A stretch of DNA of 64,000 bases. It comes from Methanocorpusculum labreanum Z (GTDB lineage: Archaea; Halobacteriota; Methanomicrobia; Methanomicrobiales; Methanocorpusculaceae). Positions 1 through 64,000 of this stretch are shown here, piece by piece (position 1 is the first letter of the stretch; each line of letters starts with the position of its first letter). A model generated the notes under the pieces. The model saw nothing but the letters and a program-made list of their open reading frames with translations. It had not been told where the DNA came from and did no database searches. A program made the position numbers and the translations under genes. The DNA lies in NCBI RefSeq assembly GCF_000015765.1, contig NC_008942.1, positions 1,565,921 to 1,629,920 of the forward strand. The letters are read 5' to 3'.

Positions 1-77
1 GGTGCAAACTTAAATTAATTTGCTTTGTGTGTTTTGATGCAGGTCATATGCATCTTTACATCGGAGGCAGGAGGTAA

Positions 78-2513
78 ATGTCAGTGAATACGAAAAATAT
101 TATTTCAATTATACTCCTTGCAGTAATCATATTTTGCCTGTTTACCGGAACGGTATCGGCAAGATATGCAACTGCATCGGGCGAAAATGCAGGCATAAAT
201 CTAAGTGATACGGTGTATCGAGGAGAGAATAATCTGGATTTTTCAGCATTTTCAAGCGGAGGTTATACTGTTGACTACCTTCAGCATGTAACTGACGGAG
301 ATCAGATTGCCCTCATAAATCAGATCGCTTCAGTTGGACAAACACAGGCTCCGGGAACATATGGGGCATGGAATAATTCCGCTGGCAGACTCGGATATAC
401 AGTATGCACTATCGCGGAACTTAATCTTGGGAAAATTGCGGTAACGCCTTATGCAACTACCGTTACCGACTCGAATCCGAACTCGATCTCAAAAGCTGCT
501 CAAGTTGTCTTTTATATTTCCGGAAGTAATCTCCACCCGGACCAACTAAATGGAAACTGGAATGGATTCACTATCACAAATACCCAGACGGGGGTTCAGA
601 CGCAGGAGATTACAAATATCGGGGGCAGCACTCAGTCACTCAGGAATGTACCCGATCCGACCGATAAAACCAATGCGAATTATGCATTTAAACTGGTTGA
701 CCAATCCCTGATCCCTGCCGGCGACTCAACACCGGTCACGATCTCATTTAACATAGAGTTGAACGGTCTTTCAACACAAAAAACACACATTCAATACTCC
801 TTTACTGCAGTACAAAGTACGTTCAGTCTTACCGGAGCAAATATTGCTGCAGGCAACACCGGCACGGCTGTATTGACCGGCATCCCCTTTACTGCATATT
901 CTGTTGTTCTTTCTGAAACCAGAAGCGACGCACCTTATTTCAATCCTGCAGAGGGTGTAGTCATCATTGATGCTCATACAATTACCGCGACACCGGGATG
1001 GAACGGGACTATGTCCCTTCCAATAACGGTACCTGCCAATGCATCGGCCGGCAATTATCCGATAACTGCCTCGGGATCGGGTACAGTAAAAAGTGCATCA
1101 ATTACTGTTGCTGCAACCACCATTTCGCTGATATTTGATGCTCCGCCAAGTGATGCCGTATCTGGTCTCTTTGCAGAAGGCGATTACATCAAACTTTCCG
1201 GCACGGTAAAAGGTGCACTATCCAATGTTGATATTTATTTCTATATAACCGGACCAAACCTTCCTGAAAATGGTGCGAGCCTGACTGGAACACCCGTCGT
1301 TGACGGAGACCCGTCAACATTCACCATATTCACCTACAATATAGTGCTTAATTTATGGGAGGGAGGGTGGATCACCAGCGGATTCGAACCAGGAACCTAC
1401 ACGATACATGCCAATCTCCAACCCTACGGATACATAGAAAGCAGCACACCGAAGGGGAAGGGATACAGCAGTGATATTTCCCACGATTATGTGATAAGTG
1501 ACCAGAGCATTCACGCAAAATCCGACGAGACCAACAGCGGCTACTTTGCCCAGGGCGATCATGTCCGCTATAATATTTCTGCGAGAGGGAGTCCGGGAAC
1601 AAAGGGAGGTATGTATGGTGACGTCCGCTGGTACATCATTGGATCAAACTTCAGATATGCGGATATGAAATCAAAGTATCTGCTTATCGAAGACACCTCA
1701 ATGTTCGGACTTTTTGCCCCTCAGGGAACAACGAGTTTTGAATACAACCGGTCGTTTTCCTATGATCTCGGTCCGGGAACATACTATCTTATCCTCCAGC
1801 ATCCCGGTCCAAACGCTGTATTTGACGTAACGCCGGATATAACCGGAGGATCTTTCAGTGTAATTAACACAGCCTGGGGCAGCAGTGCCAATCTTGGAAC
1901 ACAGCAGTCTGATAATGCTGCATATACCTTAACAAATGCGATCTCTGATGCCAAATCTGATGATCTGTATGTTATCACGGAATTTACTATTGAAAAACCA
2001 AGGATCGAAATAACCCAATTGGGAAACACCCCCATTGGGACCACCATAACAATTCAAGGAACCACGAATTACTACACCGATGACACCTTCAGTCTGAAGA
2101 TCCAGAGACTTGATTTTGAAAATCCGGACAACAACATAGCAATGATGGTTCCAACTGAACGGGTAAAACCGTCATCTGTATCACCCTATGCAAAGTATAT
2201 GTCTCGTCCCTTCTCGTTTGGTGAAATTGATACGTCAACCTGGTTCCCGGGAACCTATGAAGCAAAAGTCACCAACATCGACACCGGCGTTACAACCGCC
2301 ATGACGTTTACCGTTGGAGGAGAATCGGAAGTTGACTCAACGGTTACCGGTGAAACATACGATCCAGCCCTAACCACCCAGCAGACACCGGAACCGGTGC
2401 AGACAAATCTGCCGGTTTCAACACCTATCCCTACCCAGACGAAATCATCCGGCTTTATTTACGTTGTCCCGGCAATTTTTGCGGGACTTATCCCCTATCT
2501 CAGGAGGAAGTGA
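78..2513 (+). CDS. S-layer-like / DUF3821-type secreted surface protein
   Basis: This 811-residue protein is probably an extracellular envelope protein. It starts with a Sec-type signal peptide (hydrophobic residues about 8-27, ending TGTVSA). A segment with a GENNLDFSAF motif follows, resembling the N-terminus of methanogen DUF3821 surface proteins, and then several beta-rich Ig-like stretches. A Thr/Pro/Gln-rich linker (about 755-790) precedes one C-terminal membrane helix and a short RRK tail, so it is likely anchored to the outer face of the membrane. The ATG follows a good GGAGGT ribosome site. The stop codon abuts the ATG of the next gene, so it probably heads the pilus-like operon. Family assignment is by recall of sequence pattern; its partner is unknown. 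Confidence 0.75.
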   Translation: MSVNTKNIISIILLAVIIFCLFTGTVSARYATASGENAGINLSDTVYRGENNLDFSAFSSGGYTVDYLQHVTDGDQIALINQIASVGQTQAPGTYGAWNNSAGRLGYTVCTIAELNLGKIAVTPYATTVTDSNPNSISKAAQVVFYISGSNLHPDQLNGNWNGFTITNTQTGVQTQEITNIGGSTQSLRNVPDPTDKTNANYAFKLVDQSLIPAGDSTPVTISFNIELNGLSTQKTHIQYSFTAVQSTFSLTGANIAAGNTGTAVLTGIPFTAYSVVLSETRSDAPYFNPAEGVVIIDAHTITATPGWNGTMSLPITVPANASAGNYPITASGSGTVKSASITVAATTISLIFDAPPSDAVSGLFAEGDYIKLSGTVKGALSNVDIYFYITGPNLPENGASLTGTPVVDGDPSTFTIFTYNIVLNLWEGGWITSGFEPGTYTIHANLQPYGYIESSTPKGKGYSSDISHDYVISDQSIHAKSDETNSGYFAQGDHVRYNISARGSPGTKGGMYGDVRWYIIGSNFRYADMKSKYLLIEDTSMFGLFAPQGTTSFEYNRSFSYDLGPGTYYLILQHPGPNAVFDVTPDITGGSFSVINTAWGSSANLGTQQSDNAAYTLTNAISDAKSDDLYVITEFTIEKPRIEITQLGNTPIGTTITIQGTTNYYTDDTFSLKIQRLDFENPDNNIAMMVPTERVKPSSVSPYAKYMSRPFSFGEIDTSTWFPGTYEAKVTNIDTGVTTAMTFTVGGESEVDSTVTGETYDPALTTQQTPEPVQTNLPVSTPIPTQTKSSGFIYVVPAIFAGLIPYLRRK

Positions 2514-4250
2514 ATGGCATCCATACAGCTTAGCAAAAAAACATTCCAGAATCTGATCATTGGAATGGGAATTGTTATATTAATAACGGTTGCCGCCATC
2601 ATATTTTTTGGAAACGGAGGATTTTCCCAATTTACACCGGAACAACACGCAGATAATCCGGAAAACATAACGGAACAGACCGGACCCTGGGGAATGAAAA
2701 CCTTTGAATGGGAGTACAACGGTAATGAAAACATCGTAACAGTGCTGGTAACCAAAGATGCATACAACATGTACAACACCGACTTCGGAGGGACAGATAT
2801 CCCGAATGATTTGAGCAACTATATCATCATCTCAGGAGACGGGGGTTGTATTGCCGATACAGCACGGCAGTTTTCCAATATTGCAGTGAATAACGCATAT
2901 GACAGCGAAGAAACGATAAATCTCGTGCTTTCATTTGTTAAGTCTCTCTCTTACCAGACGGACAGCGAAACAGGACATTCATCGAAGTATCCCCGGGCAC
3001 CGGCAGTTACCCTTGCAGATGAAACAGGTGATTCCGAAGATCTGTCTATTCTGGCATCGGCTCTTTTAGAAGAGATGGGATACGCATCGGCACTTTTGTA
3101 TTACCCGCTGAAATATGACCGCCTCACAATAATTCCGGATGCAACAGCCCTTGGACTGATTGGAACAGACCCGGAAAACGGAATGATCTACGGAGTAAAC
3201 ACGACGTATCCTAAACAGACAGTCAGTGTCAGCGCTGAAAAAACGTCCACATATCCACTATACGGAGTTACTAACGCAGTAAATCCATCCGGCAAAGATA
3301 CCGAAGGATGGTATGCAGGGAATGGAACCTGGAATATAGATAATCTGTCCGGATCACTTGGATATGCACTCTATGTTCCGTCATCCAATTCCTTCTCGGC
3401 AGAATTCACGCCTGACTTCCCAAAAAACATCGGCGCCAACGAAAAAATTACCTACACGATAGAAAATGCTTCGTGGACCGTGCCGGTAAAAACAGTTTGG
3501 ATTGCAGATACCGCCTCGAAAGGGACACCGGTCTCTGCGTATAATTCACAGACACCGGTCGTTATTCAGACCGACATACTCTGGAGCATGAACTCATGCG
3601 ACTCTTCACATAAAGACCAACTTGACCTCGGATTACTCCTTGATCTGGACCTGTCAACAGAATTTCCAACAACAGACTCAACTCTTACCGGGGGAAAATT
3701 CTGGGCGGCAGGCCATCCGGTTTACTCGCCGATCTATGTCTCGGAAATGAATGCCGACTATTACCTGGGGATCGAACAGCAGAAAAATGCACAGAAATAT
3801 CTGGAAAGCACGTGGTATCCGTCAGGCATCTCATGGGATGTCCTCTACGACAAATGGAAACTCTATGAACATTTCCTGACAGTAAAAGGAACTCCGGGAA
3901 CGTTGTATACCCCGGCAGGGACAGCAGAGCAGGTAATCGAAACACCCTGGAGAATAACCTACACTATCGACGGAATATATGATCAGAACGTTCTTGATAC
4001 GGATATGGACTATATGACGCCGTATGCCGATCTGAACATCGCAGTCTATAAAATCGGCGATGACGGCAGTATTTCATTAGTTGAAATTACCGGATGGCAG
4101 GGACACGCAAATGCCGATACATATGATACAAGCAGAATGTATCCGCCGGGACATTATGCGATAGGCATATTTTCCCGAAATGTATATGCCTCGGTTGTAA
4201 TCGAATTCTCAGGCAAAAACGAAAATACGGCATATGCGGGAGGAATCTGA
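2514..4250 (+). CDS. Membrane-anchored transglutaminase-like protein, catalytic Cys replaced by Ser
   Basis: This 578-residue protein has one N-terminal membrane helix (about 14-33) and a long extracytoplasmic region. Residues 158-200 (YPRAPAVTLADETGDSEDLS and following) match the archaeal transglutaminase-like signature, in which a Cys lies in a GDCED context and a His lies some 30 residues on. Here Ser174 replaces the Cys, and the expected His region reads YDRLTIIPDATALGLIG with no His. The fold is therefore probably kept without classical thiol catalysis. The gene starts directly after the surface-protein stop codon and overlaps the pilus ATPase start by one base. I infer a structural or binding role in surface-filament assembly. 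Confidence 0.7.
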   Translation: MASIQLSKKTFQNLIIGMGIVILITVAAIIFFGNGGFSQFTPEQHADNPENITEQTGPWGMKTFEWEYNGNENIVTVLVTKDAYNMYNTDFGGTDIPNDLSNYIIISGDGGCIADTARQFSNIAVNNAYDSEETINLVLSFVKSLSYQTDSETGHSSKYPRAPAVTLADETGDSEDLSILASALLEEMGYASALLYYPLKYDRLTIIPDATALGLIGTDPENGMIYGVNTTYPKQTVSVSAEKTSTYPLYGVTNAVNPSGKDTEGWYAGNGTWNIDNLSGSLGYALYVPSSNSFSAEFTPDFPKNIGANEKITYTIENASWTVPVKTVWIADTASKGTPVSAYNSQTPVVIQTDILWSMNSCDSSHKDQLDLGLLLDLDLSTEFPTTDSTLTGGKFWAAGHPVYSPIYVSEMNADYYLGIEQQKNAQKYLESTWYPSGISWDVLYDKWKLYEHFLTVKGTPGTLYTPAGTAEQVIETPWRITYTIDGIYDQNVLDTDMDYMTPYADLNIAVYKIGDDGSISLVEITGWQGHANADTYDTSRMYPPGHYAIGIFSRNVYASVVIEFSGKNENTAYAGGI

Positions 4251-6001
4251 TGCGTCTTCCCTCATTCAAAAAAACGGATGAAACAACTACCGTACTTTCT
4301 GTGACGAAAGATGATGAGTCCGCAGTTATCAAAGAGATCTTCTCGGAAAATATGACGAGTTCAGCAGAAAAAAACCAAGCCCCCATGAACATAAAGAAAG
4401 AGGGAAAAAAACCATCTGCACGTTTGAAGAAGACAAAAAACCACAAAAAATCTGCCGAAGCGAAAGAAACCACCTTCAGCATCAAATCTCTTCTGTCTGG
4501 AAAACCTGAACAAAAGACCGTCTTTGAAGAGCCGCCGCAGGTTCTCCACCTGCCGCCGTTTGAAACTGAATTTGAAATCCTCGACAGATACTGGCTCACC
4601 CCGCCGTATGCATATGCCAACATTTACCGTGATGAATACGACAATGTCCATTACCAGATGGTAGAGCCGAAACTCAATGAAAAAGAACTCGTTGTCTTAG
4701 AGGAAACGTTCGAACATCTCAGGAGCATGCTTGTCTACGACACGGTGCGAAAACGCGGTGAGCTTGAACTTGACCCGTACCTTCTTAGGGAAGTCATAAC
4801 CAACTTTGACCCGGACATAACGCCGGAAAGGCGCGACACGCTCATTTATTATCTCAACAGAAACTTTCTGGGATACGGCAAACTCGACCCCCTTATGCAT
4901 GATGAAAAAATCGAAGATATCACCTGTAATGGTGCAGACATTCCTATCTTCCTCTATCACAGAAGATTTGCCAACGTTGAAACCGACATTCTTTTTGACT
5001 CGACCGAACTGAACAAATACGTTTTGAAACTTGCTCAGAGAGGAGACAAACAGCTGTCCTTAACATCGCCGATCATTGATGCAGCGCTGCCGGAAGGTTC
5101 GCGTGTCCAGTTGACCTACTCTGACATCATTTCGTCCAAAGGAAGTTCCTTTACCGTCAGAAAATTCAAAGCCGAACCAATGACCCCGGCGGATCTCGTC
5201 GTCTCGAATACCTACAGCAGTGAACTCATGGCACACCTCTGGCTCGCTGTAGAAAACAGAAAAAGTATGATTATTGCCGGCGGAACGGCCAGTGGTAAAA
5301 CCTCGACGATGAATGCAGCGTCGTTTTTTATTCCGGCGGTTGCCAAAATCGTCTCAATCGAAGATACCCGGGAAATTCAGCTGCCCCATGTCAACTGGCT
5401 CCCGATGAAAACGCGTGAGAGTGCCGCAAATATTTCCGGTGTTGGAAACGTCAGTATGTTCTCCCTGTTAAAAGCTGCACTTAGACAAAGACCTGAGTAC
5501 ATCATTGTCGGAGAGGTCAGGGGCGAAGAAGCCCAGACATTATTTCAGGCAATGAACACCGGACATACAACCTACTCAACCCTGCATGCCGGAAACGTCA
5601 AAGAGGCGATTAACCGGCTCGTAAATGATCCAATTAATGTGCCCGCGGCAATGTTTGGCGCACTTAATCTTGTCGTCATTCAAAGTCTGCTCTACGGAGA
5701 AGGAAAAGGGTTCAGGCGCTGTTTATCCTTAAACGAGATCATGGTCAATGATGATACAATTGCATGGACACCCCTGTTTCAGTGGAACCACACAACGGAC
5801 CGGTTTGATAAAGTTTATACCCGTTCCGCAGTTTTCGACAGCATTGCCTATCAGAACGGCTGGACCGATGAACAGATGCAGGAGAGAATCAACAGCAAAA
5901 TACAAGCTCTCGATGAGATGGCGGCTTCGGGAAAAACCAACCCGGATGCAGTGGAAAAAGCAATAATTGAGACGATTCTGCGCGAACGAAAGCAATCCTG
6001 A
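4250..6001 (+). CDS. Type II/IV secretion system (archaeal pilus) ATPase
   Basis: This 583-residue GspE/PilT/ArlI-superfamily ATPase should power assembly of a type IV pilus-like filament on the cytoplasmic side. Residues 1-95 are Lys/Glu-rich and probably disordered. The conserved core follows, with Walker A GGTASGKTST near residue 342, an Asp box (EDTREIQLP), and a Walker B and His box (IIVGEVRGEE, then GHTTYSTLHAG) near 415-445. These match the catalytic core of archaeal secretion ATPases. Its ATG overlaps the preceding stop, and the TadC-like membrane gene follows within about 10 bases. The charged N-terminal extension may act in membrane docking. Confidence 0.93.
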   Translation: MRLPSFKKTDETTTVLSVTKDDESAVIKEIFSENMTSSAEKNQAPMNIKKEGKKPSARLKKTKNHKKSAEAKETTFSIKSLLSGKPEQKTVFEEPPQVLHLPPFETEFEILDRYWLTPPYAYANIYRDEYDNVHYQMVEPKLNEKELVVLEETFEHLRSMLVYDTVRKRGELELDPYLLREVITNFDPDITPERRDTLIYYLNRNFLGYGKLDPLMHDEKIEDITCNGADIPIFLYHRRFANVETDILFDSTELNKYVLKLAQRGDKQLSLTSPIIDAALPEGSRVQLTYSDIISSKGSSFTVRKFKAEPMTPADLVVSNTYSSELMAHLWLAVENRKSMIIAGGTASGKTSTMNAASFFIPAVAKIVSIEDTREIQLPHVNWLPMKTRESAANISGVGNVSMFSLLKAALRQRPEYIIVGEVRGEEAQTLFQAMNTGHTTYSTLHAGNVKEAINRLVNDPINVPAAMFGALNLVVIQSLLYGEGKGFRRCLSLNEIMVNDDTIAWTPLFQWNHTTDRFDKVYTRSAVFDSIAYQNGWTDEQMQERINSKIQALDEMAASGKTNPDAVEKAIIETILRERKQS

Positions 6002-6010
6002 GAGTTGAAC

Positions 6011-7816
6011 ATGAGACAGAATCCCGATATACTCGATAAAATCCTTTTCAACACAAAACTGGAAAATGCCCTGCGTTCGGCACACATTACCGTTCCTGTA
6101 GACCAGTACATGATGCTTACGATACTGGTAACCGTATTTACCGGCATTATGACTGCGCTAATTGGGGTCCTCATAACGGTTATGGGCATTACAATTCCCG
6201 TCATCTCCTTTTTGCCGGTATGGATACTGATTATCATCAGCTGTATACTTATTCCAATCGGCGTCTTCATCTGCTTTTATTATTACCCGGTTCTGGAGGC
6301 ACAGGGCAGGAAAAATAAAATCGAACAGGATCTTCCCTTTGCAATAACCTACATGCAGGCCTTGTCCTCGACAATCACCCTGTATGAGATTTTTCGAAGC
6401 GTGTATGAAGCGGCTGACCTTTACGGAGAAGTTTCACGGGAATGCGGACTCATTGTAAGAGATGTAGAGCTTTTCGGCGAAGATCTGCTGACGGCAATAG
6501 AAAACACCATCAAAATAACGCCGTCGGAAAATTTCCGTGAATTATTGAATGATCTTGCCCTTGTCTACCGGAGCGGCGGGAATATGAGGAACTTCTTCAA
6601 CTCCAAATCAGAGTCCTACCGTGAAATTGCCAGACAGCAGCTGGATGCTCTCTTACAGTTTTTGGAAATGATTGCAGAGGTCTATGTTACGGCATTTGTC
6701 GCAGGCCCGATTGCCATTATGATTATGCTTGTTGCCCAGAACCTTTCGGGTCAGAATACCATGGGAAATATTATGCCGATCATGATGGTTTTCCTGCCGC
6801 TTGGCGCAGTAATACTGATTGTGATCCTGTATATTCTCCTGCCGCCGGACAACCTTGGAATTGCCAGCAGGGAAATCAGAGACAGTGAATATGGACCAGA
6901 CCTTCTAGAATCAGGGACTAATACTGAGCCGGATGCCGAGTTCATCAAACAGATCAACGCAAGAAAAAATATCATAAAATATCTCAATATCCTAAGGCAC
7001 CCAATTAAATTTTTCATCTCGGATTATACAATCCCCGGGATCATCGGTGTGCTGCTTGCATCACTGGTCGGCGTATCCTGGATTACCGGAACCTTTGCAA
7101 AAATATTTCCGTCAATGACAATGGAAGTTCTCGTTTGCATCATCATTATCGCAGCTTCCCTTCCGCTGATGATGGCGTATGAGATCAGAAGACGCTATGT
7201 AACCAAAGTGGAAAAACAGCTTCCGGAATTCTTGCGGGAGATTGCCGATATGCGTGATATCGGCATGACACTGCAGGGAGCCATATCAATGATCTCCGGA
7301 AATAAAACCGGCGTTCTTTCATCGGAAATCAAAATCGTAACAAAGGAGTTATCATACGGGGCGCATCTTTCAAACGCTTTAGTCAGGATGGAAGAACGTA
7401 TCGGTCTTGTTTCGGTAAAAAGAGCAATTTCGTTATTAGTGAAAGCAAGTGAGGTTACAGATTACGTCAGGGAGATCTTAACGATCGCCATCTCTGATCT
7501 GGAACATTATGTAAAGATGAAAAGCAAGCGTCTGAATGTCTCGTTTGTCTATCTTGCGGTCATTTACCTCTCATTTGGAATTTATCTCTACTCGGCATAT
7601 CAGATGAACGTTGCATTTATCTCAAGTTTCACGTCTTTTGACATAACCTTCGACCTGACGTCAAACAAAACTGACATGTTTAACATCGGAATCATTCTGG
7701 CATTTTTCTCAGGAATCATGGCAGGACAGATGTCGTCAAACAGTGTTCTCTGCGGACTCAAACATTCGATTATCATGCTTATTGCAACGATCATAACATT
7801 TGTATATATTATCTAG
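6011..7816 (+). CDS. Type II secretion F / TadC-like pilus platform protein
   Basis: This protein of about 600 residues is the multi-spanning partner of the upstream ATPase. It holds two GspF-type (T2SSF) units: residues about 85-280 and 395-545 each have cytoplasmic helices followed by membrane segments, and further hydrophobic pairs lie at the N-terminus, the middle and the C-terminus. This duplicated layout is typical of archaeal ArlJ/PilC-like platform proteins. I chose ATG 6011; a TTG at 6005 in the same frame would add two residues but leaves no room for a ribosome site. The stop is followed at once by the first pilin. Confidence 0.9.
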   Translation: MRQNPDILDKILFNTKLENALRSAHITVPVDQYMMLTILVTVFTGIMTALIGVLITVMGITIPVISFLPVWILIIISCILIPIGVFICFYYYPVLEAQGRKNKIEQDLPFAITYMQALSSTITLYEIFRSVYEAADLYGEVSRECGLIVRDVELFGEDLLTAIENTIKITPSENFRELLNDLALVYRSGGNMRNFFNSKSESYREIARQQLDALLQFLEMIAEVYVTAFVAGPIAIMIMLVAQNLSGQNTMGNIMPIMMVFLPLGAVILIVILYILLPPDNLGIASREIRDSEYGPDLLESGTNTEPDAEFIKQINARKNIIKYLNILRHPIKFFISDYTIPGIIGVLLASLVGVSWITGTFAKIFPSMTMEVLVCIIIIAASLPLMMAYEIRRRYVTKVEKQLPEFLREIADMRDIGMTLQGAISMISGNKTGVLSSEIKIVTKELSYGAHLSNALVRMEERIGLVSVKRAISLLVKASEVTDYVREILTIAISDLEHYVKMKSKRLNVSFVYLAVIYLSFGIYLYSAYQMNVAFISSFTSFDITFDLTSNKTDMFNIGIILAFFSGIMAGQMSSNSVLCGLKHSIIMLIATIITFVYII

Positions 7817-7825
7817 GTGAAATCC

Positions 7826-8251
7826 ATGGAATTAACTGAAAAAGATGAGGGAATCACATCGGTCGCCGGAGAGATGCTGATTCTGGCGCTGATACTCATA
7901 CTGGTGTCCCTGTTTGCTGTGTCAGCATTTAATCTGTTGCCGGGCGAACGCGAGACGGTTGTTGATGTTTCGATGAATACATCAGCCGACACACTTTATT
8001 TCTGGCACAAAGGAGGGGACTGGGTTGAAGGAAAAGACCTTACCGCAGTTTTAACCCCGACCAACGGCGGAGAGAAAATTGTTCTTGAGAAGATTTCCCT
8101 CACCGACTGTTTTGGAAATGAGTCTTCAGTTTTTGATCTGGGTGGGTGTTATGCAGTCGACCTCTCGACAGTTCCGTCCGAAAGCTACAGTTTACGGCTG
8201 ACAACGGCAGAAAATGTCATTTATGCAAAAGACGGGTTGGTGATTTCATGA
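7826..8251 (+). CDS. Archaeal type IV pilin-like protein 1
   Basis: This 141-residue protein has a class III (type IV pilin) signal: a short charged N-terminus, then EGITSVAGEMLILALIL, whose hydrophobic helix leads into a small beta-rich domain. Proteins of this kind are cut before the hydrophobic stretch by a prepilin peptidase and polymerised by the ATPase/platform pair encoded just upstream. ATG 7826 lies six bases after AGGTGA, so it is preferred over the GTG at 7817. Its last bases overlap the start of the next pilin (ATGA). Confidence 0.82.
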   Translation: MELTEKDEGITSVAGEMLILALILILVSLFAVSAFNLLPGERETVVDVSMNTSADTLYFWHKGGDWVEGKDLTAVLTPTNGGEKIVLEKISLTDCFGNESSVFDLGGCYAVDLSTVPSESYSLRLTTAENVIYAKDGLVIS

Positions 8252-9051
8252 AAAAAACACAGGAAGAAGCGGTTTCAACGGTAATTGCTATGATGCTGAT
8301 TCTGGCAATTCTTTCAACCTGCATAGCGGTGTATACGACAACCTACGTTCCCGGACTAAAACAACAATCTGAAATTATCCACAGCGAGGATGTAAAACTC
8401 GTCTTTGACAGATTTGCATCGGATGTAGATAATATGTACAGTCTTGGAAAACCAGCGCAGTTTACCGAGACATTTGCACTTGGAGGAGGGAATATTCTTC
8501 TCTCGCCGGTAAAATCGAGTGGAACCGTTGAGGCAGAAAATTACGTAATCGGAACGCTCATAATTCCGGGAAAACCCGATTATACAATAACACAGGTGAA
8601 TCTCACATACGCTCCGTCATTTACTTCCTGGGAAAAACAGGGATATGCTTATGAAAACGGTGTTGTATGGATCACCAAAGATACCAAAAGAACACCGGCA
8701 TCCCAGACGATACTAACAATAGAAGAAGGAATCTCCAGAGAAGAAAGCATTATAGGAGATAGGATTTCCGGGAAATACATCACCATAGCAACCGACGGAA
8801 ACAACAATGCCACGGTAACGATACCAAAGATGAGCATTACTGAGAAAAACAGTATGACCGGCAGCGGGAATGCAAACATTCTGATGAATGCGTCAATTAC
8901 GCCGATTGCAGACATACAGCTTGCAGCAGGAGAATGTATCGAAATTTTCGACACAAACAGCACTTCGGTTTTCAGATATCCCGAAGTACCGAGTTCGAGT
9001 AATATGAATCTGAGCGTCAGATGGCTGAATATAACGGTGAGTGCAGAATGA
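8248..9051 (+). CDS. Archaeal type IV pilin-like protein 2 (large)
   Basis: This is the largest pilin of the locus (267 residues). It begins MKKTQEEAVSTVIAMMLILA, with the charged leader and hydrophobic helix of archaeal pilins, followed by a domain of about 235 residues that repeats short beta strands and is rich in Ser, Thr and Asn. The frame is open further upstream, to 8146, but ATG 8248 is the proper start: it overlaps the previous stop as ATGA, has GGTGAT before it, and puts the pilin leader at the N-terminus. Its size suggests a tip or minor subunit; that is inference. Confidence 0.8.
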   Translation: MKKTQEEAVSTVIAMMLILAILSTCIAVYTTTYVPGLKQQSEIIHSEDVKLVFDRFASDVDNMYSLGKPAQFTETFALGGGNILLSPVKSSGTVEAENYVIGTLIIPGKPDYTITQVNLTYAPSFTSWEKQGYAYENGVVWITKDTKRTPASQTILTIEEGISREESIIGDRISGKYITIATDGNNNATVTIPKMSITEKNSMTGSGNANILMNASITPIADIQLAAGECIEIFDTNSTSVFRYPEVPSSSNMNLSVRWLNITVSAE

Positions 9052-9530
9052 AAAATGATGGAGTTTCCCCTGTTGTCGGGATAATGCTTTTACTTTCGAT
9101 GACAATTATCGCAGCCGGCGTTCTTGCAGCATTTGCAGGAGGGATCGGGTCAGTTTCAGAACCAACACCTTCGGTAGATCTCTCAGTATCGTCATACGGC
9201 TCGGGAGACAATCTCAGACTGCTGTTTGAACAGAAAAGCGGGAATGGATTGACACCTGCCGATATAAAAATTTCATTTTTGGTGAAAAATCCAGATAAAG
9301 ATGATTATGGTGGTTCATTTATGCTTACTGAACTTACAGACGAGACGGCATGGACTGCCGGAGAGATACTCACGACGGAAAATATCACGAAAACTTCAGA
9401 TATTTTAGGAATATCAGCTGATGAGTTAAAATTAGCTGCAAATGTATCCACCCCGGTTGAGATCAAAATCTATCATCTGCCGTCTTCTACAATCATTTAT
9501 CAGTCAACTATCCTTTTGGAGGAAACATGA
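9048..9530 (+). CDS. Archaeal type IV pilin-like protein 3
   Basis: This 160-residue pilin has the textbook Pilin_N start: MKNDGVSPVVGIMLLLSMTI, with GVSPVVG before the hydrophobic helix. The remainder is a compact domain without Cys. ATG 9048 is preceded by GGTGAG and overlaps the previous stop as ATGA. An in-frame ATG at 9021 would put nine extra residues before the pilin leader, so I reject it. With GVSPVVG it is a good candidate for the main structural subunit. Confidence 0.85.
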   Translation: MKNDGVSPVVGIMLLLSMTIIAAGVLAAFAGGIGSVSEPTPSVDLSVSSYGSGDNLRLLFEQKSGNGLTPADIKISFLVKNPDKDDYGGSFMLTELTDETAWTAGEILTTENITKTSDILGISADELKLAANVSTPVEIKIYHLPSSTIIYQSTILLEET

Positions 9531-9988
9531 ATTTCAAAAAAGAGAATGGGGTCTCAGAAGTTGTGGGAGTGCTGTTAATGCTCACCGTTACGATTCTGTT
9601 GGTCAGCAGTGTTGCTATCATCATGAATAATTCAGTCGAAACTACGGAAAAGCCCATTACGGCAAATGTTGTGGCAACCGATATCGATGACGGGAATGTT
9701 ATTTTGGAACTTATTTCGGGAGACTCATTTTCTCTTGACATGATTAGTATCAAACTTGGTATTCGTGAGGAATCGGACAAATACATTATCCTTAAAGGTG
9801 ATTCTTTCGAGTCTTATACAAACAGTAGGATCATTTCTCTTGGAGACAGGTTCAAAATACTTGGTGAAAATAACGGAACTACGATTAAAATAGAGAATTT
9901 CCTTGTATCCAAAGGTAAACATCTGATGTATACAATCTACGATTCAGAGGGAAAACCGATCTCGTCAGGGGAAATATTAGTTGCCTGA
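9527..9988 (+). CDS. Archaeal type IV pilin-like protein 4
   Basis: This is the last gene of the operon (153 residues). It starts MNFKKENGVSEVVGVLLMLT, again with the pilin leader (GVSEVVG) and one N-terminal hydrophobic helix, then a domain of about 115 residues. A strong ribosome site (GGAGG) lies in the end of the previous gene and the ATG overlaps its stop. No further gene follows before the convergent tRNA, so the operon seems to end near 9990. Its paralogy to the preceding pilin is visible in the leader but not beyond it. Confidence 0.84.
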   Translation: MNFKKENGVSEVVGVLLMLTVTILLVSSVAIIMNNSVETTEKPITANVVATDIDDGNVILELISGDSFSLDMISIKLGIREESDKYIILKGDSFESYTNSRIISLGDRFKILGENNGTTIKIENFLVSKGKHLMYTIYDSEGKPISSGEILVA

Positions 9989-10183
9989 GTACAGGGGCAG
10001 CAGATACATTCCATCACGACCATCAGCAGGAACAAAATACTTTTGCCAATTTTTGATTTGAATAATTTAACTGCAAATCAGTTTTTGGCACTGATGACTG
10101 AGTGTGGAAAACTATAAATCCATTTTTTGATGATAAAGAAGAAAGAATGTAAGTATTACGTATTTTTAAAAACAAAAAAACAG

Positions 10184-10257
10184 TGGACCCGCTGAGATTC
10201 GAACTCAGGACCTCCGCCATGTCAAGGCGACGTCATAGCCAACTAGACCACGAGTCC
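10184..10257 (-). tRNA. tRNA-Val (anticodon GAC)
   Basis: Read on the minus strand, the sequence folds as a full cloverleaf. It has a 7-bp acceptor stem GGACTCG/CGGGTCC with one G-T pair, a D arm, and a 5-bp anticodon stem TCGCC/GGCGG around loop TTGACAT, which gives anticodon GAC. The 5-bp T stem CTGAG/CTCAG encloses TTCGAAT. The discriminator is A, and CCA is not encoded. No intron is seen. Confidence 0.95.
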
Positions 10258-10351
10258 AGGATTAAGCACCTGTGTGCCTTACTAGATTGTCACCGGACAC
10301 ATATAAATTTTTTTAACTTGTTCCGGAAAATGAAGGGGATATCCCCTGCAT

Positions 10352-11935
10352 TTACAGCCGTACGAACTTTGCTGCAGTAATCCCGTCACTTGACGCGACT
10401 TCCTGCATAACTTCGGGCGAGACGATATCGTCAACTGCGAGGATCATCAGAGACTCGGAACCGACATTTCTGCCGCCGACCTGCATGCTGGAAATATTCA
10501 CATTATGCTTGCCGAGGATCATGCCGACCGGACCGACAACGCCCGGACGGTTCACATGATCAGCAAGGATAACGTATCCGCTTGGGACAAGATCGGTCGC
10601 GTATTTGCCGATCGAAAGGATGCGGGGGCCTGCACGGGTTACGATACCGGAGATCGACTCGCTGCCCTTTTCCGTCTTGAACGTGAGCGTCACCAGAGAC
10701 TTGTAATCGCCTGCTTCGCTCGAGGTCTTCTCGAAGATCGTAATACCGCGTCCCTGGGCGATGATCTCGGCATTGACGATGTTGGCCGGCTCATGAAGAA
10801 CCTGCTCAAGCATACCTTTGATTCCAAGCCGGGTCACATACTTCAGATTCTGCTTAAGGTCGGCGATCTCACCGAGATAGGCAAACTCCACTTCCGTGAT
10901 CGCACCGTCGGCGATCTGGGCAGCAAGGCTTCCCATCTTCTCGGCGAGAAGCGCATACGGATCGATCTTCGACTTGACTTCCGGCGTTACTAACGGTGCA
11001 TTCACCGCACTCTTCGCAGAGCCGCCTTTCAGAACATCAATGCACTGGTGGGCAACGGAGATAGCCACATTCTTCTGGGCTTCGACCGTGCTTGCTCCAA
11101 GGTGCGGAGTAACGATCACCGAGTCAAGTTTCAGAAGAGGGGACTCCGTCGGCGGCTCGGTCTCGAATACATCAAGAGCGGCTCCGGCAACTTTCCCGGA
11201 GACGATCGCATCGTAGAGATCTTTCTCATCGATGATTCCGCCGCGGGCACAGTTGATCATCCGAACGCCGGTCTTCATCGTCGCGATGGATTCCTTGTTC
11301 ACGAGATGGGTCGTTGACGGAATAAGGGGGGTGTGGACCGTGATGACATCCGCTTTCGTGAAGAGCTCGGCAACGCTCATCATTTCGACGCCCATTGCCG
11401 CTCCGACTTCTGCCGGAATGAACGGGTCGTAGGCGATGACCGTCATCTGAAGGGCCTGGGCACGCTTTGCAACTTCACGGCCGATACGTCCGAATCCGAC
11501 AACGCCGAGGACCTTGCCGTTCATTTCGTTGCCCATGAATTTGGAGCGTTTCCACTCGCCCTTTTTCAGGGACGCGCTTGCCTGCGGGATATTTCTCGCC
11601 ATTGCCATCATCATCGCGATCGTGTGTTCGGTCGCTGCGAGAGTGTTTCCCTCCGGCGCATTGGAAACAATGATGCCTTTTTTGGTCGCTGCTTCGCAGT
11701 CGATATTGTCGACTCCAACACCGGCACGGCCGATGTACTTCATTTTATCAGCCGCTTCGATGATCCTGGCAGTAACCTGGGTCCCCGAGCGAACGATCAA
11801 CGCGTCATATTCACCGATGATTTTAACGAGTTCGTCTTCAGAGAGATCAGCTTTCTCATCGACTTCGCAAAAATCCTTTAATATAGCAATACCCTCTGCT
11901 GCAAGAGGATCAGATACCAGTACTTTGAAGCTCAC
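10352..11935 (-). CDS. serA: D-3-phosphoglycerate dehydrogenase
   Basis: SerA oxidises 3-phosphoglycerate to 3-phosphohydroxypyruvate with NAD, the first step of serine synthesis, in the cytoplasm. The 527-residue length fits the long form, with a regulatory insert and a C-terminal ACT domain (about 455-527, starting YVILADHVNRPGVVG). The NAD fold shows GVVGFGRIGREV near 145-156. Catalytic motifs are NCARGGIIDE (Arg), a Glu in VFETEPP and His in TPHLGAS. The start is GTG with no ribosome site and an A/T-rich stretch about 25 bases upstream, so a leaderless mRNA is plausible. It is convergent with the pilin operon and divergent from ppsA. Confidence 0.95.
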   Translation of the reverse strand: MSFKVLVSDPLAAEGIAILKDFCEVDEKADLSEDELVKIIGEYDALIVRSGTQVTARIIEAADKMKYIGRAGVGVDNIDCEAATKKGIIVSNAPEGNTLAATEHTIAMMMAMARNIPQASASLKKGEWKRSKFMGNEMNGKVLGVVGFGRIGREVAKRAQALQMTVIAYDPFIPAEVGAAMGVEMMSVAELFTKADVITVHTPLIPSTTHLVNKESIATMKTGVRMINCARGGIIDEKDLYDAIVSGKVAGAALDVFETEPPTESPLLKLDSVIVTPHLGASTVEAQKNVAISVAHQCIDVLKGGSAKSAVNAPLVTPEVKSKIDPYALLAEKMGSLAAQIADGAITEVEFAYLGEIADLKQNLKYVTRLGIKGMLEQVLHEPANIVNAEIIAQGRGITIFEKTSSEAGDYKSLVTLTFKTEKGSESISGIVTRAGPRILSIGKYATDLVPSGYVILADHVNRPGVVGPVGMILGKHNVNISSMQVGGRNVGSESLMILAVDDIVSPEVMQEVASSDGITAAKFVRL

Positions 11936-12142
11936 GGATTATCGAGTACTTATTTGGTATTCACCCGTTTAGTATGTTTCTGTGCTGACCAAAAACCCCT
12001 CCTGCATGCGAAAAAAACACCGCCGATTTGCTGAAAACTGCCGGACAAAAATCCATATCTCCCATTGGACCGCTCCAACGCCAAAAGTAAGCCCCTCCAA
12101 TAATCTATTATTGTTAAGAGAGTAATGATATAGTGAGTATCT

Positions 12143-14419
12143 ATGGACAAATCACCCAATATTCTCTGGCTGACTGAAATCCGCAACACTGATATCCCCT
12201 CAGTTGGCGGGAAAGGCGCTTCCCTTGGGGAGATGACCCATGTCGGTCTGCCTGTCCCCCAGGCGTTTGTAGTTACAGCCCAAGCATTTCGCCGGTTCTT
12301 ACAGCTGACAAAAATGGAAGAACCCATCTTTTCCATTCTCGAAAAACTCGACGTTGACGACAATGATGCACTCAACGCCACTTCCGACAAAGTTAAGGCA
12401 ATGGTCAGCACGGCAAAAATGCCGGCAAAGATCAAAAATGAAATTCTTGACTCCTACAAAAAGATGGGAAATGAAACTGTTGTTGCCGTACGTTCGAGTG
12501 CAACGGCGGAAGACCTGCCGGATGCATCCTTTGCCGGTCAGCAGGACACCTATCTAAACATTCTCGGCGAGAAAGACTTGCTCGAAGCAGTCCAGAACTG
12601 CTGGGCATCGCTTTACACCGCCCGTGCAATATATTACCGTTCAAAGAATGGATTCGATGACCGCAGCGTGAATATCGCGGTCGTTGTCCAGCAGCTCGTT
12701 TTCTCAGAAAAAGCCGGTGTTATGTTCTCGTCCCACCCGGTCTCCGGTGCAAAAACCGTGATGATCGAAGCATCCTGGGGACTTGGCGAAGCAATCGTTT
12801 CCGGAACCGTCTCTCCCGACAACTATGTTTATGACAGAAAAGGCAGGAAGATCGTCCAGAAAACCATCGCTACCAAATCCGTAGAAATCATTCCGGACGG
12901 AAAGAAAGGCACCAAGGTTTCCGAAGTGCCGAAAGACCGGCAGGATGCCCAGGTCCTTTCCGAAAAAGATATCCTCAGACTTGCAGAGTTCGCAATAAAA
13001 TCCGAAGAACACTACAAGAGTGCCCAGGATATGGAGTGGGGCATGGTCGGCGACACGATCTACATCCTCCAGTCACGCCCGATCACGACGATCCAGAAAA
13101 ACAATTCCAAAACCAAGGCACCTGCCTCAGCGGCTTCCGGGACCATCATTCTTCAGGGATACGGAGCATCACCAGGTGTAGCTTCCGGAAAAGTCATCAT
13201 CGTCAATGACGTGAAAGACACCTCCAGAGTCCAGGAGGGAGATGTGATGGTAGCGACCATGACGAATCCCGACATGGTCCCGGCAATGAAAAAAGTCGTG
13301 GGTATCATCACCGATGAAGGAGGAATGACCTGCCATGCAGCAATCGTTTCCCGCGAACTCGGCACCCCGGCGGTCGTTGGAACCAAACAGGCAACTTCCC
13401 TTCTGAAAGAGGGTCAGATCGTCACGATCGACGGCGAAAAAGGTCTCATTTACGATGGAAAACTTGCCGTGACCGAAGAGTGCGGAGCCTCGCCCAAAGG
13501 CCCGGCGATCGTCGCATCTCCGATCATCACCGCAACCTCGGTGAAGGTCAACGTCTCTATGCCCGAAGCCGCAGCCCGTGCTGCAGCTACCGGAGCAGAT
13601 GGAGTAGGTCTCCTCAGAATCGAACACCTTATCATCGGCATGAACAAAACCCCTTCCTGGTATATCAAACACAATAAACAGGAACAGTTCATCACCGAAC
13701 TGATGGACGGTATCAGAACGGTTCTCGATGCATTCCGCGGAAAATCGGTCTGGGTCAGAACCCTCGATTCGCCGACGGATGAGTTCCTCAATATGGAAGG
13801 CGGCGAAGACGAGCCCCACGAACACAACCCGATGCTCGGATTCCGCGGTATTCGCCGGGACCTTCGCCAGAAGGAGCAGCTCAGAATGCAGGCTGAATGT
13901 TTCCGCCGTCTCTGGGAAGCAGGCTACCATAACCTTGGTATCATGTTCCCCCTCGTTCAGCACCCGCGCGAGTTCCTCTCTGCAAAAGAAGCATTCCGCG
14001 GATGGGGTATCGATGTGGAAAACATGGATCTTGGTATCATGGTCGAGATCCCCGCATCGGCGATCATCATCGACGAGTTCATCAAAGCAGGCATCGACTT
14101 CTGTTCCTTTGGAACAAACGACCTCGTCCAGTACACGCTCGCGGTTGACCGGAACAATGGTCTGATCGGCGAGATGTACGAACCCGAACACCCGGCGGTC
14201 ATGCGTCTGATCGCAAACTGTGTCGCTCAGTGCAGAGAAGCCGGTGTGGAGTGTTCCATCTGCGGTCAGGCAGGCTCCGATCCAAAGTTCGTCAAGTGGC
14301 TCGTAAACCAGGGAATCTCCAGCGTTTCGGCAAACATCGACGCCATCCAGAAGATCAGAGAGACCGTTGCAAAAACGGAAAAACAGATCCTGCTCAACGC
14401 GGCTCTGAAGAAAAACTAA
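12143..14419 (+). CDS. ppsA: Phosphoenolpyruvate synthase (pyruvate, water dikinase)
   Basis: PpsA converts pyruvate, ATP and water to phosphoenolpyruvate, AMP and phosphate, the entry to gluconeogenesis for an organism that fixes carbon to acetyl-CoA and pyruvate. The 758 residues contain an N-terminal ATP-grasp domain (about 1-325, with GKGASLGEM and VRSSATAEDLPDASFAGQQ). The swivelling phospho-His domain has GGMTCHAAIVSRELGTPAVV near 393. The C-terminal TIM barrel ends in a CSICGQAGSDP motif with the catalytic Cys. Length and domain order are normal. It stands alone, divergent from serA, with mfnA 27 bases downstream. Confidence 0.96.
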   Translation: MDKSPNILWLTEIRNTDIPSVGGKGASLGEMTHVGLPVPQAFVVTAQAFRRFLQLTKMEEPIFSILEKLDVDDNDALNATSDKVKAMVSTAKMPAKIKNEILDSYKKMGNETVVAVRSSATAEDLPDASFAGQQDTYLNILGEKDLLEAVQNCWASLYTARAIYYRSKNGFDDRSVNIAVVVQQLVFSEKAGVMFSSHPVSGAKTVMIEASWGLGEAIVSGTVSPDNYVYDRKGRKIVQKTIATKSVEIIPDGKKGTKVSEVPKDRQDAQVLSEKDILRLAEFAIKSEEHYKSAQDMEWGMVGDTIYILQSRPITTIQKNNSKTKAPASAASGTIILQGYGASPGVASGKVIIVNDVKDTSRVQEGDVMVATMTNPDMVPAMKKVVGIITDEGGMTCHAAIVSRELGTPAVVGTKQATSLLKEGQIVTIDGEKGLIYDGKLAVTEECGASPKGPAIVASPIITATSVKVNVSMPEAAARAAATGADGVGLLRIEHLIIGMNKTPSWYIKHNKQEQFITELMDGIRTVLDAFRGKSVWVRTLDSPTDEFLNMEGGEDEPHEHNPMLGFRGIRRDLRQKEQLRMQAECFRRLWEAGYHNLGIMFPLVQHPREFLSAKEAFRGWGIDVENMDLGIMVEIPASAIIIDEFIKAGIDFCSFGTNDLVQYTLAVDRNNGLIGEMYEPEHPAVMRLIANCVAQCREAGVECSICGQAGSDPKFVKWLVNQGISSVSANIDAIQKIRETVAKTEKQILLNAALKKN

Positions 14420-14446
14420 CCCCACAACTTTTCAGCGTGATTATTC

Positions 14447-15544
14447 ATGGAGGAGAAAGGATGCAAAAGGGAGGAGGTCATCTCCCTCCTATCCGCATAT
14501 CGGGCAGAGGATTTGCATCACGATCATATCCTCAGTTCGATGTGTACGATTCCGCACGAAATGGCGGTTTTCGTACATGGAATGTTTAGTGCAACGAATC
14601 TTGGCGATCCGGGACTTTTTCCGGGCACAACAAAAATCGAAGACCGGCTGGTTCATTCGCTTGGTGAACTCATGCATCATCCGGGAGCCGGAGGATATGC
14701 GACCTCGGGCGGGACCGAGTCGAATCTTCAGGCGATCCGTATCGCAAAAAAACTGAAGCCAGAGATCAAAAACCCCAACATTGTTGTTCCGGCATCGGCA
14801 CACTTTTCATTCGACAAGACCTGCGACATTCTCGGACTTGAGATGCGGACGGTTCCTTACGGGAAAAATTACACCGTCGACTGCGATAAGATGGCCGAGA
14901 TGGTCGATAAAAATACGATATCGGTTTCCGCGATCGCCGGAACGACCGAGTACGGTATGATCGACGATGTCGAGAGAATCGCAAAGATTGCCCTCGAAAA
15001 CGATCTGTTCTTCCACGTTGATGCAGCGTTCGGCGGTATGGTGATCCCCTTCCTGCCAAATCCTGCACCATTCGACTTCGAAGTTCCTGGCGTCTCCTCG
15101 ATCTCGCTCGATCCGCACAAGATGGGTATGAGCACGATCCCCTGCGGATGTCTGCTTCTCCGTGAACCGGAGCAGTTTGGAACGCTCAACGTCGATACTC
15201 CGTATCTGACCGTAAAGAAGGAATGCACCCTTGCCGGAACCAGACCGGGGGCGGATGTCGCGGGCGCCTATGCCGTCATCAAACTCCTCGGACGCGAAGG
15301 ATTCCGTGCGGTCGTAGCCGGCTGTATGGAAAACACACGCCGTCTTATCGAAGGGATGGAGGCATTCGGTTACACCCGTGCCGTCGATCCGGTGATGAAT
15401 GTCGCGACGTTCGAAGCAGGACCGGTGCCGAAGGGATGGATCGTCTCGCATACCCGTGCAGGCCATCTCAGATTTGTCGTGATGCCACACGTGACCCGCG
15501 ACGTCATAGAGAATTTCCTCGCCGACGTCGCAAAAATCAACTAA
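14447..15544 (+). CDS. mfnA: L-tyrosine decarboxylase (methanofuran biosynthesis)
   Basis: MfnA is a PLP-dependent group II decarboxylase that makes tyramine for methanofuran; in some archaea it also makes beta-alanine from aspartate. The 365 residues show TNLGDPGLFPGT near the N-terminus, TSGGTESNLQAIR (PLP phosphate contact), VDAAFGGMV, and the PLP lysine in SLDPHKMGMST near 224. All are conserved in archaeal MfnA. It starts 27 bases after ppsA and may share its transcript. The link to C1 metabolism fits the mcr/mtr genes in the same window. Confidence 0.93.
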   Translation: MEEKGCKREEVISLLSAYRAEDLHHDHILSSMCTIPHEMAVFVHGMFSATNLGDPGLFPGTTKIEDRLVHSLGELMHHPGAGGYATSGGTESNLQAIRIAKKLKPEIKNPNIVVPASAHFSFDKTCDILGLEMRTVPYGKNYTVDCDKMAEMVDKNTISVSAIAGTTEYGMIDDVERIAKIALENDLFFHVDAAFGGMVIPFLPNPAPFDFEVPGVSSISLDPHKMGMSTIPCGCLLLREPEQFGTLNVDTPYLTVKKECTLAGTRPGADVAGAYAVIKLLGREGFRAVVAGCMENTRRLIEGMEAFGYTRAVDPVMNVATFEAGPVPKGWIVSHTRAGHLRFVVMPHVTRDVIENFLADVAKIN

Positions 15545-15599
15545 TTTTTTTAAGATACGTTACGCGATGCGGGCGTGGCCCCAATTCGGGAAGGGTATG

Positions 15600-15969
15600 G
15601 TTGGGTTTGGACACACGAGATAATTTAACCGCTAATCTCCGCTAATCTTCGCGAATCGCATTTTTCTTGCGCCGCCGTGCTCTGCTCCGGCTTATCGCCT
15701 ACGCAGAATCGCACGCCGTCTGGAAAAGTGCTATATGAAAAACCGGCTTGCCGGTTTTTCTCTCCGAAACTTCTCTTTGTGTGTAATCGAAAAATAATGA
15801 AACAACAAAAAAATCCGCACGCGGATTTTTCAAACAGCATTTTTCAAGAGAGGGTGCGATTCTGCGTAGGCGATAAGCCGGAGCAGAGCACCCGGGCGTA
15901 AGGAAAATGCGATTGGCGTTTATTCGCGGAGATTCACGTTGGTTTTTTTCTTAGGTTTCCACACCCAAC
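15600..15969. repeat. 370-bp palindromic repeat element (copy 1)
   Basis: No gene is seen between 15545 and 15985. Instead the stretch is one large imperfect palindrome. The outer ends are GTTGGGTTTGGA (15600) and TCCACACCCAAC (ending 15969), inverted with one mismatch. Further in, AATCTCCGC and GCGGAGATT pair. A perfect 38-bp inverted repeat lies at 15677-15714 and 15854-15891. Two more small hairpins (around 15740-15765 and 15810-15832) sit in the centre. The sequence CCAATTCGGGAAGG just outside (15581-15594) recurs at the same distance from the second copy near 58.4 kb. No transposase is present, so it may be a non-autonomous element. Confidence 0.8.
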
Positions 15970-15985
15970 ACCGCCTAAGTCTAAT

Positions 15986-16675
15986 TTACAGTTCTTCTTT
16001 TACGAGATTCGATCCGTCCCAGACAAACACCGTCGCTTTTCCTGATTTCAGAAATGCACGGACACGAAGATCGTGATCCTTTCTCACGAACCGGATACCT
16101 TCGTCGGAAAACTTCTGCAGGACCGCTTTGTGGAAAGCGATCTCCTGTTCCAGAAATGCAGTCTCATACGAAATTGTCTCCCGGGCAATTTCTGTACACT
16201 CCTCATCAGAGATGATACAGTCATACTCTCCGTGTTCATCGAGACCGGAGATCTGCCGCCAGTCGATTTTACCCCTGGAATCCGGTTCGCGGTGAAGCAT
16301 ATACGGATACACCCGGCAGATGGCAAACCGCTGATCATAGATTTTGCATCGTCGATTTTCATCCAGAAACACGCAGTCTCCGTTCTCCCGTGTTTTGAGA
16401 GCATAGCCCGACACATAGAAGTTCCCGGAAGGATCCGAGTAGGGAAAATCGGGTGCCGGGATCATTGACTCCGGCGAAAACGTTTTCAGACGGCGGGTGT
16501 CCTCAGCAAGAAGAAACACATGACCGTTGAACGCTTTTGTGCAGCATTTCCCGCAGCAGGTACAGGAAAAACCGATCTCTTTGATGATTCGCTCCAGATC
16601 CTCTTTTGGATACTTTTTGAGAAGGACAAGCTCCTCCTCCAACTCCTTGAGATTCTGCATCGGTGAAGCTGCCAT
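15986..16675 (-). CDS. YkgJ-type cysteine-cluster (zinc/iron-binding) protein
   Basis: This 229-residue protein has the N-terminal CTCCGKCCTKAF motif (about residues 34-45), typical of the YkgJ/CxxCxxCC family. Those proteins bind a metal, perhaps an Fe-S or zinc site. A second group, CKIYDQRFAICRVYP, supplies the downstream Cys residues usual for the family. The function is unknown. It directly follows the ABC permease on the same strand (its ATG abuts the permease stop) and is probably cotranscribed with the GntR/ABC genes. The C-terminal third has no feature I recognise. Confidence 0.8.
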   Translation of the reverse strand: MAASPMQNLKELEEELVLLKKYPKEDLERIIKEIGFSCTCCGKCCTKAFNGHVFLLAEDTRRLKTFSPESMIPAPDFPYSDPSGNFYVSGYALKTRENGDCVFLDENRRCKIYDQRFAICRVYPYMLHREPDSRGKIDWRQISGLDEHGEYDCIISDEECTEIARETISYETAFLEQEIAFHKAVLQKFSDEGIRFVRKDHDLRVRAFLKSGKATVFVWDGSNLVKEEL

Positions 16676-17302
16676 TCAAAACTCCTTTTTCTCATAAAGC
16701 CTGACCGACACGAAGTACGAAGCGATGAATGCCGCAACCGAGCCCACCGCCGTGATCAGAATATAGATGAGAAGGTTCCCGGTGAGCGATTCTCCAAAGA
16801 GCGCAAACCAGCCGACCAGAAGGATCCCGATGACGGCCATCAGAACAAACATCATATATCTGGCTTTTTCCGAACCGAATTTGTAGAGAAGCGGAAACAG
16901 AAGCGAACCGTAGAATAAGCCGAGAGAACCGACGAGAACGATGAACCAGAACGGGGTCGCCGTTTCCGGCGTCAGATAATACGAAACACCGGCAATGATT
17001 CCCGAAATCACGATCGCGACGCAGAAGAATATGATCGTCATCAGATACTTGGACGTAACGATATCCTTTCTCGTGACCGGCAGCGTTAAGGCGTATCTGT
17101 CCCACTTCGCCATATCATCCATCGTGAGGGACGTCATCGGAAGGAGAGCGGCAAAGATCATTAGCAGGAAGTACACGGTCATGGTGTTTCCCATCGGAAT
17201 GAAAACGATCCCGAAGATAAGAAACATAAAGACCAGGGTCTTGGTCATTGGGCGAAGGTTCAGCAGATCCTTCAGCAGAAGGCCGGAAAGAAATTGTTTC
17301 AT
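16676..17302 (-). CDS. ABC-2 type transporter permease
   Basis: This 208-residue integral membrane protein has six predicted helices (roughly 23-42, 47-66, 86-110, 115-138, 144-164 and 173-198). This is the layout of ABC-2 permeases that pair with a single ATPase subunit. It overlaps the upstream ATPase gene by four bases. The pair is therefore a probable exporter of an unknown substrate, possibly a toxic compound or peptide, as judged from the YtrA-type regulator that heads the operon. Confidence 0.83.
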   Translation of the reverse strand: MKQFLSGLLLKDLLNLRPMTKTLVFMFLIFGIVFIPMGNTMTVYFLLMIFAALLPMTSLTMDDMAKWDRYALTLPVTRKDIVTSKYLMTIIFFCVAIVISGIIAGVSYYLTPETATPFWFIVLVGSLGLFYGSLLFPLLYKFGSEKARYMMFVLMAVIGILLVGWFALFGESLTGNLLIYILITAVGSVAAFIASYFVSVRLYEKKEF

Positions 17303-18159
17303 ACGGTTTTCCCCCTTGCATAAAACACCATAACCGATTCCGTCGAAACAGGATCTACGATCATATCCGGGTGCCGTGAAATGAAGTTCATTTTGTCTTT
17401 GATCAGCACCTCACAGCCAAACTGATTCTTTCGGTAGGTGATAAATGATGTTTTGTCAAGGGCACCAAACTCCTCGAGACTGCATTTCAGAATACCCAGA
17501 TCTTCCAGGATCTCGTCTTTGGATTTGGAAAGCACGATCTTTCCCTCATGGATAAAGGTAAGGTAATCGGCGATTTTGTCGAGATCGCTTGTGATGTGCG
17601 AGGAAAGAAGGATCGAGTGCTCCTCATCCTGAATAAATTCAAGGAAGATATCCAGTATCTCTTCACGGATGACCGGATCGAGTCCGCTGGTCGGTTCATC
17701 AAGGATCAGCAGATCCGGGTGATGGGAAAGAGCCGCTGCGATCCCAAGCTTCATTTTCATGCCCCGGGAGTACTCTTTGATCTTTTTCTTTTCCGGGAGA
17801 TCAAACTGTTTGAGATATTTGATATAGAGTGGATCATCCCAATCCGCATAGATTTTCCCAAGGATCTTCGCCACATCAAGCGCGGTGAGCGTGTCGTGAA
17901 AACTGCATTCATCGAAGACGACACCGATCCGGTTCTTGATCTCCTTTTCGTGATCCGCAAGATCCAGCCCGAACAGTTTTACTGAGCCGCTGGTTTTTTT
18001 GGCGATCCCAAGCATCGTTTTTATTGTTGTTGTTTTTCCGGCTCCGTTTTCCCCGATAAATCCCATTATGCTTCCTTTAGGCAGACAAAATGAAACGTTC
18101 TGCAGGGAGAAGTCGGGATATTCCTTACATAATTCATGCACACAAATTGCGTCAGACAT
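17299..18159 (-). CDS. ABC transporter ATP-binding protein
   Basis: This 286-residue ATPase of the ABC exporter type (CcmA/YtrB-like) has Walker A GENGAGKTTT near residue 37, a Q-loop region, signature YSRGMKMKLGIA, Walker B LLILDEPTSGLD near 150-160 and a switch His in SSHI. It ends with a domain of about 85 residues of lower conservation, common in YtrB/BcrA-type ATPases. The start lies two bases downstream of the GntR gene, and its end overlaps the permease. Together they form a two-component half-transporter system. Confidence 0.93.
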   Translation of the reverse strand: MSDAICVHELCKEYPDFSLQNVSFCLPKGSIMGFIGENGAGKTTTIKTMLGIAKKTSGSVKLFGLDLADHEKEIKNRIGVVFDECSFHDTLTALDVAKILGKIYADWDDPLYIKYLKQFDLPEKKKIKEYSRGMKMKLGIAAALSHHPDLLILDEPTSGLDPVIREEILDIFLEFIQDEEHSILLSSHITSDLDKIADYLTFIHEGKIVLSKSKDEILEDLGILKCSLEEFGALDKTSFITYRKNQFGCEVLIKDKMNFISRHPDMIVDPVSTESVMVFYARGKTV

Positions 18160-18161
18160 TC

Positions 18162-18536
18162 TTATTCTCCTTCATAGATGATCTCAAGCATTTCCATAAG
18201 TTCCTGTTTACCAATGCCGAAACTTTTCGCCGCATCAACTGCCTTTTGCAGATGTTCTTCTGCGAGGCGGAGTTGTTGTTCTCTGATCAGTTCGGTATTT
18301 TTTTTGGCGACGAAACTTCCCTTTCCAGGCACAGTTTCAATGAATCCGTCCCGTTCCAAATCGGTGTACGCCCGTTTCGTGGTGATCACGCTGATCCTCA
18401 GCTCTTTTGCAAGAAGACGCATACTTGGCAGAGATGACTCAGGCATAAGCTCTCCGCTGATGATCATGGATTTGATCTGCGTTGTTATCTGCTCATAGAT
18501 CGGCTTTTCACTCGAATTGCTGATAAGGATCTTCAC
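18162..18536 (-). CDS. GntR family (YtrA-type) transcriptional regulator
   Basis: This 124-residue repressor-like protein has an N-terminal winged helix: PIYEQITTQIKSMIISGEL and LPSMRLLAKELRISVITTKR are typical GntR sequences. The short C-terminal tail of about 45 residues marks the YtrA subfamily, which usually controls an adjacent ABC exporter. The start is GTG, with AAGGT about 11 bases upstream. The gene heads the four-gene operon and faces a 29-bp palindrome just upstream, so autoregulation is likely. Confidence 0.9.
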   Translation of the reverse strand: MKILISNSSEKPIYEQITTQIKSMIISGELMPESSLPSMRLLAKELRISVITTKRAYTDLERDGFIETVPGKGSFVAKKNTELIREQQLRLAEEHLQKAVDAAKSFGIGKQELMEMLEIIYEGE

Positions 18537-18551
18537 CTGTTCGTACCTTGT

Positions 18552-18580
18552 TTAATGTGTATATCGTATATACACATTAA
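18552..18580. promoter_or_regulatory. Operator palindrome of the GntR/ABC operon
   Basis: Two perfect 13-bp arms (TTAATGTGTATAT and its complement) flank a 3-bp centre, 16 bases upstream of the regulator's GTG. GntR-family proteins bind such A/T-rich palindromes as dimers, and this one lies where a promoter for the operon should be. That the adjacent regulator binds it is inference from position and symmetry. Confidence 0.75.
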
Positions 18581-18754
18581 GCTTTCCACCGGTCGAATGC
18601 AAAGTATCGCAGTATCCATCCGATCTAACACCAAACTACAAAGATATCCCACAATGAAAGAGATCTAGTTTATTCTCCACCCCCCATTCTTATTGGGTGA
18701 GAAATCATAGCGGGCCAATAGTACAGTTTTCACAAACCAGAGTATTATCAAGCC

Positions 18755-18907
18755 ATGAAAAAATATGCCTCCGACCCCAGATACATCGCAGAGATACGGC
18801 AGTATCGCTGGAATATCTGGCATTTACATATAAACCAACTCCAAAAACTGGATCTTAGTCAGAGACGGTCCAAGTCCGTAGTGTTTATCAAGTTTCAGAC
18901 CCTATAA
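18755..18907 (+). CDS. Possible 50-residue small protein
   Basis: An ATG-started frame of 50 codons lies in the otherwise empty 18581-18932 stretch. The product is basic and aromatic (MKKYASDPRYIAEIRQYRWN at the start) with no motif I recognise and no clear ribosome site. Its stop codon falls inside the hairpin ahead of the aIF1A gene. It may be a real small gene, the remnant of one, or chance. I see no other gene in this interval. Confidence 0.25.
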   Translation: MKKYASDPRYIAEIRQYRWNIWHLHINQLQKLDLSQRRSKSVVFIKFQTL

Positions 18908-18922
18908 TAAAGTACTATAGGG
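18900..18922 (+). promoter_or_regulatory. Hairpin covering the ribosome site of aIF1A
   Basis: CCCTATA (18900-18906) can pair with TATAGGG (18916-18922) around a 9-base loop. The 3' arm contains the GGGG that serves as ribosome site for the TTG start at 18933. The pairing could hide the site and so modulate initiation; the sequence shows only the potential. Confidence 0.45.
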
Positions 18923-18932
18923 GAAATATGAC

Positions 18933-19250
18933 TTGGGAAGAATAGAGAACGACAATCAGGACGTATCAGATGACGGCAGCATTATTCGTGTAAAACTGCC
19001 GAATAAACGTATACGAGAACAATTTGCACAGGCAGAACTGATGCTTGGATCAAACCACATCAGAGTACGATGCTCAGACGGCGTAACGCGCCTTGGGCGC
19101 ATTAAGGGTAAAATCAAGAAACGGGTTTGGATTCGTGAAGGTGATATCCTTATTGTTGTTCCCTGGGATTTCCAGGATGATAAATGCGATATTATCTATC
19201 GATACACTACCCCTCAGGTAGACTGGCTTCGCGCCCACAAATATCTCTAA
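18933..19250 (+). CDS. eif1A: Translation initiation factor aIF1A
   Basis: This 105-residue S1/OB-fold factor acts at the small-subunit A site and helps the initiator tRNA find the start codon. It shows the conserved eIF1A run: IIRVKLPNKRIREQFAQAEL, then GSNHIRVRCSDGVTRLGRI, KGKIKKRVWIREGD and VPWDFQDDKCDIIYRY. The start codon is TTG, since the ATG at 18928 is out of frame and stops after five codons. A GGGGAAA ribosome site sits about eight bases upstream. Length is normal. The FmdE-like gene follows closely and may be on the same message. Confidence 0.95.
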   Translation: MGRIENDNQDVSDDGSIIRVKLPNKRIREQFAQAELMLGSNHIRVRCSDGVTRLGRIKGKIKKRVWIREGDILIVVPWDFQDDKCDIIYRYTTPQVDWLRAHKYL

Positions 19251-19263
19251 CATTTTTTTGCTT

Positions 19264-19725
19264 ATGGTAGATATTCCAGATTTTGATTCAGTAGCCAAAG
19301 CACATGGCCATATTTGTCCAGGTATTGCGCTTGGCTACAAGATGGCAGTGATCGCGGCGGAATGGGCAGGCAGCGAAACGCACATCACCGTGCTTTCGCA
19401 CACAACACGCTGTCCACTTGATGCACTCAGATACACATTCGATCTGAAAAATCACCCGGAACGGCTGGTAATCGAAAACACGAACACCGGCAGTTATGTT
19501 TTGGAAAAAACGGATGGAAGCAAACTCTTCATTGACGAACTCCCGGATACAAAACTCACGAGTAGCGAACTTCATCTTCTGAAAGGAAAAGAGGCGGCAA
19601 ATACCGCGACCCCGGAAGAGAAAGACCGTCTGACCGTGATCAGACAGGAGATGGTTCGGATCATGCAGGAAACGCCGAACGAAAAGCTGTTCACTGTTCG
19701 CGCAGTGGATGCAAAAAAGGTTTAA
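19264..19725 (+). CDS. Stand-alone FmdE-domain protein
   Basis: This 153-residue protein has the FmdE signature HGHICPGIALGYKM near residue 13 and a second Cys-containing run (TTRCPLDALRYTF). In formylmethanofuran dehydrogenase clusters, FmdE is an associated protein, and its fold may bind a metal through these Cys and His residues. The C-terminal zinc ribbon found in longer FmdE proteins is missing. I start it at ATG 19264; a TTG at 19258 is in frame. It is convergent with the TPR gene and overlaps it by four bases. A role linked to molybdenum/tungsten enzymes is only inferred. Confidence 0.82.
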   Translation: MVDIPDFDSVAKAHGHICPGIALGYKMAVIAAEWAGSETHITVLSHTTRCPLDALRYTFDLKNHPERLVIENTNTGSYVLEKTDGSKLFIDELPDTKLTSSELHLLKGKEAANTATPEEKDRLTVIRQEMVRIMQETPNEKLFTVRAVDAKKV

Positions 19726-21872
19726 TTTCTATATTTTAAGACATCTTCAACGGAAACGGCGTCCCATGCCTCTTTTTTAAAGCCAGACGGCGATTTTTCC
19801 GAGTAGAGAGCTGCCGCTGCAGGCAGTCCTGCTGCGTCATTGAGAGTAAAAAGCCGGTCGGCCGTTTCATCGACCGGATGAGCGATCACTGCCAAAACGG
19901 CTTTACGCATATCCTGATAAGTGGTGTTGACTGGATGATGTCTGATAGCATTTTCAAGTGCTGCCAAAGCCTCCGGATATTTTGCCTGACAGATGCATGC
20001 CTTGGCAAGACCCGCCCATGCTGCCGGGAACCGTTCGTTCATTTTCAATGCAGATAGATACGCTTCCGACGATGCATCATAATTGCCGGTTTCATACTCC
20101 AGTAGCCCGATCTCTGAAAATATTCGGGCACGAACCGGAGTGGAGGGGTTGGCGCGAAGAGCAAGACGGAACATCTGACGTGCTTCGTCCGACATTCCAA
20201 GGGAGATATAACAATCCCCAATACCGGAACATACCAGCGCCTTTTCGTCATCACGGGTCGAGCGGTCAGTGAGAATATCGCTGACCAGCATTCGGTCTTC
20301 GCGGGAAAGCATTGTCAGAACCGGGTTGACAACCGGCAGGATATCAGCACCGGCTTTCCATGCCTCCGTGACTGCTGTGTGAAGTTCGCGGGCCGCGATA
20401 TGTACCGGCGTATCTCCCATAATCATGACCATGACTTTTTCTGCAGGCGTGCTGGCATACTCTTTTGCTTCAGTGTATAAACCTGCAGCGACGGCCGCCT
20501 GGAACTTTTTTGCGGAGGAGTTTTCACCGCTCACTGCATCCGATCTGTTATACCAGAACAAAGCACAGACGGGATCGAAGCCGAAATAGGCGGCATCCCC
20601 TCTTGCAGCCAGAATCTCCGCCTGTTCTCGGATATCTTTTTCCCGAAGAACGGAATCGTCGGGTTTTCCATCAAAGTCCAGTGCCAGATTCATCTCGGAG
20701 ATCCGGGACATCGCTCTGGAAAAGAACGGTTCCTCGGCGCCTTCTTCTGCTATGATGCGTTCTAGGTAGGCGTACTCATCGAGATAATTGTATTTTTTTC
20801 TGGCGGACGAAGCGAGATCGAAGTATAGCCTCACCCGGTCGTCAGGGGAGAGTTCTTCTGCGATCGACGCAATACGGATGTAATAATCCCGCATATCCTC
20901 CCCCAGATCATCTCCAACTTCGCAGAGATTTTTCAACCCAACCGCGGTCTCGTAGGGACCTTCGTTTCTCGCGAGAAGGAAGGCGCTTTTATAGGATTCG
21001 AAGGCATAGTCGAAGTCGCCGAACTCGGACAGAATAGCGCCCATGAGTTCAAAGGCCGGTTTTTCGACCGGTGTCTGCGGGAAAGCAAGCGTGATGTTTG
21101 CGTACAGATCAAGAGCGGCATCATGATTTCCTGAAGCATACAGCCAGTTTGCCGTGGATAATGCAGGACCCGGCTTCTCAAGGGTCAGCAGGGGGGCCGC
21201 AAACTTTGCCCATTCATCGGGCGTTGTCCTTGGCATATTCAGCCAGATGATCTTTTCTTCACGGGTCAGTGTGGAGAACCAGGCTCCGGCAACGCAGATG
21301 ATGATATCGTAAATGATCTCAGGCGGGAGCGTTTCGGCACCCCCAAGTACGGCAGCATATTCATCGAGAGGAAATGCATGCCAGAACGGCCGACGGCCGA
21401 CGCCGAAATACATATCCGGGTTTTCGATTTCTTCCACGGTCAGGCGGCGGGTTTGAAACTGCCACCAGCTCTCCGGGTACTGACTTCCATACGCGGAAAC
21501 GATCTCTGCAGCCTTGTTTGTGCCGGATATCTGAGAACGAAGAAGAGCAGCGATAGCGATTTTCCGATTCACGTCAGCGTTATTTACTGCGGAACTATAC
21601 TCTGACTTCAGCCATTCATCAAGTGGAAGAGGAGCGTATTCTTCGTCTGATACTTCTTTGAAAAGGCTGAGGAGAAGGAATCGGTCTGATTCGTGTCCGA
21701 GAATTGCCGAGAGAACTCTTGCATGAAATCCGCCATCGACACTCATTCGATGCAGAAACAGATTGGACAAAACAATTTCTTCACCTGATTCCTTTGCGGA
21801 TGCATCACCTGCAAACAATGTCAGATAATCGCAGAAGTACTGCTGTGTTAGGTTCCCCTCACGGACACGCAT
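19722..21872 (-). CDS. Large tetratricopeptide-repeat protein of unknown function
   Basis: This 716-residue, largely helical protein has several TPR-like units. The clearest are near the C-terminus: YISLGMSDEARQMFRLALRA, YDASSEAYLSALKMNERFPA and YPEALAALENAIRHHPVNTT. Earlier parts (about 255-400) also look like degenerate TPRs. There is no signal peptide and no catalytic motif. It stands downstream of the mtr operon on the same strand, after a terminator-like hairpin. It is likely a cytoplasmic scaffold; no partner can be named. Confidence 0.75.
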   Translation of the reverse strand: MRVREGNLTQQYFCDYLTLFAGDASAKESGEEIVLSNLFLHRMSVDGGFHARVLSAILGHESDRFLLLSLFKEVSDEEYAPLPLDEWLKSEYSSAVNNADVNRKIAIAALLRSQISGTNKAAEIVSAYGSQYPESWWQFQTRRLTVEEIENPDMYFGVGRRPFWHAFPLDEYAAVLGGAETLPPEIIYDIIICVAGAWFSTLTREEKIIWLNMPRTTPDEWAKFAAPLLTLEKPGPALSTANWLYASGNHDAALDLYANITLAFPQTPVEKPAFELMGAILSEFGDFDYAFESYKSAFLLARNEGPYETAVGLKNLCEVGDDLGEDMRDYYIRIASIAEELSPDDRVRLYFDLASSARKKYNYLDEYAYLERIIAEEGAEEPFFSRAMSRISEMNLALDFDGKPDDSVLREKDIREQAEILAARGDAAYFGFDPVCALFWYNRSDAVSGENSSAKKFQAAVAAGLYTEAKEYASTPAEKVMVMIMGDTPVHIAARELHTAVTEAWKAGADILPVVNPVLTMLSREDRMLVSDILTDRSTRDDEKALVCSGIGDCYISLGMSDEARQMFRLALRANPSTPVRARIFSEIGLLEYETGNYDASSEAYLSALKMNERFPAAWAGLAKACICQAKYPEALAALENAIRHHPVNTTYQDMRKAVLAVIAHPVDETADRLFTLNDAAGLPAAAALYSEKSPSGFKKEAWDAVSVEDVLKYRN

Positions 21873-21950
21873 AATTACCAGTGTTTAGTCGTCAGTCTAT
21901 GTATTTCTTCTGATGCGAAAAGGAACTGACAAAAATAGTGTAAAACGTTT

Positions 21951-21968
21951 GAGGGGAAAGGTCCCCTC
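21951..21968 (-). terminator. Terminator-like hairpin after mtrH
   Basis: GAGGGG and CCCCTC can pair around a 6-base loop, 14 bases beyond the mtrH stop. On the transcribed strand an A/T-rich stretch ending in TATTTTTG follows about 20 bases later. This suggests the end of the mtr transcript. Confidence 0.5.
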
Positions 21969-21982
21969 TCCTGTTTTTAATT

Positions 21983-23002
21983 TTATACGAGTTTGTTGAT
22001 CGGACCGTCTTCAACACCGATGGTTCCACCGAAGTCTCTGAAAGCTTCGGCAAGAACGATATCGGAGAATGCTGTTGCAGTTGCGGCACCTTCCATGTTC
22101 TCGATTGGGCCGTACATGATTAAGTCTGCACCAAGGGTCATTGCCATAATGTTACAGCCGATATCCGGTGAAGACCATGCAGCCTGACGGACGCCTTCGA
22201 TGCCGCCGTAGTGGTGGTGGAACATCTGCTCTGCAAGGAGCGGCTTGTCTGCGTACTGCTCGTGGATGTTCTTTCTCCAGCGTTTCAGCCAGGTCCAGGA
22301 CACAGTCATGTTGTGGTATGCACCACCGGTAGGCATACCGTGGATTGCCTTGCATGCAAGGATTTCACGGTAGGAACCGAATGAGCCGAGACCAAGGGGA
22401 GTTGCTGCAGTGTCGAGAATCGGGCGGGTGATACCGCATTCTTCTGCGATCTGAAGCATACCTTTTGCCTGACCTGCAACACCACCGTCGACGAGTGCTT
22501 TCTCACGTCCGGCAACGGATGAGTCACCTGGGTTGAATGCCAGAACGATTGCGGAGTTCACATCGGACTCTGCAAGTGCCTGAACGTTCTCCGGAAGGAT
22601 TGAACCGTTGATCGAGTTGTAGATAGCGCGGTCTGCAAGACCGACTTCCGTAACGTATTTCGTTGCGTGGACAAGTGCTGCAGGAGCAGAGGAGTCCATC
22701 AGGAATGCGGTCTTGTTGTCGATACTGTCGAACCAGGAGAAGTATGACTCGAAAGCCTCGCCGTGTTCTGCGAGAATCTGGAGGAAGTACTTGTTGCCGG
22801 TAATGTCAGAAAGTTCCTGACAGCGGTTCCAGAGTGCTTCTGCTTTTGCTTTGTCAATCTCACCGGTGTGATCGTTTAAAACGATCTCGTGTTTGTTGTA
22901 GAAGATGGAGGGTGAAAGCACACGCGGATACTCTCCGGGCTGTCCACCGATCTTCGTTCCATTAAAGTCAAAGACCTGCTGTTCTTTTTCAAACTTGAAC
23001 AT
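21983..23002 (-). CDS. mtrH: Tetrahydromethanopterin S-methyltransferase subunit H
   Basis: MtrH is the soluble subunit that moves the methyl group from methyl-tetrahydromethanopterin (or its sarcinapterin analogue) to the cobamide carried by MtrA. The 339 residues start with FKFEKEQQVFDFNGTKIGGQ and contain SPSIFYNKHEIVLND, the pterin-binding TIM-barrel pattern of the family (DSSAPAALV, VAFNPGDSS, and GAYHNMTVSWTW). The length is slightly above the usual roughly 310. It is the last gene of the mtr operon, 12 bases after the fused mtrA-G gene. Confidence 0.96.
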   Translation of the reverse strand: MFKFEKEQQVFDFNGTKIGGQPGEYPRVLSPSIFYNKHEIVLNDHTGEIDKAKAEALWNRCQELSDITGNKYFLQILAEHGEAFESYFSWFDSIDNKTAFLMDSSAPAALVHATKYVTEVGLADRAIYNSINGSILPENVQALAESDVNSAIVLAFNPGDSSVAGREKALVDGGVAGQAKGMLQIAEECGITRPILDTAATPLGLGSFGSYREILACKAIHGMPTGGAYHNMTVSWTWLKRWRKNIHEQYADKPLLAEQMFHHHYGGIEGVRQAAWSSPDIGCNIMAMTLGADLIMYGPIENMEGAATATAFSDIVLAEAFRDFGGTIGVEDGPINKLV

Positions 23003-23014
23003 ATTGGCACCTCA

Positions 23015-23755
23015 TTACATGAATAATAACCCTGACATCCAGTAAATGATTACCAGGAAGGCAATGATACCTGCTACAAGTCCGTAGAGGATACCGATGT
23101 CACGGCCAATTTTTCTTCCGACACGCATCGCAATTTCTGCGTCCGTGAACTCAATCTTTTGCTCGATTGCATCAAGACGTTTCTCGATCTCGAGGAACTG
23201 GGGGTTGGCGCTTGCAACCGTTGCACCGCCTTCTGCTCCGCCGGCATCATCAGTTAACTGAATGACGATGGGGTCAGCAGCGAATGCTCCAGGATCACGT
23301 CCCTTGAGCTCGTTGATCTTTGCGGAGATCTGACCCATGTCTTCGGTCTCCATGATGTTAACGAGTTCAATCTGTTCCTGGAAACGTTTGATGTGTTCTG
23401 CCGTCAAGTTCTCAAGGAACGGAATAGCACCGGTAGAACCGACGATCTTTCCGCCTTCAACTCCATTCTTGTGCATTGCTTCGATGGACTGACCGGAAAG
23501 GTGACCCTTAACTTCAGTACCACAAAGCAGAACAAACCGGATGTTTGGGTTTGAAATGACGTTTGCAACAACTTTCTCAATACCGAGGTTTTCAGTCTTA
23601 CAGGAACCTGCAAGAGCTGCACCTGCGGCACAGATTCCGGCTTCATCAAGGTGGGAACCCATGGTGATTACAGCGACTGGGCTGTTTGCATCACCGGTGT
23701 GGTAATCTCCCTGAATGATCGGCCATCCATTTGCTGGTGATTTTTTATCTGCCAT
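23015..23755 (-). CDS. mtrG: MtrA-MtrG fusion: second cobamide-binding domain joined to subunit G
   Basis: This 246-residue protein consists of two known parts. Residues 1-176 are a second copy of the soluble MtrA domain, with about 20 differences by eye from the mtrA product encoded upstream, and they keep the cobalt-ligand context [11 protein letters not shown] (His85). After a Gly/Ala-rich linker, residues 192-246 match Mtr[34 protein letters not shown], and one C-terminal membrane helix. MtrG is normally a separate small subunit, so each complex may carry extra corrinoid domains. The start is ATG 23755, since the open extension above it has no ribosome site. It sits between mtrF and mtrH, exactly where mtrG belongs. 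Confidence 0.88.
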
Positions 23756-23765
23756 TTTTTTCACC

Positions 23766-23954
23766 TCAGAGTAACACCAGCACTGGTACAAGAATCAGAA
23801 CGAGAGCAAGAACGAGACCTGCGGCAAATCCAACAAGACCTGAGCTCGAGATTGCGGAGTCGACCTTGTTTGTTCTGGCAAGAATCTGGCCCTTGTATCT
23901 GATATTATCCACCATCTTGTCGATGGCGGCCATTCTAATAATCGAACCTGCCAT
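23766..23954 (-). CDS. mtrF: Tetrahydromethanopterin S-methyltransferase subunit F
   Basis: This 62-residue subunit has a short soluble part ([20 protein letters not shown]) and a C-terminal membrane helix (about 40-61). It resembles both MtrF and the C-terminal anchor region of MtrA, as is known for this subunit. Position between mtrA and the MtrG-bearing gene fits the standard order E-D-C-B-A-F-G-H. Its stop lies 10 bases before the next ATG. Confidence 0.85.
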
Positions 23955-23955
23955 T

Positions 23956-24693
23956 TTAGATCACCTGAACACCGATAAGTGCACCAAGAATAACCAGAGA
24001 GACGATCAAACCGATCATGAGACCTTCGATCTTGCCTCCGTAGAGACCGGATGCGAATCTGTTACGGTAACCGATATCAGTGACCATCATCTGGATCGCT
24101 TTGATGCGGGCGGTAATTAAGGCCATTTCACCGGTCAAAGGTTCTTCTTCGCCGGATTCAGCACCTGCTCCACCGCTGCTGTCATCATCGGATAACTGGA
24201 TGACAACCGGGTCTGCACCGAATGCTCCGGGATCCCGTGCCTTGAGCTCGTTGATTTTTGCTGCAATGACATTGAGATCTTCGGTTTCCATGATGTTGAT
24301 AAGTTCAACCTGTTCCTGGAAACGTTTGATATCGGAATCGCCAAGGTTTTCAAGGAACGGAATTGCTCCGGTAGAACCAACGATCTTTCCGCCTTCAACA
24401 CCATTTTTGTGCATTGCTTCGATAGACTGACCTGAAAGGTGACCTTTCACTTCAGTACCGCAAAGCAGAACGAAACGGATGTTCGGATTTGAAATGACGT
24501 TTGCAACGATCTTTTCGATACCGAGGTTTTCAGTCTTACAGGATCCTGCAAGAGCTGCACCTGCAACACAGATGGCGGTCTCGTCAAGGTGTGAACCCAT
24601 GGTTATGACAGCAACAGGGCTGTTTGCATCACCGGTGTGGTAATCACCCTGAATGATCGGCCATCCGCCTGCCGGGGATTTCTTGTCTACCAT
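23956..24693 (-). CDS. mtrA: Tetrahydromethanopterin S-methyltransferase subunit A (cobamide carrier)
   Basis: MtrA binds the corrinoid that accepts the methyl group from MtrH and passes it to coenzyme M. The 245 residues contain the soluble domain (1-176) with [11 protein letters not shown]; His85 corresponds to the known lower cobalt ligand. A Glu/Gly-rich linker, the segment [20 protein letters not shown] and a C-terminal membrane helix (about 222-245) follow. ATG 24693 is the family start ([12 protein letters not shown]); the frame is open nine codons further but overlaps mtrB. It is one base from the mtrB stop. Confidence 0.96.
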
Positions 24694-24694
24694 T

Positions 24695-24991
24695 TTAGAT
24701 ACCTCCGAAGTAGAGGGCAAATGCGAGGACGAAGGCTACAAACAGACCAACCGCAAGACCATACCAGAGAGAGGTAACCATACCTGCTTTCATGAGAGTC
24801 TTTTCACGGCCGGGGAAGCTGTTTAAGAAGTTGCCTTCACCCGAAAGCATGCCGACAAGATCTTCAGCAATTGTTTCGAGTTCTACCACCTGATCGATAA
24901 CCGGCTGATAGGATACACCGGCAGTCGTTACGATACCTGCTATGGGGTCAGCTACGAGGCCAAATTCCGGTAATACTAATACATATCCCAT
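24695..24991 (-). CDS. mtrB: Tetrahydromethanopterin S-methyltransferase subunit B
   Basis: This 98-residue subunit has the conserved N-terminus [19 protein letters not shown], a short helical middle part and a C-terminal membrane helix (about 72-96). It is a small structural subunit of the membrane complex. It lies 17 bases after mtrC and 1 base before mtrA, in the usual order. Confidence 0.94.
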
Positions 24992-25008
24992 TTTTGTTTC
25001 CTCCTAAC

Positions 25009-25854
25009 TTACTCCTCCGCGTCGGAGAACGGCTTGGCATCAAGCCAGGCTGCTGCATCGCGCTTGGATAAGGCGAGATATTTGACATAGGACACGAACC
25101 ATCCAATGATGGCCACGATAAGTGAGATCCAAGCTGCTGCTAATGAAACGAAAACGAAGGAAATCACTGCCATGATGATCATGGAAAGGAAACCGCATTC
25201 GATAGCGAGCATGTTGGTTCTGTCCTGTTTCTCGCCTGGACCGAGGCACGCGTTGAACGGGTGCTGGAGAGCGATTGCACCGAGCATGAATGAAACTGCA
25301 ATAACACCTGCACCAAGATAGGATGCATTGTAAACAGTAACACCGAGGATCTCGATGGTGGCGATTCCAGTAAAGCCAACGGTTCCGGTTGCAACAACGC
25401 CAAGACCCATAAGGGCAAGGGCGCCGACTGCGGCGAGTTCTGCGATACTTCTGGTCATCACCGGGATCTTCATGTTCAGAACGGAGTTTGAGATCCATCC
25501 AAGGAAGAGACCGACGATGAGAGCAATGATTAATCCTGCAACCGGTACGATCCAGATGCTGATTCCGCCAAGGGTAGCTGCAAAGAGAAGGGCAATGACA
25601 CCGGATCCGAATGCGAGCATACCTGCAGACGGAACACCAGTTCCGATACCATAGCTGCAGAGCTTTTTGATTGTGCTGTTACCCCAGATCAGGGCGCCGA
25701 CTGCTGCAAATCCACCAAAGAATGCGAGATAGTCAACACCGATGACTGTACCAATGATAGCGATGTAAAGGGATACCAGTGAAATAACGGCTCCGATGAC
25801 CATGACCTTGTCATGTGGAATTCCGTCGTGGGATGCTTCAACTTTTACTGACAT
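25009..25854 (-). CDS. mtrC: Tetrahydromethanopterin S-methyltransferase subunit C
   Basis: MtrC (281 residues) is an integral subunit with about eight helices; with MtrD and MtrE it forms the membrane part thought to export sodium. It shows the family features GIGTGVPSAGMLAFGSGVIA and LGAGVIAVSFMLGAIALQHP. The cytoplasmic C-terminal tail is short. It lies between mtrD (10 bases) and mtrB (17 bases). Confidence 0.94.
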   Translation of the reverse strand: MSVKVEASHDGIPHDKVMVIGAVISLVSLYIAIIGTVIGVDYLAFFGGFAAVGALIWGNSTIKKLCSYGIGTGVPSAGMLAFGSGVIALLFAATLGGISIWIVPVAGLIIALIVGLFLGWISNSVLNMKIPVMTRSIAELAAVGALALMGLGVVATGTVGFTGIATIEILGVTVYNASYLGAGVIAVSFMLGAIALQHPFNACLGPGEKQDRTNMLAIECGFLSMIIMAVISFVFVSLAAAWISLIVAIIGWFVSYVKYLALSKRDAAAWLDAKPFSDAEE

Positions 25855-25864
25855 TTTTTACACC

Positions 25865-26728
25865 TCAGAATAATGCCACCACCAGCATTGCAACAAGACC
25901 GCACACAGCTGAAGCTAAGATTGCGGCGACGATTGCACGGGGGAAACGCTTGAACTTCGGGTCGTGCGGACCTTCGATGGTTCCGGTAATGTTGTATGCA
26001 GAAAGTACTGCGATAACAAGGAACATACCGATTGCAAAGATGCCTGCAAGACCTACGGAGAGCATATTGATGTCTGCTGCTCCAACAAAACCAAGTGCTG
26101 GAAGACCAGCATTGTAGAAGTCGAGAAGTTCAATGTAGATGAGTGTTCCGCCAAGACCACCGAAAAGACCGCCGATAACACCGCCAACATAAGAGATGAA
26201 CGGTAAACCGTGACCTTCGGTTCCCTGGGATTTGTATGCTGCCTGTAAATCACCGGTGATCGGATCTTTTTCGACCTTACCGGAGGCTGCCGGGATACCC
26301 ATGCCAAAGACATAGGAGATGTTCACCATAAGACAGGTGATTGCCATCATTAATGCACCGCCAATTGCTCCACTGGCAAGTGCGACTCCAATACCTAACT
26401 CTGCTGCCCATGCTCCGCCAAAGAGTCCTGCAAGACCTGCACCTGTTGCAAGCATTGCGACACCGGTAGCAATACCGGGTGCCTGACCCATTGCTGCCGG
26501 CGCTCCGCCGACGGGAACAAAGTGAACACCAAATGCGATTAAGGCTGCACCAAGGATGATCAGACACAGAGTCTGAAGAACGAACATTGCACCGCCGGCA
26601 AGAATGCCGGAACTTCCAAGGAAGTAAGCAGCAACAACGAGAATGATTGCAATAACGATTGCGATGACCGAAGGAATTGGCTGGAATGCGCCGGCATTTG
26701 CTCCGGGTTTAGCTGCGATTGCACTCAT
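25865..26728 (-). CDS. mtrD: Tetrahydromethanopterin S-methyltransferase subunit D
   Basis: This 287-residue multi-helix subunit of the sodium-translocating core has Gly/Ala-rich helices and the conserved MAITCLMVNISYVFGMGIPA loop, followed by SQGTEGHGLPFISYVGGVIG. These are typical of MtrD. It starts two bases after mtrE. An unremarkable N-terminus (MSAIAAKPGANAGAFQPIPS) leads into the first helix. Confidence 0.95.
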   Translation of the reverse strand: MSAIAAKPGANAGAFQPIPSVIAIVIAIILVVAAYFLGSSGILAGGAMFVLQTLCLIILGAALIAFGVHFVPVGGAPAAMGQAPGIATGVAMLATGAGLAGLFGGAWAAELGIGVALASGAIGGALMMAITCLMVNISYVFGMGIPAASGKVEKDPITGDLQAAYKSQGTEGHGLPFISYVGGVIGGLFGGLGGTLIYIELLDFYNAGLPALGFVGAADINMLSVGLAGIFAIGMFLVIAVLSAYNITGTIEGPHDPKFKRFPRAIVAAILASAVCGLVAMLVVALF

Positions 26729-26730
26729 AT

Positions 26731-27618
26731 TCAGGCCTCCACAGTGTAGGGTCCGTAGCTCTTGCGTGCCCAGACTTCAACATAACGGTCGATGATCATG
26801 AAGACAATAATTACAACTGCTCCAACGATCACTGCACCCCATCCTGCGAGGAAGTCCTCGAAGATGATGGTACGCCAGAGTTCGAAGAAAACAATTAATC
26901 CGAAACAAAGACCTGATGCGGGTCCACCGAATTTCGCGGTGAAGAAACCGTTGTCGATCGAGCTTCTCTGTCCTGCTTCTGCATAACGAACGATGTTACC
27001 GGATGCAGAGATGGGGACACCAGCACCGAATTTCTGATTCTGATACTGACGCTCTTTACCGTAGTACGGGTTTCCGGTTGCAGAACCTGCTGCACCAAGA
27101 GCAAGACCCCATACGATACCAAGAAGCGGAAGAGCAAACGGATGTCCGATGACTGTCATCATGAGGTAACATACGGTTACCGTTGCAAAGATAGCTACGA
27201 ATGCGTGAGCCATAGTCACAGTCGTTACTGATTTAACAACATCAATAAAGACCGGCTGTCCAAACTTGGAAAGACTTGCGGTTCTTCCAAGGTATGCAGT
27301 AGTTGCGTAAACTCCCTGCACAAAGGTTGCGAGAACTGTTCCGAAGATGATTGCGAGGATTGCATTGACTCCTAACATAAGGAATGCCCATGCAACACCA
27401 CAAGCAAGGGTCACCCACAGGGTGTATGCCGGTGGTTCTCCACTCACTGCTTTGTTATAGATACGGTGAGTGTATCCCATCTGCGGTGCGAGCTGGACCT
27501 GAGAGTTCGGGTCACCTTGTGATCCGATGTTGGACTCAGTATCTTCGGCTGCACCGGCAACCGCTGCGAGAGCTCCCGCAAGGGCAGTTACTCCAATGCC
27601 GATTATAATTTCTTGCAT
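26731..27618 (-). CDS. mtrE: Tetrahydromethanopterin S-methyltransferase subunit E
   Basis: MtrE (295 residues) is the first gene of the mtr operon and part of the sodium-conducting membrane core. The N-terminal helix (MQEIIIGIGVTALAGALAAV) precedes a conserved acidic loop, AAEDTESNIGSQGDPNSQVQ, and then HRIYNKAVSGEPPAYTLW. Both are family hallmarks. About five or six helices follow. It is preceded by a leader of about 150 bases with a hairpin. Confidence 0.95.
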   Translation of the reverse strand: MQEIIIGIGVTALAGALAAVAGAAEDTESNIGSQGDPNSQVQLAPQMGYTHRIYNKAVSGEPPAYTLWVTLACGVAWAFLMLGVNAILAIIFGTVLATFVQGVYATTAYLGRTASLSKFGQPVFIDVVKSVTTVTMAHAFVAIFATVTVCYLMMTVIGHPFALPLLGIVWGLALGAAGSATGNPYYGKERQYQNQKFGAGVPISASGNIVRYAEAGQRSSIDNGFFTAKFGGPASGLCFGLIVFFELWRTIIFEDFLAGWGAVIVGAVVIIVFMIIDRYVEVWARKSYGPYTVEA

Positions 27619-27678
27619 GTAAGATTCTCCCTTGAGTTTTGTTTCCCGATTGTGGATAACTAATCAGGAACCTAATAT

Positions 27679-27701
27679 GTTTCAGCACCACAGGCTGAAA
27701 C
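27679..27701 (-). promoter_or_regulatory. Hairpin in the mtr leader
   Basis: GTTTCAGC and GCTGAAAC form a perfect 8-bp stem with a 7-base loop, about 60 bases upstream of mtrE and within the inferred untranslated leader. It is too far from the start to hide the ribosome site directly. It could be a processing or protein-binding site; no known RNA family is recognised. Confidence 0.45.
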
Positions 27702-27788
27702 GAAGGATGCGTCTCAAGTGTTCGTAAAACGTTACCACTCTAAAGAATGGAGTACAAAGTGTGGACAAGTATTTTGTTTACTTTCAGA

Positions 27789-27798
27789 GATATATAAG
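27789..27798 (-). promoter_or_regulatory. TATA box of the mtr operon
   Basis: On the minus strand the sequence reads CTTATATATC, a good archaeal TATA element, in the 446-base gap between mcrA and mtrE that otherwise holds no gene. Transcription would start near 27765, giving a leader of about 150 bases. The mcr operon has a similar CTTATATC box. Confidence 0.55.
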
Positions 27799-28029
27799 AC
27801 ATGCGAAAAATGTGTAAGAATATCACAGAGATTCTGGATTTTACAAAAATAGCGCTGTAAAAACGTAAAATCAAAATCAATTTATTTTGCTTAATGATAG
27901 AGAACTTGATTAAATCAAGCGAAGTTTACTCCAAAACAGATAATCCCGATGATAATTGCTGTATAATACCTTTGTTGTCGTGATTTTTTGGAGCAGTATA
28001 TAAATAAAGAACTAGTCTGCGCGTTTCAT

Positions 28030-28070
28030 AGAAAAAAAGAAAAAAGTGAGTGGTTAATGAACCACTTACT
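28030..28070 (-). terminator. Hairpin and T-run at the end of mcrA
   Basis: An 11-bp stem (28045-28055 with 28060-28070, one G-T pair) includes the mcrA stop codon. On the minus strand it is followed by a T-rich run (TTTTTTCTTTTTTT). This resembles an intrinsic terminator and would separate the mcr and mtr transcripts. Confidence 0.65.
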
Positions 28071-29772
28071 GTGCCGGGATGATGAGGGATCTCTCACCAG
28101 CAGGCATAAATTCGCGGATTGCTCCTTTGGCGAATTCTGCACGCGGGTGAGCGAAGTCGAACTTCAGGGCCGGGTCTGCGAAACAGATCTTGATCAGCGG
28201 GGAGAGCGTCCATGCGTCGCCGCGGCCGAAGTGGGCAGAGGCTGCAATTGCTGCGTATTCTCCCTGGTGACCGACGTTCATTGCATAGTTCGGGTAGTTC
28301 GGTCCACGGAACTCGCCGATACAGCCCTCGTCGGGTCTGATGGAGAGTGAGTTTGCGGAACCGCACTGGTCCTGCAGGTCGTAGCCGAAGAAACCAAGTC
28401 TGGACCATCCGTCTTTGTGCATAAGCATGGACAGATACCAGCCGTTGAGACCGGCGTTGGAGTTTCCGGTTCCAATGGAGGTGGTGATACCGGATGCTGC
28501 TGCAAGAACTGCTGCACGCTGGGAACCGCCGAAGTGGTCTTCCATCATGGTCGGGAACTGTTCATACTGTTCCATACCGTAAAGGTTAACTTCGGTTGCG
28601 ATGTCGTTGACAACTTCCTGAGTTGCTTTAACTTTGTCTTTCGGGTTCGGGTTCTTGATGTCAACCTTGTACTTGTCGTGGATGTAGTCCATTCCGTAGT
28701 AGGTGAAATCATCAAGGATGTTATCCGTGTATGCTGCAGTTGCGTACTGGGTGAAACCGACACCGCCGGACATGTAGGATCCGAGCCAGATCTGGTCGAA
28801 GAGCATGGCTCCTGCTGCGACATTTTCCAGGGATGCTTTTGCCGGGTCGTTCGGGTTGACACGGTCTGCCTGGATCATATCGGAGAAGTTACCAAAGAGC
28901 ATTCCTCCGGGCTCGTTCGGACCGCGTGCACGGCGTGCAGGCAGGTGGTGGGCCATGTTGATGACACCAGCGTGCTTTGCTGCAAAGGACAGGTCAGCGA
29001 CTGCTGCTTCACCGGCGCACATACGGTATGCGGCAATGAAGGACATACCGATCTGCATGGCGGACCAGCGGGAGGTAGTTCCTCCATCGCAGGTACGGCC
29101 GACGATGGTCGGCATGTGGACGCACTGCCAGAGGGATTTACCGACTGCTGCCTGGAGGGCCTCTGCCTGCTTCTTCGGGAAGAGCTTCTCGACGTCGATG
29201 ACGAACTGGGGTTCAAGGTTGTCGGCGAGTTCCTGGTCACCAGTAAACACACGGACGTAACAGTCGTCGGTAAGTCCCGGGTGGGTCTCGACCATGTGTT
29301 CCTGAACGACGGCGCCTCCGGGCATTGCGTGGTTGACGACGTGGAGATACTCGTTGATGGTTTCAGGAGTAACTTCCTTGCCGAGACGCTTCTGCAGGGT
29401 CTGGTGGGCCATGTCCATGGACACGATTACGGTTCTGCGGATATCATCCCACATCTGCTGCATGGCAGCATTGTTGACGAAGTGAAGGTCATCACCCTCA
29501 ACGAAGGTTCCGGTGCCGGAGAGTTCGTAGGTCATCAGCTGGCGCTGACCCATCGGGATACCGCCAAGGTGGCAGCGGTTCGGGTCGTACATGGAGATGC
29601 CGCGTGCAGCTTCGATCTTCTTGTTCTCGGCCATGAACTCTCTCTTACGAGGAGACTGCTCAAGACCATTGAATTTATAGAACTCGGCGGTGGTGGATGC
29701 AACGTCCTGTTTTGGGAACTTCTGCTTGAGTGCATCAAGGAAAAGTTTCTGGGTCTTTTCTACTTTTGCCAT
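28066..29772 (-). CDS. mcrA: Methyl-coenzyme M reductase subunit alpha
   Basis: McrA is the large subunit of the enzyme that reduces methyl-coenzyme M with coenzyme B to methane, using nickel cofactor F430. The 568 residues include the classic active-site and modification sites: [10 protein letters not shown] (methyl-His context), [13 protein letters not shown] (methyl-Arg context), [15 protein letters not shown] (catalytic Tyr) and [11 protein letters not shown] (thioglycine context). It is the last gene of mcrBDCGA. Because an mcrC gene is present, this is the Mcr (isoenzyme I) type rather than the mcrC-less Mrt type. Confidence 0.98.
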
Positions 29773-29777
29773 ATTAC

Positions 29778-30542
29778 TCAGGCCTCCTTGGGCATGAATC
29801 CGTATTTGGTACGGAGGGCGTGGATACGCTGAACGTATGCAACATATTCACTGTCGGAGCGGAATGCAGTTCCGACAAGGGAGTGGAACATCGGGGTGTT
29901 CGCTTTCAGCCAGGCTGCGTCCATCGGTTTACCGACAGCGACCTTGCGGTCAAGTGGGACACCGACCTGGTCTTTAATGTATTTGACAACACCGTCGGTG
30001 TCGAGAATACAACGCTGGAGCATATCGAACATCATACCGTTCTCTGCGAGACGGAGGGAGTGTCCATGCACGGTTGCACCGCGGATACCGGTGGTTGCCG
30101 GGTCGAAGATAGAGGTTTCGATAAGCTCACGTGCGTATCCTTCAAGGTCACGCTCGCGGCACTCGACGATCTGACGGCCGGAGAGAGTTCCCGGGTCGAT
30201 ACCACGGAAACGGTAGCATTCGAGATAGGTTCTCTGGTAAGGCTGGGACGGGCCGTTCAGCATAGAGTCAGCGAACTGAATGTATCTGACACGGTCACCG
30301 GCCTTTGCGCCTTCGGTCGGTTTAACGAGTTTGCGGATCGGGCAGTCGGGTTCTCCCTGCTCTGCGAGTGGGGGGTGTGCCGACGGGTATGCCTGTCCTG
30401 GTGCACGGTGTCCCATAATAAGGACGATGTCCTCATCAGTGACGCTGCGAATCTTTTCGAGCTTTACGTTCGGGTTCATCTGGTTGCGACGTACTTCCGC
30501 AACTTTGGAGGTTCCCGGACCATACTGTGGTTTGTATGCCAT
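29778..30542 (-). CDS. mcrG: Methyl-coenzyme M reductase subunit gamma
   Basis: This 254-residue gamma subunit of the (alpha-beta-gamma)2 Mcr complex shows [20 protein letters not shown] at the N-terminus, [19 protein letters not shown] and the following active-site approach (IRYIQFADS-like segment). All are typical of McrG. It lies five bases before mcrA and 11 bases after mcrC. Confidence 0.97.
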
Positions 30543-30553
30543 AGTTTGTTCAC

Positions 30554-31177
30554 CTAATTTGTAGATTTGATTATTCTGAGTACTTCATGAATGACATCTG
30601 ACATGGCCACACGACTTGGCGTCTGTCCCCGGGTGATGCCGGTAACAAGTCCCATTACTGTGCCTTTGGTCCGAATGTCGTCTGGTTTTGGCATGACGTA
30701 CGCGGTCTTAACTCCGGCTTTTGCAAGATCCTCATAATCAACAGGAGCCTGACAGACAACAACGGCATTTACGTTGCATTCCTGCAGGATCTTCCTTGAT
30801 TTGTGGACCACATGAGACCGTATGTTACCGTGGTGAAGAACAGCCACTTTATGGCGTTCTATCTGTTCTATCTCGCGATCGAGAATTCCGAAATTTGAGC
30901 CGAGTGATACCCCGCCGATATCCGCATCAGGCGGGACGCCGCTGCCTGCGTTCAGCACCAAGGTACTTACGCTGTATTCGATCCCCTGCTGCCGCAGTGC
31001 TGACGTAATATCGCAGACAGGTTTTGTGATATGCCTCCGTCCTGGAGACATGCCCACGATGATGACATCAGGATTTTTACATTCAGAGATGGTTCCCCTC
31101 TGAGCAAGAGATCCCCCCTTACCCATACCCATACTCTGTCTGCAATCGACGAGTTGTGTTACACGACCAAGAGGCAT
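30554..31177 (-). CDS. mcrC: Methyl-coenzyme M reductase operon protein C
   Basis: McrC (207 residues) is not part of the Mcr hexamer; in studied methanogens it belongs to the ATP-dependent complex that reductively activates the enzyme. The sequence starts MPLGRVTQLVDCRQSMGMGK and carries GISPGRRHITKP-like and NAGSGVPPD segments known from McrC. It is placed between mcrD (two bases) and mcrG. Confidence 0.94.
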   Translation of the reverse strand: MPLGRVTQLVDCRQSMGMGKGGSLAQRGTISECKNPDVIIVGMSPGRRHITKPVCDITSALRQQGIEYSVSTLVLNAGSGVPPDADIGGVSLGSNFGILDREIEQIERHKVAVLHHGNIRSHVVHKSRKILQECNVNAVVVCQAPVDYEDLAKAGVKTAYVMPKPDDIRTKGTVMGLVTGITRGQTPSRVAMSDVIHEVLRIIKSTN

Positions 31178-31179
31178 GC

Positions 31180-31653
31180 TTATTTAGTTCCCTGAAGGAT
31201 GATAGGGCGCTGCTTGCTTTTTGGATCGCTCATTCCGAGAATTCGTTTATCATCGACAATACCGTATTTGGCATAGTCGGTGGTCGTCATGTTCGACCGC
31301 ATGTAGGTACCTTCGGTGATTCCATACGGGAATTTGTCAGCGAAGACCTCATCGCATGCCGCCTTGACAAGCGGAATCACAGAAGCATCTTCCAATTCAA
31401 GAAGAATTGCACCGACCTGAACGTGGAGAAGATAATCTTCACCGCAGACCTTAATGATGCGCCGGAGCGAGTTATCATTGACCGTGCCTCTGGCCGGACC
31501 GTAAGGTACGGTAGCCGGAAGGTTTGGACCATTGAGCACAAGGCGGCGTATCCCATCTATTGTGTAGATTTTTTCGAGAAGAATCTCGGTGGTCTCCGGA
31601 TTCAGGAATCTCGTGGGGACGATTCTTAGTTGTGGGTATGTTGATTCTGTCAT
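31180..31653 (-). CDS. mcrD: Methyl-coenzyme M reductase operon protein D
   Basis: McrD (157 residues) is a small protein that associates loosely with Mcr and probably assists F430 insertion or assembly. The sequence has PQLRIVPTRFLNPETTEILL near the N-terminus, then IRRLVLNGPNLP, features of the family. It follows mcrB by 38 bases. Confidence 0.93.
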   Translation of the reverse strand: MTESTYPQLRIVPTRFLNPETTEILLEKIYTIDGIRRLVLNGPNLPATVPYGPARGTVNDNSLRRIIKVCGEDYLLHVQVGAILLELEDASVIPLVKAACDEVFADKFPYGITEGTYMRSNMTTTDYAKYGIVDDKRILGMSDPKSKQRPIILQGTK

Positions 31654-31691
31654 TCTAATTCCTTTCCGCTTACGCAGAAATCAATACAGGT

Positions 31692-33005
31692 TTAAACTGC
31701 TTTTGCAATTGCCTGGAGCGGGTGGGCAAACTCGTCGATCTGACCGAAGGTCTCACCATAGATCTTGGCGGTTCCTTCTGGAGAGAACATCTGAGTTCCT
31801 GCATCAAGTGCACAAGCGGCAACGATACAGGGCATACCAACACCTGCTGCGTGACGGGTAACGACGTGGTTTCCGTTGAAGATACCCGGTCCTCCGCCAC
31901 CATAGATGGAGTGGCTGAAGAAGGAGAAACCGACCGCAACACCCATCGTTCTTCCGAAGTCAGAGCCCGGAAGTCCGGTTTCGTGTTCGATAAGGTCGTT
32001 GAAGTACAGTAAGGTTGATGATACTGCCTGAGCGAAACGTCCGGCACCACAGTTGACCATGGTTGCTGCAAGAGTTCCTGCAGAGGTATATGCGTTCCAA
32101 AGCATTGGGTCTTTGGTTTCGTAGGGCTTGAAGTATCCGCCTTTAGCTGCTGCACCCTGGGTGATGACTTTGTCTTCGATCGCACGCTCGACTAAGGACT
32201 GGACAACAGTACCGACGGTACCGGTCTGGCCGTTCTCTTTTACAAGGTCGTAGACGATGTTGTTTGCGTTCAGACCCTGGTATGCGAGAAGTAAGAGCTG
32301 TGCACGCTCGAACGGACCGATTGCACTGCCCATTTCAAACTCTCCTGCCTGTTCAAAGACAGAAGTAAGTGCTGCACCCTGCATTGCATTACGGTGAGTG
32401 ATCATCACAGACTGGTTTGCCGGGATGTTACGAAGTGCATATCCGAGAGACTCGTTGTTCTGTGGGATAGACATGATCATAGAACATGCTCCGCCTGCGA
32501 GATCCATCGTGACCGGGTAGGTACCGAATGCTGCTGCTTTGACGGTGTTTGCGTCGAACATGTCAACGTTGAACTGCTCGACAACTGCATAGGTGGTTGC
32601 TGCTGCGACAGAGGTAAGTGCTGCATCGTAGGTTGCTGCTGCTGCGATACGTGCAGAAGGCACCTTGACCAGCAGAAGTTTTCCGCCGTTGTAGCGTTTA
32701 ATCATCGTGTCGTCGCCTGCTTCAACAGAGACGTACTCTTTGATTTTTGCTTCGATTGCGTCAATGTTGCCGACGATATCGAGGTTGAGTTCACGACCGA
32801 GAATCTGCTGGTGCTTACCGATCTTACCGGTCTTTAATGCATCCTGCATGCCTCCAAGGTTGACCGCAACGGTCCTCTTGGTGTCGTCGATGATTTTCTT
32901 AATTGCCGGGTTAACCAGCGGGCTGATCTTTTCGAGTGCGACATTGCTCTTTAAGAGTTTGCCGTTGTCGTCGTAAAGGTCGATTACATCTTTGTATTTT
33001 GCCAT
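31692..33005 (-). CDS. mcrB: Methyl-coenzyme M reductase subunit beta
   Basis: This 437-residue beta subunit is encoded first in the operon. Key family regions are ALRNIPANQSVMITHRNAMQ, ETGLPGSDFGRTMGVAVGFS and YGGGGPGIFNGNHVVTRHAA, the last lining the coenzyme B channel. It is preceded by a leader of about 190 bases with strong secondary structure. Length is normal. Confidence 0.98.
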   Translation of the reverse strand: MAKYKDVIDLYDDNGKLLKSNVALEKISPLVNPAIKKIIDDTKRTVAVNLGGMQDALKTGKIGKHQQILGRELNLDIVGNIDAIEAKIKEYVSVEAGDDTMIKRYNGGKLLLVKVPSARIAAAATYDAALTSVAAATTYAVVEQFNVDMFDANTVKAAAFGTYPVTMDLAGGACSMIMSIPQNNESLGYALRNIPANQSVMITHRNAMQGAALTSVFEQAGEFEMGSAIGPFERAQLLLLAYQGLNANNIVYDLVKENGQTGTVGTVVQSLVERAIEDKVITQGAAAKGGYFKPYETKDPMLWNAYTSAGTLAATMVNCGAGRFAQAVSSTLLYFNDLIEHETGLPGSDFGRTMGVAVGFSFFSHSIYGGGGPGIFNGNHVVTRHAAGVGMPCIVAACALDAGTQMFSPEGTAKIYGETFGQIDEFAHPLQAIAKAV

Positions 33006-33154
33006 AATTTTTCCTCGTTTGTAAGGTGATTTGATTGGCTGTTTTACCGTTACTTTTCCTGAAAATTGCTGATTGTCGCTAATAGGATCACTGATAATTG
33101 ATGACGGTTACTTTTTTCACGTCCACGGCCGGGGTTTGTAAAACCTTTTGGCCA

Positions 33155-33183
33155 GGCAGATATGCATAGCTATGATATCTGCC
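33155..33183. promoter_or_regulatory. Palindromic hairpin in the mcr leader
   Basis: GGCAGATAT (33155) and ATATCTGCC (ending 33183) enclose a second palindrome, CATAGCTATG, with one bulged G. The 29 bases are nearly fully self-complementary. The site lies about 15 bases after the inferred transcription start and 150 before mcrB, so it may act as a DNA operator or as a 5'-end RNA hairpin. The rest of the 33006-33492 gap holds no gene that I can support. Confidence 0.55.
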
Positions 33184-33220
33184 CCCTCTCGGGACATTTT
33201 AACTGTATCTTTGTGTCGAG

Positions 33221-33228
33221 ATATAAGG
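33221..33228 (-). promoter_or_regulatory. TATA box of the mcr operon
   Basis: The minus strand reads CCTTATAT followed by CTC, close to the mtr box CTTATATATCTC. It would start transcription near 33197, about 190 bases before mcrB. The assignment is by motif and position only. Confidence 0.5.
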
Positions 33229-33492
33229 ATTCTCCTTACAAATGAGGGGTGCGACATCATCATCCAAAACCATTATTTCAGCCATTTTTGTAAATTTACG
33301 TGATTTTAGAGAGCATTTAATACGGAGCAAAATTTTTGTATGTGTTTACACACTCGTTTGTAATACTTTATTATATTATTGTGCGGTATGCGTGATACCT
33401 GTGCATGCGCCCTCAGAATTCGAAAAAAATGAGAATTTATCTTAAAATCCCCAGATGAGCTTTTCATTCCATACCTCCTACTATACACCACA

Positions 33493-34080
33493 ATGTTAAG
33501 ATTTGCAGTAATAGGACACAAAGCCGTCTCAACACCGGACTTCTCTTTAAACGATATGCCGGGCGGAGCCGGGCGTATGGATGTATTATGCAGATGCATC
33601 AACGCCTCGTTTTTTTTGAGTCATGATCTCCGGCGGGACACCGAGTGTTTCCTGATTCTAAAAGGAGGTGAACAGGCGGATCCTGCAAATACGGTCACGC
33701 TGCGATTCTCCGGTGAAAAAATCAAATCCCTTAATCCCGACGAGCGGAGTGCGGGAGCACTGATAAAAAAAGCACTCGTAACCATCCCCGAAGAAGAATA
33801 TCAGCGGGCGGCACCCGGCATCTCCATCAGAAAAAGCGGCCTTGCCAAACTGCTTGAAGAACATCCCTTCGCCGTCCTTGACGAAAACGGAGAGGATATC
33901 AGAACCGCAGAGACCCTGCCTGAAAATTTCATATTGAGCGATCATCAGAACTTTACCGAAGAGGAAATGGAACTGATCAAAGACCTCCCGAAATACTCGG
34001 TCGGCCCCCGCGTTCTCCATGCCGATCACACAATTATAATAATCCTCAACGAGTTCGACCGCAGAGGAGAACAAGCCTAA
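33493..34080 (+). CDS. trmY: tRNA (pseudouridine(54)-N(1))-methyltransferase
   Basis: TrmY is a SPOUT-fold methyltransferase that uses S-adenosylmethionine to convert pseudouridine 54 in archaeal tRNA to N1-methylpseudouridine. The 195 residues start MLRFAVIGHKAVSTPDFSLN and contain PGGAGRMDVLCRCINASFFL and RDTECFLILKGG, typical of the family. The C-terminal part has the knot (LSDHQNFTEEEMELI, then SVGPRVLHADHTIIIL). Its substrate is made by the product of the next gene, pus10, 30 bases downstream. Confidence 0.95.
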   Translation: MLRFAVIGHKAVSTPDFSLNDMPGGAGRMDVLCRCINASFFLSHDLRRDTECFLILKGGEQADPANTVTLRFSGEKIKSLNPDERSAGALIKKALVTIPEEEYQRAAPGISIRKSGLAKLLEEHPFAVLDENGEDIRTAETLPENFILSDHQNFTEEEMELIKDLPKYSVGPRVLHADHTIIIILNEFDRRGEQA

Positions 34081-34110
34081 ATGGTTTCCCATCCAACAAT
34101 ATAGAATCAA

Positions 34111-35346
34111 ATGCTTGAACTCGTCAATGCCATATTAGAGTACGGCGATATTTGCGATCACTGCCTTGGAAGATTGTTCGCAAAAAAATCATTCGGACTC
34201 ACTAACGAAGAACGTGGCCGCTCATTGAGAATAGCCCATGCTCTCGCATATAATATCCCCTACAAACCATACGAAAAAGGAACCTGCTGGGTCTGTAACG
34301 ACCTATTCGATACCATTCCCTACTGGGCAGAAAAAGCAGCGGCGGCAGTACAAGGAATCGAACACGACACATTCGTCATAGGCACCAGAGTTCCCCCCAT
34401 GATGGCGGAATCGGAAGAGATGCTCTGGTCCGACCTTGCGCTCGAAAATCCCGAACCCCTCAAATCCGAGATGAACCGCGAAGTCGGAAAGGCAGTATCC
34501 GCCCTCACGGGAAAACACGGAAATCCGAAAAATCCCGAGGTCACCATCGTCCTGAACATCGCCGATGACTGCGTTGAGGTTCAGATCGCATCCCTCTACT
34601 TCTACGGCAGATATCTGAAATATGAACGCGGAATCCCGCAGACGCACTGGGACTGCCGCGCATGCAAAGGGAAAGGCTGCGAAATATGCAACTTTACCGG
34701 CAAACAATACCCCACATCAGTGGAAGAACTCATTGCAGAAGCACCAAAACGGATTTTTGAAAGTGACTGCGGGGTCCTTCACGGAGCGGGAAGAGAAGAC
34801 ATCGATGCGGTAATGATCGGAACCGGAAGACCCTTTGTTATGGAGATGCAGAACCCGAAAAAACGCTCATTTGATTTAAAAGAGCTGGAAAATGCAATTA
34901 ATGCATCTGCGAATCCACGTGTAGGCGTCGTTCTGGAAAGCTGGTCCGACAAAAAGACCGTGGAAATGCTTAAATCAAACAAAGGGCATAAAACATACAG
35001 GATTCTAGTCTCAATAGATGACCGTATCTCTCTGGAAACCGTGCAAAACGCCGTATCCAAGCTCAAAGGAGCCTGGATTGATCAGCGCACGCCTGAACGG
35101 GTCTCCCATCGGCGTGCAGATCTCGTTCGAAAGAGACAGGTCATTGACATAGGAGTTCTTGGTGAAGAGAACGGACTTTACCGGCTTGAAGTGCTTGGTG
35201 AAGGCGGTCTTTACATCAAAGAACTCGTATCAGGAGACGGGGGCAGAACAACGCCCAGTCTTGCTGAAATCCTCGCCGTACCCGCCAAAGTCGTCGAATT
35301 AGACGTGGTGCAGGTAGACGGATTACCAAATATTGGAGATGAGTAA
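34111..35346 (+). CDS. pus10: tRNA pseudouridine synthase Pus10
   Basis: Pus10 isomerises U54 (and in many archaea U55) of tRNA to pseudouridine. The 411 residues have an N-terminal THUMP-like domain with a zinc site (ICDHCLGRLF, then CWVCND, and later CRACKGKGCEICNFTGK). The catalytic domain follows, with GREDIDAVMIGTGRPFVMEM, where Asp is the nucleophile. Near the end, ELVSGDGGRTTPSLAEIL is a family hallmark. The gene follows trmY and sits two bases before the L21e gene. Confidence 0.95.
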   Translation: MLELVNAILEYGDICDHCLGRLFAKKSFGLTNEERGRSLRIAHALAYNIPYKPYEKGTCWVCNDLFDTIPYWAEKAAAAVQGIEHDTFVIGTRVPPMMAESEEMLWSDLALENPEPLKSEMNREVGKAVSALTGKHGNPKNPEVTIVLNIADDCVEVQIASLYFYGRYLKYERGIPQTHWDCRACKGKGCEICNFTGKQYPTSVEELIAEAPKRIFESDCGVLHGAGREDIDAVMIGTGRPFVMEMQNPKKRSFDLKELENAINASANPRVGVVLESWSDKKTVEMLKSNKGHKTYRILVSIDDRISLETVQNAVSKLKGAWIDQRTPERVSHRRADLVRKRQVIDIGVLGEENGLYRLEVLGEGGLYIKELVSGDGGRTTPSLAEILAVPAKVVELDVVQVDGLPNIGDE

Positions 35347-35348
35347 AC

Positions 35349-35645
35349 ATGGCAAAGCACAATGGAATTAAAAAACGGACAAGATATAAGTTACAGAAAA
35401 CCCTGCGTACCCGCGGTATGCCCAACGTGACCAAGGTCATTCAGAACTTCGATGAAGGACAGAAAGTTCACCTTGTCTTAGACTCAAGCGTTCAGAAAGG
35501 TCAGCCCCACCCGAGATTCCACGGAAAAACCGGAACGATCGTCGGCAAGAGAGGCAGAGCCTGGCTCCTTGAGATCAAAGACGGCAATGCAACCAAAACC
35601 GTCATTGCAAGACCGCAGCACCTCACGGCGCAGAAATATAATTAA
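35349..35645 (+). CDS. rpl21e: Large ribosomal subunit protein eL21
   Basis: This 98-residue basic ribosomal protein starts MAKHNGIKKRTRYKLQKTLR and has PHPRFHGKTGTIVGKRGRAW and RPQHLTAQKYN at the C-terminus, all standard for archaeal L21e. It follows pus10 by two bases and precedes the RNA polymerase subunit F gene, a common archaeal gene order. Confidence 0.96.
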   Translation: MAKHNGIKKRTRYKLQKTLRTRGMPNVTKVIQNFDEGQKVHLVLDSSVQKGQPHPRFHGKTGTIVGKRGRAWLLEIKDGNATKTVIARPQHLTAQKYN

Positions 35646-35684
35646 ACCCCCACATACTTATTTTATATTTATCAGGAGTCTTGC

Positions 35685-36053
35685 ATGAAAGTAAAGAAAA
35701 TTATCAGTGAAGATATGATGACCCTTCCAGAGCTTCGCGAAGAACTTATTGCGATCCGCGAAAATCGTTCCAATGGAGAAGAGGGTGAAGACACCGCCAG
35801 GAGCATATCATACGAACTGCGTAAGAGTATTGACCATGCAGACAGTCTCAGTAAATGCAGCGTTGAAACGGCAAAATCCCTCCTTGCTATCCTCGGATCC
35901 ATGGAGAAGACGAAACCGGAAATCGCCTGCAGGATCGTAAACATCATGCCAAAAAGCCGTGATGAGATCCGGGCAATTTACGCAAAAGAGCGGTTTACTC
36001 TTCTTCCCGAAGATTTAGATCAGATTCTTGACACTCTGCATAAATTCGAGTGA
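35685..36053 (+). CDS. rpoF: DNA-directed RNA polymerase subunit F (Rpb4)
   Basis: This 122-residue Rpb4-like protein forms, with subunit E (Rpb7), the stalk of archaeal RNA polymerase. It shows a conserved HRDC-like helical C-terminus: AIYAKERFTLLPEDLDQILD. The ATG follows AGGAG. Its stop is adjacent to the GTG of the DUF655 gene, and the position between L21e and DUF655 is typical. Confidence 0.92.
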   Translation: MKVKKIISEDMMTLPELREELIAIRENRSNGEEGEDTARSISYELRKSIDHADSLSKCSVETAKSLLAILGSMEKTKPEIACRIVNIMPKSRDEIRAIYAKERFTLLPEDLDQILDTLHKFE

Positions 36054-36641
36054 GTGGTAGAAATGCCGCCAAAAACTGAGAGGACCGATAAGAAGGAAGT
36101 TGAAGCTATAGTCCTTGACTATCTCCAGTGGGGATATGCAAGCGACCGGCGTCCTTTGAATCAGCGCGAATCAATTATTCTCGCAGTAGGTACTGACCAG
36201 TTCAAACTCCTCGAACTCATCGCAAAGAAAGACGTGGCGATCAATCTGCACGACAAAGTCTACATCGGTGAAGATGAAAGAAAACATGTCGAACGGGTAA
36301 AACGCCGGCTATCTTACGATGAACTGACTCCAACTGCAAAAGGTGAACTGGAACCGGTCGTCGAGAAAATCATCGCAGAGTCTGAAGGACGGTTCGTGGA
36401 GTTTTACAACACCGCAGTCCCCATCAGCCTCAAGATGCACATGTTAAATCTGCTTCCCGGATTCGGTAAGAAAACACTGACCGACACGCTGGAAGAAAGA
36501 CAGAAAAAACCGTTTGAAAGTTTCGAAGACATTCGTACCCGGGTGAAGACCCTGCAGAAACCCGAGAAGTTTATCCGCGAACGGATCATGCTTGAACTCG
36601 AGAATCCGGAAGAGAAGTATCATCTCTTTACCTCAAAATAA
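36054..36641 (+). CDS. DUF655 protein with helix-hairpin-helix domain
   Basis: This 195-residue protein matches the archaeal DUF655 family: IVLDYLQWGYASDRRPLNQR near the N-terminus, then VINLHDKVYIGE-type segments (read AINLHDKVYIGEDERKHVER), and a C-terminal HhH run, MLNLLPGFGKKTLTDTLEER. It probably binds nucleic acid; the exact role is not known, but the gene neighbours point to RNA or ribosome work. The GTG at 36054 abuts the rpoF stop; an in-frame ATG at 36063 is equally possible. Confidence 0.88.
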   Translation: MVEMPPKTERTDKKEVEAIVLDYLQWGYASDRRPLNQRESIILAVGTDQFKLLELIAKKDVAINLHDKVYIGEDERKHVERVKRRLSYDELTPTAKGELEPVVEKIIAESEGRFVEFYNTAVPISLKMHMLNLLPGFGKKTLTDTLEERQKKPFESFEDIRTRVKTLQKPEKFIRERIMLELENPEEKYHLFTSK

Positions 36642-36650
36642 TCCTTTTTT

Positions 36651-37427
36651 ATGAAAGCGCCAAAGGATCAGCATTTTCTGATTGATACAGACGCCGTGGA
36701 TTTTATCGCCGATTCGATCCCAATCCAGGGGAGAACAGTGCTTGAAGTCGGACCGGGCGGCGGGGTCTTAACAGCAGCACTTCTCGAGCGGGGGGCAAAC
36801 GTCAGAGCCGTCGAACTGGACGGAACACTTCTGCCGAACCTTGAACAGCGTTTCGAAGAGGAACTCTCCACCGGTCAGTTGACGATCACCCGCGGCGATG
36901 CATCCAGGGTCCCGCTTCCCGCATATGATCTGGTCATTGCAAACCTTCCCTACTCGATCTCCTCGAAGATCACGTTCCGGCTCCTCGAAACCGGATTCGA
37001 GACCGCCGTCCTGATGTATCAGTGGGAGTTTGCAAAACGCATGGTTTCCCCACCGGGCGACGGAGAATACGGCAGACTTTCCGTGATGGTTCAGACCTAT
37101 GCCGATGTCGAACTGATCCTCAAACTCCCGCCGCAGGCATTCAACCCGCCGCCGGAAGTTGATTCAGCGGTCGTAAAAATCATTCCGCATGAACCGCCGG
37201 TGAAAATTCTCAACCGGGACGTACATGCAGTCCTCGTTCGCGAACTCTTTTCCCATAGGAGAAAGACGATCCAAAACGGACTTAAAGGGATGAAAAGCAT
37301 CTACGGCGAAGAGGTCATGACGAAGCTCATCGGCAGTCTCCCAAACGATCTGCTCGGCAAACGCCCCGAGATGCTGTCCATTGTAGATTTTATCGAACTC
37401 GCCAACCGGCTTACTAACCTGCTATAA
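36651..37427 (+). CDS. rsmA: 16S rRNA dimethyladenosine transferase
   Basis: RsmA/KsgA dimethylates the two adjacent adenines in the 3'-terminal hairpin of 16S rRNA during small-subunit maturation. The 258 residues show MKAPKDQHFLID, the SAM loop VLEVGPGGGVLTAALLERGA, GDASRVPLP, the catalytic NLPYSISS near residue 101, and FNPPPEVDSAVVKI. The final base of its stop codon is the first base of the next gene's ATG. Confidence 0.96.
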   Translation: MKAPKDQHFLIDTDAVDFIADSIPIQGRTVLEVGPGGGVLTAALLERGANVRAVELDGTLLPNLEQRFEEELSTGQLTITRGDASRVPLPAYDLVIANLPYSISSKITFRLLETGFETAVLMYQWEFAKRMVSPPGDGEYGRLSVMVQTYADVELILKLPPQAFNPPPEVDSAVVKIIPHEPPVKILNRDVHAVLVRELFSHRRKTIQNGLKGMKSIYGEEVMTKLIGSLPNDLLGKRPEMLSIVDFIELANRLTNLL

Positions 37428-38008
37428 TGGATATCGATACAAGCCAGATCTACTTTCCCGCCGAAGATACGTATCTCCTGATAAAAGCTGCACGTACCGA
37501 AGTAAAACAGGAAGACCGCGTGCTGGAGATCGGAACCGGATCGGGAGCCGTCGCAAAATCCGTAGCTGAGATAACGCCCGCCGTTCTCGCCGTCGAAATA
37601 AATCCCCATGCGGCACAATATGCCCGCGAAGTAAACGGGATCGAGGTCATCAGAGGGGATCTCTTTGATCCGGTCTGCGGAGAGTTCGATCTGATACTAT
37701 TCAACGCGCCCTACCTTCCAACAGACCCGGCCGAACGGTTTGACGACTGGCTTGAGTATGCTCTCGACGGCGGACCTTCTGGACGTGACGTTGTCGAGCG
37801 GTTCCTTCGGGAAGCTCCATCACGCCTCGCGACATTTGGCAGAATCCTCCTTCTCATCTCCTCCCTTACCGGCATGAATGAGATTCTCAAGCTTTGTCAC
37901 GCACAAGGATTCATTGCCCTTGTCACGGCAGAGGAGCGGCAGGAAGACGGCGAAACCCTGTATGTTCTTCGGATCTCGCGGGATCTGTGTTCTCTTTGCG
38001 GAACCTAA
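37427..38008 (+). CDS. HemK2/Mtq2-type methyltransferase
   Basis: This 193-residue Rossmann-fold SAM methyltransferase has PAEDTYLLIKAA, VLEIGTGSGAVA and the catalytic motif NAPYLPTD (an NPPY variant with Ala in position 2). It continues with LEYALDGGPSGRDVVERFL. These match the archaeal and eukaryotic HemK2 family, which methylates Gln in the GGQ motif of release factor aRF1. The overlap with rsmA argues for joint expression. The Ala substitution is common in this branch and should not inactivate it. Confidence 0.88.
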   Translation: MDIDTSQIYFPAEDTYLLIKAARTEVKQEDRVLEIGTGSGAVAKSVAEITPAVLAVEINPHAAQYAREVNGIEVIRGDLFDPVCGEFDLILFNAPYLPTDPAERFDDWLEYALDGGPSGRDVVERFLREAPSRLATFGRILLLISSLTGMNEILKLCHAQGFIALVTAEERQEDGETLYVLRISRDLCSLCGT

Positions 38009-38035
38009 TTAATCCCTGAATCCCCAATGTAGAAT

Positions 38036-38380
38036 ATGTCTCGCATATTATCCGAACACGATATTGAAATTCTTTTAAAACTCGCACCGGAGTGTGATAC
38101 GCTTGTCTGCGGAACATCGGAAAATCAGTACCGTTCCATTCTGCCGCCGGTGGCAAACCATTATGCAAAGGATGCCGACGATTTCGCGGCACGGCTCAAC
38201 AGACTAACGGAGGAGGAGTTTGTCTCGCTTATTGAACTGATCCGTGTGGGAGAGGAGGGAATAACCTGCCTTCCAACGGAGTGTGCAGAAGTGTTAATCG
38301 AACAGGCAATGCGGCGGGCCGGGGCAGAGGCTGCAAATGAGTTGTATGCACTCTACGAAATGGGCATTCAGTGTCAATAA
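38036..38380 (+). CDS. Conserved-looking small protein of unknown function
   Basis: This 114-residue acidic protein has two Cys near the N-terminus (ECDTLVCGTSENQY) and two more near the C-terminus (CLPTECAEVL), and is mainly helical. I do not recognise it. It lies 27 bases after the HemK2 gene and before an independent catalase gene, so it may be the last gene of the translation operon. It has no membrane segment and no signal. Confidence 0.65.
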   Translation: MSRILSEHDIEILLKLAPECDTLVCGTSENQYRSILPPVANHYAKDADDFAARLNRLTEEEFVSLIELIRVGEEGITCLPTECAEVLIEQAMRRAGAEAANELYALYEMGIQCQ

Positions 38381-38437
38381 TCCTTTTTTGCTGTATTCCA
38401 ATATTATTTAATCTCAGAAATATATTATCAAAATATT

Positions 38438-39943
38438 ATGGACGAGAAACAGGCTCTTACTCATGAGAACGGAGCGCCGGTAGCCGACAATCTGAACTCA
38501 CTCACTGCAGGACCCCGCGGACCATTAATGCTCCAGGATCTGTGGTTTCTGGAAAAACTTGCTCATTTCGACCGGGAAGTCATCCCTGAGAGGCGTATGC
38601 ATGCAAAAGGTTCCGGGGCATTCGGGACTTTTACCGTGACAGGCGAGGTGGAAAAATACACCAAAGCAAAAGTTTTCGAAAAAGGAAAAAAGACCGATGT
38701 ATTTGTCCGATTTTCAACCGTGGCAGGCGAGCGCGGAGCAGCTGATGCAGAGCGTGATATCCGCGGGTTTGCCATAAAATTTTATACTGAAGATGGGAAC
38801 TGGGATTTGGTAGGGAACAACACGCCGGTCTTTTTCATCAGGGATCCGCTGCAGTTTCCCGATCTGAACCATGCCATAAAACGTGATCCGAAAACGAACA
38901 TGCGCTCTGCACAGAACAACTGGGACTTCTGGACTTCGCTGCCTGAAGCGCTTCATCAGGTTACGATCGTCATGTCCGACAGAGGTATCCCGGCAAGCTA
39001 CCGGCACATGCATGGATTTGGAAGCCACACATACAGTCTCATCAATGCAGAAGGAAAACGATTCTGGGTCAAGTATCACTTCAAAACCCAGCAGGGAATC
39101 AAAAATATCACCGATCAGGAAGCAGAAATGCTCGTCGGCATGGACAGGGAGAGTAACCAGAGAGATCTCTTTGAAGCAATCGAGAGAAAAGAGTTCCCAA
39201 GATGGACGATGTACTTCCAGATTATGACCGAGGAGGAGGCAAGAGTCCGAAAAGAAAATCCATTCGACATATCCAAAGTCTGGAGCCACAAAGAGTATCC
39301 GATGATTGAAGTCGGCGTTCTCGAACTCAACAGAAATCCGGAGAATTATTTCGCTGATGTGGAACAGGCAGCTTTCAATCCGGCGAACCTTGTTCCGGGG
39401 GTTGGCGTTTCTCCCGACAAACTTCTCCAAGGCAGACTCTTTTCCTACGGAGATGCTCAACGTTACCGGCTTGGGGTGAATCATTCACTCATCCCGGTCA
39501 ATCGTCCGAAAGTACCTGTCCATGCTTATCACCGGGACGGGCGTATGCGGGTGGATGGAAATTATGGGGCAACGAAAGGGTATGTTCCAAATAGTTATGG
39601 TGAATGGGCAGGGCAGGAAGCATATCGTGACCCGCCGCTGAGCCTGTCCGGCGATATGGCCAGATATGAGCAGAAGGATGATGTGAACGACGACTGTTTC
39701 TATCAGCCGGGTGATTTGTACCGTCTGATGACGGAAGATAAAAAACAGGTTTTGATCGAAAACACCGCCCGAAACATGGAGACCGTAACGGAGAATATTA
39801 AATACCGTCACGCTGCCCACTGTTATCTTGCAGATCCAAATTATGGTACGAGATTTGCCAAAATCTGCGGTCTTGATCTGGATAAAGTCATCTCACTCGC
39901 CAAAATGAGTCACGCAGAGAGGATGGAACATACAAAAAATTAG
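38438..39943 (+). CDS. katA: Monofunctional haem catalase
   Basis: This catalase (501 residues) breaks down hydrogen peroxide. It has RVVHAKG-type residues ([19 protein letters not shown], with the catalytic His), [14 protein letters not shown], the Asn-bearing [11 protein letters not shown] and the proximal haem ligand motif [14 protein letters not shown] with Tyr. Length fits the small-subunit clade 3 catalases. It stands alone with an A/T-rich promoter region (38400-38437). Catalase is unusual but known in some methanogens, which may need haem from outside; transfer from bacteria is likely but not shown. Confidence 0.95.
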
Positions 39944-39951
39944 AGAAAATA

Positions 39952-42663
39952 TTATTCTTTTTTCTTTTTCACAACAGCCGGCTGTTTTCCAGAGTCAGCG
40001 GCATCATTATCGATATCCACCGTGATCCCGATAAGGAATGCGTTCATTCTGTCGATTGCTTCCCGGTTCTGGGTATTAGCCGCGGCAGCCTTCTGATAAC
40101 ACAAATATGCCGTGTCCCGTTCGTTTCGAAGGTCATACACCTTTCCCAGCTCAACAAGGGCACGGCTGTCTTTTGGATTATCGGCAACATAATTGCCGAG
40201 GATCTTTAATGCCTCGTCATACTTGCCGGCACGACGAAGATCGACGGCACCCTCAATTATATTGACCGGATCACCGGAAGAACCGGTTTTGGATCCCTTG
40301 CCGGAAACCCCAGGACCTGTGCCTTCACGCTGTTTTCGCTTCGGTGGAGGAATAAACTGGGAAGCCTCGCGTTTCTTGCGTTCGACACGGTCTTCCATCT
40401 CCTTGCTCGCCCGGCGGGGAGGCTTCGCCACCTCAACTTCGTCCTCTTCGCGGCGGAGTTTACGGGACCCGGCCTTTTTGCGCCGTGCATCATCGTGAGC
40501 ATGCTTTTCCACCGCATGAATCTCTTTCTTTTTCACGACCCAGGCAGGCTCGGAATCGGGTTTGGCAGAGGCTTTTTTGTCACCGATCCATGCAGACTCT
40601 TTTTTCTCGGTAGAGCGGCGGTCGACCCTCCGTTTTTCTTTTTCCCGTTCCTCTTCCATGCAGAAAAGTTCGGCGATCATTTCCAGAGGATCGTCCATTA
40701 CGCGGACAAGTTTGTCGATCTCCAAGAGCCGCTCCATGCCGATGAAATGTTCGGCCATAACTTTTCCAAGCGGGGAAAGTTCCAGGAAACCTCCTGACTT
40801 TCTGACAAGTTTATGTTTGAGAAGTTCCTGGATCGGATCGTCACCCACACCGACCATACTGTTTCCAACGGTGATGATGTCAGCCTCGCGGCCGCGGCAG
40901 GTTATGGCGTTCGCCGCAAACTCTTCGGATGTTTCCTCGATGTCGTATACCGGAGAGACCTCTTCCATATCTCCTTTGAGAAGCTGGATGGCAACTTCCT
41001 CCTCGGTCAGTTTCGTTTCACGCGAATACGAGACCCCGGGTTCGGCGAGAACAACAACACGTCCAAGATCATGGAAATCCGGTCGACCGGCACGACCCAT
41101 CATCTGATGGAACTCCTGAACGGAGAGCCAGTCGATTCCCATCGCGAGAGCGTCGAAGATGACCTGACTGGCAGGAAAATCCACACCGGCAGCCAGTGCC
41201 GCGGTCGTTACAACACAGGCAAGTTTTCCTTCCTCGAACTGCCGTTCAACTGCCCGGCGTTCCTGGGAAGTAAGTCCGGCGTGATAGGGGGCAGCCATTC
41301 CGCCGATTGCCTCGGCGATCGTATGACACCTGCTCCGTGCATTCGTGAAAACTATCGTCTGACCTTTGTATCCCTTGGAAGAAGTCTTGTTGAACTCCTC
41401 GAACACCAGTTTTTTGATGAACGGGATCTTCCCGTCTTTTTCCGTAAAAATCAGATGGCGTTCCAGAGCAACCGGACGGTCTGCATAGGAAACAAGAGCG
41501 GCGTTCAGTTTTTTTGCGAGAAGGTTCGGTGAACCGATCGTTGCTGAAAGATAGAGGAACTGGGCTTTGGGCGCGACGTATTTCAGTCTCGCGATCAGCC
41601 CGTCGAGACGGTGTCCACGCTCAGGATCTTCGAGCATCTGGACCTCGTCGATCACGACTGTTCCAATATTGCTGACCGGCATGCCCTTTCTCAAGAGATT
41701 GTCCATACCCTCGTAGGTTCCGACAACGATCCCGCCGCCTGCCCCGCGGTTTCCTACCGGGCGTGTTTCCGGCAGATTCACCCGGGAAACACCGGTCATT
41801 ATCGAGGTTTGGGTAACTGACTTGTATTTTTCAGAGAACCTGTCATACTTCTGGTTCGCAAGAGCGACGAGAGGGACCAGGAAAAGCATTCTCCCGCGTT
41901 TTTCGATATAATTTTTCAGCCCCGCCATCTCTCCGATGAAGGTCTTGCCGCTTGCAGTAGCCGCAACAACGAGCAGATCTTTTCCGTACAGAAGACCCGA
42001 CTCGACCGCACGCTGCTGGGCGGGCATGAGTGTCTCAACACCGCAGAGATCGACGAATTTGCGGGGCAGCGGTAGATTTTCGATACGTTCGGTCGGCGTC
42101 TGATCATGCGCTTCGAGCCGGTCGAACATCGTTTTCTTGGTATCGAGAGATTCGGGCTGAAGAATCGCGAGCACCATGTCCAGATCGCGGTATTCTTCCA
42201 GAAGATTTTCGATATGGAGCTGGGTTCGTTTTCCCAGATGTTTGATATGACCGAGTTCGCGGCGGAGCTCACGCTTCGCACAATCAAGACAGACATACTC
42301 CTGCCCGCATCTGATCCGCGTCTCTTCGGTAAGAGGAGTTATACGATCGTCAAAGAGACAGGTACGGCAAAGCGTCGTTGTCTCCCAGGATAACTGCATC
42401 CCGCGCAGAAAATCCTGAAACGCCGGCATCGTCTGCGTGAGTTTGATCGGACCGTTTGCACGAAGAACCGTGATGAACTCCTTTGTCGGCGTCTTCTCGG
42501 CATGGGATGTCCCAGGACGTCTGACGAAAAACTCAGACGGGCGCATCCCCTTGGAGGTCTCTTCGAGTTCGACGGTCCCTACATGTTTGATTTTGCCTGC
42601 CTTTGCGTCGTCACAAAAATAGACTTTATACCCTTTTTTCCAGGGTTGGACGATGGTCGTCAC
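39952..42663 (-). CDS. Ski2-like DEAD/DEAH-box helicase with C-terminal TPR tail
   Basis: This 903-residue protein has an N-terminal zinc-ribbon-like part (CRTCLFDDR, then CGQEYVCLDCAKRE), then a superfamily 2 helicase core. Visible are motif I AATASGKTF near residue 237, motif II VIDEVQML (a DEVQ form) and motif III LSATIG. Motifs V and VI follow, with TTAALAAGVDFPA and HQMMGRAGRPDF. The helicase ends near 660; a Lys/Arg/Glu-rich segment of about 110 residues follows, and a TPR-like repeat (about 795-880) closes the protein. It lies one base after the HTH gene, on the same strand. It may act in RNA or DNA surveillance. Confidence 0.9.
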   Translation of the reverse strand: MTTIVQPWKKGYKVYFCDDAKAGKIKHVGTVELEETSKGMRPSEFFVRRPGTSHAEKTPTKEFITVLRANGPIKLTQTMPAFQDFLRGMQLSWETTTLCRTCLFDDRITPLTEETRIRCGQEYVCLDCAKRELRRELGHIKHLGKRTQLHIENLLEEYRDLDMVLAILQPESLDTKKTMFDRLEAHDQTPTERIENLPLPRKFVDLCGVETLMPAQQRAVESGLLYGKDLLVVAATASGKTFIGEMAGLKNYIEKRGRMLFLVPLVALANQKYDRFSEKYKSVTQTSIMTGVSRVNLPETRPVGNRGAGGGIVVGTYEGMDNLLRKGMPVSNIGTVVIDEVQMLEDPERGHRLDGLIARLKYVAPKAQFLYLSATIGSPNLLAKKLNAALVSYADRPVALERHLIFTEKDGKIPFIKKLVFEEFNKTSSKGYKGQTIVFTNARSRCHTIAEAIGGMAAPYHAGLTSQERRAVERQFEEGKLACVVTTAALAAGVDFPASQVIFDALAMGIDWLSVQEFHQMMGRAGRPDFHDLGRVVVLAEPGVSYSRETKLTEEEVAIQLLKGDMEEVSPVYDIEETSEEFAANAITCRGREADIITVGNSMVGVGDDPIQELLKHKLVRKSGGFLELSPLGKVMAEHFIGMERLLEIDKLVRVMDDPLEMIAELFCMEEEREKEKRRVDRRSTEKKESAWIGDKKASAKPDSEPAWVVKKKEIHAVEKHAHDDARRKKAGSRKLRREEDEVEVAKPPRRASKEMEDRVERKKREASQFIPPPKRKQREGTGPGVSGKGSKTGSSGDPVNIIEGAVDLRRAGKYDEALKILGNYVADNPKDSRALVELGKVYDLRNERDTAYLCYQKAAAANTQNREAIDRMNAFLIGITVDIDNDAADSGKQPAVVKKKKE

Positions 42664-42664
42664 G

Positions 42665-43465
42665 TTATTCTGTCACCAGTTCGTGGATCGTATAGGAAAG
42701 ACCCGCGGTTTCCAGACGTTTCAGGAAATCGGTGAACTCCTCATCAACGACCAGGATCAGACAGCGCATTCCATGGAAAGCCGCCTCGACGGTTCCTTCC
42801 CGTGCCCCGAAAAACATATCCGGTTTGATGCCCGAGTTTTTGCAGGCCAGATAGGCTTCCAGTCCAACTGCTGCGATGATATCGGCATTTTTTGCAAGAG
42901 AGAGGAATTTTTCCATCGAAACCATCTTCGAGCCGCCGCGTTCGATACGCGGGACTTTGGCAACATCCACTTTTCCTTCGGTGTGCTCAATGATCCCTGC
43001 GAGCCGTGCCACGCCCACATCCATTCCTGCGGAGGCATCGGCCGTGACCATGCCCATCGCGGTCTGAGGACGTTTGCCCGCATACAGCCAGCCGGATTTC
43101 ATGTACACGCCTACCGAATCGCCTGCTTTCAAATCAGCATCCGCAATGGCAGCCCAGGTTACGACCTGATGAATGATATCCCGGCGAACGTGACGTGCAT
43201 AGGACTCCAAGATCTCCGCATTGTTCAGGACCCATTCGACACCCTTGTGGGTGACGTAATATCTTCCTCTTCCTTCGGCACTGATGTAGCCTTCTTCGGC
43301 GAGATCACGGACATATTCAGATATTGCCTGGGGAGTCACGCCGAGTTTTTCCGCAATTTCCTGCTGGCGGATCGACGGCTGGTGTTCGGCAACCTCAACT
43401 AAGACCTGGAATCTGGTCGTTTCACGTTTACTGCGAAGGATGTTGGTTAATGGATCATCAGGCAT
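42665..43465 (-). CDS. Winged-helix regulator with C-terminal sensing domain
   Basis: This protein of 266 residues begins MPDDPLTNILRSKRETTRFQ. A winged helix (about 20-75: QQEIAEKLGVTPQAISEYVR, with wing GRGRYYVTHKGV) is followed by a domain of about 180 residues whose sequence suggests an alpha/beta fold. The family is widespread in methanogenic archaea; the ligand is unknown. The start is placed at ATG 43465, since the 19 codons open above it are atypical. It is followed after one base by the helicase gene, so it may control that operon or be part of the same function. Confidence 0.82.
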   Translation of the reverse strand: MPDDPLTNILRSKRETTRFQVLVEVAEHQPSIRQQEIAEKLGVTPQAISEYVRDLAEEGYISAEGRGRYYVTHKGVEWVLNNAEILESYARHVRRDIIHQVVTWAAIADADLKAGDSVGVYMKSGWLYAGKRPQTAMGMVTADASAGMDVGVARLAGIIEHTEGKVDVAKVPRIERGGSKMVSMEKFLSLAKNADIIAAVGLEAYLACKNSGIKPDMFFGAREGTVEAAFHGMRCLILVVDEEFTDFLKRLETAGLSYTIHELVTE

Positions 43466-43574
43466 GGTATATCTCCTATTCTGTATTATGGGCGCTCCAC
43501 AAAGAAAATATGTGGGGCACAAAACCCTACACTTATATTGTCTGTGATTCTATAATCCTTTTTGAGAAGGATTG

Positions 43575-45803
43575 ATGAAGTCTGGTAAAATAATCCTGCG
43601 CGGGATCGTACAAGGAGTAGGATTCCGCCCGTTTGTCTATGCCCAGGCACAACGGTTTGGAATAAAAGGGACGGTCATCAATCACGGGAGCGAAGTGGAG
43701 ATCGATGCTGCCGGCGAGGAGTTCGATGCGTTCTGCCGCGAGATCAGAAAAGGACCGAAGATGTCGGTGATCGACTCGGTGTCCGTCGAGCCGCTGCACG
43801 ACTGGAATCCTCCGGCAGATTTTACTATTCTGAAAAGTCAGGACGGGGCAAGGACGGGATTTGTTCCTGCAGATATTGCGACCTGCGAACACTGTCTCCA
43901 CGATATTATGGATCCAAACAGCCGGTATTTTGGATACTGGGCAACCTCATGTACCGACTGCGGACCAAGATACAGCATCATCAAATCCGTTCCCTATGAC
44001 CGGGAACGAACGAGTATGGATGAATTCCCGGCATGTCCGGATTGCCTGAAAGACTACGAGAATCCGGGAAACAGGCGGCATCATGCCCAGACGATCACCT
44101 GCAGAGAATGCGGACCAAAACTTTCTCTGCTGAAAGGGACGGGTGAGAATATTGAGGGGGCCGACCCCATCTCGGCGGCGGCAGAACTGCTGGATGCGGG
44201 AAATATTGTGGCCGTCAGAGGGGTTGGAGGATTTCATATCTGTTGTGTTGAAAAGACGGCAGAACGTCTGAAACAAAATCTCGGACGACCGAACCAGTCA
44301 CTCGCCGTAATGATGAAGCCCGAGACGATGCGGGATTTTGTCGTCGAGCCGACAAAGGAGGAGTGGGATCTCCTCAAGGGACCTGTTCATCCGATCATGA
44401 TCCTTGATAAGATCGATCCGGAATCACACCGAGCCCTGTCCCAGCTCCACAATCTCGGCGTGATGCTGCCGTATACGGGACTCCACCATCTGCTGTTTGC
44501 AAAACTCAAATCTCCCCTTTTGATAATGACCAGCGCGAATGCTCCGGGAACGCCGATGATCACCGAAACGAAAATCATCATCGAAAAGATGGGGCGGGTT
44601 GTGGATTATATTCTCACCCACGACCGGGAGATCGTGAACCGGTGCGATGATTCGGTTGTAAGAGACGGGTATCTGATCAGAATGTCGCGGGGTTTTGCCC
44701 CGCTCAGAACAAGAATGGATCTTGGGGACAGGCAGATCCTCGGCGTAGGGCCGGAACTGAACGCGAATGCAACGATCTATAAGGGCGGATTTCTGATAAC
44801 GTCGCCGCATATCGGAAACATCAGAAACCCCCCGACCGTGGCATATTTAGAGGAGACGATCGAAAAACTGACCAGTCTTACCGGATCGATGCCGAAGATC
44901 ATTGCCCACGACCTCCACCCGCAGTTTCTGAGTACACGGGTCGCTCAGGAACTTGCCGAACGATACGGGGCAACTCTCTGCCCGGTCCAGCATCACTGCG
45001 CACACATCGCCTCGGTGACGACCGAGGAGGTCGTAGGCATCGCGATCGACGGGGTTGGATACGGAGAGGATGCAACCATCTGGGGAGGGGAGATTCTTGC
45101 GGGATCGCCGGGAAACGGATATATGCGGACCGGACATCTTGAACCGGTGCTTATGCCCGGGGGGGATCTGGCAACAAAGTTCCCGGAGAGAATGCTCTAC
45201 GGCATTCTTCCAACAAAAGACACCCTGTCGCTTCTTCAGAACAGAGGGTGGAACGATACGGCTCTGAGAATCCTTGCCCAGCAGACGGAAAAACGGTTCA
45301 ACACCCCCGTCACGACGTCTACGGGACGGGTTCTGGACGCAGCGGCGGCATTACTTGGGATCTGCCGGGAACGGACATACGACGGCGAACCGTCAATGAT
45401 GCTGGAGGCATATGCCGCACGGGGCGTTGCCCAGCCTATGGAAATCAGTATCGAATCAAGGGAAGGGCGGGATGTTTTGCTGACATCCTCCATCCTTCGT
45501 GAGGGGATGGAGATGCTTTCTGACGGCATATCTGTTGAAGACATTGCAGCATCGATCCAAACGACTCTGGCAAAGGGCATCGCGGATACGGCGCTTGCGG
45601 GAATCGAAAAAACCGGCATACATACAGCGGCACTCTCTGGAGGAGTTGCCATAAACCGCTCCATTCGGGAGACGATCATTGAAACGCTCAAAGAGGCGGG
45701 AGTTGCCTGCCTCACGAATCCAAGATACCCATTCGGTGATGGCTGTATCTCCTGCGGCCAGGTTGTTACCGCCGGGATTCTTGCAAAAGAGGGACGCATA
45801 TGA
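43575..45803 (+). CDS. hypF: Carbamoyltransferase HypF
   Basis: HypF makes the thiocarboxamide on HypE that becomes the cyanide ligands of [NiFe] hydrogenases. The 742-residue protein shows the acylphosphatase-like domain (RGIVQGVGFRPFVY) and two zinc fingers (CEHCLHDI...CTDCGPRYS and CPDCLKDY...CRECGPK). The YrdC-like domain (GGFHICC and following) and a Kae1-like C-terminal domain (VQHHCAHIASV, then GAIDGVGYG-type ATP loop) come next. ATG 43575 follows GAGAAGG and is preferred over the TTG at 43572. Its stop overlaps the next gene's ATG. Confidence 0.95.
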   Translation: MKSGKIILRGIVQGVGFRPFVYAQAQRFGIKGTVINHGSEVEIDAAGEEFDAFCREIRKGPKMSVIDSVSVEPLHDWNPPADFTILKSQDGARTGFVPADIATCEHCLHDIMDPNSRYFGYWATSCTDCGPRYSIIKSVPYDRERTSMDEFPACPDCLKDYENPGNRRHHAQTITCRECGPKLSLLKGTGENIEGADPISAAAELLDAGNIVAVRGVGGFHICCVEKTAERLKQNLGRPNQSLAVMMKPETMRDFVVEPTKEEWDLLKGPVHPIMILDKIDPESHRALSQLHNLGVMLPYTGLHHLLFAKLKSPLLIMTSANAPGTPMITETKIIIEKMGRVVDYILTHDREIVNRCDDSVVRDGYLIRMSRGFAPLRTRMDLGDRQILGVGPELNANATIYKGGFLITSPHIGNIRNPPTVAYLEETIEKLTSLTGSMPKIIAHDLHPQFLSTRVAQELAERYGATLCPVQHHCAHIASVTTEEVVGIAIDGVGYGEDATIWGGEILAGSPGNGYMRTGHLEPVLMPGGDLATKFPERMLYGILPTKDTLSLLQNRGWNDTALRILAQQTEKRFNTPVTTSTGRVLDAAAALLGICRERTYDGEPSMMLEAYAARGVAQPMEISIESREGRDVLLTSSILREGMEMLSDGISVEDIAASIQTTLAKGIADTALAGIEKTGIHTAALSGGVAINRSIRETIIETLKEAGVACLTNPRYPFGDGCISCGQVVTAGILAKEGRI

Positions 45804-46372
45804 CAGCATGTGAAGTACACGAAAAATGGAATGAAATCGAACTGAGGATAGCGCAGCCGGCACAATTCTACAATTTGCTCGACCCTGCGCCGAACGACGA
45901 GAAAGAGATCAATCAGGTAACCGAATCCTACATCATGGACTCGCTCGATGACATGCAAAACGATAAACGTGGTTCCGCGAAGATCGTTTTGTATCTCGAA
46001 CAGACTCTTTACGATGATGAAAAAACACGCAAGGATATGGAAAAGGCAATCCATTCCCATTTTGCCGAAAGAGTCTGTTCGGCGACCCTGAAATACAAAC
46101 AGGCCATGAACAAAGGGCGGAGATACCTCATCCGCGGACTGATTTTCCTGATAATCTGTCTGATATTCAGTAGTGTGGTAACCAGCATTCACAATCAGAA
46201 TGATATCATCTATGCGATCGGACAGAGTTTTGTCATTATCGGCTGGGTCGCCCTCTGGAGACCCGTAGAGTTCTATCTTTATGATCGCCGCGACATGATT
46301 GACGAGAGAAAAATGCTCTCACAGCTGGAAACGATACCCATTGATACTCGCAGATGGGATAAACAAACCTGA
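45800..46372 (+). CDS. Membrane protein of unknown function downstream of hypF
   Basis: This 190-residue protein has a charged, helical N-terminal half of about 100 residues, two membrane helices (about 114-134 and 136-160) and a charged tail. I do not recognise the family. It is joined to hypF by an ATGA overlap and so is likely coexpressed, but nothing in the sequence connects it to hydrogenase maturation. It is convergent with the ribosomal L12 gene. Confidence 0.7.
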   Translation: MTACEVHEKWNEIELRIAQPAQFYNLLDPAPNDEKEINQVTESYIMDSLDDMQNDKRGSAKIVLYLEQTLYDDEKTRKDMEKAIHSHFAERVCSATLKYKQAMNKGRRYLIRGLIFLIICLIFSSVVTSIHNQNDIIYAIGQSFVIIGWVALWRPVEFYLYDRRDMIDERKMLSQLETIPIDTRRWDKQT

Positions 46373-46477
46373 AAAATAAACCATCCTCTTTTTCAAAAAA
46401 ATCCCGTCAGGAAAATATCCTAAACGATGGGAAATACCTCAGCCGATTGATGCCGGATTAATTATTAAAAAAAAGAT

Positions 46478-46789
46478 TTAGCCGAAGAGTGCGCCAAGGC
46501 CTGCCATGGCGTTCTCTTCTTCTTCTTCCTTGTTCTCTTCGGGTGCTGCTGCCTCTTCGACTGCTGCTGCTGCGCCTGCTGCTGCCGGTGCTGCTGCAAC
46601 GGCGACTGGTGCTGCTGCTGCCTTGGAGATTGCTTCCTCGATGTCGACACCGTCAAGTGCTGCGATTAATGCTTTGACACGGGAGTCGTCAACTGCGATA
46701 CCTGCGGCAGAGAGAACTGCCTTTACCGATTCTTCATCCACAGTCTTAGCTGCGGAGTGAACTAACAGAGCTGCGTAAATATACTCCAT
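46478..46789 (-). CDS. rpl12: Large ribosomal subunit protein P1/L12
   Basis: This 103-residue stalk protein starts [20 protein letters not shown]. It has an N-terminal dimerisation region, an Ala-rich hinge (about 62-85) and the acidic tail [20 protein letters not shown] that recruits elongation factors. All are normal. It is the last gene of the L11-L1-P0-L12 group and lies 23 bases after P0. Confidence 0.95.
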
Positions 46790-46812
46790 TTTGATTTCAC
46801 CTTTGTATTTGT

Positions 46813-47661
46813 TTAAATTGCCTTCAGGGCGTTTGCTTGTCTGTATGCCTTGCTGATGATCAGCTCGATGACACCCTTCTCATAGATGGATGCTTCTACA
46901 CCGAGGTTTCTTGCCTCACGGACGGCCTTCGCGATCTGAGCCTCAGTAACACCGACACATGCCGTTGGAACTGCTGCGTTGACTGCGAGGTTGAATGCCT
47001 GCTGTGCTGCGAGAGTGATCTTTGCCTTGTATGCCTCGTCGTCTACAGAGAGGACGTCCGGCAGATACAGGTCTCCCTCGTAACATACTGCGAGGAGGGA
47101 GAGACCGACCGGCATTGGTTTAATGCCAAGCTTTGAAAGCACATCGGCCTGTTTCTTGTTGATAGCCTCGCCAGCTTTAACAACGGTCTTGGTCTCTTTG
47201 ATTTTGACCTTTCCGCCGTCGATAGCTGCCGGGATACCAGCCTGCTGGAGTTCTCCTACGATCGGTCCGGGCTTAAAGGTAGTTGGTCCTGCCGGAACAA
47301 CAATGTCTTCAGGAGTGATCTCGCCTGCTTTTGCGGAACGCTTTGTCTTCGTCTGCTCAAGGGACTTGAACAGCTTAAAGGGGTTGCCGTTTGCAAAGAT
47401 GAGGGCGGAGTGTTCGGAAACCTTCCCGTTCAGATCAACGAAGTGACCGCCGAGTTCATTCATGGAATGCTCGACAAGGGTGTTTCTTGCAACCTTCACA
47501 ACTGCATTGCTGCGCAGATTTCTGCGGATCTGCTGGAACTGTCTTGCGGGAATACCGTAGACATCAACTAAGCCGACGAGTGCATACTTGTCGGCGAGAT
47601 CTTTGATCTGCTCAACTTCTTCACGTTTCCATGCGGGAAGATGGTGGGTATAAATTGCCAT
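46813..47661 (-). CDS. rplP0: Large ribosomal subunit protein P0/uL10, lacking the acidic tail
   Basis: This protein of 282 residues anchors L12 dimers to the large subunit. The N-terminal rRNA-binding domain ([20 protein letters not shown], then [17 protein letters not shown]) and the archaeal insert domain (residues about 110-200) are intact. It stops at [12 protein letters not shown], within the helical spine region where L12 binds. The acidic LGALFG-type tail found on many archaeal P0 proteins is absent. There is no shifted frame carrying it before the L12 gene, so the short form seems real. Confidence 0.93.
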
Positions 47662-47663
47662 AC

Positions 47664-48305
47664 TTACATCACCTTCACTGCTGGACCCATCGTGGTTTTG
47701 ACGTAGACGGAACGGATGTTTAACTCTCCGCTTTCAAGTCTTCCTACAACCCTCTTTACGACGGCGTCAATATTTTCAGAAACTTCCTCAACGGTCATGC
47801 CGGTGTTGCCGACTTTCACAGACATATTGAGTCTGTCTTTTGACCGAATCTTAACGGAGTTTCTCAGACGCTCGACGATCGGAGTGATGTCCTGGGTCGG
47901 CGGGATCGGCTGCGGCATTTTACCGCGTGGACCGAGTCTCTGACCAAGCCAGCGACCAACAAGGGGCATAACCGCGGTCTCTGCAAGGAAGAAGTCATAC
48001 TGTCCGGCCATTTTGCGTGCTTCACGCGGAACGCCGCCCAGACGCTCGATCTCGTCAGGGCCGATAATTAAATCGACACCGGCGTTACGTGCCTGGGATA
48101 CAATATCTCCCTTACCAAGGACGGCGATCTTTTTGACGCCTATTGCCTGTGGCAGAAGAATCGTCTCATCAATACGGTTTTTTGGCTGGGCCATGTCAAC
48201 GTGTTTCAGGTTGATAGTAATATCAATACTTTCCTGGAACTTACGCTCGGGGGCCTGCGTGATTGCTGCCGTAACAGCATTTATAATCTGGGTTCTTTCA
48301 ACCAT
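47664..48305 (-). CDS. rpl1: Large ribosomal subunit protein uL1
   Basis: This 213-residue L1 starts MVERTQIINAVTAAITQAPE and shows FQESIDITINLKHVD, the RLGPRGKMPQPI motif (read QRLGPRGKMPQPIPPTQDIT), and a normal C-terminus. In methanococci L1 represses its own operon by binding its mRNA near the start. ATG 48305 is the family start; the open frame continues upstream but shows no L1 homology. A structured leader of about 130 bases precedes it. Confidence 0.95.
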   Translation of the reverse strand: MVERTQIINAVTAAITQAPERKFQESIDITINLKHVDMAQPKNRIDETILLPQAIGVKKIAVLGKGDIVSQARNAGVDLIIGPDEIERLGGVPREARKMAGQYDFFLAETAVMPLVGRWLGQRLGPRGKMPQPIPPTQDITPIVERLRNSVKIRSKDRLNMSVKVGNTGMTVEEVSENIDAVVKRVVGRLESGELNIRSVYVKTTMGPAVKVM

Positions 48306-48318
48306 TTGATGAAGCCTC

Positions 48319-48405
48319 CCATAGTTCTTCGACTGGAGTGTTCCCCAATCTCCTATGGTTTTGTTCTCTACTACTGTACATTTTTTTACGTGGGAAATCC
48401 ACGTA
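48319..48405 (-). promoter_or_regulatory. Structured leader between L11 and L1
   Basis: Two hairpins can form in the 129 bases ahead of L1: TACGTGG/CCACGTA (48387-48405) and CCATAG/CTATGG (48319-48324 with 48353-48358), the second ending just before the ribosome site. The place fits feedback control by L1, known in other methanogens, but I have not matched an L1 binding motif. Confidence 0.35.
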
Positions 48406-48434
48406 CCCGTTTGAAGCGGTGCAAACAAACTCGC

Positions 48435-48908
48435 TTATGCGAGCTGTTCGTCCCACTCGCCTGCATTGACGGCGGCAATTGCCTGTTTGGCAGTTTTGCC
48501 TTCGACGGTTACACCAACGGAAACGCAGGTGCCCATGACTTCCTTTGCGGCCGTTTTCAGGTCGTAGGAAAGCATGGATTCCATCTTCATCTTTGCAATG
48601 CGAATGACAGCTTCAAGCGGCAGATTACCAACTGCCTGAGTGTTCGGAGTGCCGGAACCCTTCTCAACACCCGCTTCTTTCATTACAAGAGCGGTTGTCG
48701 GAGGAATACCGACTGTTAACGTGACGTTCTTTTTGTCATCGACCATTACCGTTACCGGAACGGACATGCCATTGAACTCAGCAGTCTTTTTGTTGATATC
48801 ATCAACGACTGCCTTTACGTTGATCCCAAGGGGACCCAGTGCCGGACCGAGTGGTGGTCCTGCAGTTGCTCTACCGCCGGGTACCAGTACCTCGACAGTT
48901 TCTGCCAT
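48435..48908 (-). CDS. rpl11: Large ribosomal subunit protein uL11
   Basis: This 157-residue L11 starts MAETVEVLVPGGRATAGPPL, with GPALGPLGINVKAVVDDIN (the factor-interaction region), then a C-terminal rRNA-binding domain. It is at the base of the stalk. ATG 48908 is the family start. It is separated by about 160 bases from the Spt5 gene and may have its own promoter in that gap. Confidence 0.95.
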   Translation of the reverse strand: MAETVEVLVPGGRATAGPPLGPALGPLGINVKAVVDDINKKTAEFNGMSVPVTVMVDDKKNVTLTVGIPPTTALVMKEAGVEKGSGTPNTQAVGNLPLEAVIRIAKMKMESMLSYDLKTAAKEVMGTCVSVGVTVEGKTAKQAIAAVNAGEWDEQLA

Positions 48909-49067
48909 TGTATCACCGTATGTTGGCGCATACCCGAAGGTAGCCCAACATTGGTTCACTAAGGTCGACCTCTGAGAACATAAACCTACTGGATAAATGT
49001 CCCCGGAAAAAGAGATTGATTGGAGAATGTATGGGGATTTCCCGCATTCACGCGGAAAAATCCGGGT

Positions 49068-49544
49068 TCAATCCTGATTGCGATCGATCACACGGACGTT
49101 GTCGCCGCGAATCGTGATCGGGATCGGAACGATCGATTCGTAGAGTTCAACAGTGATTTCTTCTTTGGTGTGATCAACGCGCTTGACCACAGCCTTCTCG
49201 CCCTTGAACGGACCGGCGATCAGTTCCACGATGGTTCCCTCGTCGATACCGGATACAGCCGGTTTTGGAACGAGGAAATGTTTGATCTCTTCCAGAGATG
49301 TTTCATTCTTTAAAACGATCCTGGCATGAGCGATCGATTCGACAAGCTCCTCGATCCTGGCATGCTCTTCGGGACTCTCCACGAAGACGTAGCCTTTGAT
49401 ATCTTCCGGCACGACTACTGCGGTGACGACGACGTCCGTCATATTGTTCTCGATTGCCTCGCGGATGTTATCGGCAACGGTCCGCTCGTGCTTGGATGTC
49501 GTCTTTAAGATATAGTAGTGATTGCCAAACTTTGATTCAGTCAT
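49068..49544 (-). CDS. spt5: Transcription elongation factor Spt5 (NusG)
   Basis: This 158-residue protein has the NGN domain (residues about 8-95, HYYILKTTSKHERTVADNIR) and one KOW domain (GTIVELIAGPFKGEKAVVKR). Spt5 with Spt4 binds the RNA polymerase clamp and aids processivity. It lies two bases after secE, the conserved archaeal arrangement. Confidence 0.95.
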   Translation of the reverse strand: MTESKFGNHYYILKTTSKHERTVADNIREAIENNMTDVVVTAVVVPEDIKGYVFVESPEEHARIEELVESIAHARIVLKNETSLEEIKHFLVPKPAVSGIDEGTIVELIAGPFKGEKAVVKRVDHTKEEITVELYESIVPIPITIRGDNVRVIDRNQD

Positions 49545-49546
49545 AG

Positions 49547-49792
49547 TTATGGAAGGAGATATTCAAATATCAGATATATCAGAAATCCGAGAACGCCGAT
49601 AAGTACGATTCCTACTGCAGCGACTGCGGAAATTTTCCAGAACTCCTCTTTTGTAGGTCTGCGTGCAAGTTTTAGAACACGGATATATTTTCTGAAGAAT
49701 TCTGAGACACTTGCTTTCGTAATCTCCGGTTTCTTTATCTGGACGGAAGGGAGTGCCTTTTTTTCATCGGTCTTTTTCTCGTTTTTAGCCAT
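49547..49792 (-). CDS. secE: Preprotein translocase subunit SecE (Sec61 gamma)
   Basis: This 81-residue protein has an unusually Lys/Glu-rich N-terminal extension of about 28 residues, the amphipathic SecE helix ([20 protein letters not shown]) and one membrane helix (about 55-78). It clamps the SecY channel. It is placed between ftsZ and spt5, four and two bases away. Confidence 0.93.
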
Positions 49793-49796
49793 GTAT

Positions 49797-51113
49797 TCAC
49801 CTCAGGAAGTCAATCTCAAACTTTGAGCGCTGGACCTGACTTGATTGTGATGCCCTAGATATTTGTTCCTGCTTACCATAAATCTGTGGTGACTGGACAC
49901 CCGTGACGATAAGCATGGTCCGCATACGGCCCTCCATCTTCGGGTCGACCTGGACACCCCATATAATACGCGCAGATGGATCGATTCTCTGATAAACTTC
50001 CTGGACAACACCTTCGGCCTCGACCATCGTCATATCGGGTCCGCCGATAACGTTGATGAGAGCAGCGGTCGCGCCGGTGATGTCGACATCCAGAAGCGGA
50101 GAACGCAGAGCTTTCTTGATCGAGTCGGTTGCTTTGTCCTCGCTGTCGGAATCGCCGACACCGATCATGGCAATACCGCCCTGTTCCATAACGGTCCGGA
50201 CATCGGCAAAGTCGAGGTTCACGAGACCCGGGAGCGTGATCAGTTCGGTAATTCCTTTGACAGCACGCATCAAAACCTCATCCGAGACCTTGAATGCCTG
50301 GGCAAGCGGAAGGCGCGGGACGACTTCTAAGATGCGGTCATTGGGGATCACGATAACCGTATCGGCAACTTCCCGGAGACGCTCGAGACCGATCTCGGCG
50401 TTTTCCATTCTGGTCGCACTTTCACTGGTAAACGGCAGAGTAACGATCGCGATCGTCAAAGCGCCGATCTCTTTTGCGACTTTGGCAACGACCGGGGCAG
50501 AACCGGTACCGGTTCCTCCGCCGAGACCGGCGGTCACAAACACCATGTTGCTGCCGGCAAGTGCCTGGCGGATAACATCCTCGCTTTCAATGGCAGCCTC
50601 TTCGCCGCGCTGGGGAATTGCACCGGCGCCGAGACCTTTGGTCGTCTGGCGGCCGATAAGGATACGGCGGCCGACTCTTCCTCTCAGCATCGAGAGGTGC
50701 TGGGCATCGGTGTTCAGTGCGTAAATGTCCGCACCCTCGACTCCTTCCTCATAGACACGGGCGACGGTGTTGGATCCTCCGCCTCCGCAGCCGATTACGG
50801 TGATTTTTGTCCGGAGAGCATCAAGGATCTCGTCGAATTCGTCATCCTCGTCCGTCGGTGTCGTCTTGGCAGCGGAAAAACTGTACTGACTCGAGTAGTC
50901 AACCTCGGGTTTCGGCTGCTCTTTCTTCACGGCGGGAGCCTGAACCGGGGCTGCTGCCTGAACCGGTTCGGGTGTCTGCGGACGGACTGAGTAGGTTTTT
51001 GCACCGAGTTCAGCTTCGGTTTCTGCGTCGTAAATTGCGGAAACCGGCGTGTCGTCGCGTGCAACGTCTTCGAACCGTTTGCGTGATAATGCTTCTTCTA
51101 CAATTGATCTCAT
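49797..51113 (-). CDS. ftsZ: Cell division protein FtsZ with long N-terminal extension
   Basis: This 438-residue tubulin-family GTPase forms the division ring. The core starts near residue 103 ([12 protein letters not shown]) and carries the tubulin signature [13 protein letters not shown] near 199-211. The T7-type catalytic loop is [11 protein letters not shown]. About 100 residues precede the core, with an acidic N-terminal helix and a Pro/Gln/Ala-rich linker, much longer than the roughly 30-residue extension of many archaeal FtsZ proteins. The conserved C-terminal peptide is short (KFEIDFLR). Its ATG overlaps the stop of dtdA. Confidence 0.95.
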
Positions 51114-52441
51114 GAGTAATTCTCCAATCCCGGTATTTTGATGGATGTCCTGACCACTTTCGTGACCATATCCGGCGTGATCATTCTGCCGTCGGGAAGA
51201 GTCACGGGTTTTCCGGCAACAAGCTGCCCGTATAACGGACCTGACGGGACCCCGAGCGTGCGCGCGAGCACGGGGTCGAACTGCCGGCGGGCTATCGTGA
51301 TTTGATCACCTTCCACCAAACTATCCTGTGTACGTGTTATTTGTTGAACGGATAAGACTATTAAATCACCTGATACCTTCTGCCTGTTTTTTGCAGAAGT
51401 CAGCAAAGTCGGCATAAGTCTGCCGCCTTTTCCGGTCGTGTGAAAAATATTTCCCATTTTGTCCAGCTCAGCAAGGAAAATCTCCTCATAGCCGAGAAAT
51501 GCTGCGGAAAACAGATCAGACGGAAGTTCGACCACGGCCGGGTCTCCGTCAAAGATTCTGCCGTGCGGGAATATTTTCAGACCGGGAGCCTGCAAAGCGG
51601 CCAGATCGCGATAGGCGACCCAGGTCGAAAAAGACATCGCGTTCATTTTCCGCAGATCGCCTTCGGTGATCTCCTCCAGCCCGACTTCAGCAAGTATCCC
51701 TTCGATATGGGAGATCTCCTGCTTTGACAGAGCTTTCCGGTCGATATGCGCGGCAAACACCCCGCACGATTTTGCGATCATCTGGGACACCATCTCTTTG
51801 GAAACCGAACCGACATCCCGGGTATGCATCATATGCCCAAATGCTCCCTTCGTCTCGAGACCGATCGCCGTCTGCCGGACCGCATAATGCGTACCGCCAA
51901 ACCCGATCAGAGGGACAATCTCCGGCGAAGGGCGGGCATACAGAACGCTTTTTGCCGCCGCAATACAGGCTGCGGGATCGTTCCACTCTTTTTCCGTACT
52001 CCCCACCTCGACAAAAAAGAACGGGACCGGAAAATCCGTCGGCCCGTGATGCGTGATCTCGTACGAGACCCGGTACCCTTCCGGAACGAACTCGGCGTGG
52101 TTCTGCAGAATCGACTTCATCCAGGCAGGACTCGTCAGACCCAGTTCCCGGTCGTTGCCGCCAAGCCCCGCGATACCGAAGTTCCCTGCCGGATGGACCG
52201 TCAGAACAGGAACCGGATTCACACTTGAATGACGCGAAACAACAATGATCAGATCCGCATCAGGGTTCACCGCGGATTTTTCCGCATGGATGATCCGGCC
52301 TGAAACAGTGTGAAACGTCACCTCGTTCCCGTCGAAAAGAGGGAAACCCCCCTCCGGCGGATTTTTCAAAAGTTCGTCGATAGCTGCCCGGATATTTCGC
52401 CCGGCCGGGTCCGAGTCGGAGTTCAGTATATCAATAATCAT
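51110..52441 (-). CDS. dtdA: D-aminoacyl-tRNA deacylase (archaeal DtdA type)
   Basis: DtdA removes D-amino acids mischarged onto tRNA, protecting translation. The 443 residues match the archaeal/plant GEK1 family: [15 protein letters not shown], then [20 protein letters not shown] and the [13 protein letters not shown] region. ATG 52441 is chosen, one base after the upstream stop; the frame is open five codons more. It overlaps ftsZ by four bases. Confidence 0.93.
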
Positions 52442-52442
52442 A

Positions 52443-53288
52443 TCACAAATACCCAATTCCCGTCAGGGAAGAGAAGATCCAGAGAATGACGAATATCACC
52501 GGGATGTGGACGAGATAGATGAAAAGCGTAACGGCCCCGTTCCCGAGTTTCGCAAAAGCCTCCCCGATTTTTCCAGGTTCCCGGATGGTAAAACTGCGCC
52601 TGCCGTTTGGATAGAAAACGGTTCCAAGACCGACCCCTAAAAGAAGCACGCCAAACCAGGGGAACAGCGGGAAATAATCCTGCGTATACTGCATGAAATC
52701 CTCGGCATGGATGCCCAAAGGATACAGCCAGGACGGATCATTGATGTACGGGAAGATAAACGCCCCGATCGCGATGATAATCAGACCAAGGATGATGTTC
52801 CATCTCCCGTATCTAAGGAGAGGGATCGCCAAAAGCATGGATACACCAAGCATATGCAGAAAACCGAACTTGATAAATGCCTCGCTGCCGAGAAAAAGCG
52901 AAGCCCCGATCCAGCTGCCGATGGTAATACAGAAACCGAGAGCCAGAAGAAACATCGCCTTGATGACCAGAGCCAGGTAGTATTCCTTTGTCGTTCTTCC
53001 CCGCATCCGTTCATGACGAAGGATCATCGCGATACCCGCAAGAAGAACGAAGACTCCCGACCCGAACATATACGTATTATAATAGGAAAGGAAGTTCGGA
53101 TCCTCGACGATTATATGGAACAAAACAAGACAGGCGAGGAGATGGTAAAACAGCATGCCAAGGATTGCGATCCCGCGGATAGCATCTATTTCCCAGTATC
53201 TTCCGCTCTTGGAACTCTGCGAGTCTCCAGACTCGGTAAGGATCGAATCATCATATTCCCGTACTTCACCACCCATTGTTCCCTTCAT
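52443..53288 (-). CDS. DUF1624-type multi-helix membrane protein, copy 3 of 3
   Basis: This protein of about 281 residues has eight predicted helices. It shares RYWEIDAIRGIAILGMLFYH with its two neighbours, the start of the DUF1624 family related to heparan-alpha-glucosaminide acetyltransferases. The conserved FPWFGVLLLGVGLGTVFYPN motif is near 185. Such proteins are thought to acetylate sugars across a membrane, but no substrate is known here. The start is set at 53288 (MKGTMGG); an open extension of 84 codons is atypical and overlaps the next gene. Its stop is followed by dtdA after one base. Confidence 0.83.
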   Translation of the reverse strand: MKGTMGGEVREYDDSILTESGDSQSSKSGRYWEIDAIRGIAILGMLFYHLLACLVLFHIIVEDPNFLSYYNTYMFGSGVFVLLAGIAMILRHERMRGRTTKEYYLALVIKAMFLLALGFCITIGSWIGASLFLGSEAFIKFGFLHMLGVSMLLAIPLLRYGRWNIILGLIIIAIGAFIFPYINDPSWLYPLGIHAEDFMQYTQDYFPLFPWFGVLLLGVGLGTVFYPNGRRSFTIREPGKIGEAFAKLGNGAVTLFIYLVHIPVIFVILWIFSSLTGIGYL

Positions 53289-53323
53289 ATTGGTTTTTGT
53301 ATATCTAAGTAATTTCTGGACGA

Positions 53324-54148
53324 CTAAACATACCCGATGCCGGTCGTCACGCTCAAAATCCACAGCATTACAAAGAAAATCGGCATATGGACGAGGTAGA
53401 CGATCAGCGTTGTTCTGCCGTGGCCGAGTCTGGCAAAGAATTTCCCGGGGATTTTCGGCTGCCACATAGAAAACGCCCTGACGCCTTTCGGATAGAAGAT
53501 ATTGCCAAGGCCGATGCCTAACAGGATGAATCCGCTCCATGGAAAGAGCGGGAAATAATCCGGCGTATGATCCATAAAGTCGGCCCCGTGAATGCCGAGC
53601 GGATAGAGCCAGCCGGGATCATGGATGAACGGAATGATGAAAATCCCAACAAGGATGATCAGCAGGCCGAAAAGAATGTTCCATTTGCCAAACCTGATCA
53701 AAGGAATCGCGATCAGCATCGATATGCTCAGCATATGAAGAAAGCCGAACTTGACAAACACGTCATCGTGAAAGATAACCACGGAAGCAAGCCACGTCAG
53801 CGCCGTGATACACATGGCGATAAAAAACAGAACCAGGGCTTTGACTGCGATATCGCGATAGTATGCATCCAGAGGCCTTCCAAGCATCCGGTTATAGCGA
53901 AGAACGATCGCAACGCCGGCAATGAAAACGAAGGCTGCCGAGACGATCACGATTGGACTGTAATAATACAGAAACTCGCGGGTCTCCTGAAGAATGTGAA
54001 ACATCACGAGACAGGCGAGAAAATGAAAATACAGCATCCCAAACAGAGCAAGGCCGCGAACGGCGTCGATCTCCCAATACCTTCCGCTCTTTACTAAAGG
54101 GGGAGATCCCGGAGATATGCTCTGTTCGTCGCTCATTGTTTCAGGCAT
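53324..54148 (-). CDS. DUF1624-type multi-helix membrane protein, copy 2 of 3
   Basis: This protein of about 274 residues is the closest paralogue of copy 3: RYWEIDAVRGLALFGMLYFH, LACLVMFHIL, FPWSGFILLGIGLGNIFYP and a C-terminal SVTTGIGYV that matches SSLTGIGYL of copy 3. The two are clearly a tandem duplication. The start is uncertain (54148 or 54136), since neither has a ribosome site. It is probably in the envelope membrane; a sugar or lipid O/N-acetyl transfer role is inferred from family. Confidence 0.83.
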   Translation of the reverse strand: MPETMSDEQSISPGSPPLVKSGRYWEIDAVRGLALFGMLYFHFLACLVMFHILQETREFLYYYSPIVIVSAAFVFIAGVAIVLRYNRMLGRPLDAYYRDIAVKALVLFFIAMCITALTWLASVVIFHDDVFVKFGFLHMLSISMLIAIPLIRFGKWNILFGLLIILVGIFIIPFIHDPGWLYPLGIHGADFMDHTPDYFPLFPWSGFILLGIGLGNIFYPKGVRAFSMWQPKIPGKFFARLGHGRTTLIVYLVHMPIFFVMLWILSVTTGIGYV

Positions 54149-54186
54149 GTAGGTGTTAAGCAGATAAGTAAGTTCCTTAGAAAAAG

Positions 54187-54981
54187 TCAGAGATGCCCGA
54201 TGGGACAACCGAGCATCCCGGAAACTACGACGATCACGAGAATGACGGACCCAATCACCGGGATATGGGCCAGATATATCTCGAGAGGATACCTGCCGAT
54301 AAGTGCAAGACTCTGGCCGATCTTACCCGCCGAGGGGAGATTGAACCTGCGGATCCCGTTTGGATACAGAAGAGAGCCGAGGAAAACGCCAAGCAGCATA
54401 ACGCCGACCCAGGGAAAAACGGGGAAGAAGTCACGCGGATAGAAATCCGGCGGCAGGATCCCGAAAACCATCAGCAAGGCGGGTCCTTTGATCGTTTCGA
54501 GAAAGAGACCGAGCAGGATGAACGATACCGCAGGGATCAGGCTCCATTTCCCGAATCGTAAAAACGGGATGCACAGGATCATGGAGAGACCCATCATCTG
54601 CAGGAAGTTGAAGTACACATATCTTCCGTCGTTGATGAACACCAGAATCAAAAGGGACGCAATAACGGAGACCCCAAGCCCGATCAGCATGATCTCTATC
54701 CCGCGTTTCAGTATAGCCATATAATAGGCCCGGCGCGGTTTATCGAGCATCCGGCCGTGGCGAAGGATCAGGGAGGTCCCGGATATTATAACGAAAACGC
54801 TTGTCCCAAGCGGCAGATAGACCCCAAGTCCAAGCCAGACATCCACATTGATGATGTGGAAAACGCCCAGGAGAAAGACGGTGTGGAATGCAATCATCGC
54901 CAGAAGCGAAAAACCGCGTATCGCATCGATTTCCCAGTACCGTTCCTTCACCGGGGCGGGACAGACGTCATCCATGTACAT
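54187..54981 (-). CDS. DUF1624-type multi-helix membrane protein, copy 1 of 3
   Basis: This protein of about 264 residues is the most diverged of the three: RYWEIDAIRGFSLLAMIAFH, then an FPWVGVMLLGVFLGSLLYPN motif that matches the others. The N-terminus is short before the first conserved segment. The order of divergence suggests an older split between this gene and the ancestor of copies 2 and 3. It lies about 60 bases after cofG. I start it at 54981 (MYMDDV); ATG 54975 is also possible. Confidence 0.82.
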   Translation of the reverse strand: MYMDDVCPAPVKERYWEIDAIRGFSLLAMIAFHTVFLLGVFHIINVDVWLGLGVYLPLGTSVFVIISGTSLILRHGRMLDKPRRAYYMAILKRGIEIMLIGLGVSVIASLLILVFINDGRYVYFNFLQMMGLSMILCIPFLRFGKWSLIPAVSFILLGLFLETIKGPALLMVFGILPPDFYPRDFFPVFPWVGVMLLGVFLGSLLYPNGIRRFNLPSAGKIGQSLALIGRYPLEIYLAHIPVIGSVILVIVVVSGMLGCPIGHL

Positions 54982-55042
54982 TAGTATTGGGCCGGCGAGG
55001 TAAAGATGTTCAGTATTGTTACGACACACCCACAAGCAGTCA

Positions 55043-56008
55043 TCAGTACACCTTCTTCGCGAGTTCGCTCACGAGTCCGAACAACTCCGGAGCCACCCAC
55101 GCCGGGGTGCAGTATTTCTCATAAATGCACAGACGTTCCCGTACCTCGTATCCGCGGGCAATGTCCTTCAATGCATCCAGAGCCGGCCAGGGATGTTCCG
55201 GATTGATGTAATCGATCGTAACCGGCGACACTCCGCCAAGATCGGTCACGCCGAGATCAAGAAGGAGGGAAGCATCGGCAAGATTCGGCGGGATCTGGAT
55301 CGACACATCAGCGGGCAGGATCTCTTTAGAAAGCCGGAGGGTATCCGCGATCACCTCGGTCGAAGCTCCCTGAAACGACGCCATGTCGGTACCTTCTTTC
55401 GGGCAGAAGTTCTGGACGATCACTTCCTGGATGTGCCCGAATTTTTTATGCAGATCGCGGATGACTTCGAGCGACTCGATACGGTCGTCCCGGGTTTCGC
55501 CGATCCCAAGCAGCAGTCCGGTGGTGAACGGGATCTTGAGTTTTCCCGCATTTTCCATCATTTCTATCCTGACTGACGGATCTTTTCCCGGACTGTGGGC
55601 ATGGGCAGGGATCTCGGCGGTCGTTTCAAGCATCAGACCCATGCTCGCGTTCACGGGCCGGAGATCCTCCAGCTCCTCATAGGTGAGGATGCCGGCATTC
55701 GTGTGCGGCAAAATCCCAAGCGAGATTGCGTATCTGCTCATGTCTTTACAGTAGGAAAGAATATCGGGATACCCCATCCGGTTAATGTATGCGGTGAAAC
55801 CTGCTTCGCGTTCGGGACGTTCGCCGAACGTGAAAAGGGCCTCGGTGCAGGAAAACGCCGCCCCGCGTTCGAGCGTGGAGACAACCTCCTCCTTTGGCAT
55901 CACGCAGCCTTCGGCCACCGGGGATTTGAACGAGCAGTATCCGCAGGTATTTGCACAGACGTTGGTCAGCGGAAGAAACACGTTGCGGGAAAACGTAATG
56001 ACCGGCAT
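55043..56008 (-). CDS. cofG: 7,8-didemethyl-8-hydroxy-5-deazariboflavin synthase subunit CofG
   Basis: CofG is one of the two radical-SAM halves of FO synthase, which forms the chromophore of coenzyme F420. The 321 residues have the radical-SAM cluster CANTCGYCSF (C-x3-C-x2-C) near residue 19, GERPE (read TFGERPEREAGF) and NFCPKEGTDMA. ATG 56008 (MPVITFSRNVFLPLTNVCAN) is the family start. It is two bases after a small membrane-protein gene. The CofH partner is not in the window. Confidence 0.95.
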   Translation of the reverse strand: MPVITFSRNVFLPLTNVCANTCGYCSFKSPVAEGCVMPKEEVVSTLERGAAFSCTEALFTFGERPEREAGFTAYINRMGYPDILSYCKDMSRYAISLGILPHTNAGILTYEELEDLRPVNASMGLMLETTAEIPAHAHSPGKDPSVRIEMMENAGKLKIPFTTGLLLGIGETRDDRIESLEVIRDLHKKFGHIQEVIVQNFCPKEGTDMASFQGASTEVIADTLRLSKEILPADVSIQIPPNLADASLLLDLGVTDLGGVSPVTIDYINPEHPWPALDALKDIARGYEVRERLCIYEKYCTPAWVAPELFGLVSELAKKVY

Positions 56009-56010
56009 GA

Positions 56011-56196
56011 TCACGCCCCTTCTTTGAAAACACGGCGTCCGATAACAAGACACAAAAGCGAAACGATCAGGCAGATGCCGGCGATCAGATAGAGAACATA
56101 CCCAAATCCAACCAGCAGTCCCGCGATCGCAGAAATGACGGCGGCTACTAACAAACCCCTACCCCAGTACTCGAAAAGCATTCTGTAGGATACCAC
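56011..56196 (-). CDS. Small membrane protein upstream of cofG
   Basis: This 61-residue protein has two hydrophobic helices (about 14-34 and 33-53, nearly continuous) and a charged C-terminus (GRRVFKEGA). Its stop codon is two bases from the cofG ATG, so it is likely translated with it. No family is recognised. An internal ATG (56181) could be the true start. Confidence 0.55.
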   Translation of the reverse strand: MVSYRMLFEYWGRGLLVAAVISAIAGLLVGFGYVLYLIAGICLIVSLLCLVIGRRVFKEGA

Positions 56197-56257
56197 AATA
56201 TCAGTATCATACGAGGTGTAGATACATCAACTTTTATCATCCTTTGAAAGCATATTC

Positions 56258-57757
56258 ATGTATCCTATGATTGATCTGCTGTCTGTGATCTTCGGCGAGC
56301 TTATGTGGTTTTTCCAGGTGATAGTTGTGCTGATGGATATCGCAGCATGCATTGTCGTCATTTTTCTGGAAAGACGCAGTCCTCAGGCGGCACTGACCTG
56401 GGTCATGGTAATGATATTCCTGCCGTTTTTCGGGTTGGTAATGTATCTGTTCTTCGGCAGACACCTGTATGGTTCCCATATCTTCAGCAAAAAGACCCAG
56501 GCCGATCTGATGCTGGCAGCCCAGGCTGAGGAACAGTTCCACAAGATCACGGAGAATGCACTGGAACTCGCCCCGAACATTTCGCGGTTCGACAGCACGA
56601 TCGCCCTCCTTCTCAGTCTCGACAACGCGGTCTTAACGAGAAATAACGAGATCACGCTCTACACCGACGGGGAGATGAAGTTCGAAGCCTTCAAAGAGGC
56701 GATTCGAGGGGCAAAACATCACATCCATCTGGAGTATTTCATCATCAGGGACGATGAACTTGGAAATCAGATCATCGAACTTCTTGCAGAAAAAGCGGCA
56801 CAAGGCGTCGAAGTCAGAGCGATCTTCGATGCCGCCGGGACGTTTTCGGTGAAAAAAGATTTTTTTACTCCGCTGAAAAAGGCGGGAGGGGATGTGCGGA
56901 TCTTTTTTCCGCTCAAGGTTTCCTTTCTCAATACCCGGCTGCATTTCAGGAACCACCGGAAAATTCTGGTGGTCGACGGAACAATCGGGTTTATCGGCGG
57001 ATTCAATATCGGGGACGAGTATCTCGGGAAAGGACCGATGGGATACTGGCGGGACACGCATCTGCGTCTCCACGGAAAAGCCGTTATTGCCCTGCAGACC
57101 CGGTTCATCATGGACTGGAACTACGCGGCAAAGGATGCCCAGATCTCTGTTGAAGACCGGGATACGCCGTATTATCCGGAGGAGGGATTTCGGGACGTTG
57201 CCGGGCATTCCTATATCCAGATCGCGTCATCCGGGCCGGATTCAGCAGAAAAAGCGATCTATTCGGGCTATCTGAGTCTGATCGGGCATGCAAAGGAGTC
57301 GATCTATATCCATACCCCGTACTTTATTCCGGATGACCCGATGCTGACCGAACTCATTCTTGCGGCACGTTCCGGGGTGGATGTGAGGATCGTGATCCCC
57401 TGCAAACCGGACCATCCGTTCGTTTACTGGGCAAACCATGCCTATCTCGGGGATCTGCTTGCGGCAGGCGTGCGGGGATATACCTACAATGATGGATTTA
57501 TCCACAGTAAAGCCGGCGTTTTCGACGGGATAGGGACAACGATTGGTACGGCCAACTGGGATATCAGGAGTTTCAAGCTGAACTTCGAAACGAACGCGTT
57601 CGTCTATGATCTCGAGTTCGGGAAAAAGATGAACGAGCTCTTCCTCGCGGAACTGGAGACGAACTGTACGGAGATCACGCTTGAAGAGTACAATCAGCGG
57701 TCGGTATACGTGCGGATCAAAGAGGGTATTTCCCGGCTGTTCTCACCGATCCTCTGA
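56258..57757 (+). CDS. cls: Cardiolipin synthase-like phospholipase D protein
   Basis: This 499-residue membrane protein has two N-terminal helices (about 8-30 and 38-60) and two phospholipase-D HKD motifs: HFRNHRKILVVDG, near 229, and IHSKAGVFDGIGTTIGTANW, near 413. These match cardiolipin synthases of the Cls type; in archaea such enzymes make dimeric phospholipids from archaeal glycerophospholipids. The second motif reads HSKAGVFD. It has its own promoter region and is divergent from the cofG operon. Confidence 0.9.
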   Translation: MYPMIDLLSVIFGELMWFFQVIVVLMDIAACIVVIFLERRSPQAALTWVMVMIFLPFFGLVMYLFFGRHLYGSHIFSKKTQADLMLAAQAEEQFHKITENALELAPNISRFDSTIALLLSLDNAVLTRNNEITLYTDGEMKFEAFKEAIRGAKHHIHLEYFIIRDDELGNQIIELLAEKAAQGVEVRAIFDAAGTFSVKKDFFTPLKKAGGDVRIFFPLKVSFLNTRLHFRNHRKILVVDGTIGFIGGFNIGDEYLGKGPMGYWRDTHLRLHGKAVIALQTRFIMDWNYAAKDAQISVEDRDTPYYPEEGFRDVAGHSYIQIASSGPDSAEKAIYSGYLSLIGHAKESIYIHTPYFIPDDPMLTELILAARSGVDVRIVIPCKPDHPFVYWANHAYLGDLLAAGVRGYTYNDGFIHSKAGVFDGIGTTIGTANWDIRSFKLNFETNAFVYDLEFGKKMNELFLAELETNCTEITLEEYNQRSVYVRIKEGISRLFSPIL

Positions 57758-57771
57758 CCTTTTTTCAATAA

Positions 57772-57783
57772 TCTATTTATAGC
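57772..57783 (+). promoter_or_regulatory. TATA-like box of the lipoprotein gene
   Basis: CTATTTATAGCG lies about 25 bases before the ATG at 57806. This spacing would give a leaderless or near-leaderless mRNA. Confidence 0.4.
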
Positions 57784-57805
57784 GAAGAGCTCCAGTAGAG
57801 AATGT

Positions 57806-58375
57806 ATGAAAAAAATCTGGTATGTTCTTGGTACACTCATTGTCCTGATGGCCGTGACCCTGTCAGCAGGGTGTATCTCATCTCCTTCGGATACCCCGAC
57901 ACCCGTGACCCCGGTCCCAACCACGACGACCCCAACCCCCGTTCCAACACCGGTGGAAGTCATGCAGGGTCAGGAACTGACCATTACCGATACGGGAAAC
58001 ACGATCACGATAGGCATTTCGCAGAGAAAGTTCAGCAGTGAAGCCGAAGATGTGCTGGCAAAAGGATCCTCGGCGAATCCGACGCCGGCTCCCGGTCAGT
58101 ATGCCGTCATGCTGAAAATCGCGGAGACCTTTGACGGCGGGGAAAGCACAGCCAAGCTGGTTTCCCCGTATCATTACGAGATCTATGTGAACGGTATCGG
58201 TTATCCTGCCGTACCTGCCGTCCTGCCCTCGGGATATACGGATTTCCCCACCACCAACATCCTCAAATACGCAACTGCCGAAGGCTGGCTCGCCTATATC
58301 ATTCCGCAGGGCGACGCAAAACTTGCCTACGAAGTAAAAGAGGAGCCGCTCGGATTCATCAGAATAAACTACTGA
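57806..58375 (+). CDS. Lipoprotein of unknown function
   Basis: This 189-residue protein has a signal peptide with a lipobox (LSAGC at about 20-24), followed by a Thr/Pro-rich linker (TPTPVTPVPTTTTPTPVPTP) and a domain of about 140 residues with beta-strand character. The lipidated Cys would anchor it outside the cell membrane. The C-terminal domain resembles the DUF4352-like immunoglobulin folds that many archaeal lipoproteins carry, but I cannot confirm this. It is monocistronic. Confidence 0.75.
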   Translation: MKKIWYVLGTLIVLMAVTLSAGCISSPSDTPTPVTPVPTTTTPTPVPTPVEVMQGQELTITDTGNTITIGISQRKFSSEAEDVLAKGSSANPTPAPGQYAVMLKIAETFDGGESTAKLVSPYHYEIYVNGIGYPAVPAVLPSGYTDFPTTNILKYATAEGWLAYIIPQGDAKLAYEVKEEPLGFIRINY

Positions 58376-58444
58376 TCTTCCACATTTCTTTTTTTAAGAC
58401 GGGACTTCGGCGGCGTGTTCTCAATCCAATTCGGGAAGGAGCTT

Positions 58445-58840
58445 GTTGGGTGCGGATAGATGAGATAAAACAACCGCGAATCGGCGCGAATCCCGCAAGC
58501 CTTCGGCTTGCTCCCAGAATCGGATTTGCTTATCCTCACTCTCGCTCGTCGTATCTGATCGATACGACGGCTCGTCCCTTCATCGGGAACGTTCGGGCAA
58601 ATCCTGTCGCCGCCCCAGCGGCTCCCAATAAGAACTTCTTCCACCCCCTCTTCCCAAAAACGATTATCTGAACATCTCTCTCAACTGAGGCGCTGGGGCG
58701 CCGACAGGATTTGCCCGAACGGTCCCGATGAGGGATGAGCAAGACAACGAAGCTGGATTGCGAAAGTGAGGATCAGCAAATCCGATTAGCTTCGCCCGAA
58801 GGGCGGATTCGCGCCGATTCGCGGTTGGTTTTTTTCTTGT
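58445..58840. repeat. Large palindromic repeat element (copy 2)
   Basis: The 58376-58942 gap holds no gene that I can support. It contains a large imperfect palindrome. The outer arms at 58471-58493 and 58805-58827 are perfect for 23 bp, and the long inner arms at 58571-58620 and 58691-58739 pair at roughly 90%. A hairpin around GCAAGCC/GGCTTGC (near 58495) is also present. The left end CCAATTCGGGAAGG (58426), then five bases, then GTTGGGT is the same as at the first copy near 15.6 kb. The inner arms are different. It may be a second, composite member of the same family. Confidence 0.78.
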
Positions 58841-58942
58841 GTCAAAACGAATGCCGTACACGAAATCGAAGTGCATATCAGCATTACGTCCGTTTATCTT
58901 GACCGAGACCACAACACCACGTGACCCCCTCTTTACCAGGAC

Positions 58943-59764
58943 TTAAGCTCTCATCCGCATCCAGCTCTGCCGGGCATGGATCCTCATCGCCGGCGCCACA
59001 TACGGAATATATCCCGGCGTCATACACGCACCCATCAGAATATTCTGCCCCGAAGAGCGGGATACCCCGCACACACCCGTTTTCCTGCATCTCACATCCT
59101 CCAGAAACTCAAGCGGCGTCTGATTGGCATAGCCGACGGTCACGGCCCGTCCCACTTCCCAGAGAACGTGGGCATCCGAACCGCCCGTCATGCACGTAGT
59201 GTTCTTCTGCGCATACCTCTCGGCCCGCATATTCTGCCGAACCGACATCCCGCTGCAGATCACTTCAAGACCGTCAAGCTCTCCTGCGACCGAGGACTCG
59301 ATAACGCCCACATCGATCCCTTTCATAACCCCCCTCACGCTCATCCCGTATCCGTAAGGATGGGCCGCGATCACGAACCCGCCCGCATTTTTCGCGTCGG
59401 CGATGACCTTCTCCGTGGAAATATCCACCGCCATATGCGGACACTTCCCCCGGTGATCCTGGATCGAAGCGGCGTAGTAGGAAGCAAGATCCCGGTACGT
59501 CTCGAAATACACCAGAACGTGCGGGCCCTCCAGAGCCGAGACCTCGATCCCCGGAATAACGTTCTCCGAATAATCAAGCGCCTCCTTCACCCCGAAAATC
59601 ACATTATGATCCGTTATTGCGGCTGAAATATCGTTTTTATTGAGATATTTGGCAAGTGTTTTTGGTTGTGTCCTCCCGTCCGACGCGGTCGAATGAACAT
59701 GCATATCGAACCCTTTATTCTCATCGTCCTTTACGAACGGGGCATACAAAACATTAGTCTGCAT
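58943..59764 (-). CDS. PHP-domain phosphoesterase
   Basis: This 273-residue protein has the PHP metal-binding motifs DMHVHSTASDGRT (near residue 20), AAITDHNV, then PGIEVSA and GFVIAAHPYGYG, and SDAH (GGSDAHVLWEVG). The family includes phosphoesterases acting on small phosphorylated molecules or oligonucleotides. No partner gene is nearby. The N-terminal 15 residues are not conserved, and the C-terminal 35 residues (YIPYVAPAMRIHARQSW) seem specific to this protein. It lies next to the palindromic repeat, which may have modified its 3' end. Confidence 0.85.
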   Translation of the reverse strand: MQTNVLYAPFVKDDENKGFDMHVHSTASDGRTQPKTLAKYLNKNDISAAITDHNVIFGVKEALDYSENVIPGIEVSALEGPHVLVYFETYRDLASYYAASIQDHRGKCPHMAVDISTEKVIADAKNAGGFVIAAHPYGYGMSVRGVMKGIDVGVIESSVAGELDGLEVICSGMSVRQNMRAERYAQKNTTCMTGGSDAHVLWEVGRAVTVGYANQTPLEFLEDVRCRKTGVCGVSRSSGQNILMGACMTPGYIPYVAPAMRIHARQSWMRMRA

Positions 59765-59900
59765 CTGTTTTCAGTATATTGGAGCGCGGAGGTCAAAAAG
59801 TAATTGGCTGCGGCAATGGTTTGACATTATGTAATATAAACAAACCAATATGTTAATAATGTTTTACATCAAACTGAGTATAAACGAGGTGACAGAAAAA

Positions 59901-60587
59901 ATGAATCCACGAAAATTCAGGCACGAATTAAAATACTACCTGAATACGGCAGACTATTTGATCATCAAAAACCGTCTGTCGACCATTGCCGGACCTGACG
60001 AACACGCCGATTCCAAAGGGTCATACAGAATCCGGAGTCTGTATTTTGAAACACCGGACGACAAAGCGCTCCTTGAAAAACTCTACGGAGTAAATGAACG
60101 GGAAAAGTTTCGGATCAGGTATTACAACAACGATACCTCATTCATCCGCTTAGAAAAAAAGACCAAAATAAACAATCTCACGAACAAAATTTCCGCACCC
60201 ATCACGAAAGAAGAGTGCGAAAAACTCATAGCAGGCGATACGGAATGGATGCGTGAATCGAAAAACGGCCTCATTCTCGAACTGTATGCAAAGATGAAGT
60301 ATGAACTTCTCCGCCCGAAAACGCTCGTCGACTACATGAGAGAACCGTTTGTCTACCGCCCCGGAAATGTGCGGGTGACCTTCGACACCAAGATCTCGAC
60401 CGGCGTGAACGCAGTTGATTTATTAAACGCCAATATCCCCATGATCAGAACAAATGAAGAACAAATCATCATAATGGAAGTAAAATATGACAATTATCTC
60501 CCCACAATTATCAGAAGTATGGTACAGGTACAAAACAGAAGGGTCACTGCCTTCTCGAAATATGCAGTTGCACGGGTCTTTGGGTGA
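59901..60587 (+). CDS. VTC-domain polyphosphate polymerase-like protein
   Basis: This 228-residue protein is the VTC tunnel domain found in yeast Vtc4, which makes polyphosphate from ATP. Visible are the early basic motif FRHELKYYLN, SLYFETPDD, then REKFRIRYYNN (Arg-x-Arg), RLEKKTKIN, VRVTFDTKIS and MEVKYDN. All are of the triphosphate-tunnel type. ATG 59901 follows GAGGTG; the frame is open further upstream. It is followed within four bases by a DUF4956 membrane gene and then a CotH gene, a combination common in bacteria and archaea. Polyphosphate activity is inferred from family. Confidence 0.87.
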   Translation: MNPRKFRHELKYYLNTADYLIIKNRLSTIAGPDEHADSKGSYRIRSLYFETPDDKALLEKLYGVNEREKFRIRYYNNDTSFIRLEKKTKINNLTNKISAPITKEECEKLIAGDTEWMRESKNGLILELYAKMKYELLRPKTLVDYMREPFVYRPGNVRVTFDTKISTGVNAVDLLNANIPMIRTNEEQIIIMEVKYDNYLPTIIRSMVQVQNRRVTAFSKYAVARVFG

Positions 60588-60591
60588 GTAA

Positions 60592-61269
60592 ATGGCACTG
60601 ACCTTTGACGATATATTATCCTCGGACTTTCTGTCGACGGTGACCGAGTTCTCCTTAACGGACATGCTCATCGCGATGGTGCTCGCGTTTGTGCTCGGGT
60701 TGTTTATCCTCTATATCTACAAGAAAACGTTCACCGGCGTGATGTATTCGTCCGGATTCGGGATTTCGCTTGTTGCCATGTCGCTTGTGACGACGATGAT
60801 CATTCTCGCGATCGGATCGAACGTCATCCTGTCTCTTGGTATGGTCGGTGCTCTCTCAATCGTGAGATTCAGATCGGCGGTGAAAGATCCAATGGATATA
60901 GCCTACCTGTTCTGGGCGATCTCGGCAGGTATCGTTCTTGGTGCCGGACTCATCCCGCTTGCGATCTTCGGGTCGGTGTTCATCGGTGTTGTTCTCTACA
61001 TCTTCTCGGCAAAGAAGCCGACGGACAAACCCTACATCCTGATCGTGGACTGCGAGGATGAAAATGCGGAAGCAGGCGTGACCGCCCTTCTCAAGAGAAC
61101 CGTGAAAAAGTCCCTCCTGAAATCAAAAACCGTCACTAAGACCGGCCTGGAACTCACGATCGAGGTCCGCCTTCCGGATCAGGAGAGCGGTTTCGTGAAC
61201 AAGATCTCGGAACTTACCGGCGTCTCGAATGCCGTTTTAGTCAGCTACAACGGCGAATATATGACGTAA
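60592..61269 (+). CDS. DUF4956-type membrane protein
   Basis: This 225-residue protein has four or five predicted helices in its N-terminal two-thirds. The conserved loop NVILSLGMVGALSIVRFRSA, then VKDPMDIAYLFWAISAG, is the DUF4956 signature. A cytosolic C-terminal domain of about 75 residues follows (ILIVDCEDENAEAGVTALLK). The family is closely associated with VTC polymerases and CotH kinases. It may form a channel or platform for polyphosphate; this is inference. Confidence 0.88.
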   Translation: MALTFDDILSSDFLSTVTEFSLTDMLIAMVLAFVLGLFILYIYKKTFTGVMYSSGFGISLVAMSLVTTMIILAIGSNVILSLGMVGALSIVRFRSAVKDPMDIAYLFWAISAGIVLGAGLIPLAIFGSVFIGVVLYIFSAKKPTDKPYILIVDCEDENAEAGVTALLKRTVKKSLLKSKTVTKTGLELTIEVRLPDQESGFVNKISELTGVSNAVLVSYNGEYMT

Positions 61270-61270
61270 G

Positions 61271-62887
61271 ATGAAATATATCAACACCATCACTATTTTT
61301 CTGATCGTTGGTGCGGTGTTATTCACCTGCATGCTTATGTTTAATCCGACGGCTCTCGGGATAACGGCAAAGGATACTCTCTATGAGAGCACCCTTTTCG
61401 ATAAAGACGGGATCACGACGGTCAACATCACGATCAGCGATGAAAACTGGGCGGATATGCTGGAAAATCCTCTTGAGGAGGAGTTCCATCTCTGCGATAT
61501 CACGGTAAACGGCGAGACATACGATTCGGTCGCGATAAGGACGAAGGGGCTGACAAGTCTGTCGTCGGTTGCAAGCAGCGATTCGGACAGATATAGTTTC
61601 AAACTCAAGGCCGATAAGTATGTGAGCGGGCAGAGTTTCGACGGGCTGGATGAGTTCGTTTTGAACAATATCTATCAGGATGCGACCTACATGAAAGAAT
61701 ATCTCTCGTACGAGATGATGGATTACATCGGCGTCGATACGCCGCTGTATTCGTATGCGGCGGTCTATATCAACGGCGAATATTTCGGTCTGTATCTGAT
61801 GGTGGAGGCGCCCGAAGAAGATTTCCTTGACAGAGTGTACGGAGCGGATTACGGCGAACTCTATAAGCCGGATTCGATTTCGGGCGAAATGGGCAATATG
61901 GGCGGCGGCGAGGGAGACGAGCGGACCGGTTTCCAGATGCCCGATGCCGGGAATCTCACGGGTTTCCCGGACGATATGAACCAGATGGATTTCCAGAACC
62001 GAACCGGGATAATGAATTTCACCAAGACTGACGATCAAAACATGACGATGCCTACTATGGGAGGCGGAGGAATGGAAGGAGGGATGAGCGGCAGCGGCGG
62101 AGGTGCGGATCTTGTCTATATCGATGACGATATCGACAGTTATGATCAGATCTTCGATAATGCGGTTACTGATGCGAAGAAGTCGGATGAAAAACGCGTG
62201 ATTACAGCGATCAGGAATCTGAATGAAGGCACCTATCTGGAGACCTACGTCGATGTTGACGAGGTGCTGAGATACTTTGCGGCGAATACGGCTCTGGTGA
62301 ATCTGGATAGTTACGTGAGTTCGATGAAGCACAATTACTATCTGTACGAGGAGGATGGTCAGATTTCGATCCTGCCGTGGGATTTCAATCTGGCATTTGC
62401 TGCCTACGGAATCAGTGATGCGAGCGAGGCGGTGAATTTCCCGATCGATACGCCGGTCGCAAGCGGTGTTTCTCTTGATGAACGGCCGCTGATCGGCGTT
62501 CTGCTGGAAAACGAGGAGTATAAGGAGCTCTATCACGCGTATCTGGAAAAGATCGCGACCGAGTTCTACGGGGATTCGTTCGATGAGCGGATCGCGGCGA
62601 TCGATGCACTGATAGGTGATTACGTGGAATCCGATCCGACGGCGTTCTATACGTATGATGAGTATAAGACCGGGATCACCACGCTTGTGGAGTACGGCGA
62701 TCTGAGGGCAGAGAGTATTCTCGGTCAGCTGAATGATACGATTCCGTCGACCGAGGAGGAACAGACCGCGAATCCCGATCTTTTGGTGGATGCATCGGAT
62801 CTCAATCTTTCAGCGATGGGATCCATGAGTGGAGGCGGCGGGGCGTTCCCTATGGGGACACCCTCAGTGGAGCAAGGTCGAGTGTAA
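61271..62887 (+). CDS. CotH-family kinase protein, possibly truncated by an insertion
   Basis: This 538-residue protein has an N-terminal membrane helix or signal (about 6-28) and a CotH domain: RTKGLTSLSS, FVLNNIYQDATYMKEYLSYE, AAVYINGEYFGLYLMVEAPE and the catalytic ILPWDFNLAF. CotH proteins phosphorylate secreted proteins or act as surface kinases. The domain is split by a Met/Gly/Asn-rich insert (about 206-275). The C-terminus (VEQGRV) comes from a small insertion; without it the frame would run on to 63048. It is the third gene of the VTC/DUF4956/CotH set. Confidence 0.87.
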   Translation: MKYINTITIFLIVGAVLFTCMLMFNPTALGITAKDTLYESTLFDKDGITTVNITISDENWADMLENPLEEEFHLCDITVNGETYDSVAIRTKGLTSLSSVASSDSDRYSFKLKADKYVSGQSFDGLDEFVLNNIYQDATYMKEYLSYEMMDYIGVDTPLYSYAAVYINGEYFGLYLMVEAPEEDFLDRVYGADYGELYKPDSISGEMGNMGGGEGDERTGFQMPDAGNLTGFPDDMNQMDFQNRTGIMNFTKTDDQNMTMPTMGGGGMEGGMSGSGGGADLVYIDDDIDSYDQIFDNAVTDAKKSDEKRVITAIRNLNEGTYLETYVDVDEVLRYFAANTALVNLDSYVSSMKHNYYLYEEDGQISILPWDFNLAFAAYGISDASEAVNFPIDTPVASGVSLDERPLIGVLLENEEYKELYHAYLEKIATEFYGDSFDERIAAIDALIGDYVESDPTAFYTYDEYKTGITTLVEYGDLRAESILGQLNDTIPSTEEEQTANPDLLVDASDLNLSAMGSMSGGGGAFPMGTPSVEQGRV

Positions 62888-62924
62888 GCGAGAACTTACG
62901 ACTGGGCGGGGTGGCCCCTATGGG
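62848..62924. repeat. Small palindromic insertion with 9-bp direct repeats
   Basis: CCCTATGGG occurs at 62848-62856 and again at 62916-62924. The 59 bases between contain inverted segments (ACACCC/GGGGTGG, CAGT/ACTG and a GTAAG/CTTAC hairpin). The direct repeat looks like a target-site duplication. The 68-base gain shifts the CotH reading frame. No gene lies between 62888 and 63130. Confidence 0.5.
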
Positions 62925-63130
62925 CAATCAGGATTTCGGGAATCAGACGATGCCTGGTGAGATGACGCGGCGAATATCCCAGAAAAAAGAAGATGTCACC
63001 CTAACCCGACTATTTTTGTATCGTAAAACACCCACATCCACTCACTGATCACCGCGGTTCCGCTAAAATCGGAGGCACTATCGCACCGCGCGGTTCGGGA
63101 TTTATATTGGTATATGATGATGTTGTATAT

Positions 63131-63463
63131 ATGTCAGAAAAAGACAATGAATTAGATGTTGATTTCACCATTCTCGAGAAAGATGTTCTGTATTTTTCAG
63201 GAATAACCTACGTTTTCAATGAAAACCAAGTAGCTCATATTGAGGGAGCAGAAGAGGCATTTCCAAAAGGGTATGGAAATTCCGAGATATATCCCGATCA
63301 ACCACTGGACGAAATACCGGCCATGGAAATCTGTATCACGCAAAAACAGATGGATATTATTGATGAACAGCGCAAAGCACTCAATATTGAGTGGGATGCC
63401 TGCCTCGCCCGTATTATTGCCCGCGGCTTTGCTGCGGTCGCTGCCGATGGGCAGGGTCTGTAA
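63131..63463 (+). CDS. Hypothetical acidic protein
   Basis: This 110-residue protein begins MSEKDNELDVDFTILEKDVL. It has no membrane segment or motif I recognise. The C-terminal helix part (MDIIDEQRKALNIEWDACLA) might pack with another protein. ATG 63131 is preferred over the in-frame 63107. It follows the CotH gene by about 240 bases and is probably independent. Confidence 0.6.
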   Translation: MSEKDNELDVDFTILEKDVLYFSGITYVFNENQVAHIEGAEEAFPKGYGNSEIYPDQPLDEIPAMEICITQKQMDIIDEQRKALNIEWDACLARIIARGFAAVAADGQGL

Positions 63464-63570
63464 CTCCAGACAGGAAACGGGGAAGGAGCCCCTTTTCTTT
63501 TTATCTCTGCTGATCGTACGTTGGTCTAGCCTGGCTAACGCCCGATCCCAAACGCCTTCAACCCGCAATC

Positions 63571-63740
63571 GCAAATCAAAGATTTGCTCGCAAGGCAAAG
63601 CCTTGCTCGACTAAGGGACCTAAAGGTCCCCGCCTCCGCTGAGGGCGAGCCTTCGGGGCAGCCCGCCTCCGCTAAGGTCGCCGACTCGTTCACAAACCTT
63701 CGGTTTGCTCTCCGACTCGGGTCTACGGCCCTTACTTGTT
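63571..63740. repeat. String of short hairpins
   Basis: The 63464-63827 gap has no gene. It holds successive short perfect hairpins with 3- or 4-base loops: GCAAATC/GATTTGC (63571-63587), GCAAGGC/GCCTTGC (63590-63606), GGGACC/GGTCCC (63615-63630) and CAAACC/GGTTTG (near 63695). CTCG separates the first three. The phrase CGCCTCCGCT is repeated twice (near 63631 and 63664), and TTGTTCACAAACC-like pieces recur. It may be an eroded repeat element of the same class as the two large palindromes. Confidence 0.6.
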
Positions 63741-63827
63741 CACAAACCTGCCTTCATGCCAAACATCGCACTTCGAACTATCCGGTTAAACCGGACTGTT
63801 GGAATGTTATTTAAAAAATTATCCATT

Positions 63828-63989
63828 TTACTTACACTCGTGATCTTCGCTGGAATCGGATTTCGGGAGATTCAACAGCGTATTTAGTACCTCTTCCAGT
63901 TCATCCTCATCCTCTGTATTTTCCCGCTCCAGCTCCCGTGCCTCGAACACCTCGAACTCCCGCGAAGCCTTACTCTTTGCCCGCTCCAT
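63828..63989 (-). CDS. Small acidic protein, or 3' end of a gene reaching past the window
   Basis: A minus-strand frame ends at 63828 and is open to the window edge. From ATG 63989 it gives 53 residues: MERAKSKASREFEVFEAREL, then a Glu/Asp-rich helix and a short tail SSEDHECK. It may be a complete small protein or the C-terminus of a longer one that starts outside the window. No family is recognised. Confidence 0.4.
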   Translation of the reverse strand: MERAKSKASREFEVFEARELERENTEDEDELEEVLNTLLNLPKSDSSEDHECK

Positions 63990-64000
63990 CGAAACTCTCC

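Follow-up and report, generated by a model that had tools for sequence, protein, structure and literature searches.

The window analysed here, a stretch of 64,000 nucleotides, corresponds to positions 1565921-1629920 of the single-contig genome (1,804,962 bases) of Methanocorpusculum labreanum Z. The initial annotation described an eight-gene pilus locus with overlapping or abutting genes at 78-9988. All eight open reading frames have been confirmed to be present there on the plus strand, nearly touching or overlapping, and the junctions and the matches to T2SSE, T2SSF and Pilin_N agree with this description. The genes and motifs of the region are as follows:

1-77, plus strand: window end of a 269-base divergent promoter region, with a TATA-like TTAAAT 68 bases before S and a GGAGG ribosome-binding site
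78-2513, plus strand: S, an S-layer-type protein (811 aa) with signal peptide, beta domains, a Thr/Pro-rich stretch and a basic-ended C-terminal membrane tail
2514-4250, plus strand: T (578 aa), with a TM helix (8-33), a LapG/transglutaminase-like domain predicted to be inactive and a C-terminal beta-sandwich (~430-570)
3027-3041, plus strand: GDSED motif of T (residues 172-176), Ser174 standing at the catalytic Cys site of LapG and of active paralogues
4250-6001, plus strand: E, type IV pilus (T4P) secretion ATPase of the VirB11/T2SSE family, Walker A GGTASGKT
6005-7816, plus strand: F, membrane platform of TadC/FlaJ type with two T2SSF domains; TTG start, alternative ATG at 6011
7817-8251, plus strand: p1, Pilin_N protein with class-III signal; GTG start, alternative ATG at 7826
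8248-9051, plus strand: p2, pilin-like, weak DUF7289/Pilin_N
9048-9530, plus strand: p3, Pilin_N protein, class-III signal MKNDG/VSPVVG
9527-9988, plus strand: p4, Pilin_N protein with class-III signal

S and T abut (0 bases), T and E overlap by 1 base, E and F lie 3 bases apart (9 with the alternative start), F and p1 0 (or 9), and the junctions between p1, p2, p3 and p4 are 4-base ATGA overlaps. Judging from this gene spacing, 78-9988 may be read as one transcript. The interval is incomplete on the left, since six PilA-type pilin genes, each with an SPV(V/I)GVMLMLVVTI stretch, lie upstream of base 1 of the window on the minus strand (genome 1561599-1565728), divergent from S. The full locus comprises 6 + 8 genes. 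No family was found when the upstream region was searched against Rfam. The pilus locus is followed by a tRNA-Val (gac) gene on the minus strand (window 10183-10257).

E matched T2SSE of Pfam at 1e-32 (113.7 bits, cut-off 24.9), as expected of a T4P secretion ATPase, and the two T2SSF stretches of F (4.5e-23, 82 bits, cut-off 25.2) identify it as the platform. Pilins are represented by p1, p3 and p4, all above the Pfam cut-off for Pilin_N, the match of p2 being weak. One prepilin peptidase gene (Peptidase_A24, 33.4 bits, cut-off 26.5) is located elsewhere in the genome, at 111132-111461. Taken together, the genes make up a complete archaeal type IV pilus locus, one that also encodes an S-layer-type protein of its own. 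An archaellum was rejected, E scoring 370.9 bits against the FlaI/ArlI equivalog cut-off of 550 (NCBIfam). A second T4P-type ATPase/platform locus, devoid of S and T, is found near 1.495 Mb, and the third T2SSE match in the genome (1437289) was discarded as a pilus motor as it looks like a PIN-domain ATPase instead.

The S-layer-type protein S

The first gene product had been called S-layer-like, and both sequence and predicted structure bear this out. S matched the S_layer_MEMAR profile (NF041431) with 144.7 bits, under the curated cut-off of 600, the best stretch spanning residues 368-796. The model of S (pLDDT 79.4) matched the S-layer protein of Haloferax volcanii, 7ptp, with Z 16.9 over 606 residues (rmsd 15.2) and 7ptu with Z 13.5 over 389 residues (rmsd 8.8); the next-best matches were generic Ig/fibronectin-type chains with Z <=9.6. 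S is thus predicted to share the overall fold of the Haloferax-type S-layer protein. The large rmsd with 7ptp would mean that the domains are shifted or strung out differently, and a shared fold alone shows no function. The C-terminal tail of S consists of SSGF, a hydrophobic stretch and RRK, and PGF-type tails are found in several relatives. S was rejected as the main S-layer protein of the genome in favour of a better NF041431 match (383.5 bits) at 64.7-66.9 kb, the best S-layer candidate of the genome, which ends in a PGF tail and to which S is distantly related as a paralogue (23% identity). Weak kinship to the S-layer family was also seen in part of a soluble-looking protein encoded at ~846 kb of the genome, whose N-terminus we take to be DUF4062-like.

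As a multi-domain beta protein with a membrane tail, S could alternatively be a surface adhesin, or an accessory coat protein, that is linked to the pilus, held or displayed at the membrane by T and forms no S-layer port. Fibronectin/invasin-like Ig chains do match the model, more weakly, and in three relatives (G002, G010 and G018) S is shorter and matched only from ~residue 325 onward. Against this, the S-layer protein is the best structural match by a wide margin and over nearly the full length, and the sequence kinship to the MEMAR family and the PGF-type tails of relatives point the same way; we consider an adhesin rather unlikely.

S-layer proteins are normally Sec-exported, and the signal peptide of S is ordinary-looking. 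Both facts speak against the locus being a secretion system of pseudopilus type, through which S and other proteins would be exported without a long pilus being made. T4P and T2SS machines are related and S is encoded within the unit, as such a system would have it, but the presence of six divergent PilA pilins is in keeping with a filament and we regard a pseudopilus as improbable.

The LapG-like protein T

The second gene was initially annotated as encoding a transglutaminase-like membrane protein, a designation that holds. T itself gave no match in Pfam. The profile of T relatives matched LapG in PDB (E 3.3e-5), and in that alignment the GDsED of T aligns with the GDCED of LapG. The AlphaFold model of T is mediocre overall (pLDDT 65.8), the core of the LapG-like domain reaching ~80-94, and LapG is among its best matches (4u65 with Z 9.1, 3.7 A, 139 residues by VIA-align; 4fgp with Z 8.3). 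On the strength of this model T has a LapG/transglutaminase-type fold.

The catalytic residues are missing. T of the window carries Ser174 at the Cys site and Ala at the His site, and in the 33 non-identical pilus-linked relatives of T the Cys column is occupied by S (26), R (5), T (1) or K (1) and the His column by A (26) or Y (7). Among 21 paralogues without the C-terminal domain His is kept in all and Cys in 18; the difference in Cys loss gives a Fisher value of 1.4e-11, which ignores shared descent. As Cys and His are gone in every pilus-linked copy examined, T is by sequence a conserved pseudoenzyme. Four more transglutaminase/LapG-like proteins of the genome (in L124, L125 and L126), two of them encoded side by side, keep Cys and His; L126 corresponds to genome 1800500-1804962.

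The loss bears on the notion that T is an enzyme, either a transglutaminase or a LapG-like protease, which processes pilins or S. Among solved structures LapG is indeed the closest to T in sequence and one of the closest in fold, and pilin processing or degradation has been proposed for such proteins by Makarova et al. 2016 (PMC4858521). An enzymatic role was nevertheless rejected on account of the lost Cys and His: 33 of 33 pilus-linked relatives have Ser, Arg, Thr or Lys for Cys and Ala or Tyr for His, and since Arg or Lys could not act as the nucleophile, Ser as an alternative nucleophile is no general escape. An active T is very improbable, and the 'envelope-modifying machine' suggested for the locus is not supported.

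The C-terminal part of T has relatives of its own. For residues 418-578 the matches are short proteins (224-358 aa) with a membrane or lipid anchor that adjoin E in loci lacking S, with E values, among 2,724 ORFs, of 2.5e-6 (L064), 1.7e-4 (L072), 3.1e-4 (L071) and 6e-4 (L065), besides 3.6e-20 in L067, a short contig in which the presence of S cannot be judged. Profile-profile comparison (hhalign) of the C-terminal domain with the short anchored proteins gave 92% over 92 columns, and <=1% with other proteins of the loci. In L061 (G053, 6293-8954) two separate genes precede E, one for a LapG-like protein that retains Cys and His, the other for a short anchored protein. This pair resembles the two halves of T; its short protein is one of the seven in the profile-profile comparison and was not significant against the single profile (E 0.59). 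A fold search with the C-terminal domain returned generic beta-sandwich matches (Z ~7-8), which are uninformative, and ArlF/ArlG were not among the matches listed. The beta-sandwich may have belonged to the pilus first, the dead LapG-like domain being a later addition that is found together with S; the order of events is our inference.

Conservation and co-inheritance

The search covered 61 relatives and 232 genomes of the class and, in addition, a non-exhaustive phylum sample of 393 genomes. Full-length T was found in 34 loci of 29 genomes from four families, all of the same order; at E 1e-40 none was detected outside this order in the non-exhaustive sample of 393 phylum genomes. S immediately precedes T in 32 of the 34 loci (31 scored loci and the window). 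The neighbourhood is thus conserved among relatives, contrary to the refuting case named in the initial annotation, which upholds the earlier view that the first two genes are tied to the pilus genes. The two exceptions are G103, ending at a contig edge, and G021 with a truncated T and no S. In the latter, an incomplete genome, the truncated T directly follows a divergent pilin, by deletion or misassembly.

Since it is kept in 34 loci of 29 genomes, albeit loci that are not phylogenetically independent, the arrangement of the genes is far beyond chance. The divergent pilin cluster is present at most of the relatives' loci for which the flank is available. In G043a, G122, G119b and G120b the E gene lies beyond the divergent pilins, but S-T has kept its place with F and the pilins. 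Between the trees of S, T and F the pairwise distances agree with r of 0.91-0.94, and with those of E at 0.80-0.84 (S-E 0.84, T-E 0.81), so that S, T and F seem to be inherited as a set. Neither S nor a full T is present in 13 comparable E-F loci (L061-L066 and L068-L074). That E-F-p1-p2 also occurs without them could make S and T mere neighbours with no functional tie to the pilus, a view hardly credible given their joint presence in 32 of 34 loci, which persists where E has been displaced, and the congruence of the trees.

Several loci show signs of rearrangement or decay. L042 (G012) is 0.91-0.97 identical in DNA to the window and to L004 from ~-2.9 kb, in the divergent pilins, through S, and 0.71-0.89 from T onward, making the S/T boundary a likely recombination breakpoint. 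In a congeneric genome (G016, L074) the locus looks decayed, with E and F in pieces and S and T absent, and in L121 (G112) the reading frames of S, E, F and p2 are each broken in two, through either decay or sequencing errors. T of Methanocorpusculum parvum XII, 94% identical to that of the window, was the sole match of a single-protein contig scan.

Proposed role and relation to known systems

To our knowledge, the way in which archaeal pili cross the S-layer, or hold on to it, is poorly understood except for the archaellum. On balance the locus seems to encode a euryarchaeal type IV pilus of PilA type together with a wall-anchoring set of its own. In such a system E and F would assemble PibD-processed pilins from the membrane, the shaft being probably made of the six divergent PilA-like pilins, with p1-p4 as a probable initiation or tip set. 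S would be a pilus-dedicated protein of S-layer fold, probably present in the S-layer around the pilus or replacing units of it, and would let the pilus through the layer or hold it. T would be a single-pass protein facing the space beneath the S-layer. Of its two domains, the beta-sandwich is probably a base part common to pili of this kind, and the dead LapG-like domain probably serves in binding, S being the simplest partner. With no catalytic residues left in any of the pilus-linked copies examined, T probably anchors the pilus in the cell wall without any chemical modification of the wall. The strictly co-inherited S-layer-fold protein and the dead LapG-like protein thus provide two named candidates for passage or hold of a pilus at the S-layer. 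We tentatively raise the further possibility of a pilus-specific S-layer port in some methanogens, with a dedicated S-layer subunit and a membrane-anchored pseudo-protease together serving as the exit and anchor of the T4P in the S-layer, an archaeal counterpart of the bacterial secretin.

Makarova et al. 2016 (PMC4858521) described this T4P class of euryarchaea, and M. labreanum is named there as having its ATPase, platform and PilA genes together at a single locus. The paper counts S-layer proteins among the additional T4P components and connects the transglutaminase family arCOG03450 with T4P in Methanomicrobiales, treating its role as unknown and suggesting that it might process pilins. 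The presence of S-layer and transglutaminase genes beside pilus genes is therefore already in the literature. In the open-access literature no report of the lost catalytic site or of the fold of S was found, nor any treatment of the arCOG03450 family beyond that paper, both being weak evidence of absence.

The euryarchaeal clade-2 T4P (PilB3/PilA type) combine, as here, a VirB11-type ATPase, a TadC-like platform and PilA-like pilins in one locus, and our locus is assigned to this clade-2 class because M. labreanum is named in PMC4858521. As to the 'distinct filament' once suspected, the locus belongs to a T4P class of euryarchaea that had been described before. In PMC4858521 the transglutaminase is treated as a peptidase of unknown role, whereas the pilus-linked copies analysed here are catalytically dead and carry a fused beta-sandwich, which in related loci is a protein by itself. 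This argues against the published guess of pilin processing by T4P-linked transglutaminases, at least in this order; T4P-linked transglutaminases are also known from Methanococci (arCOG02164). The periplasmic cysteine protease LapG (4fgo, 4u65) resembles T around the GDxED motif and in fold; T differs in lacking the catalytic Cys and His and in adding a membrane anchor and the C-terminal domain. The S-layer glycoprotein of Haloferax volcanii (7ptp, 7ptu) is alike in fold to the predicted S over nearly its full length, but the two are 13% identical, the gene of S lies within a pilus operon, and a different protein is the best S-layer candidate of the genome. In the archaellum, FlaF/ArlF binds the S-layer (Banerjee 2015, as cited in PMC4858521). 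T has no demonstrated homology to ArlF/ArlG and E falls below the FlaI cut-off; the likeness is one of idea, in that a beta-sandwich component held in the membrane would connect a machine of T4P type with the S-layer.
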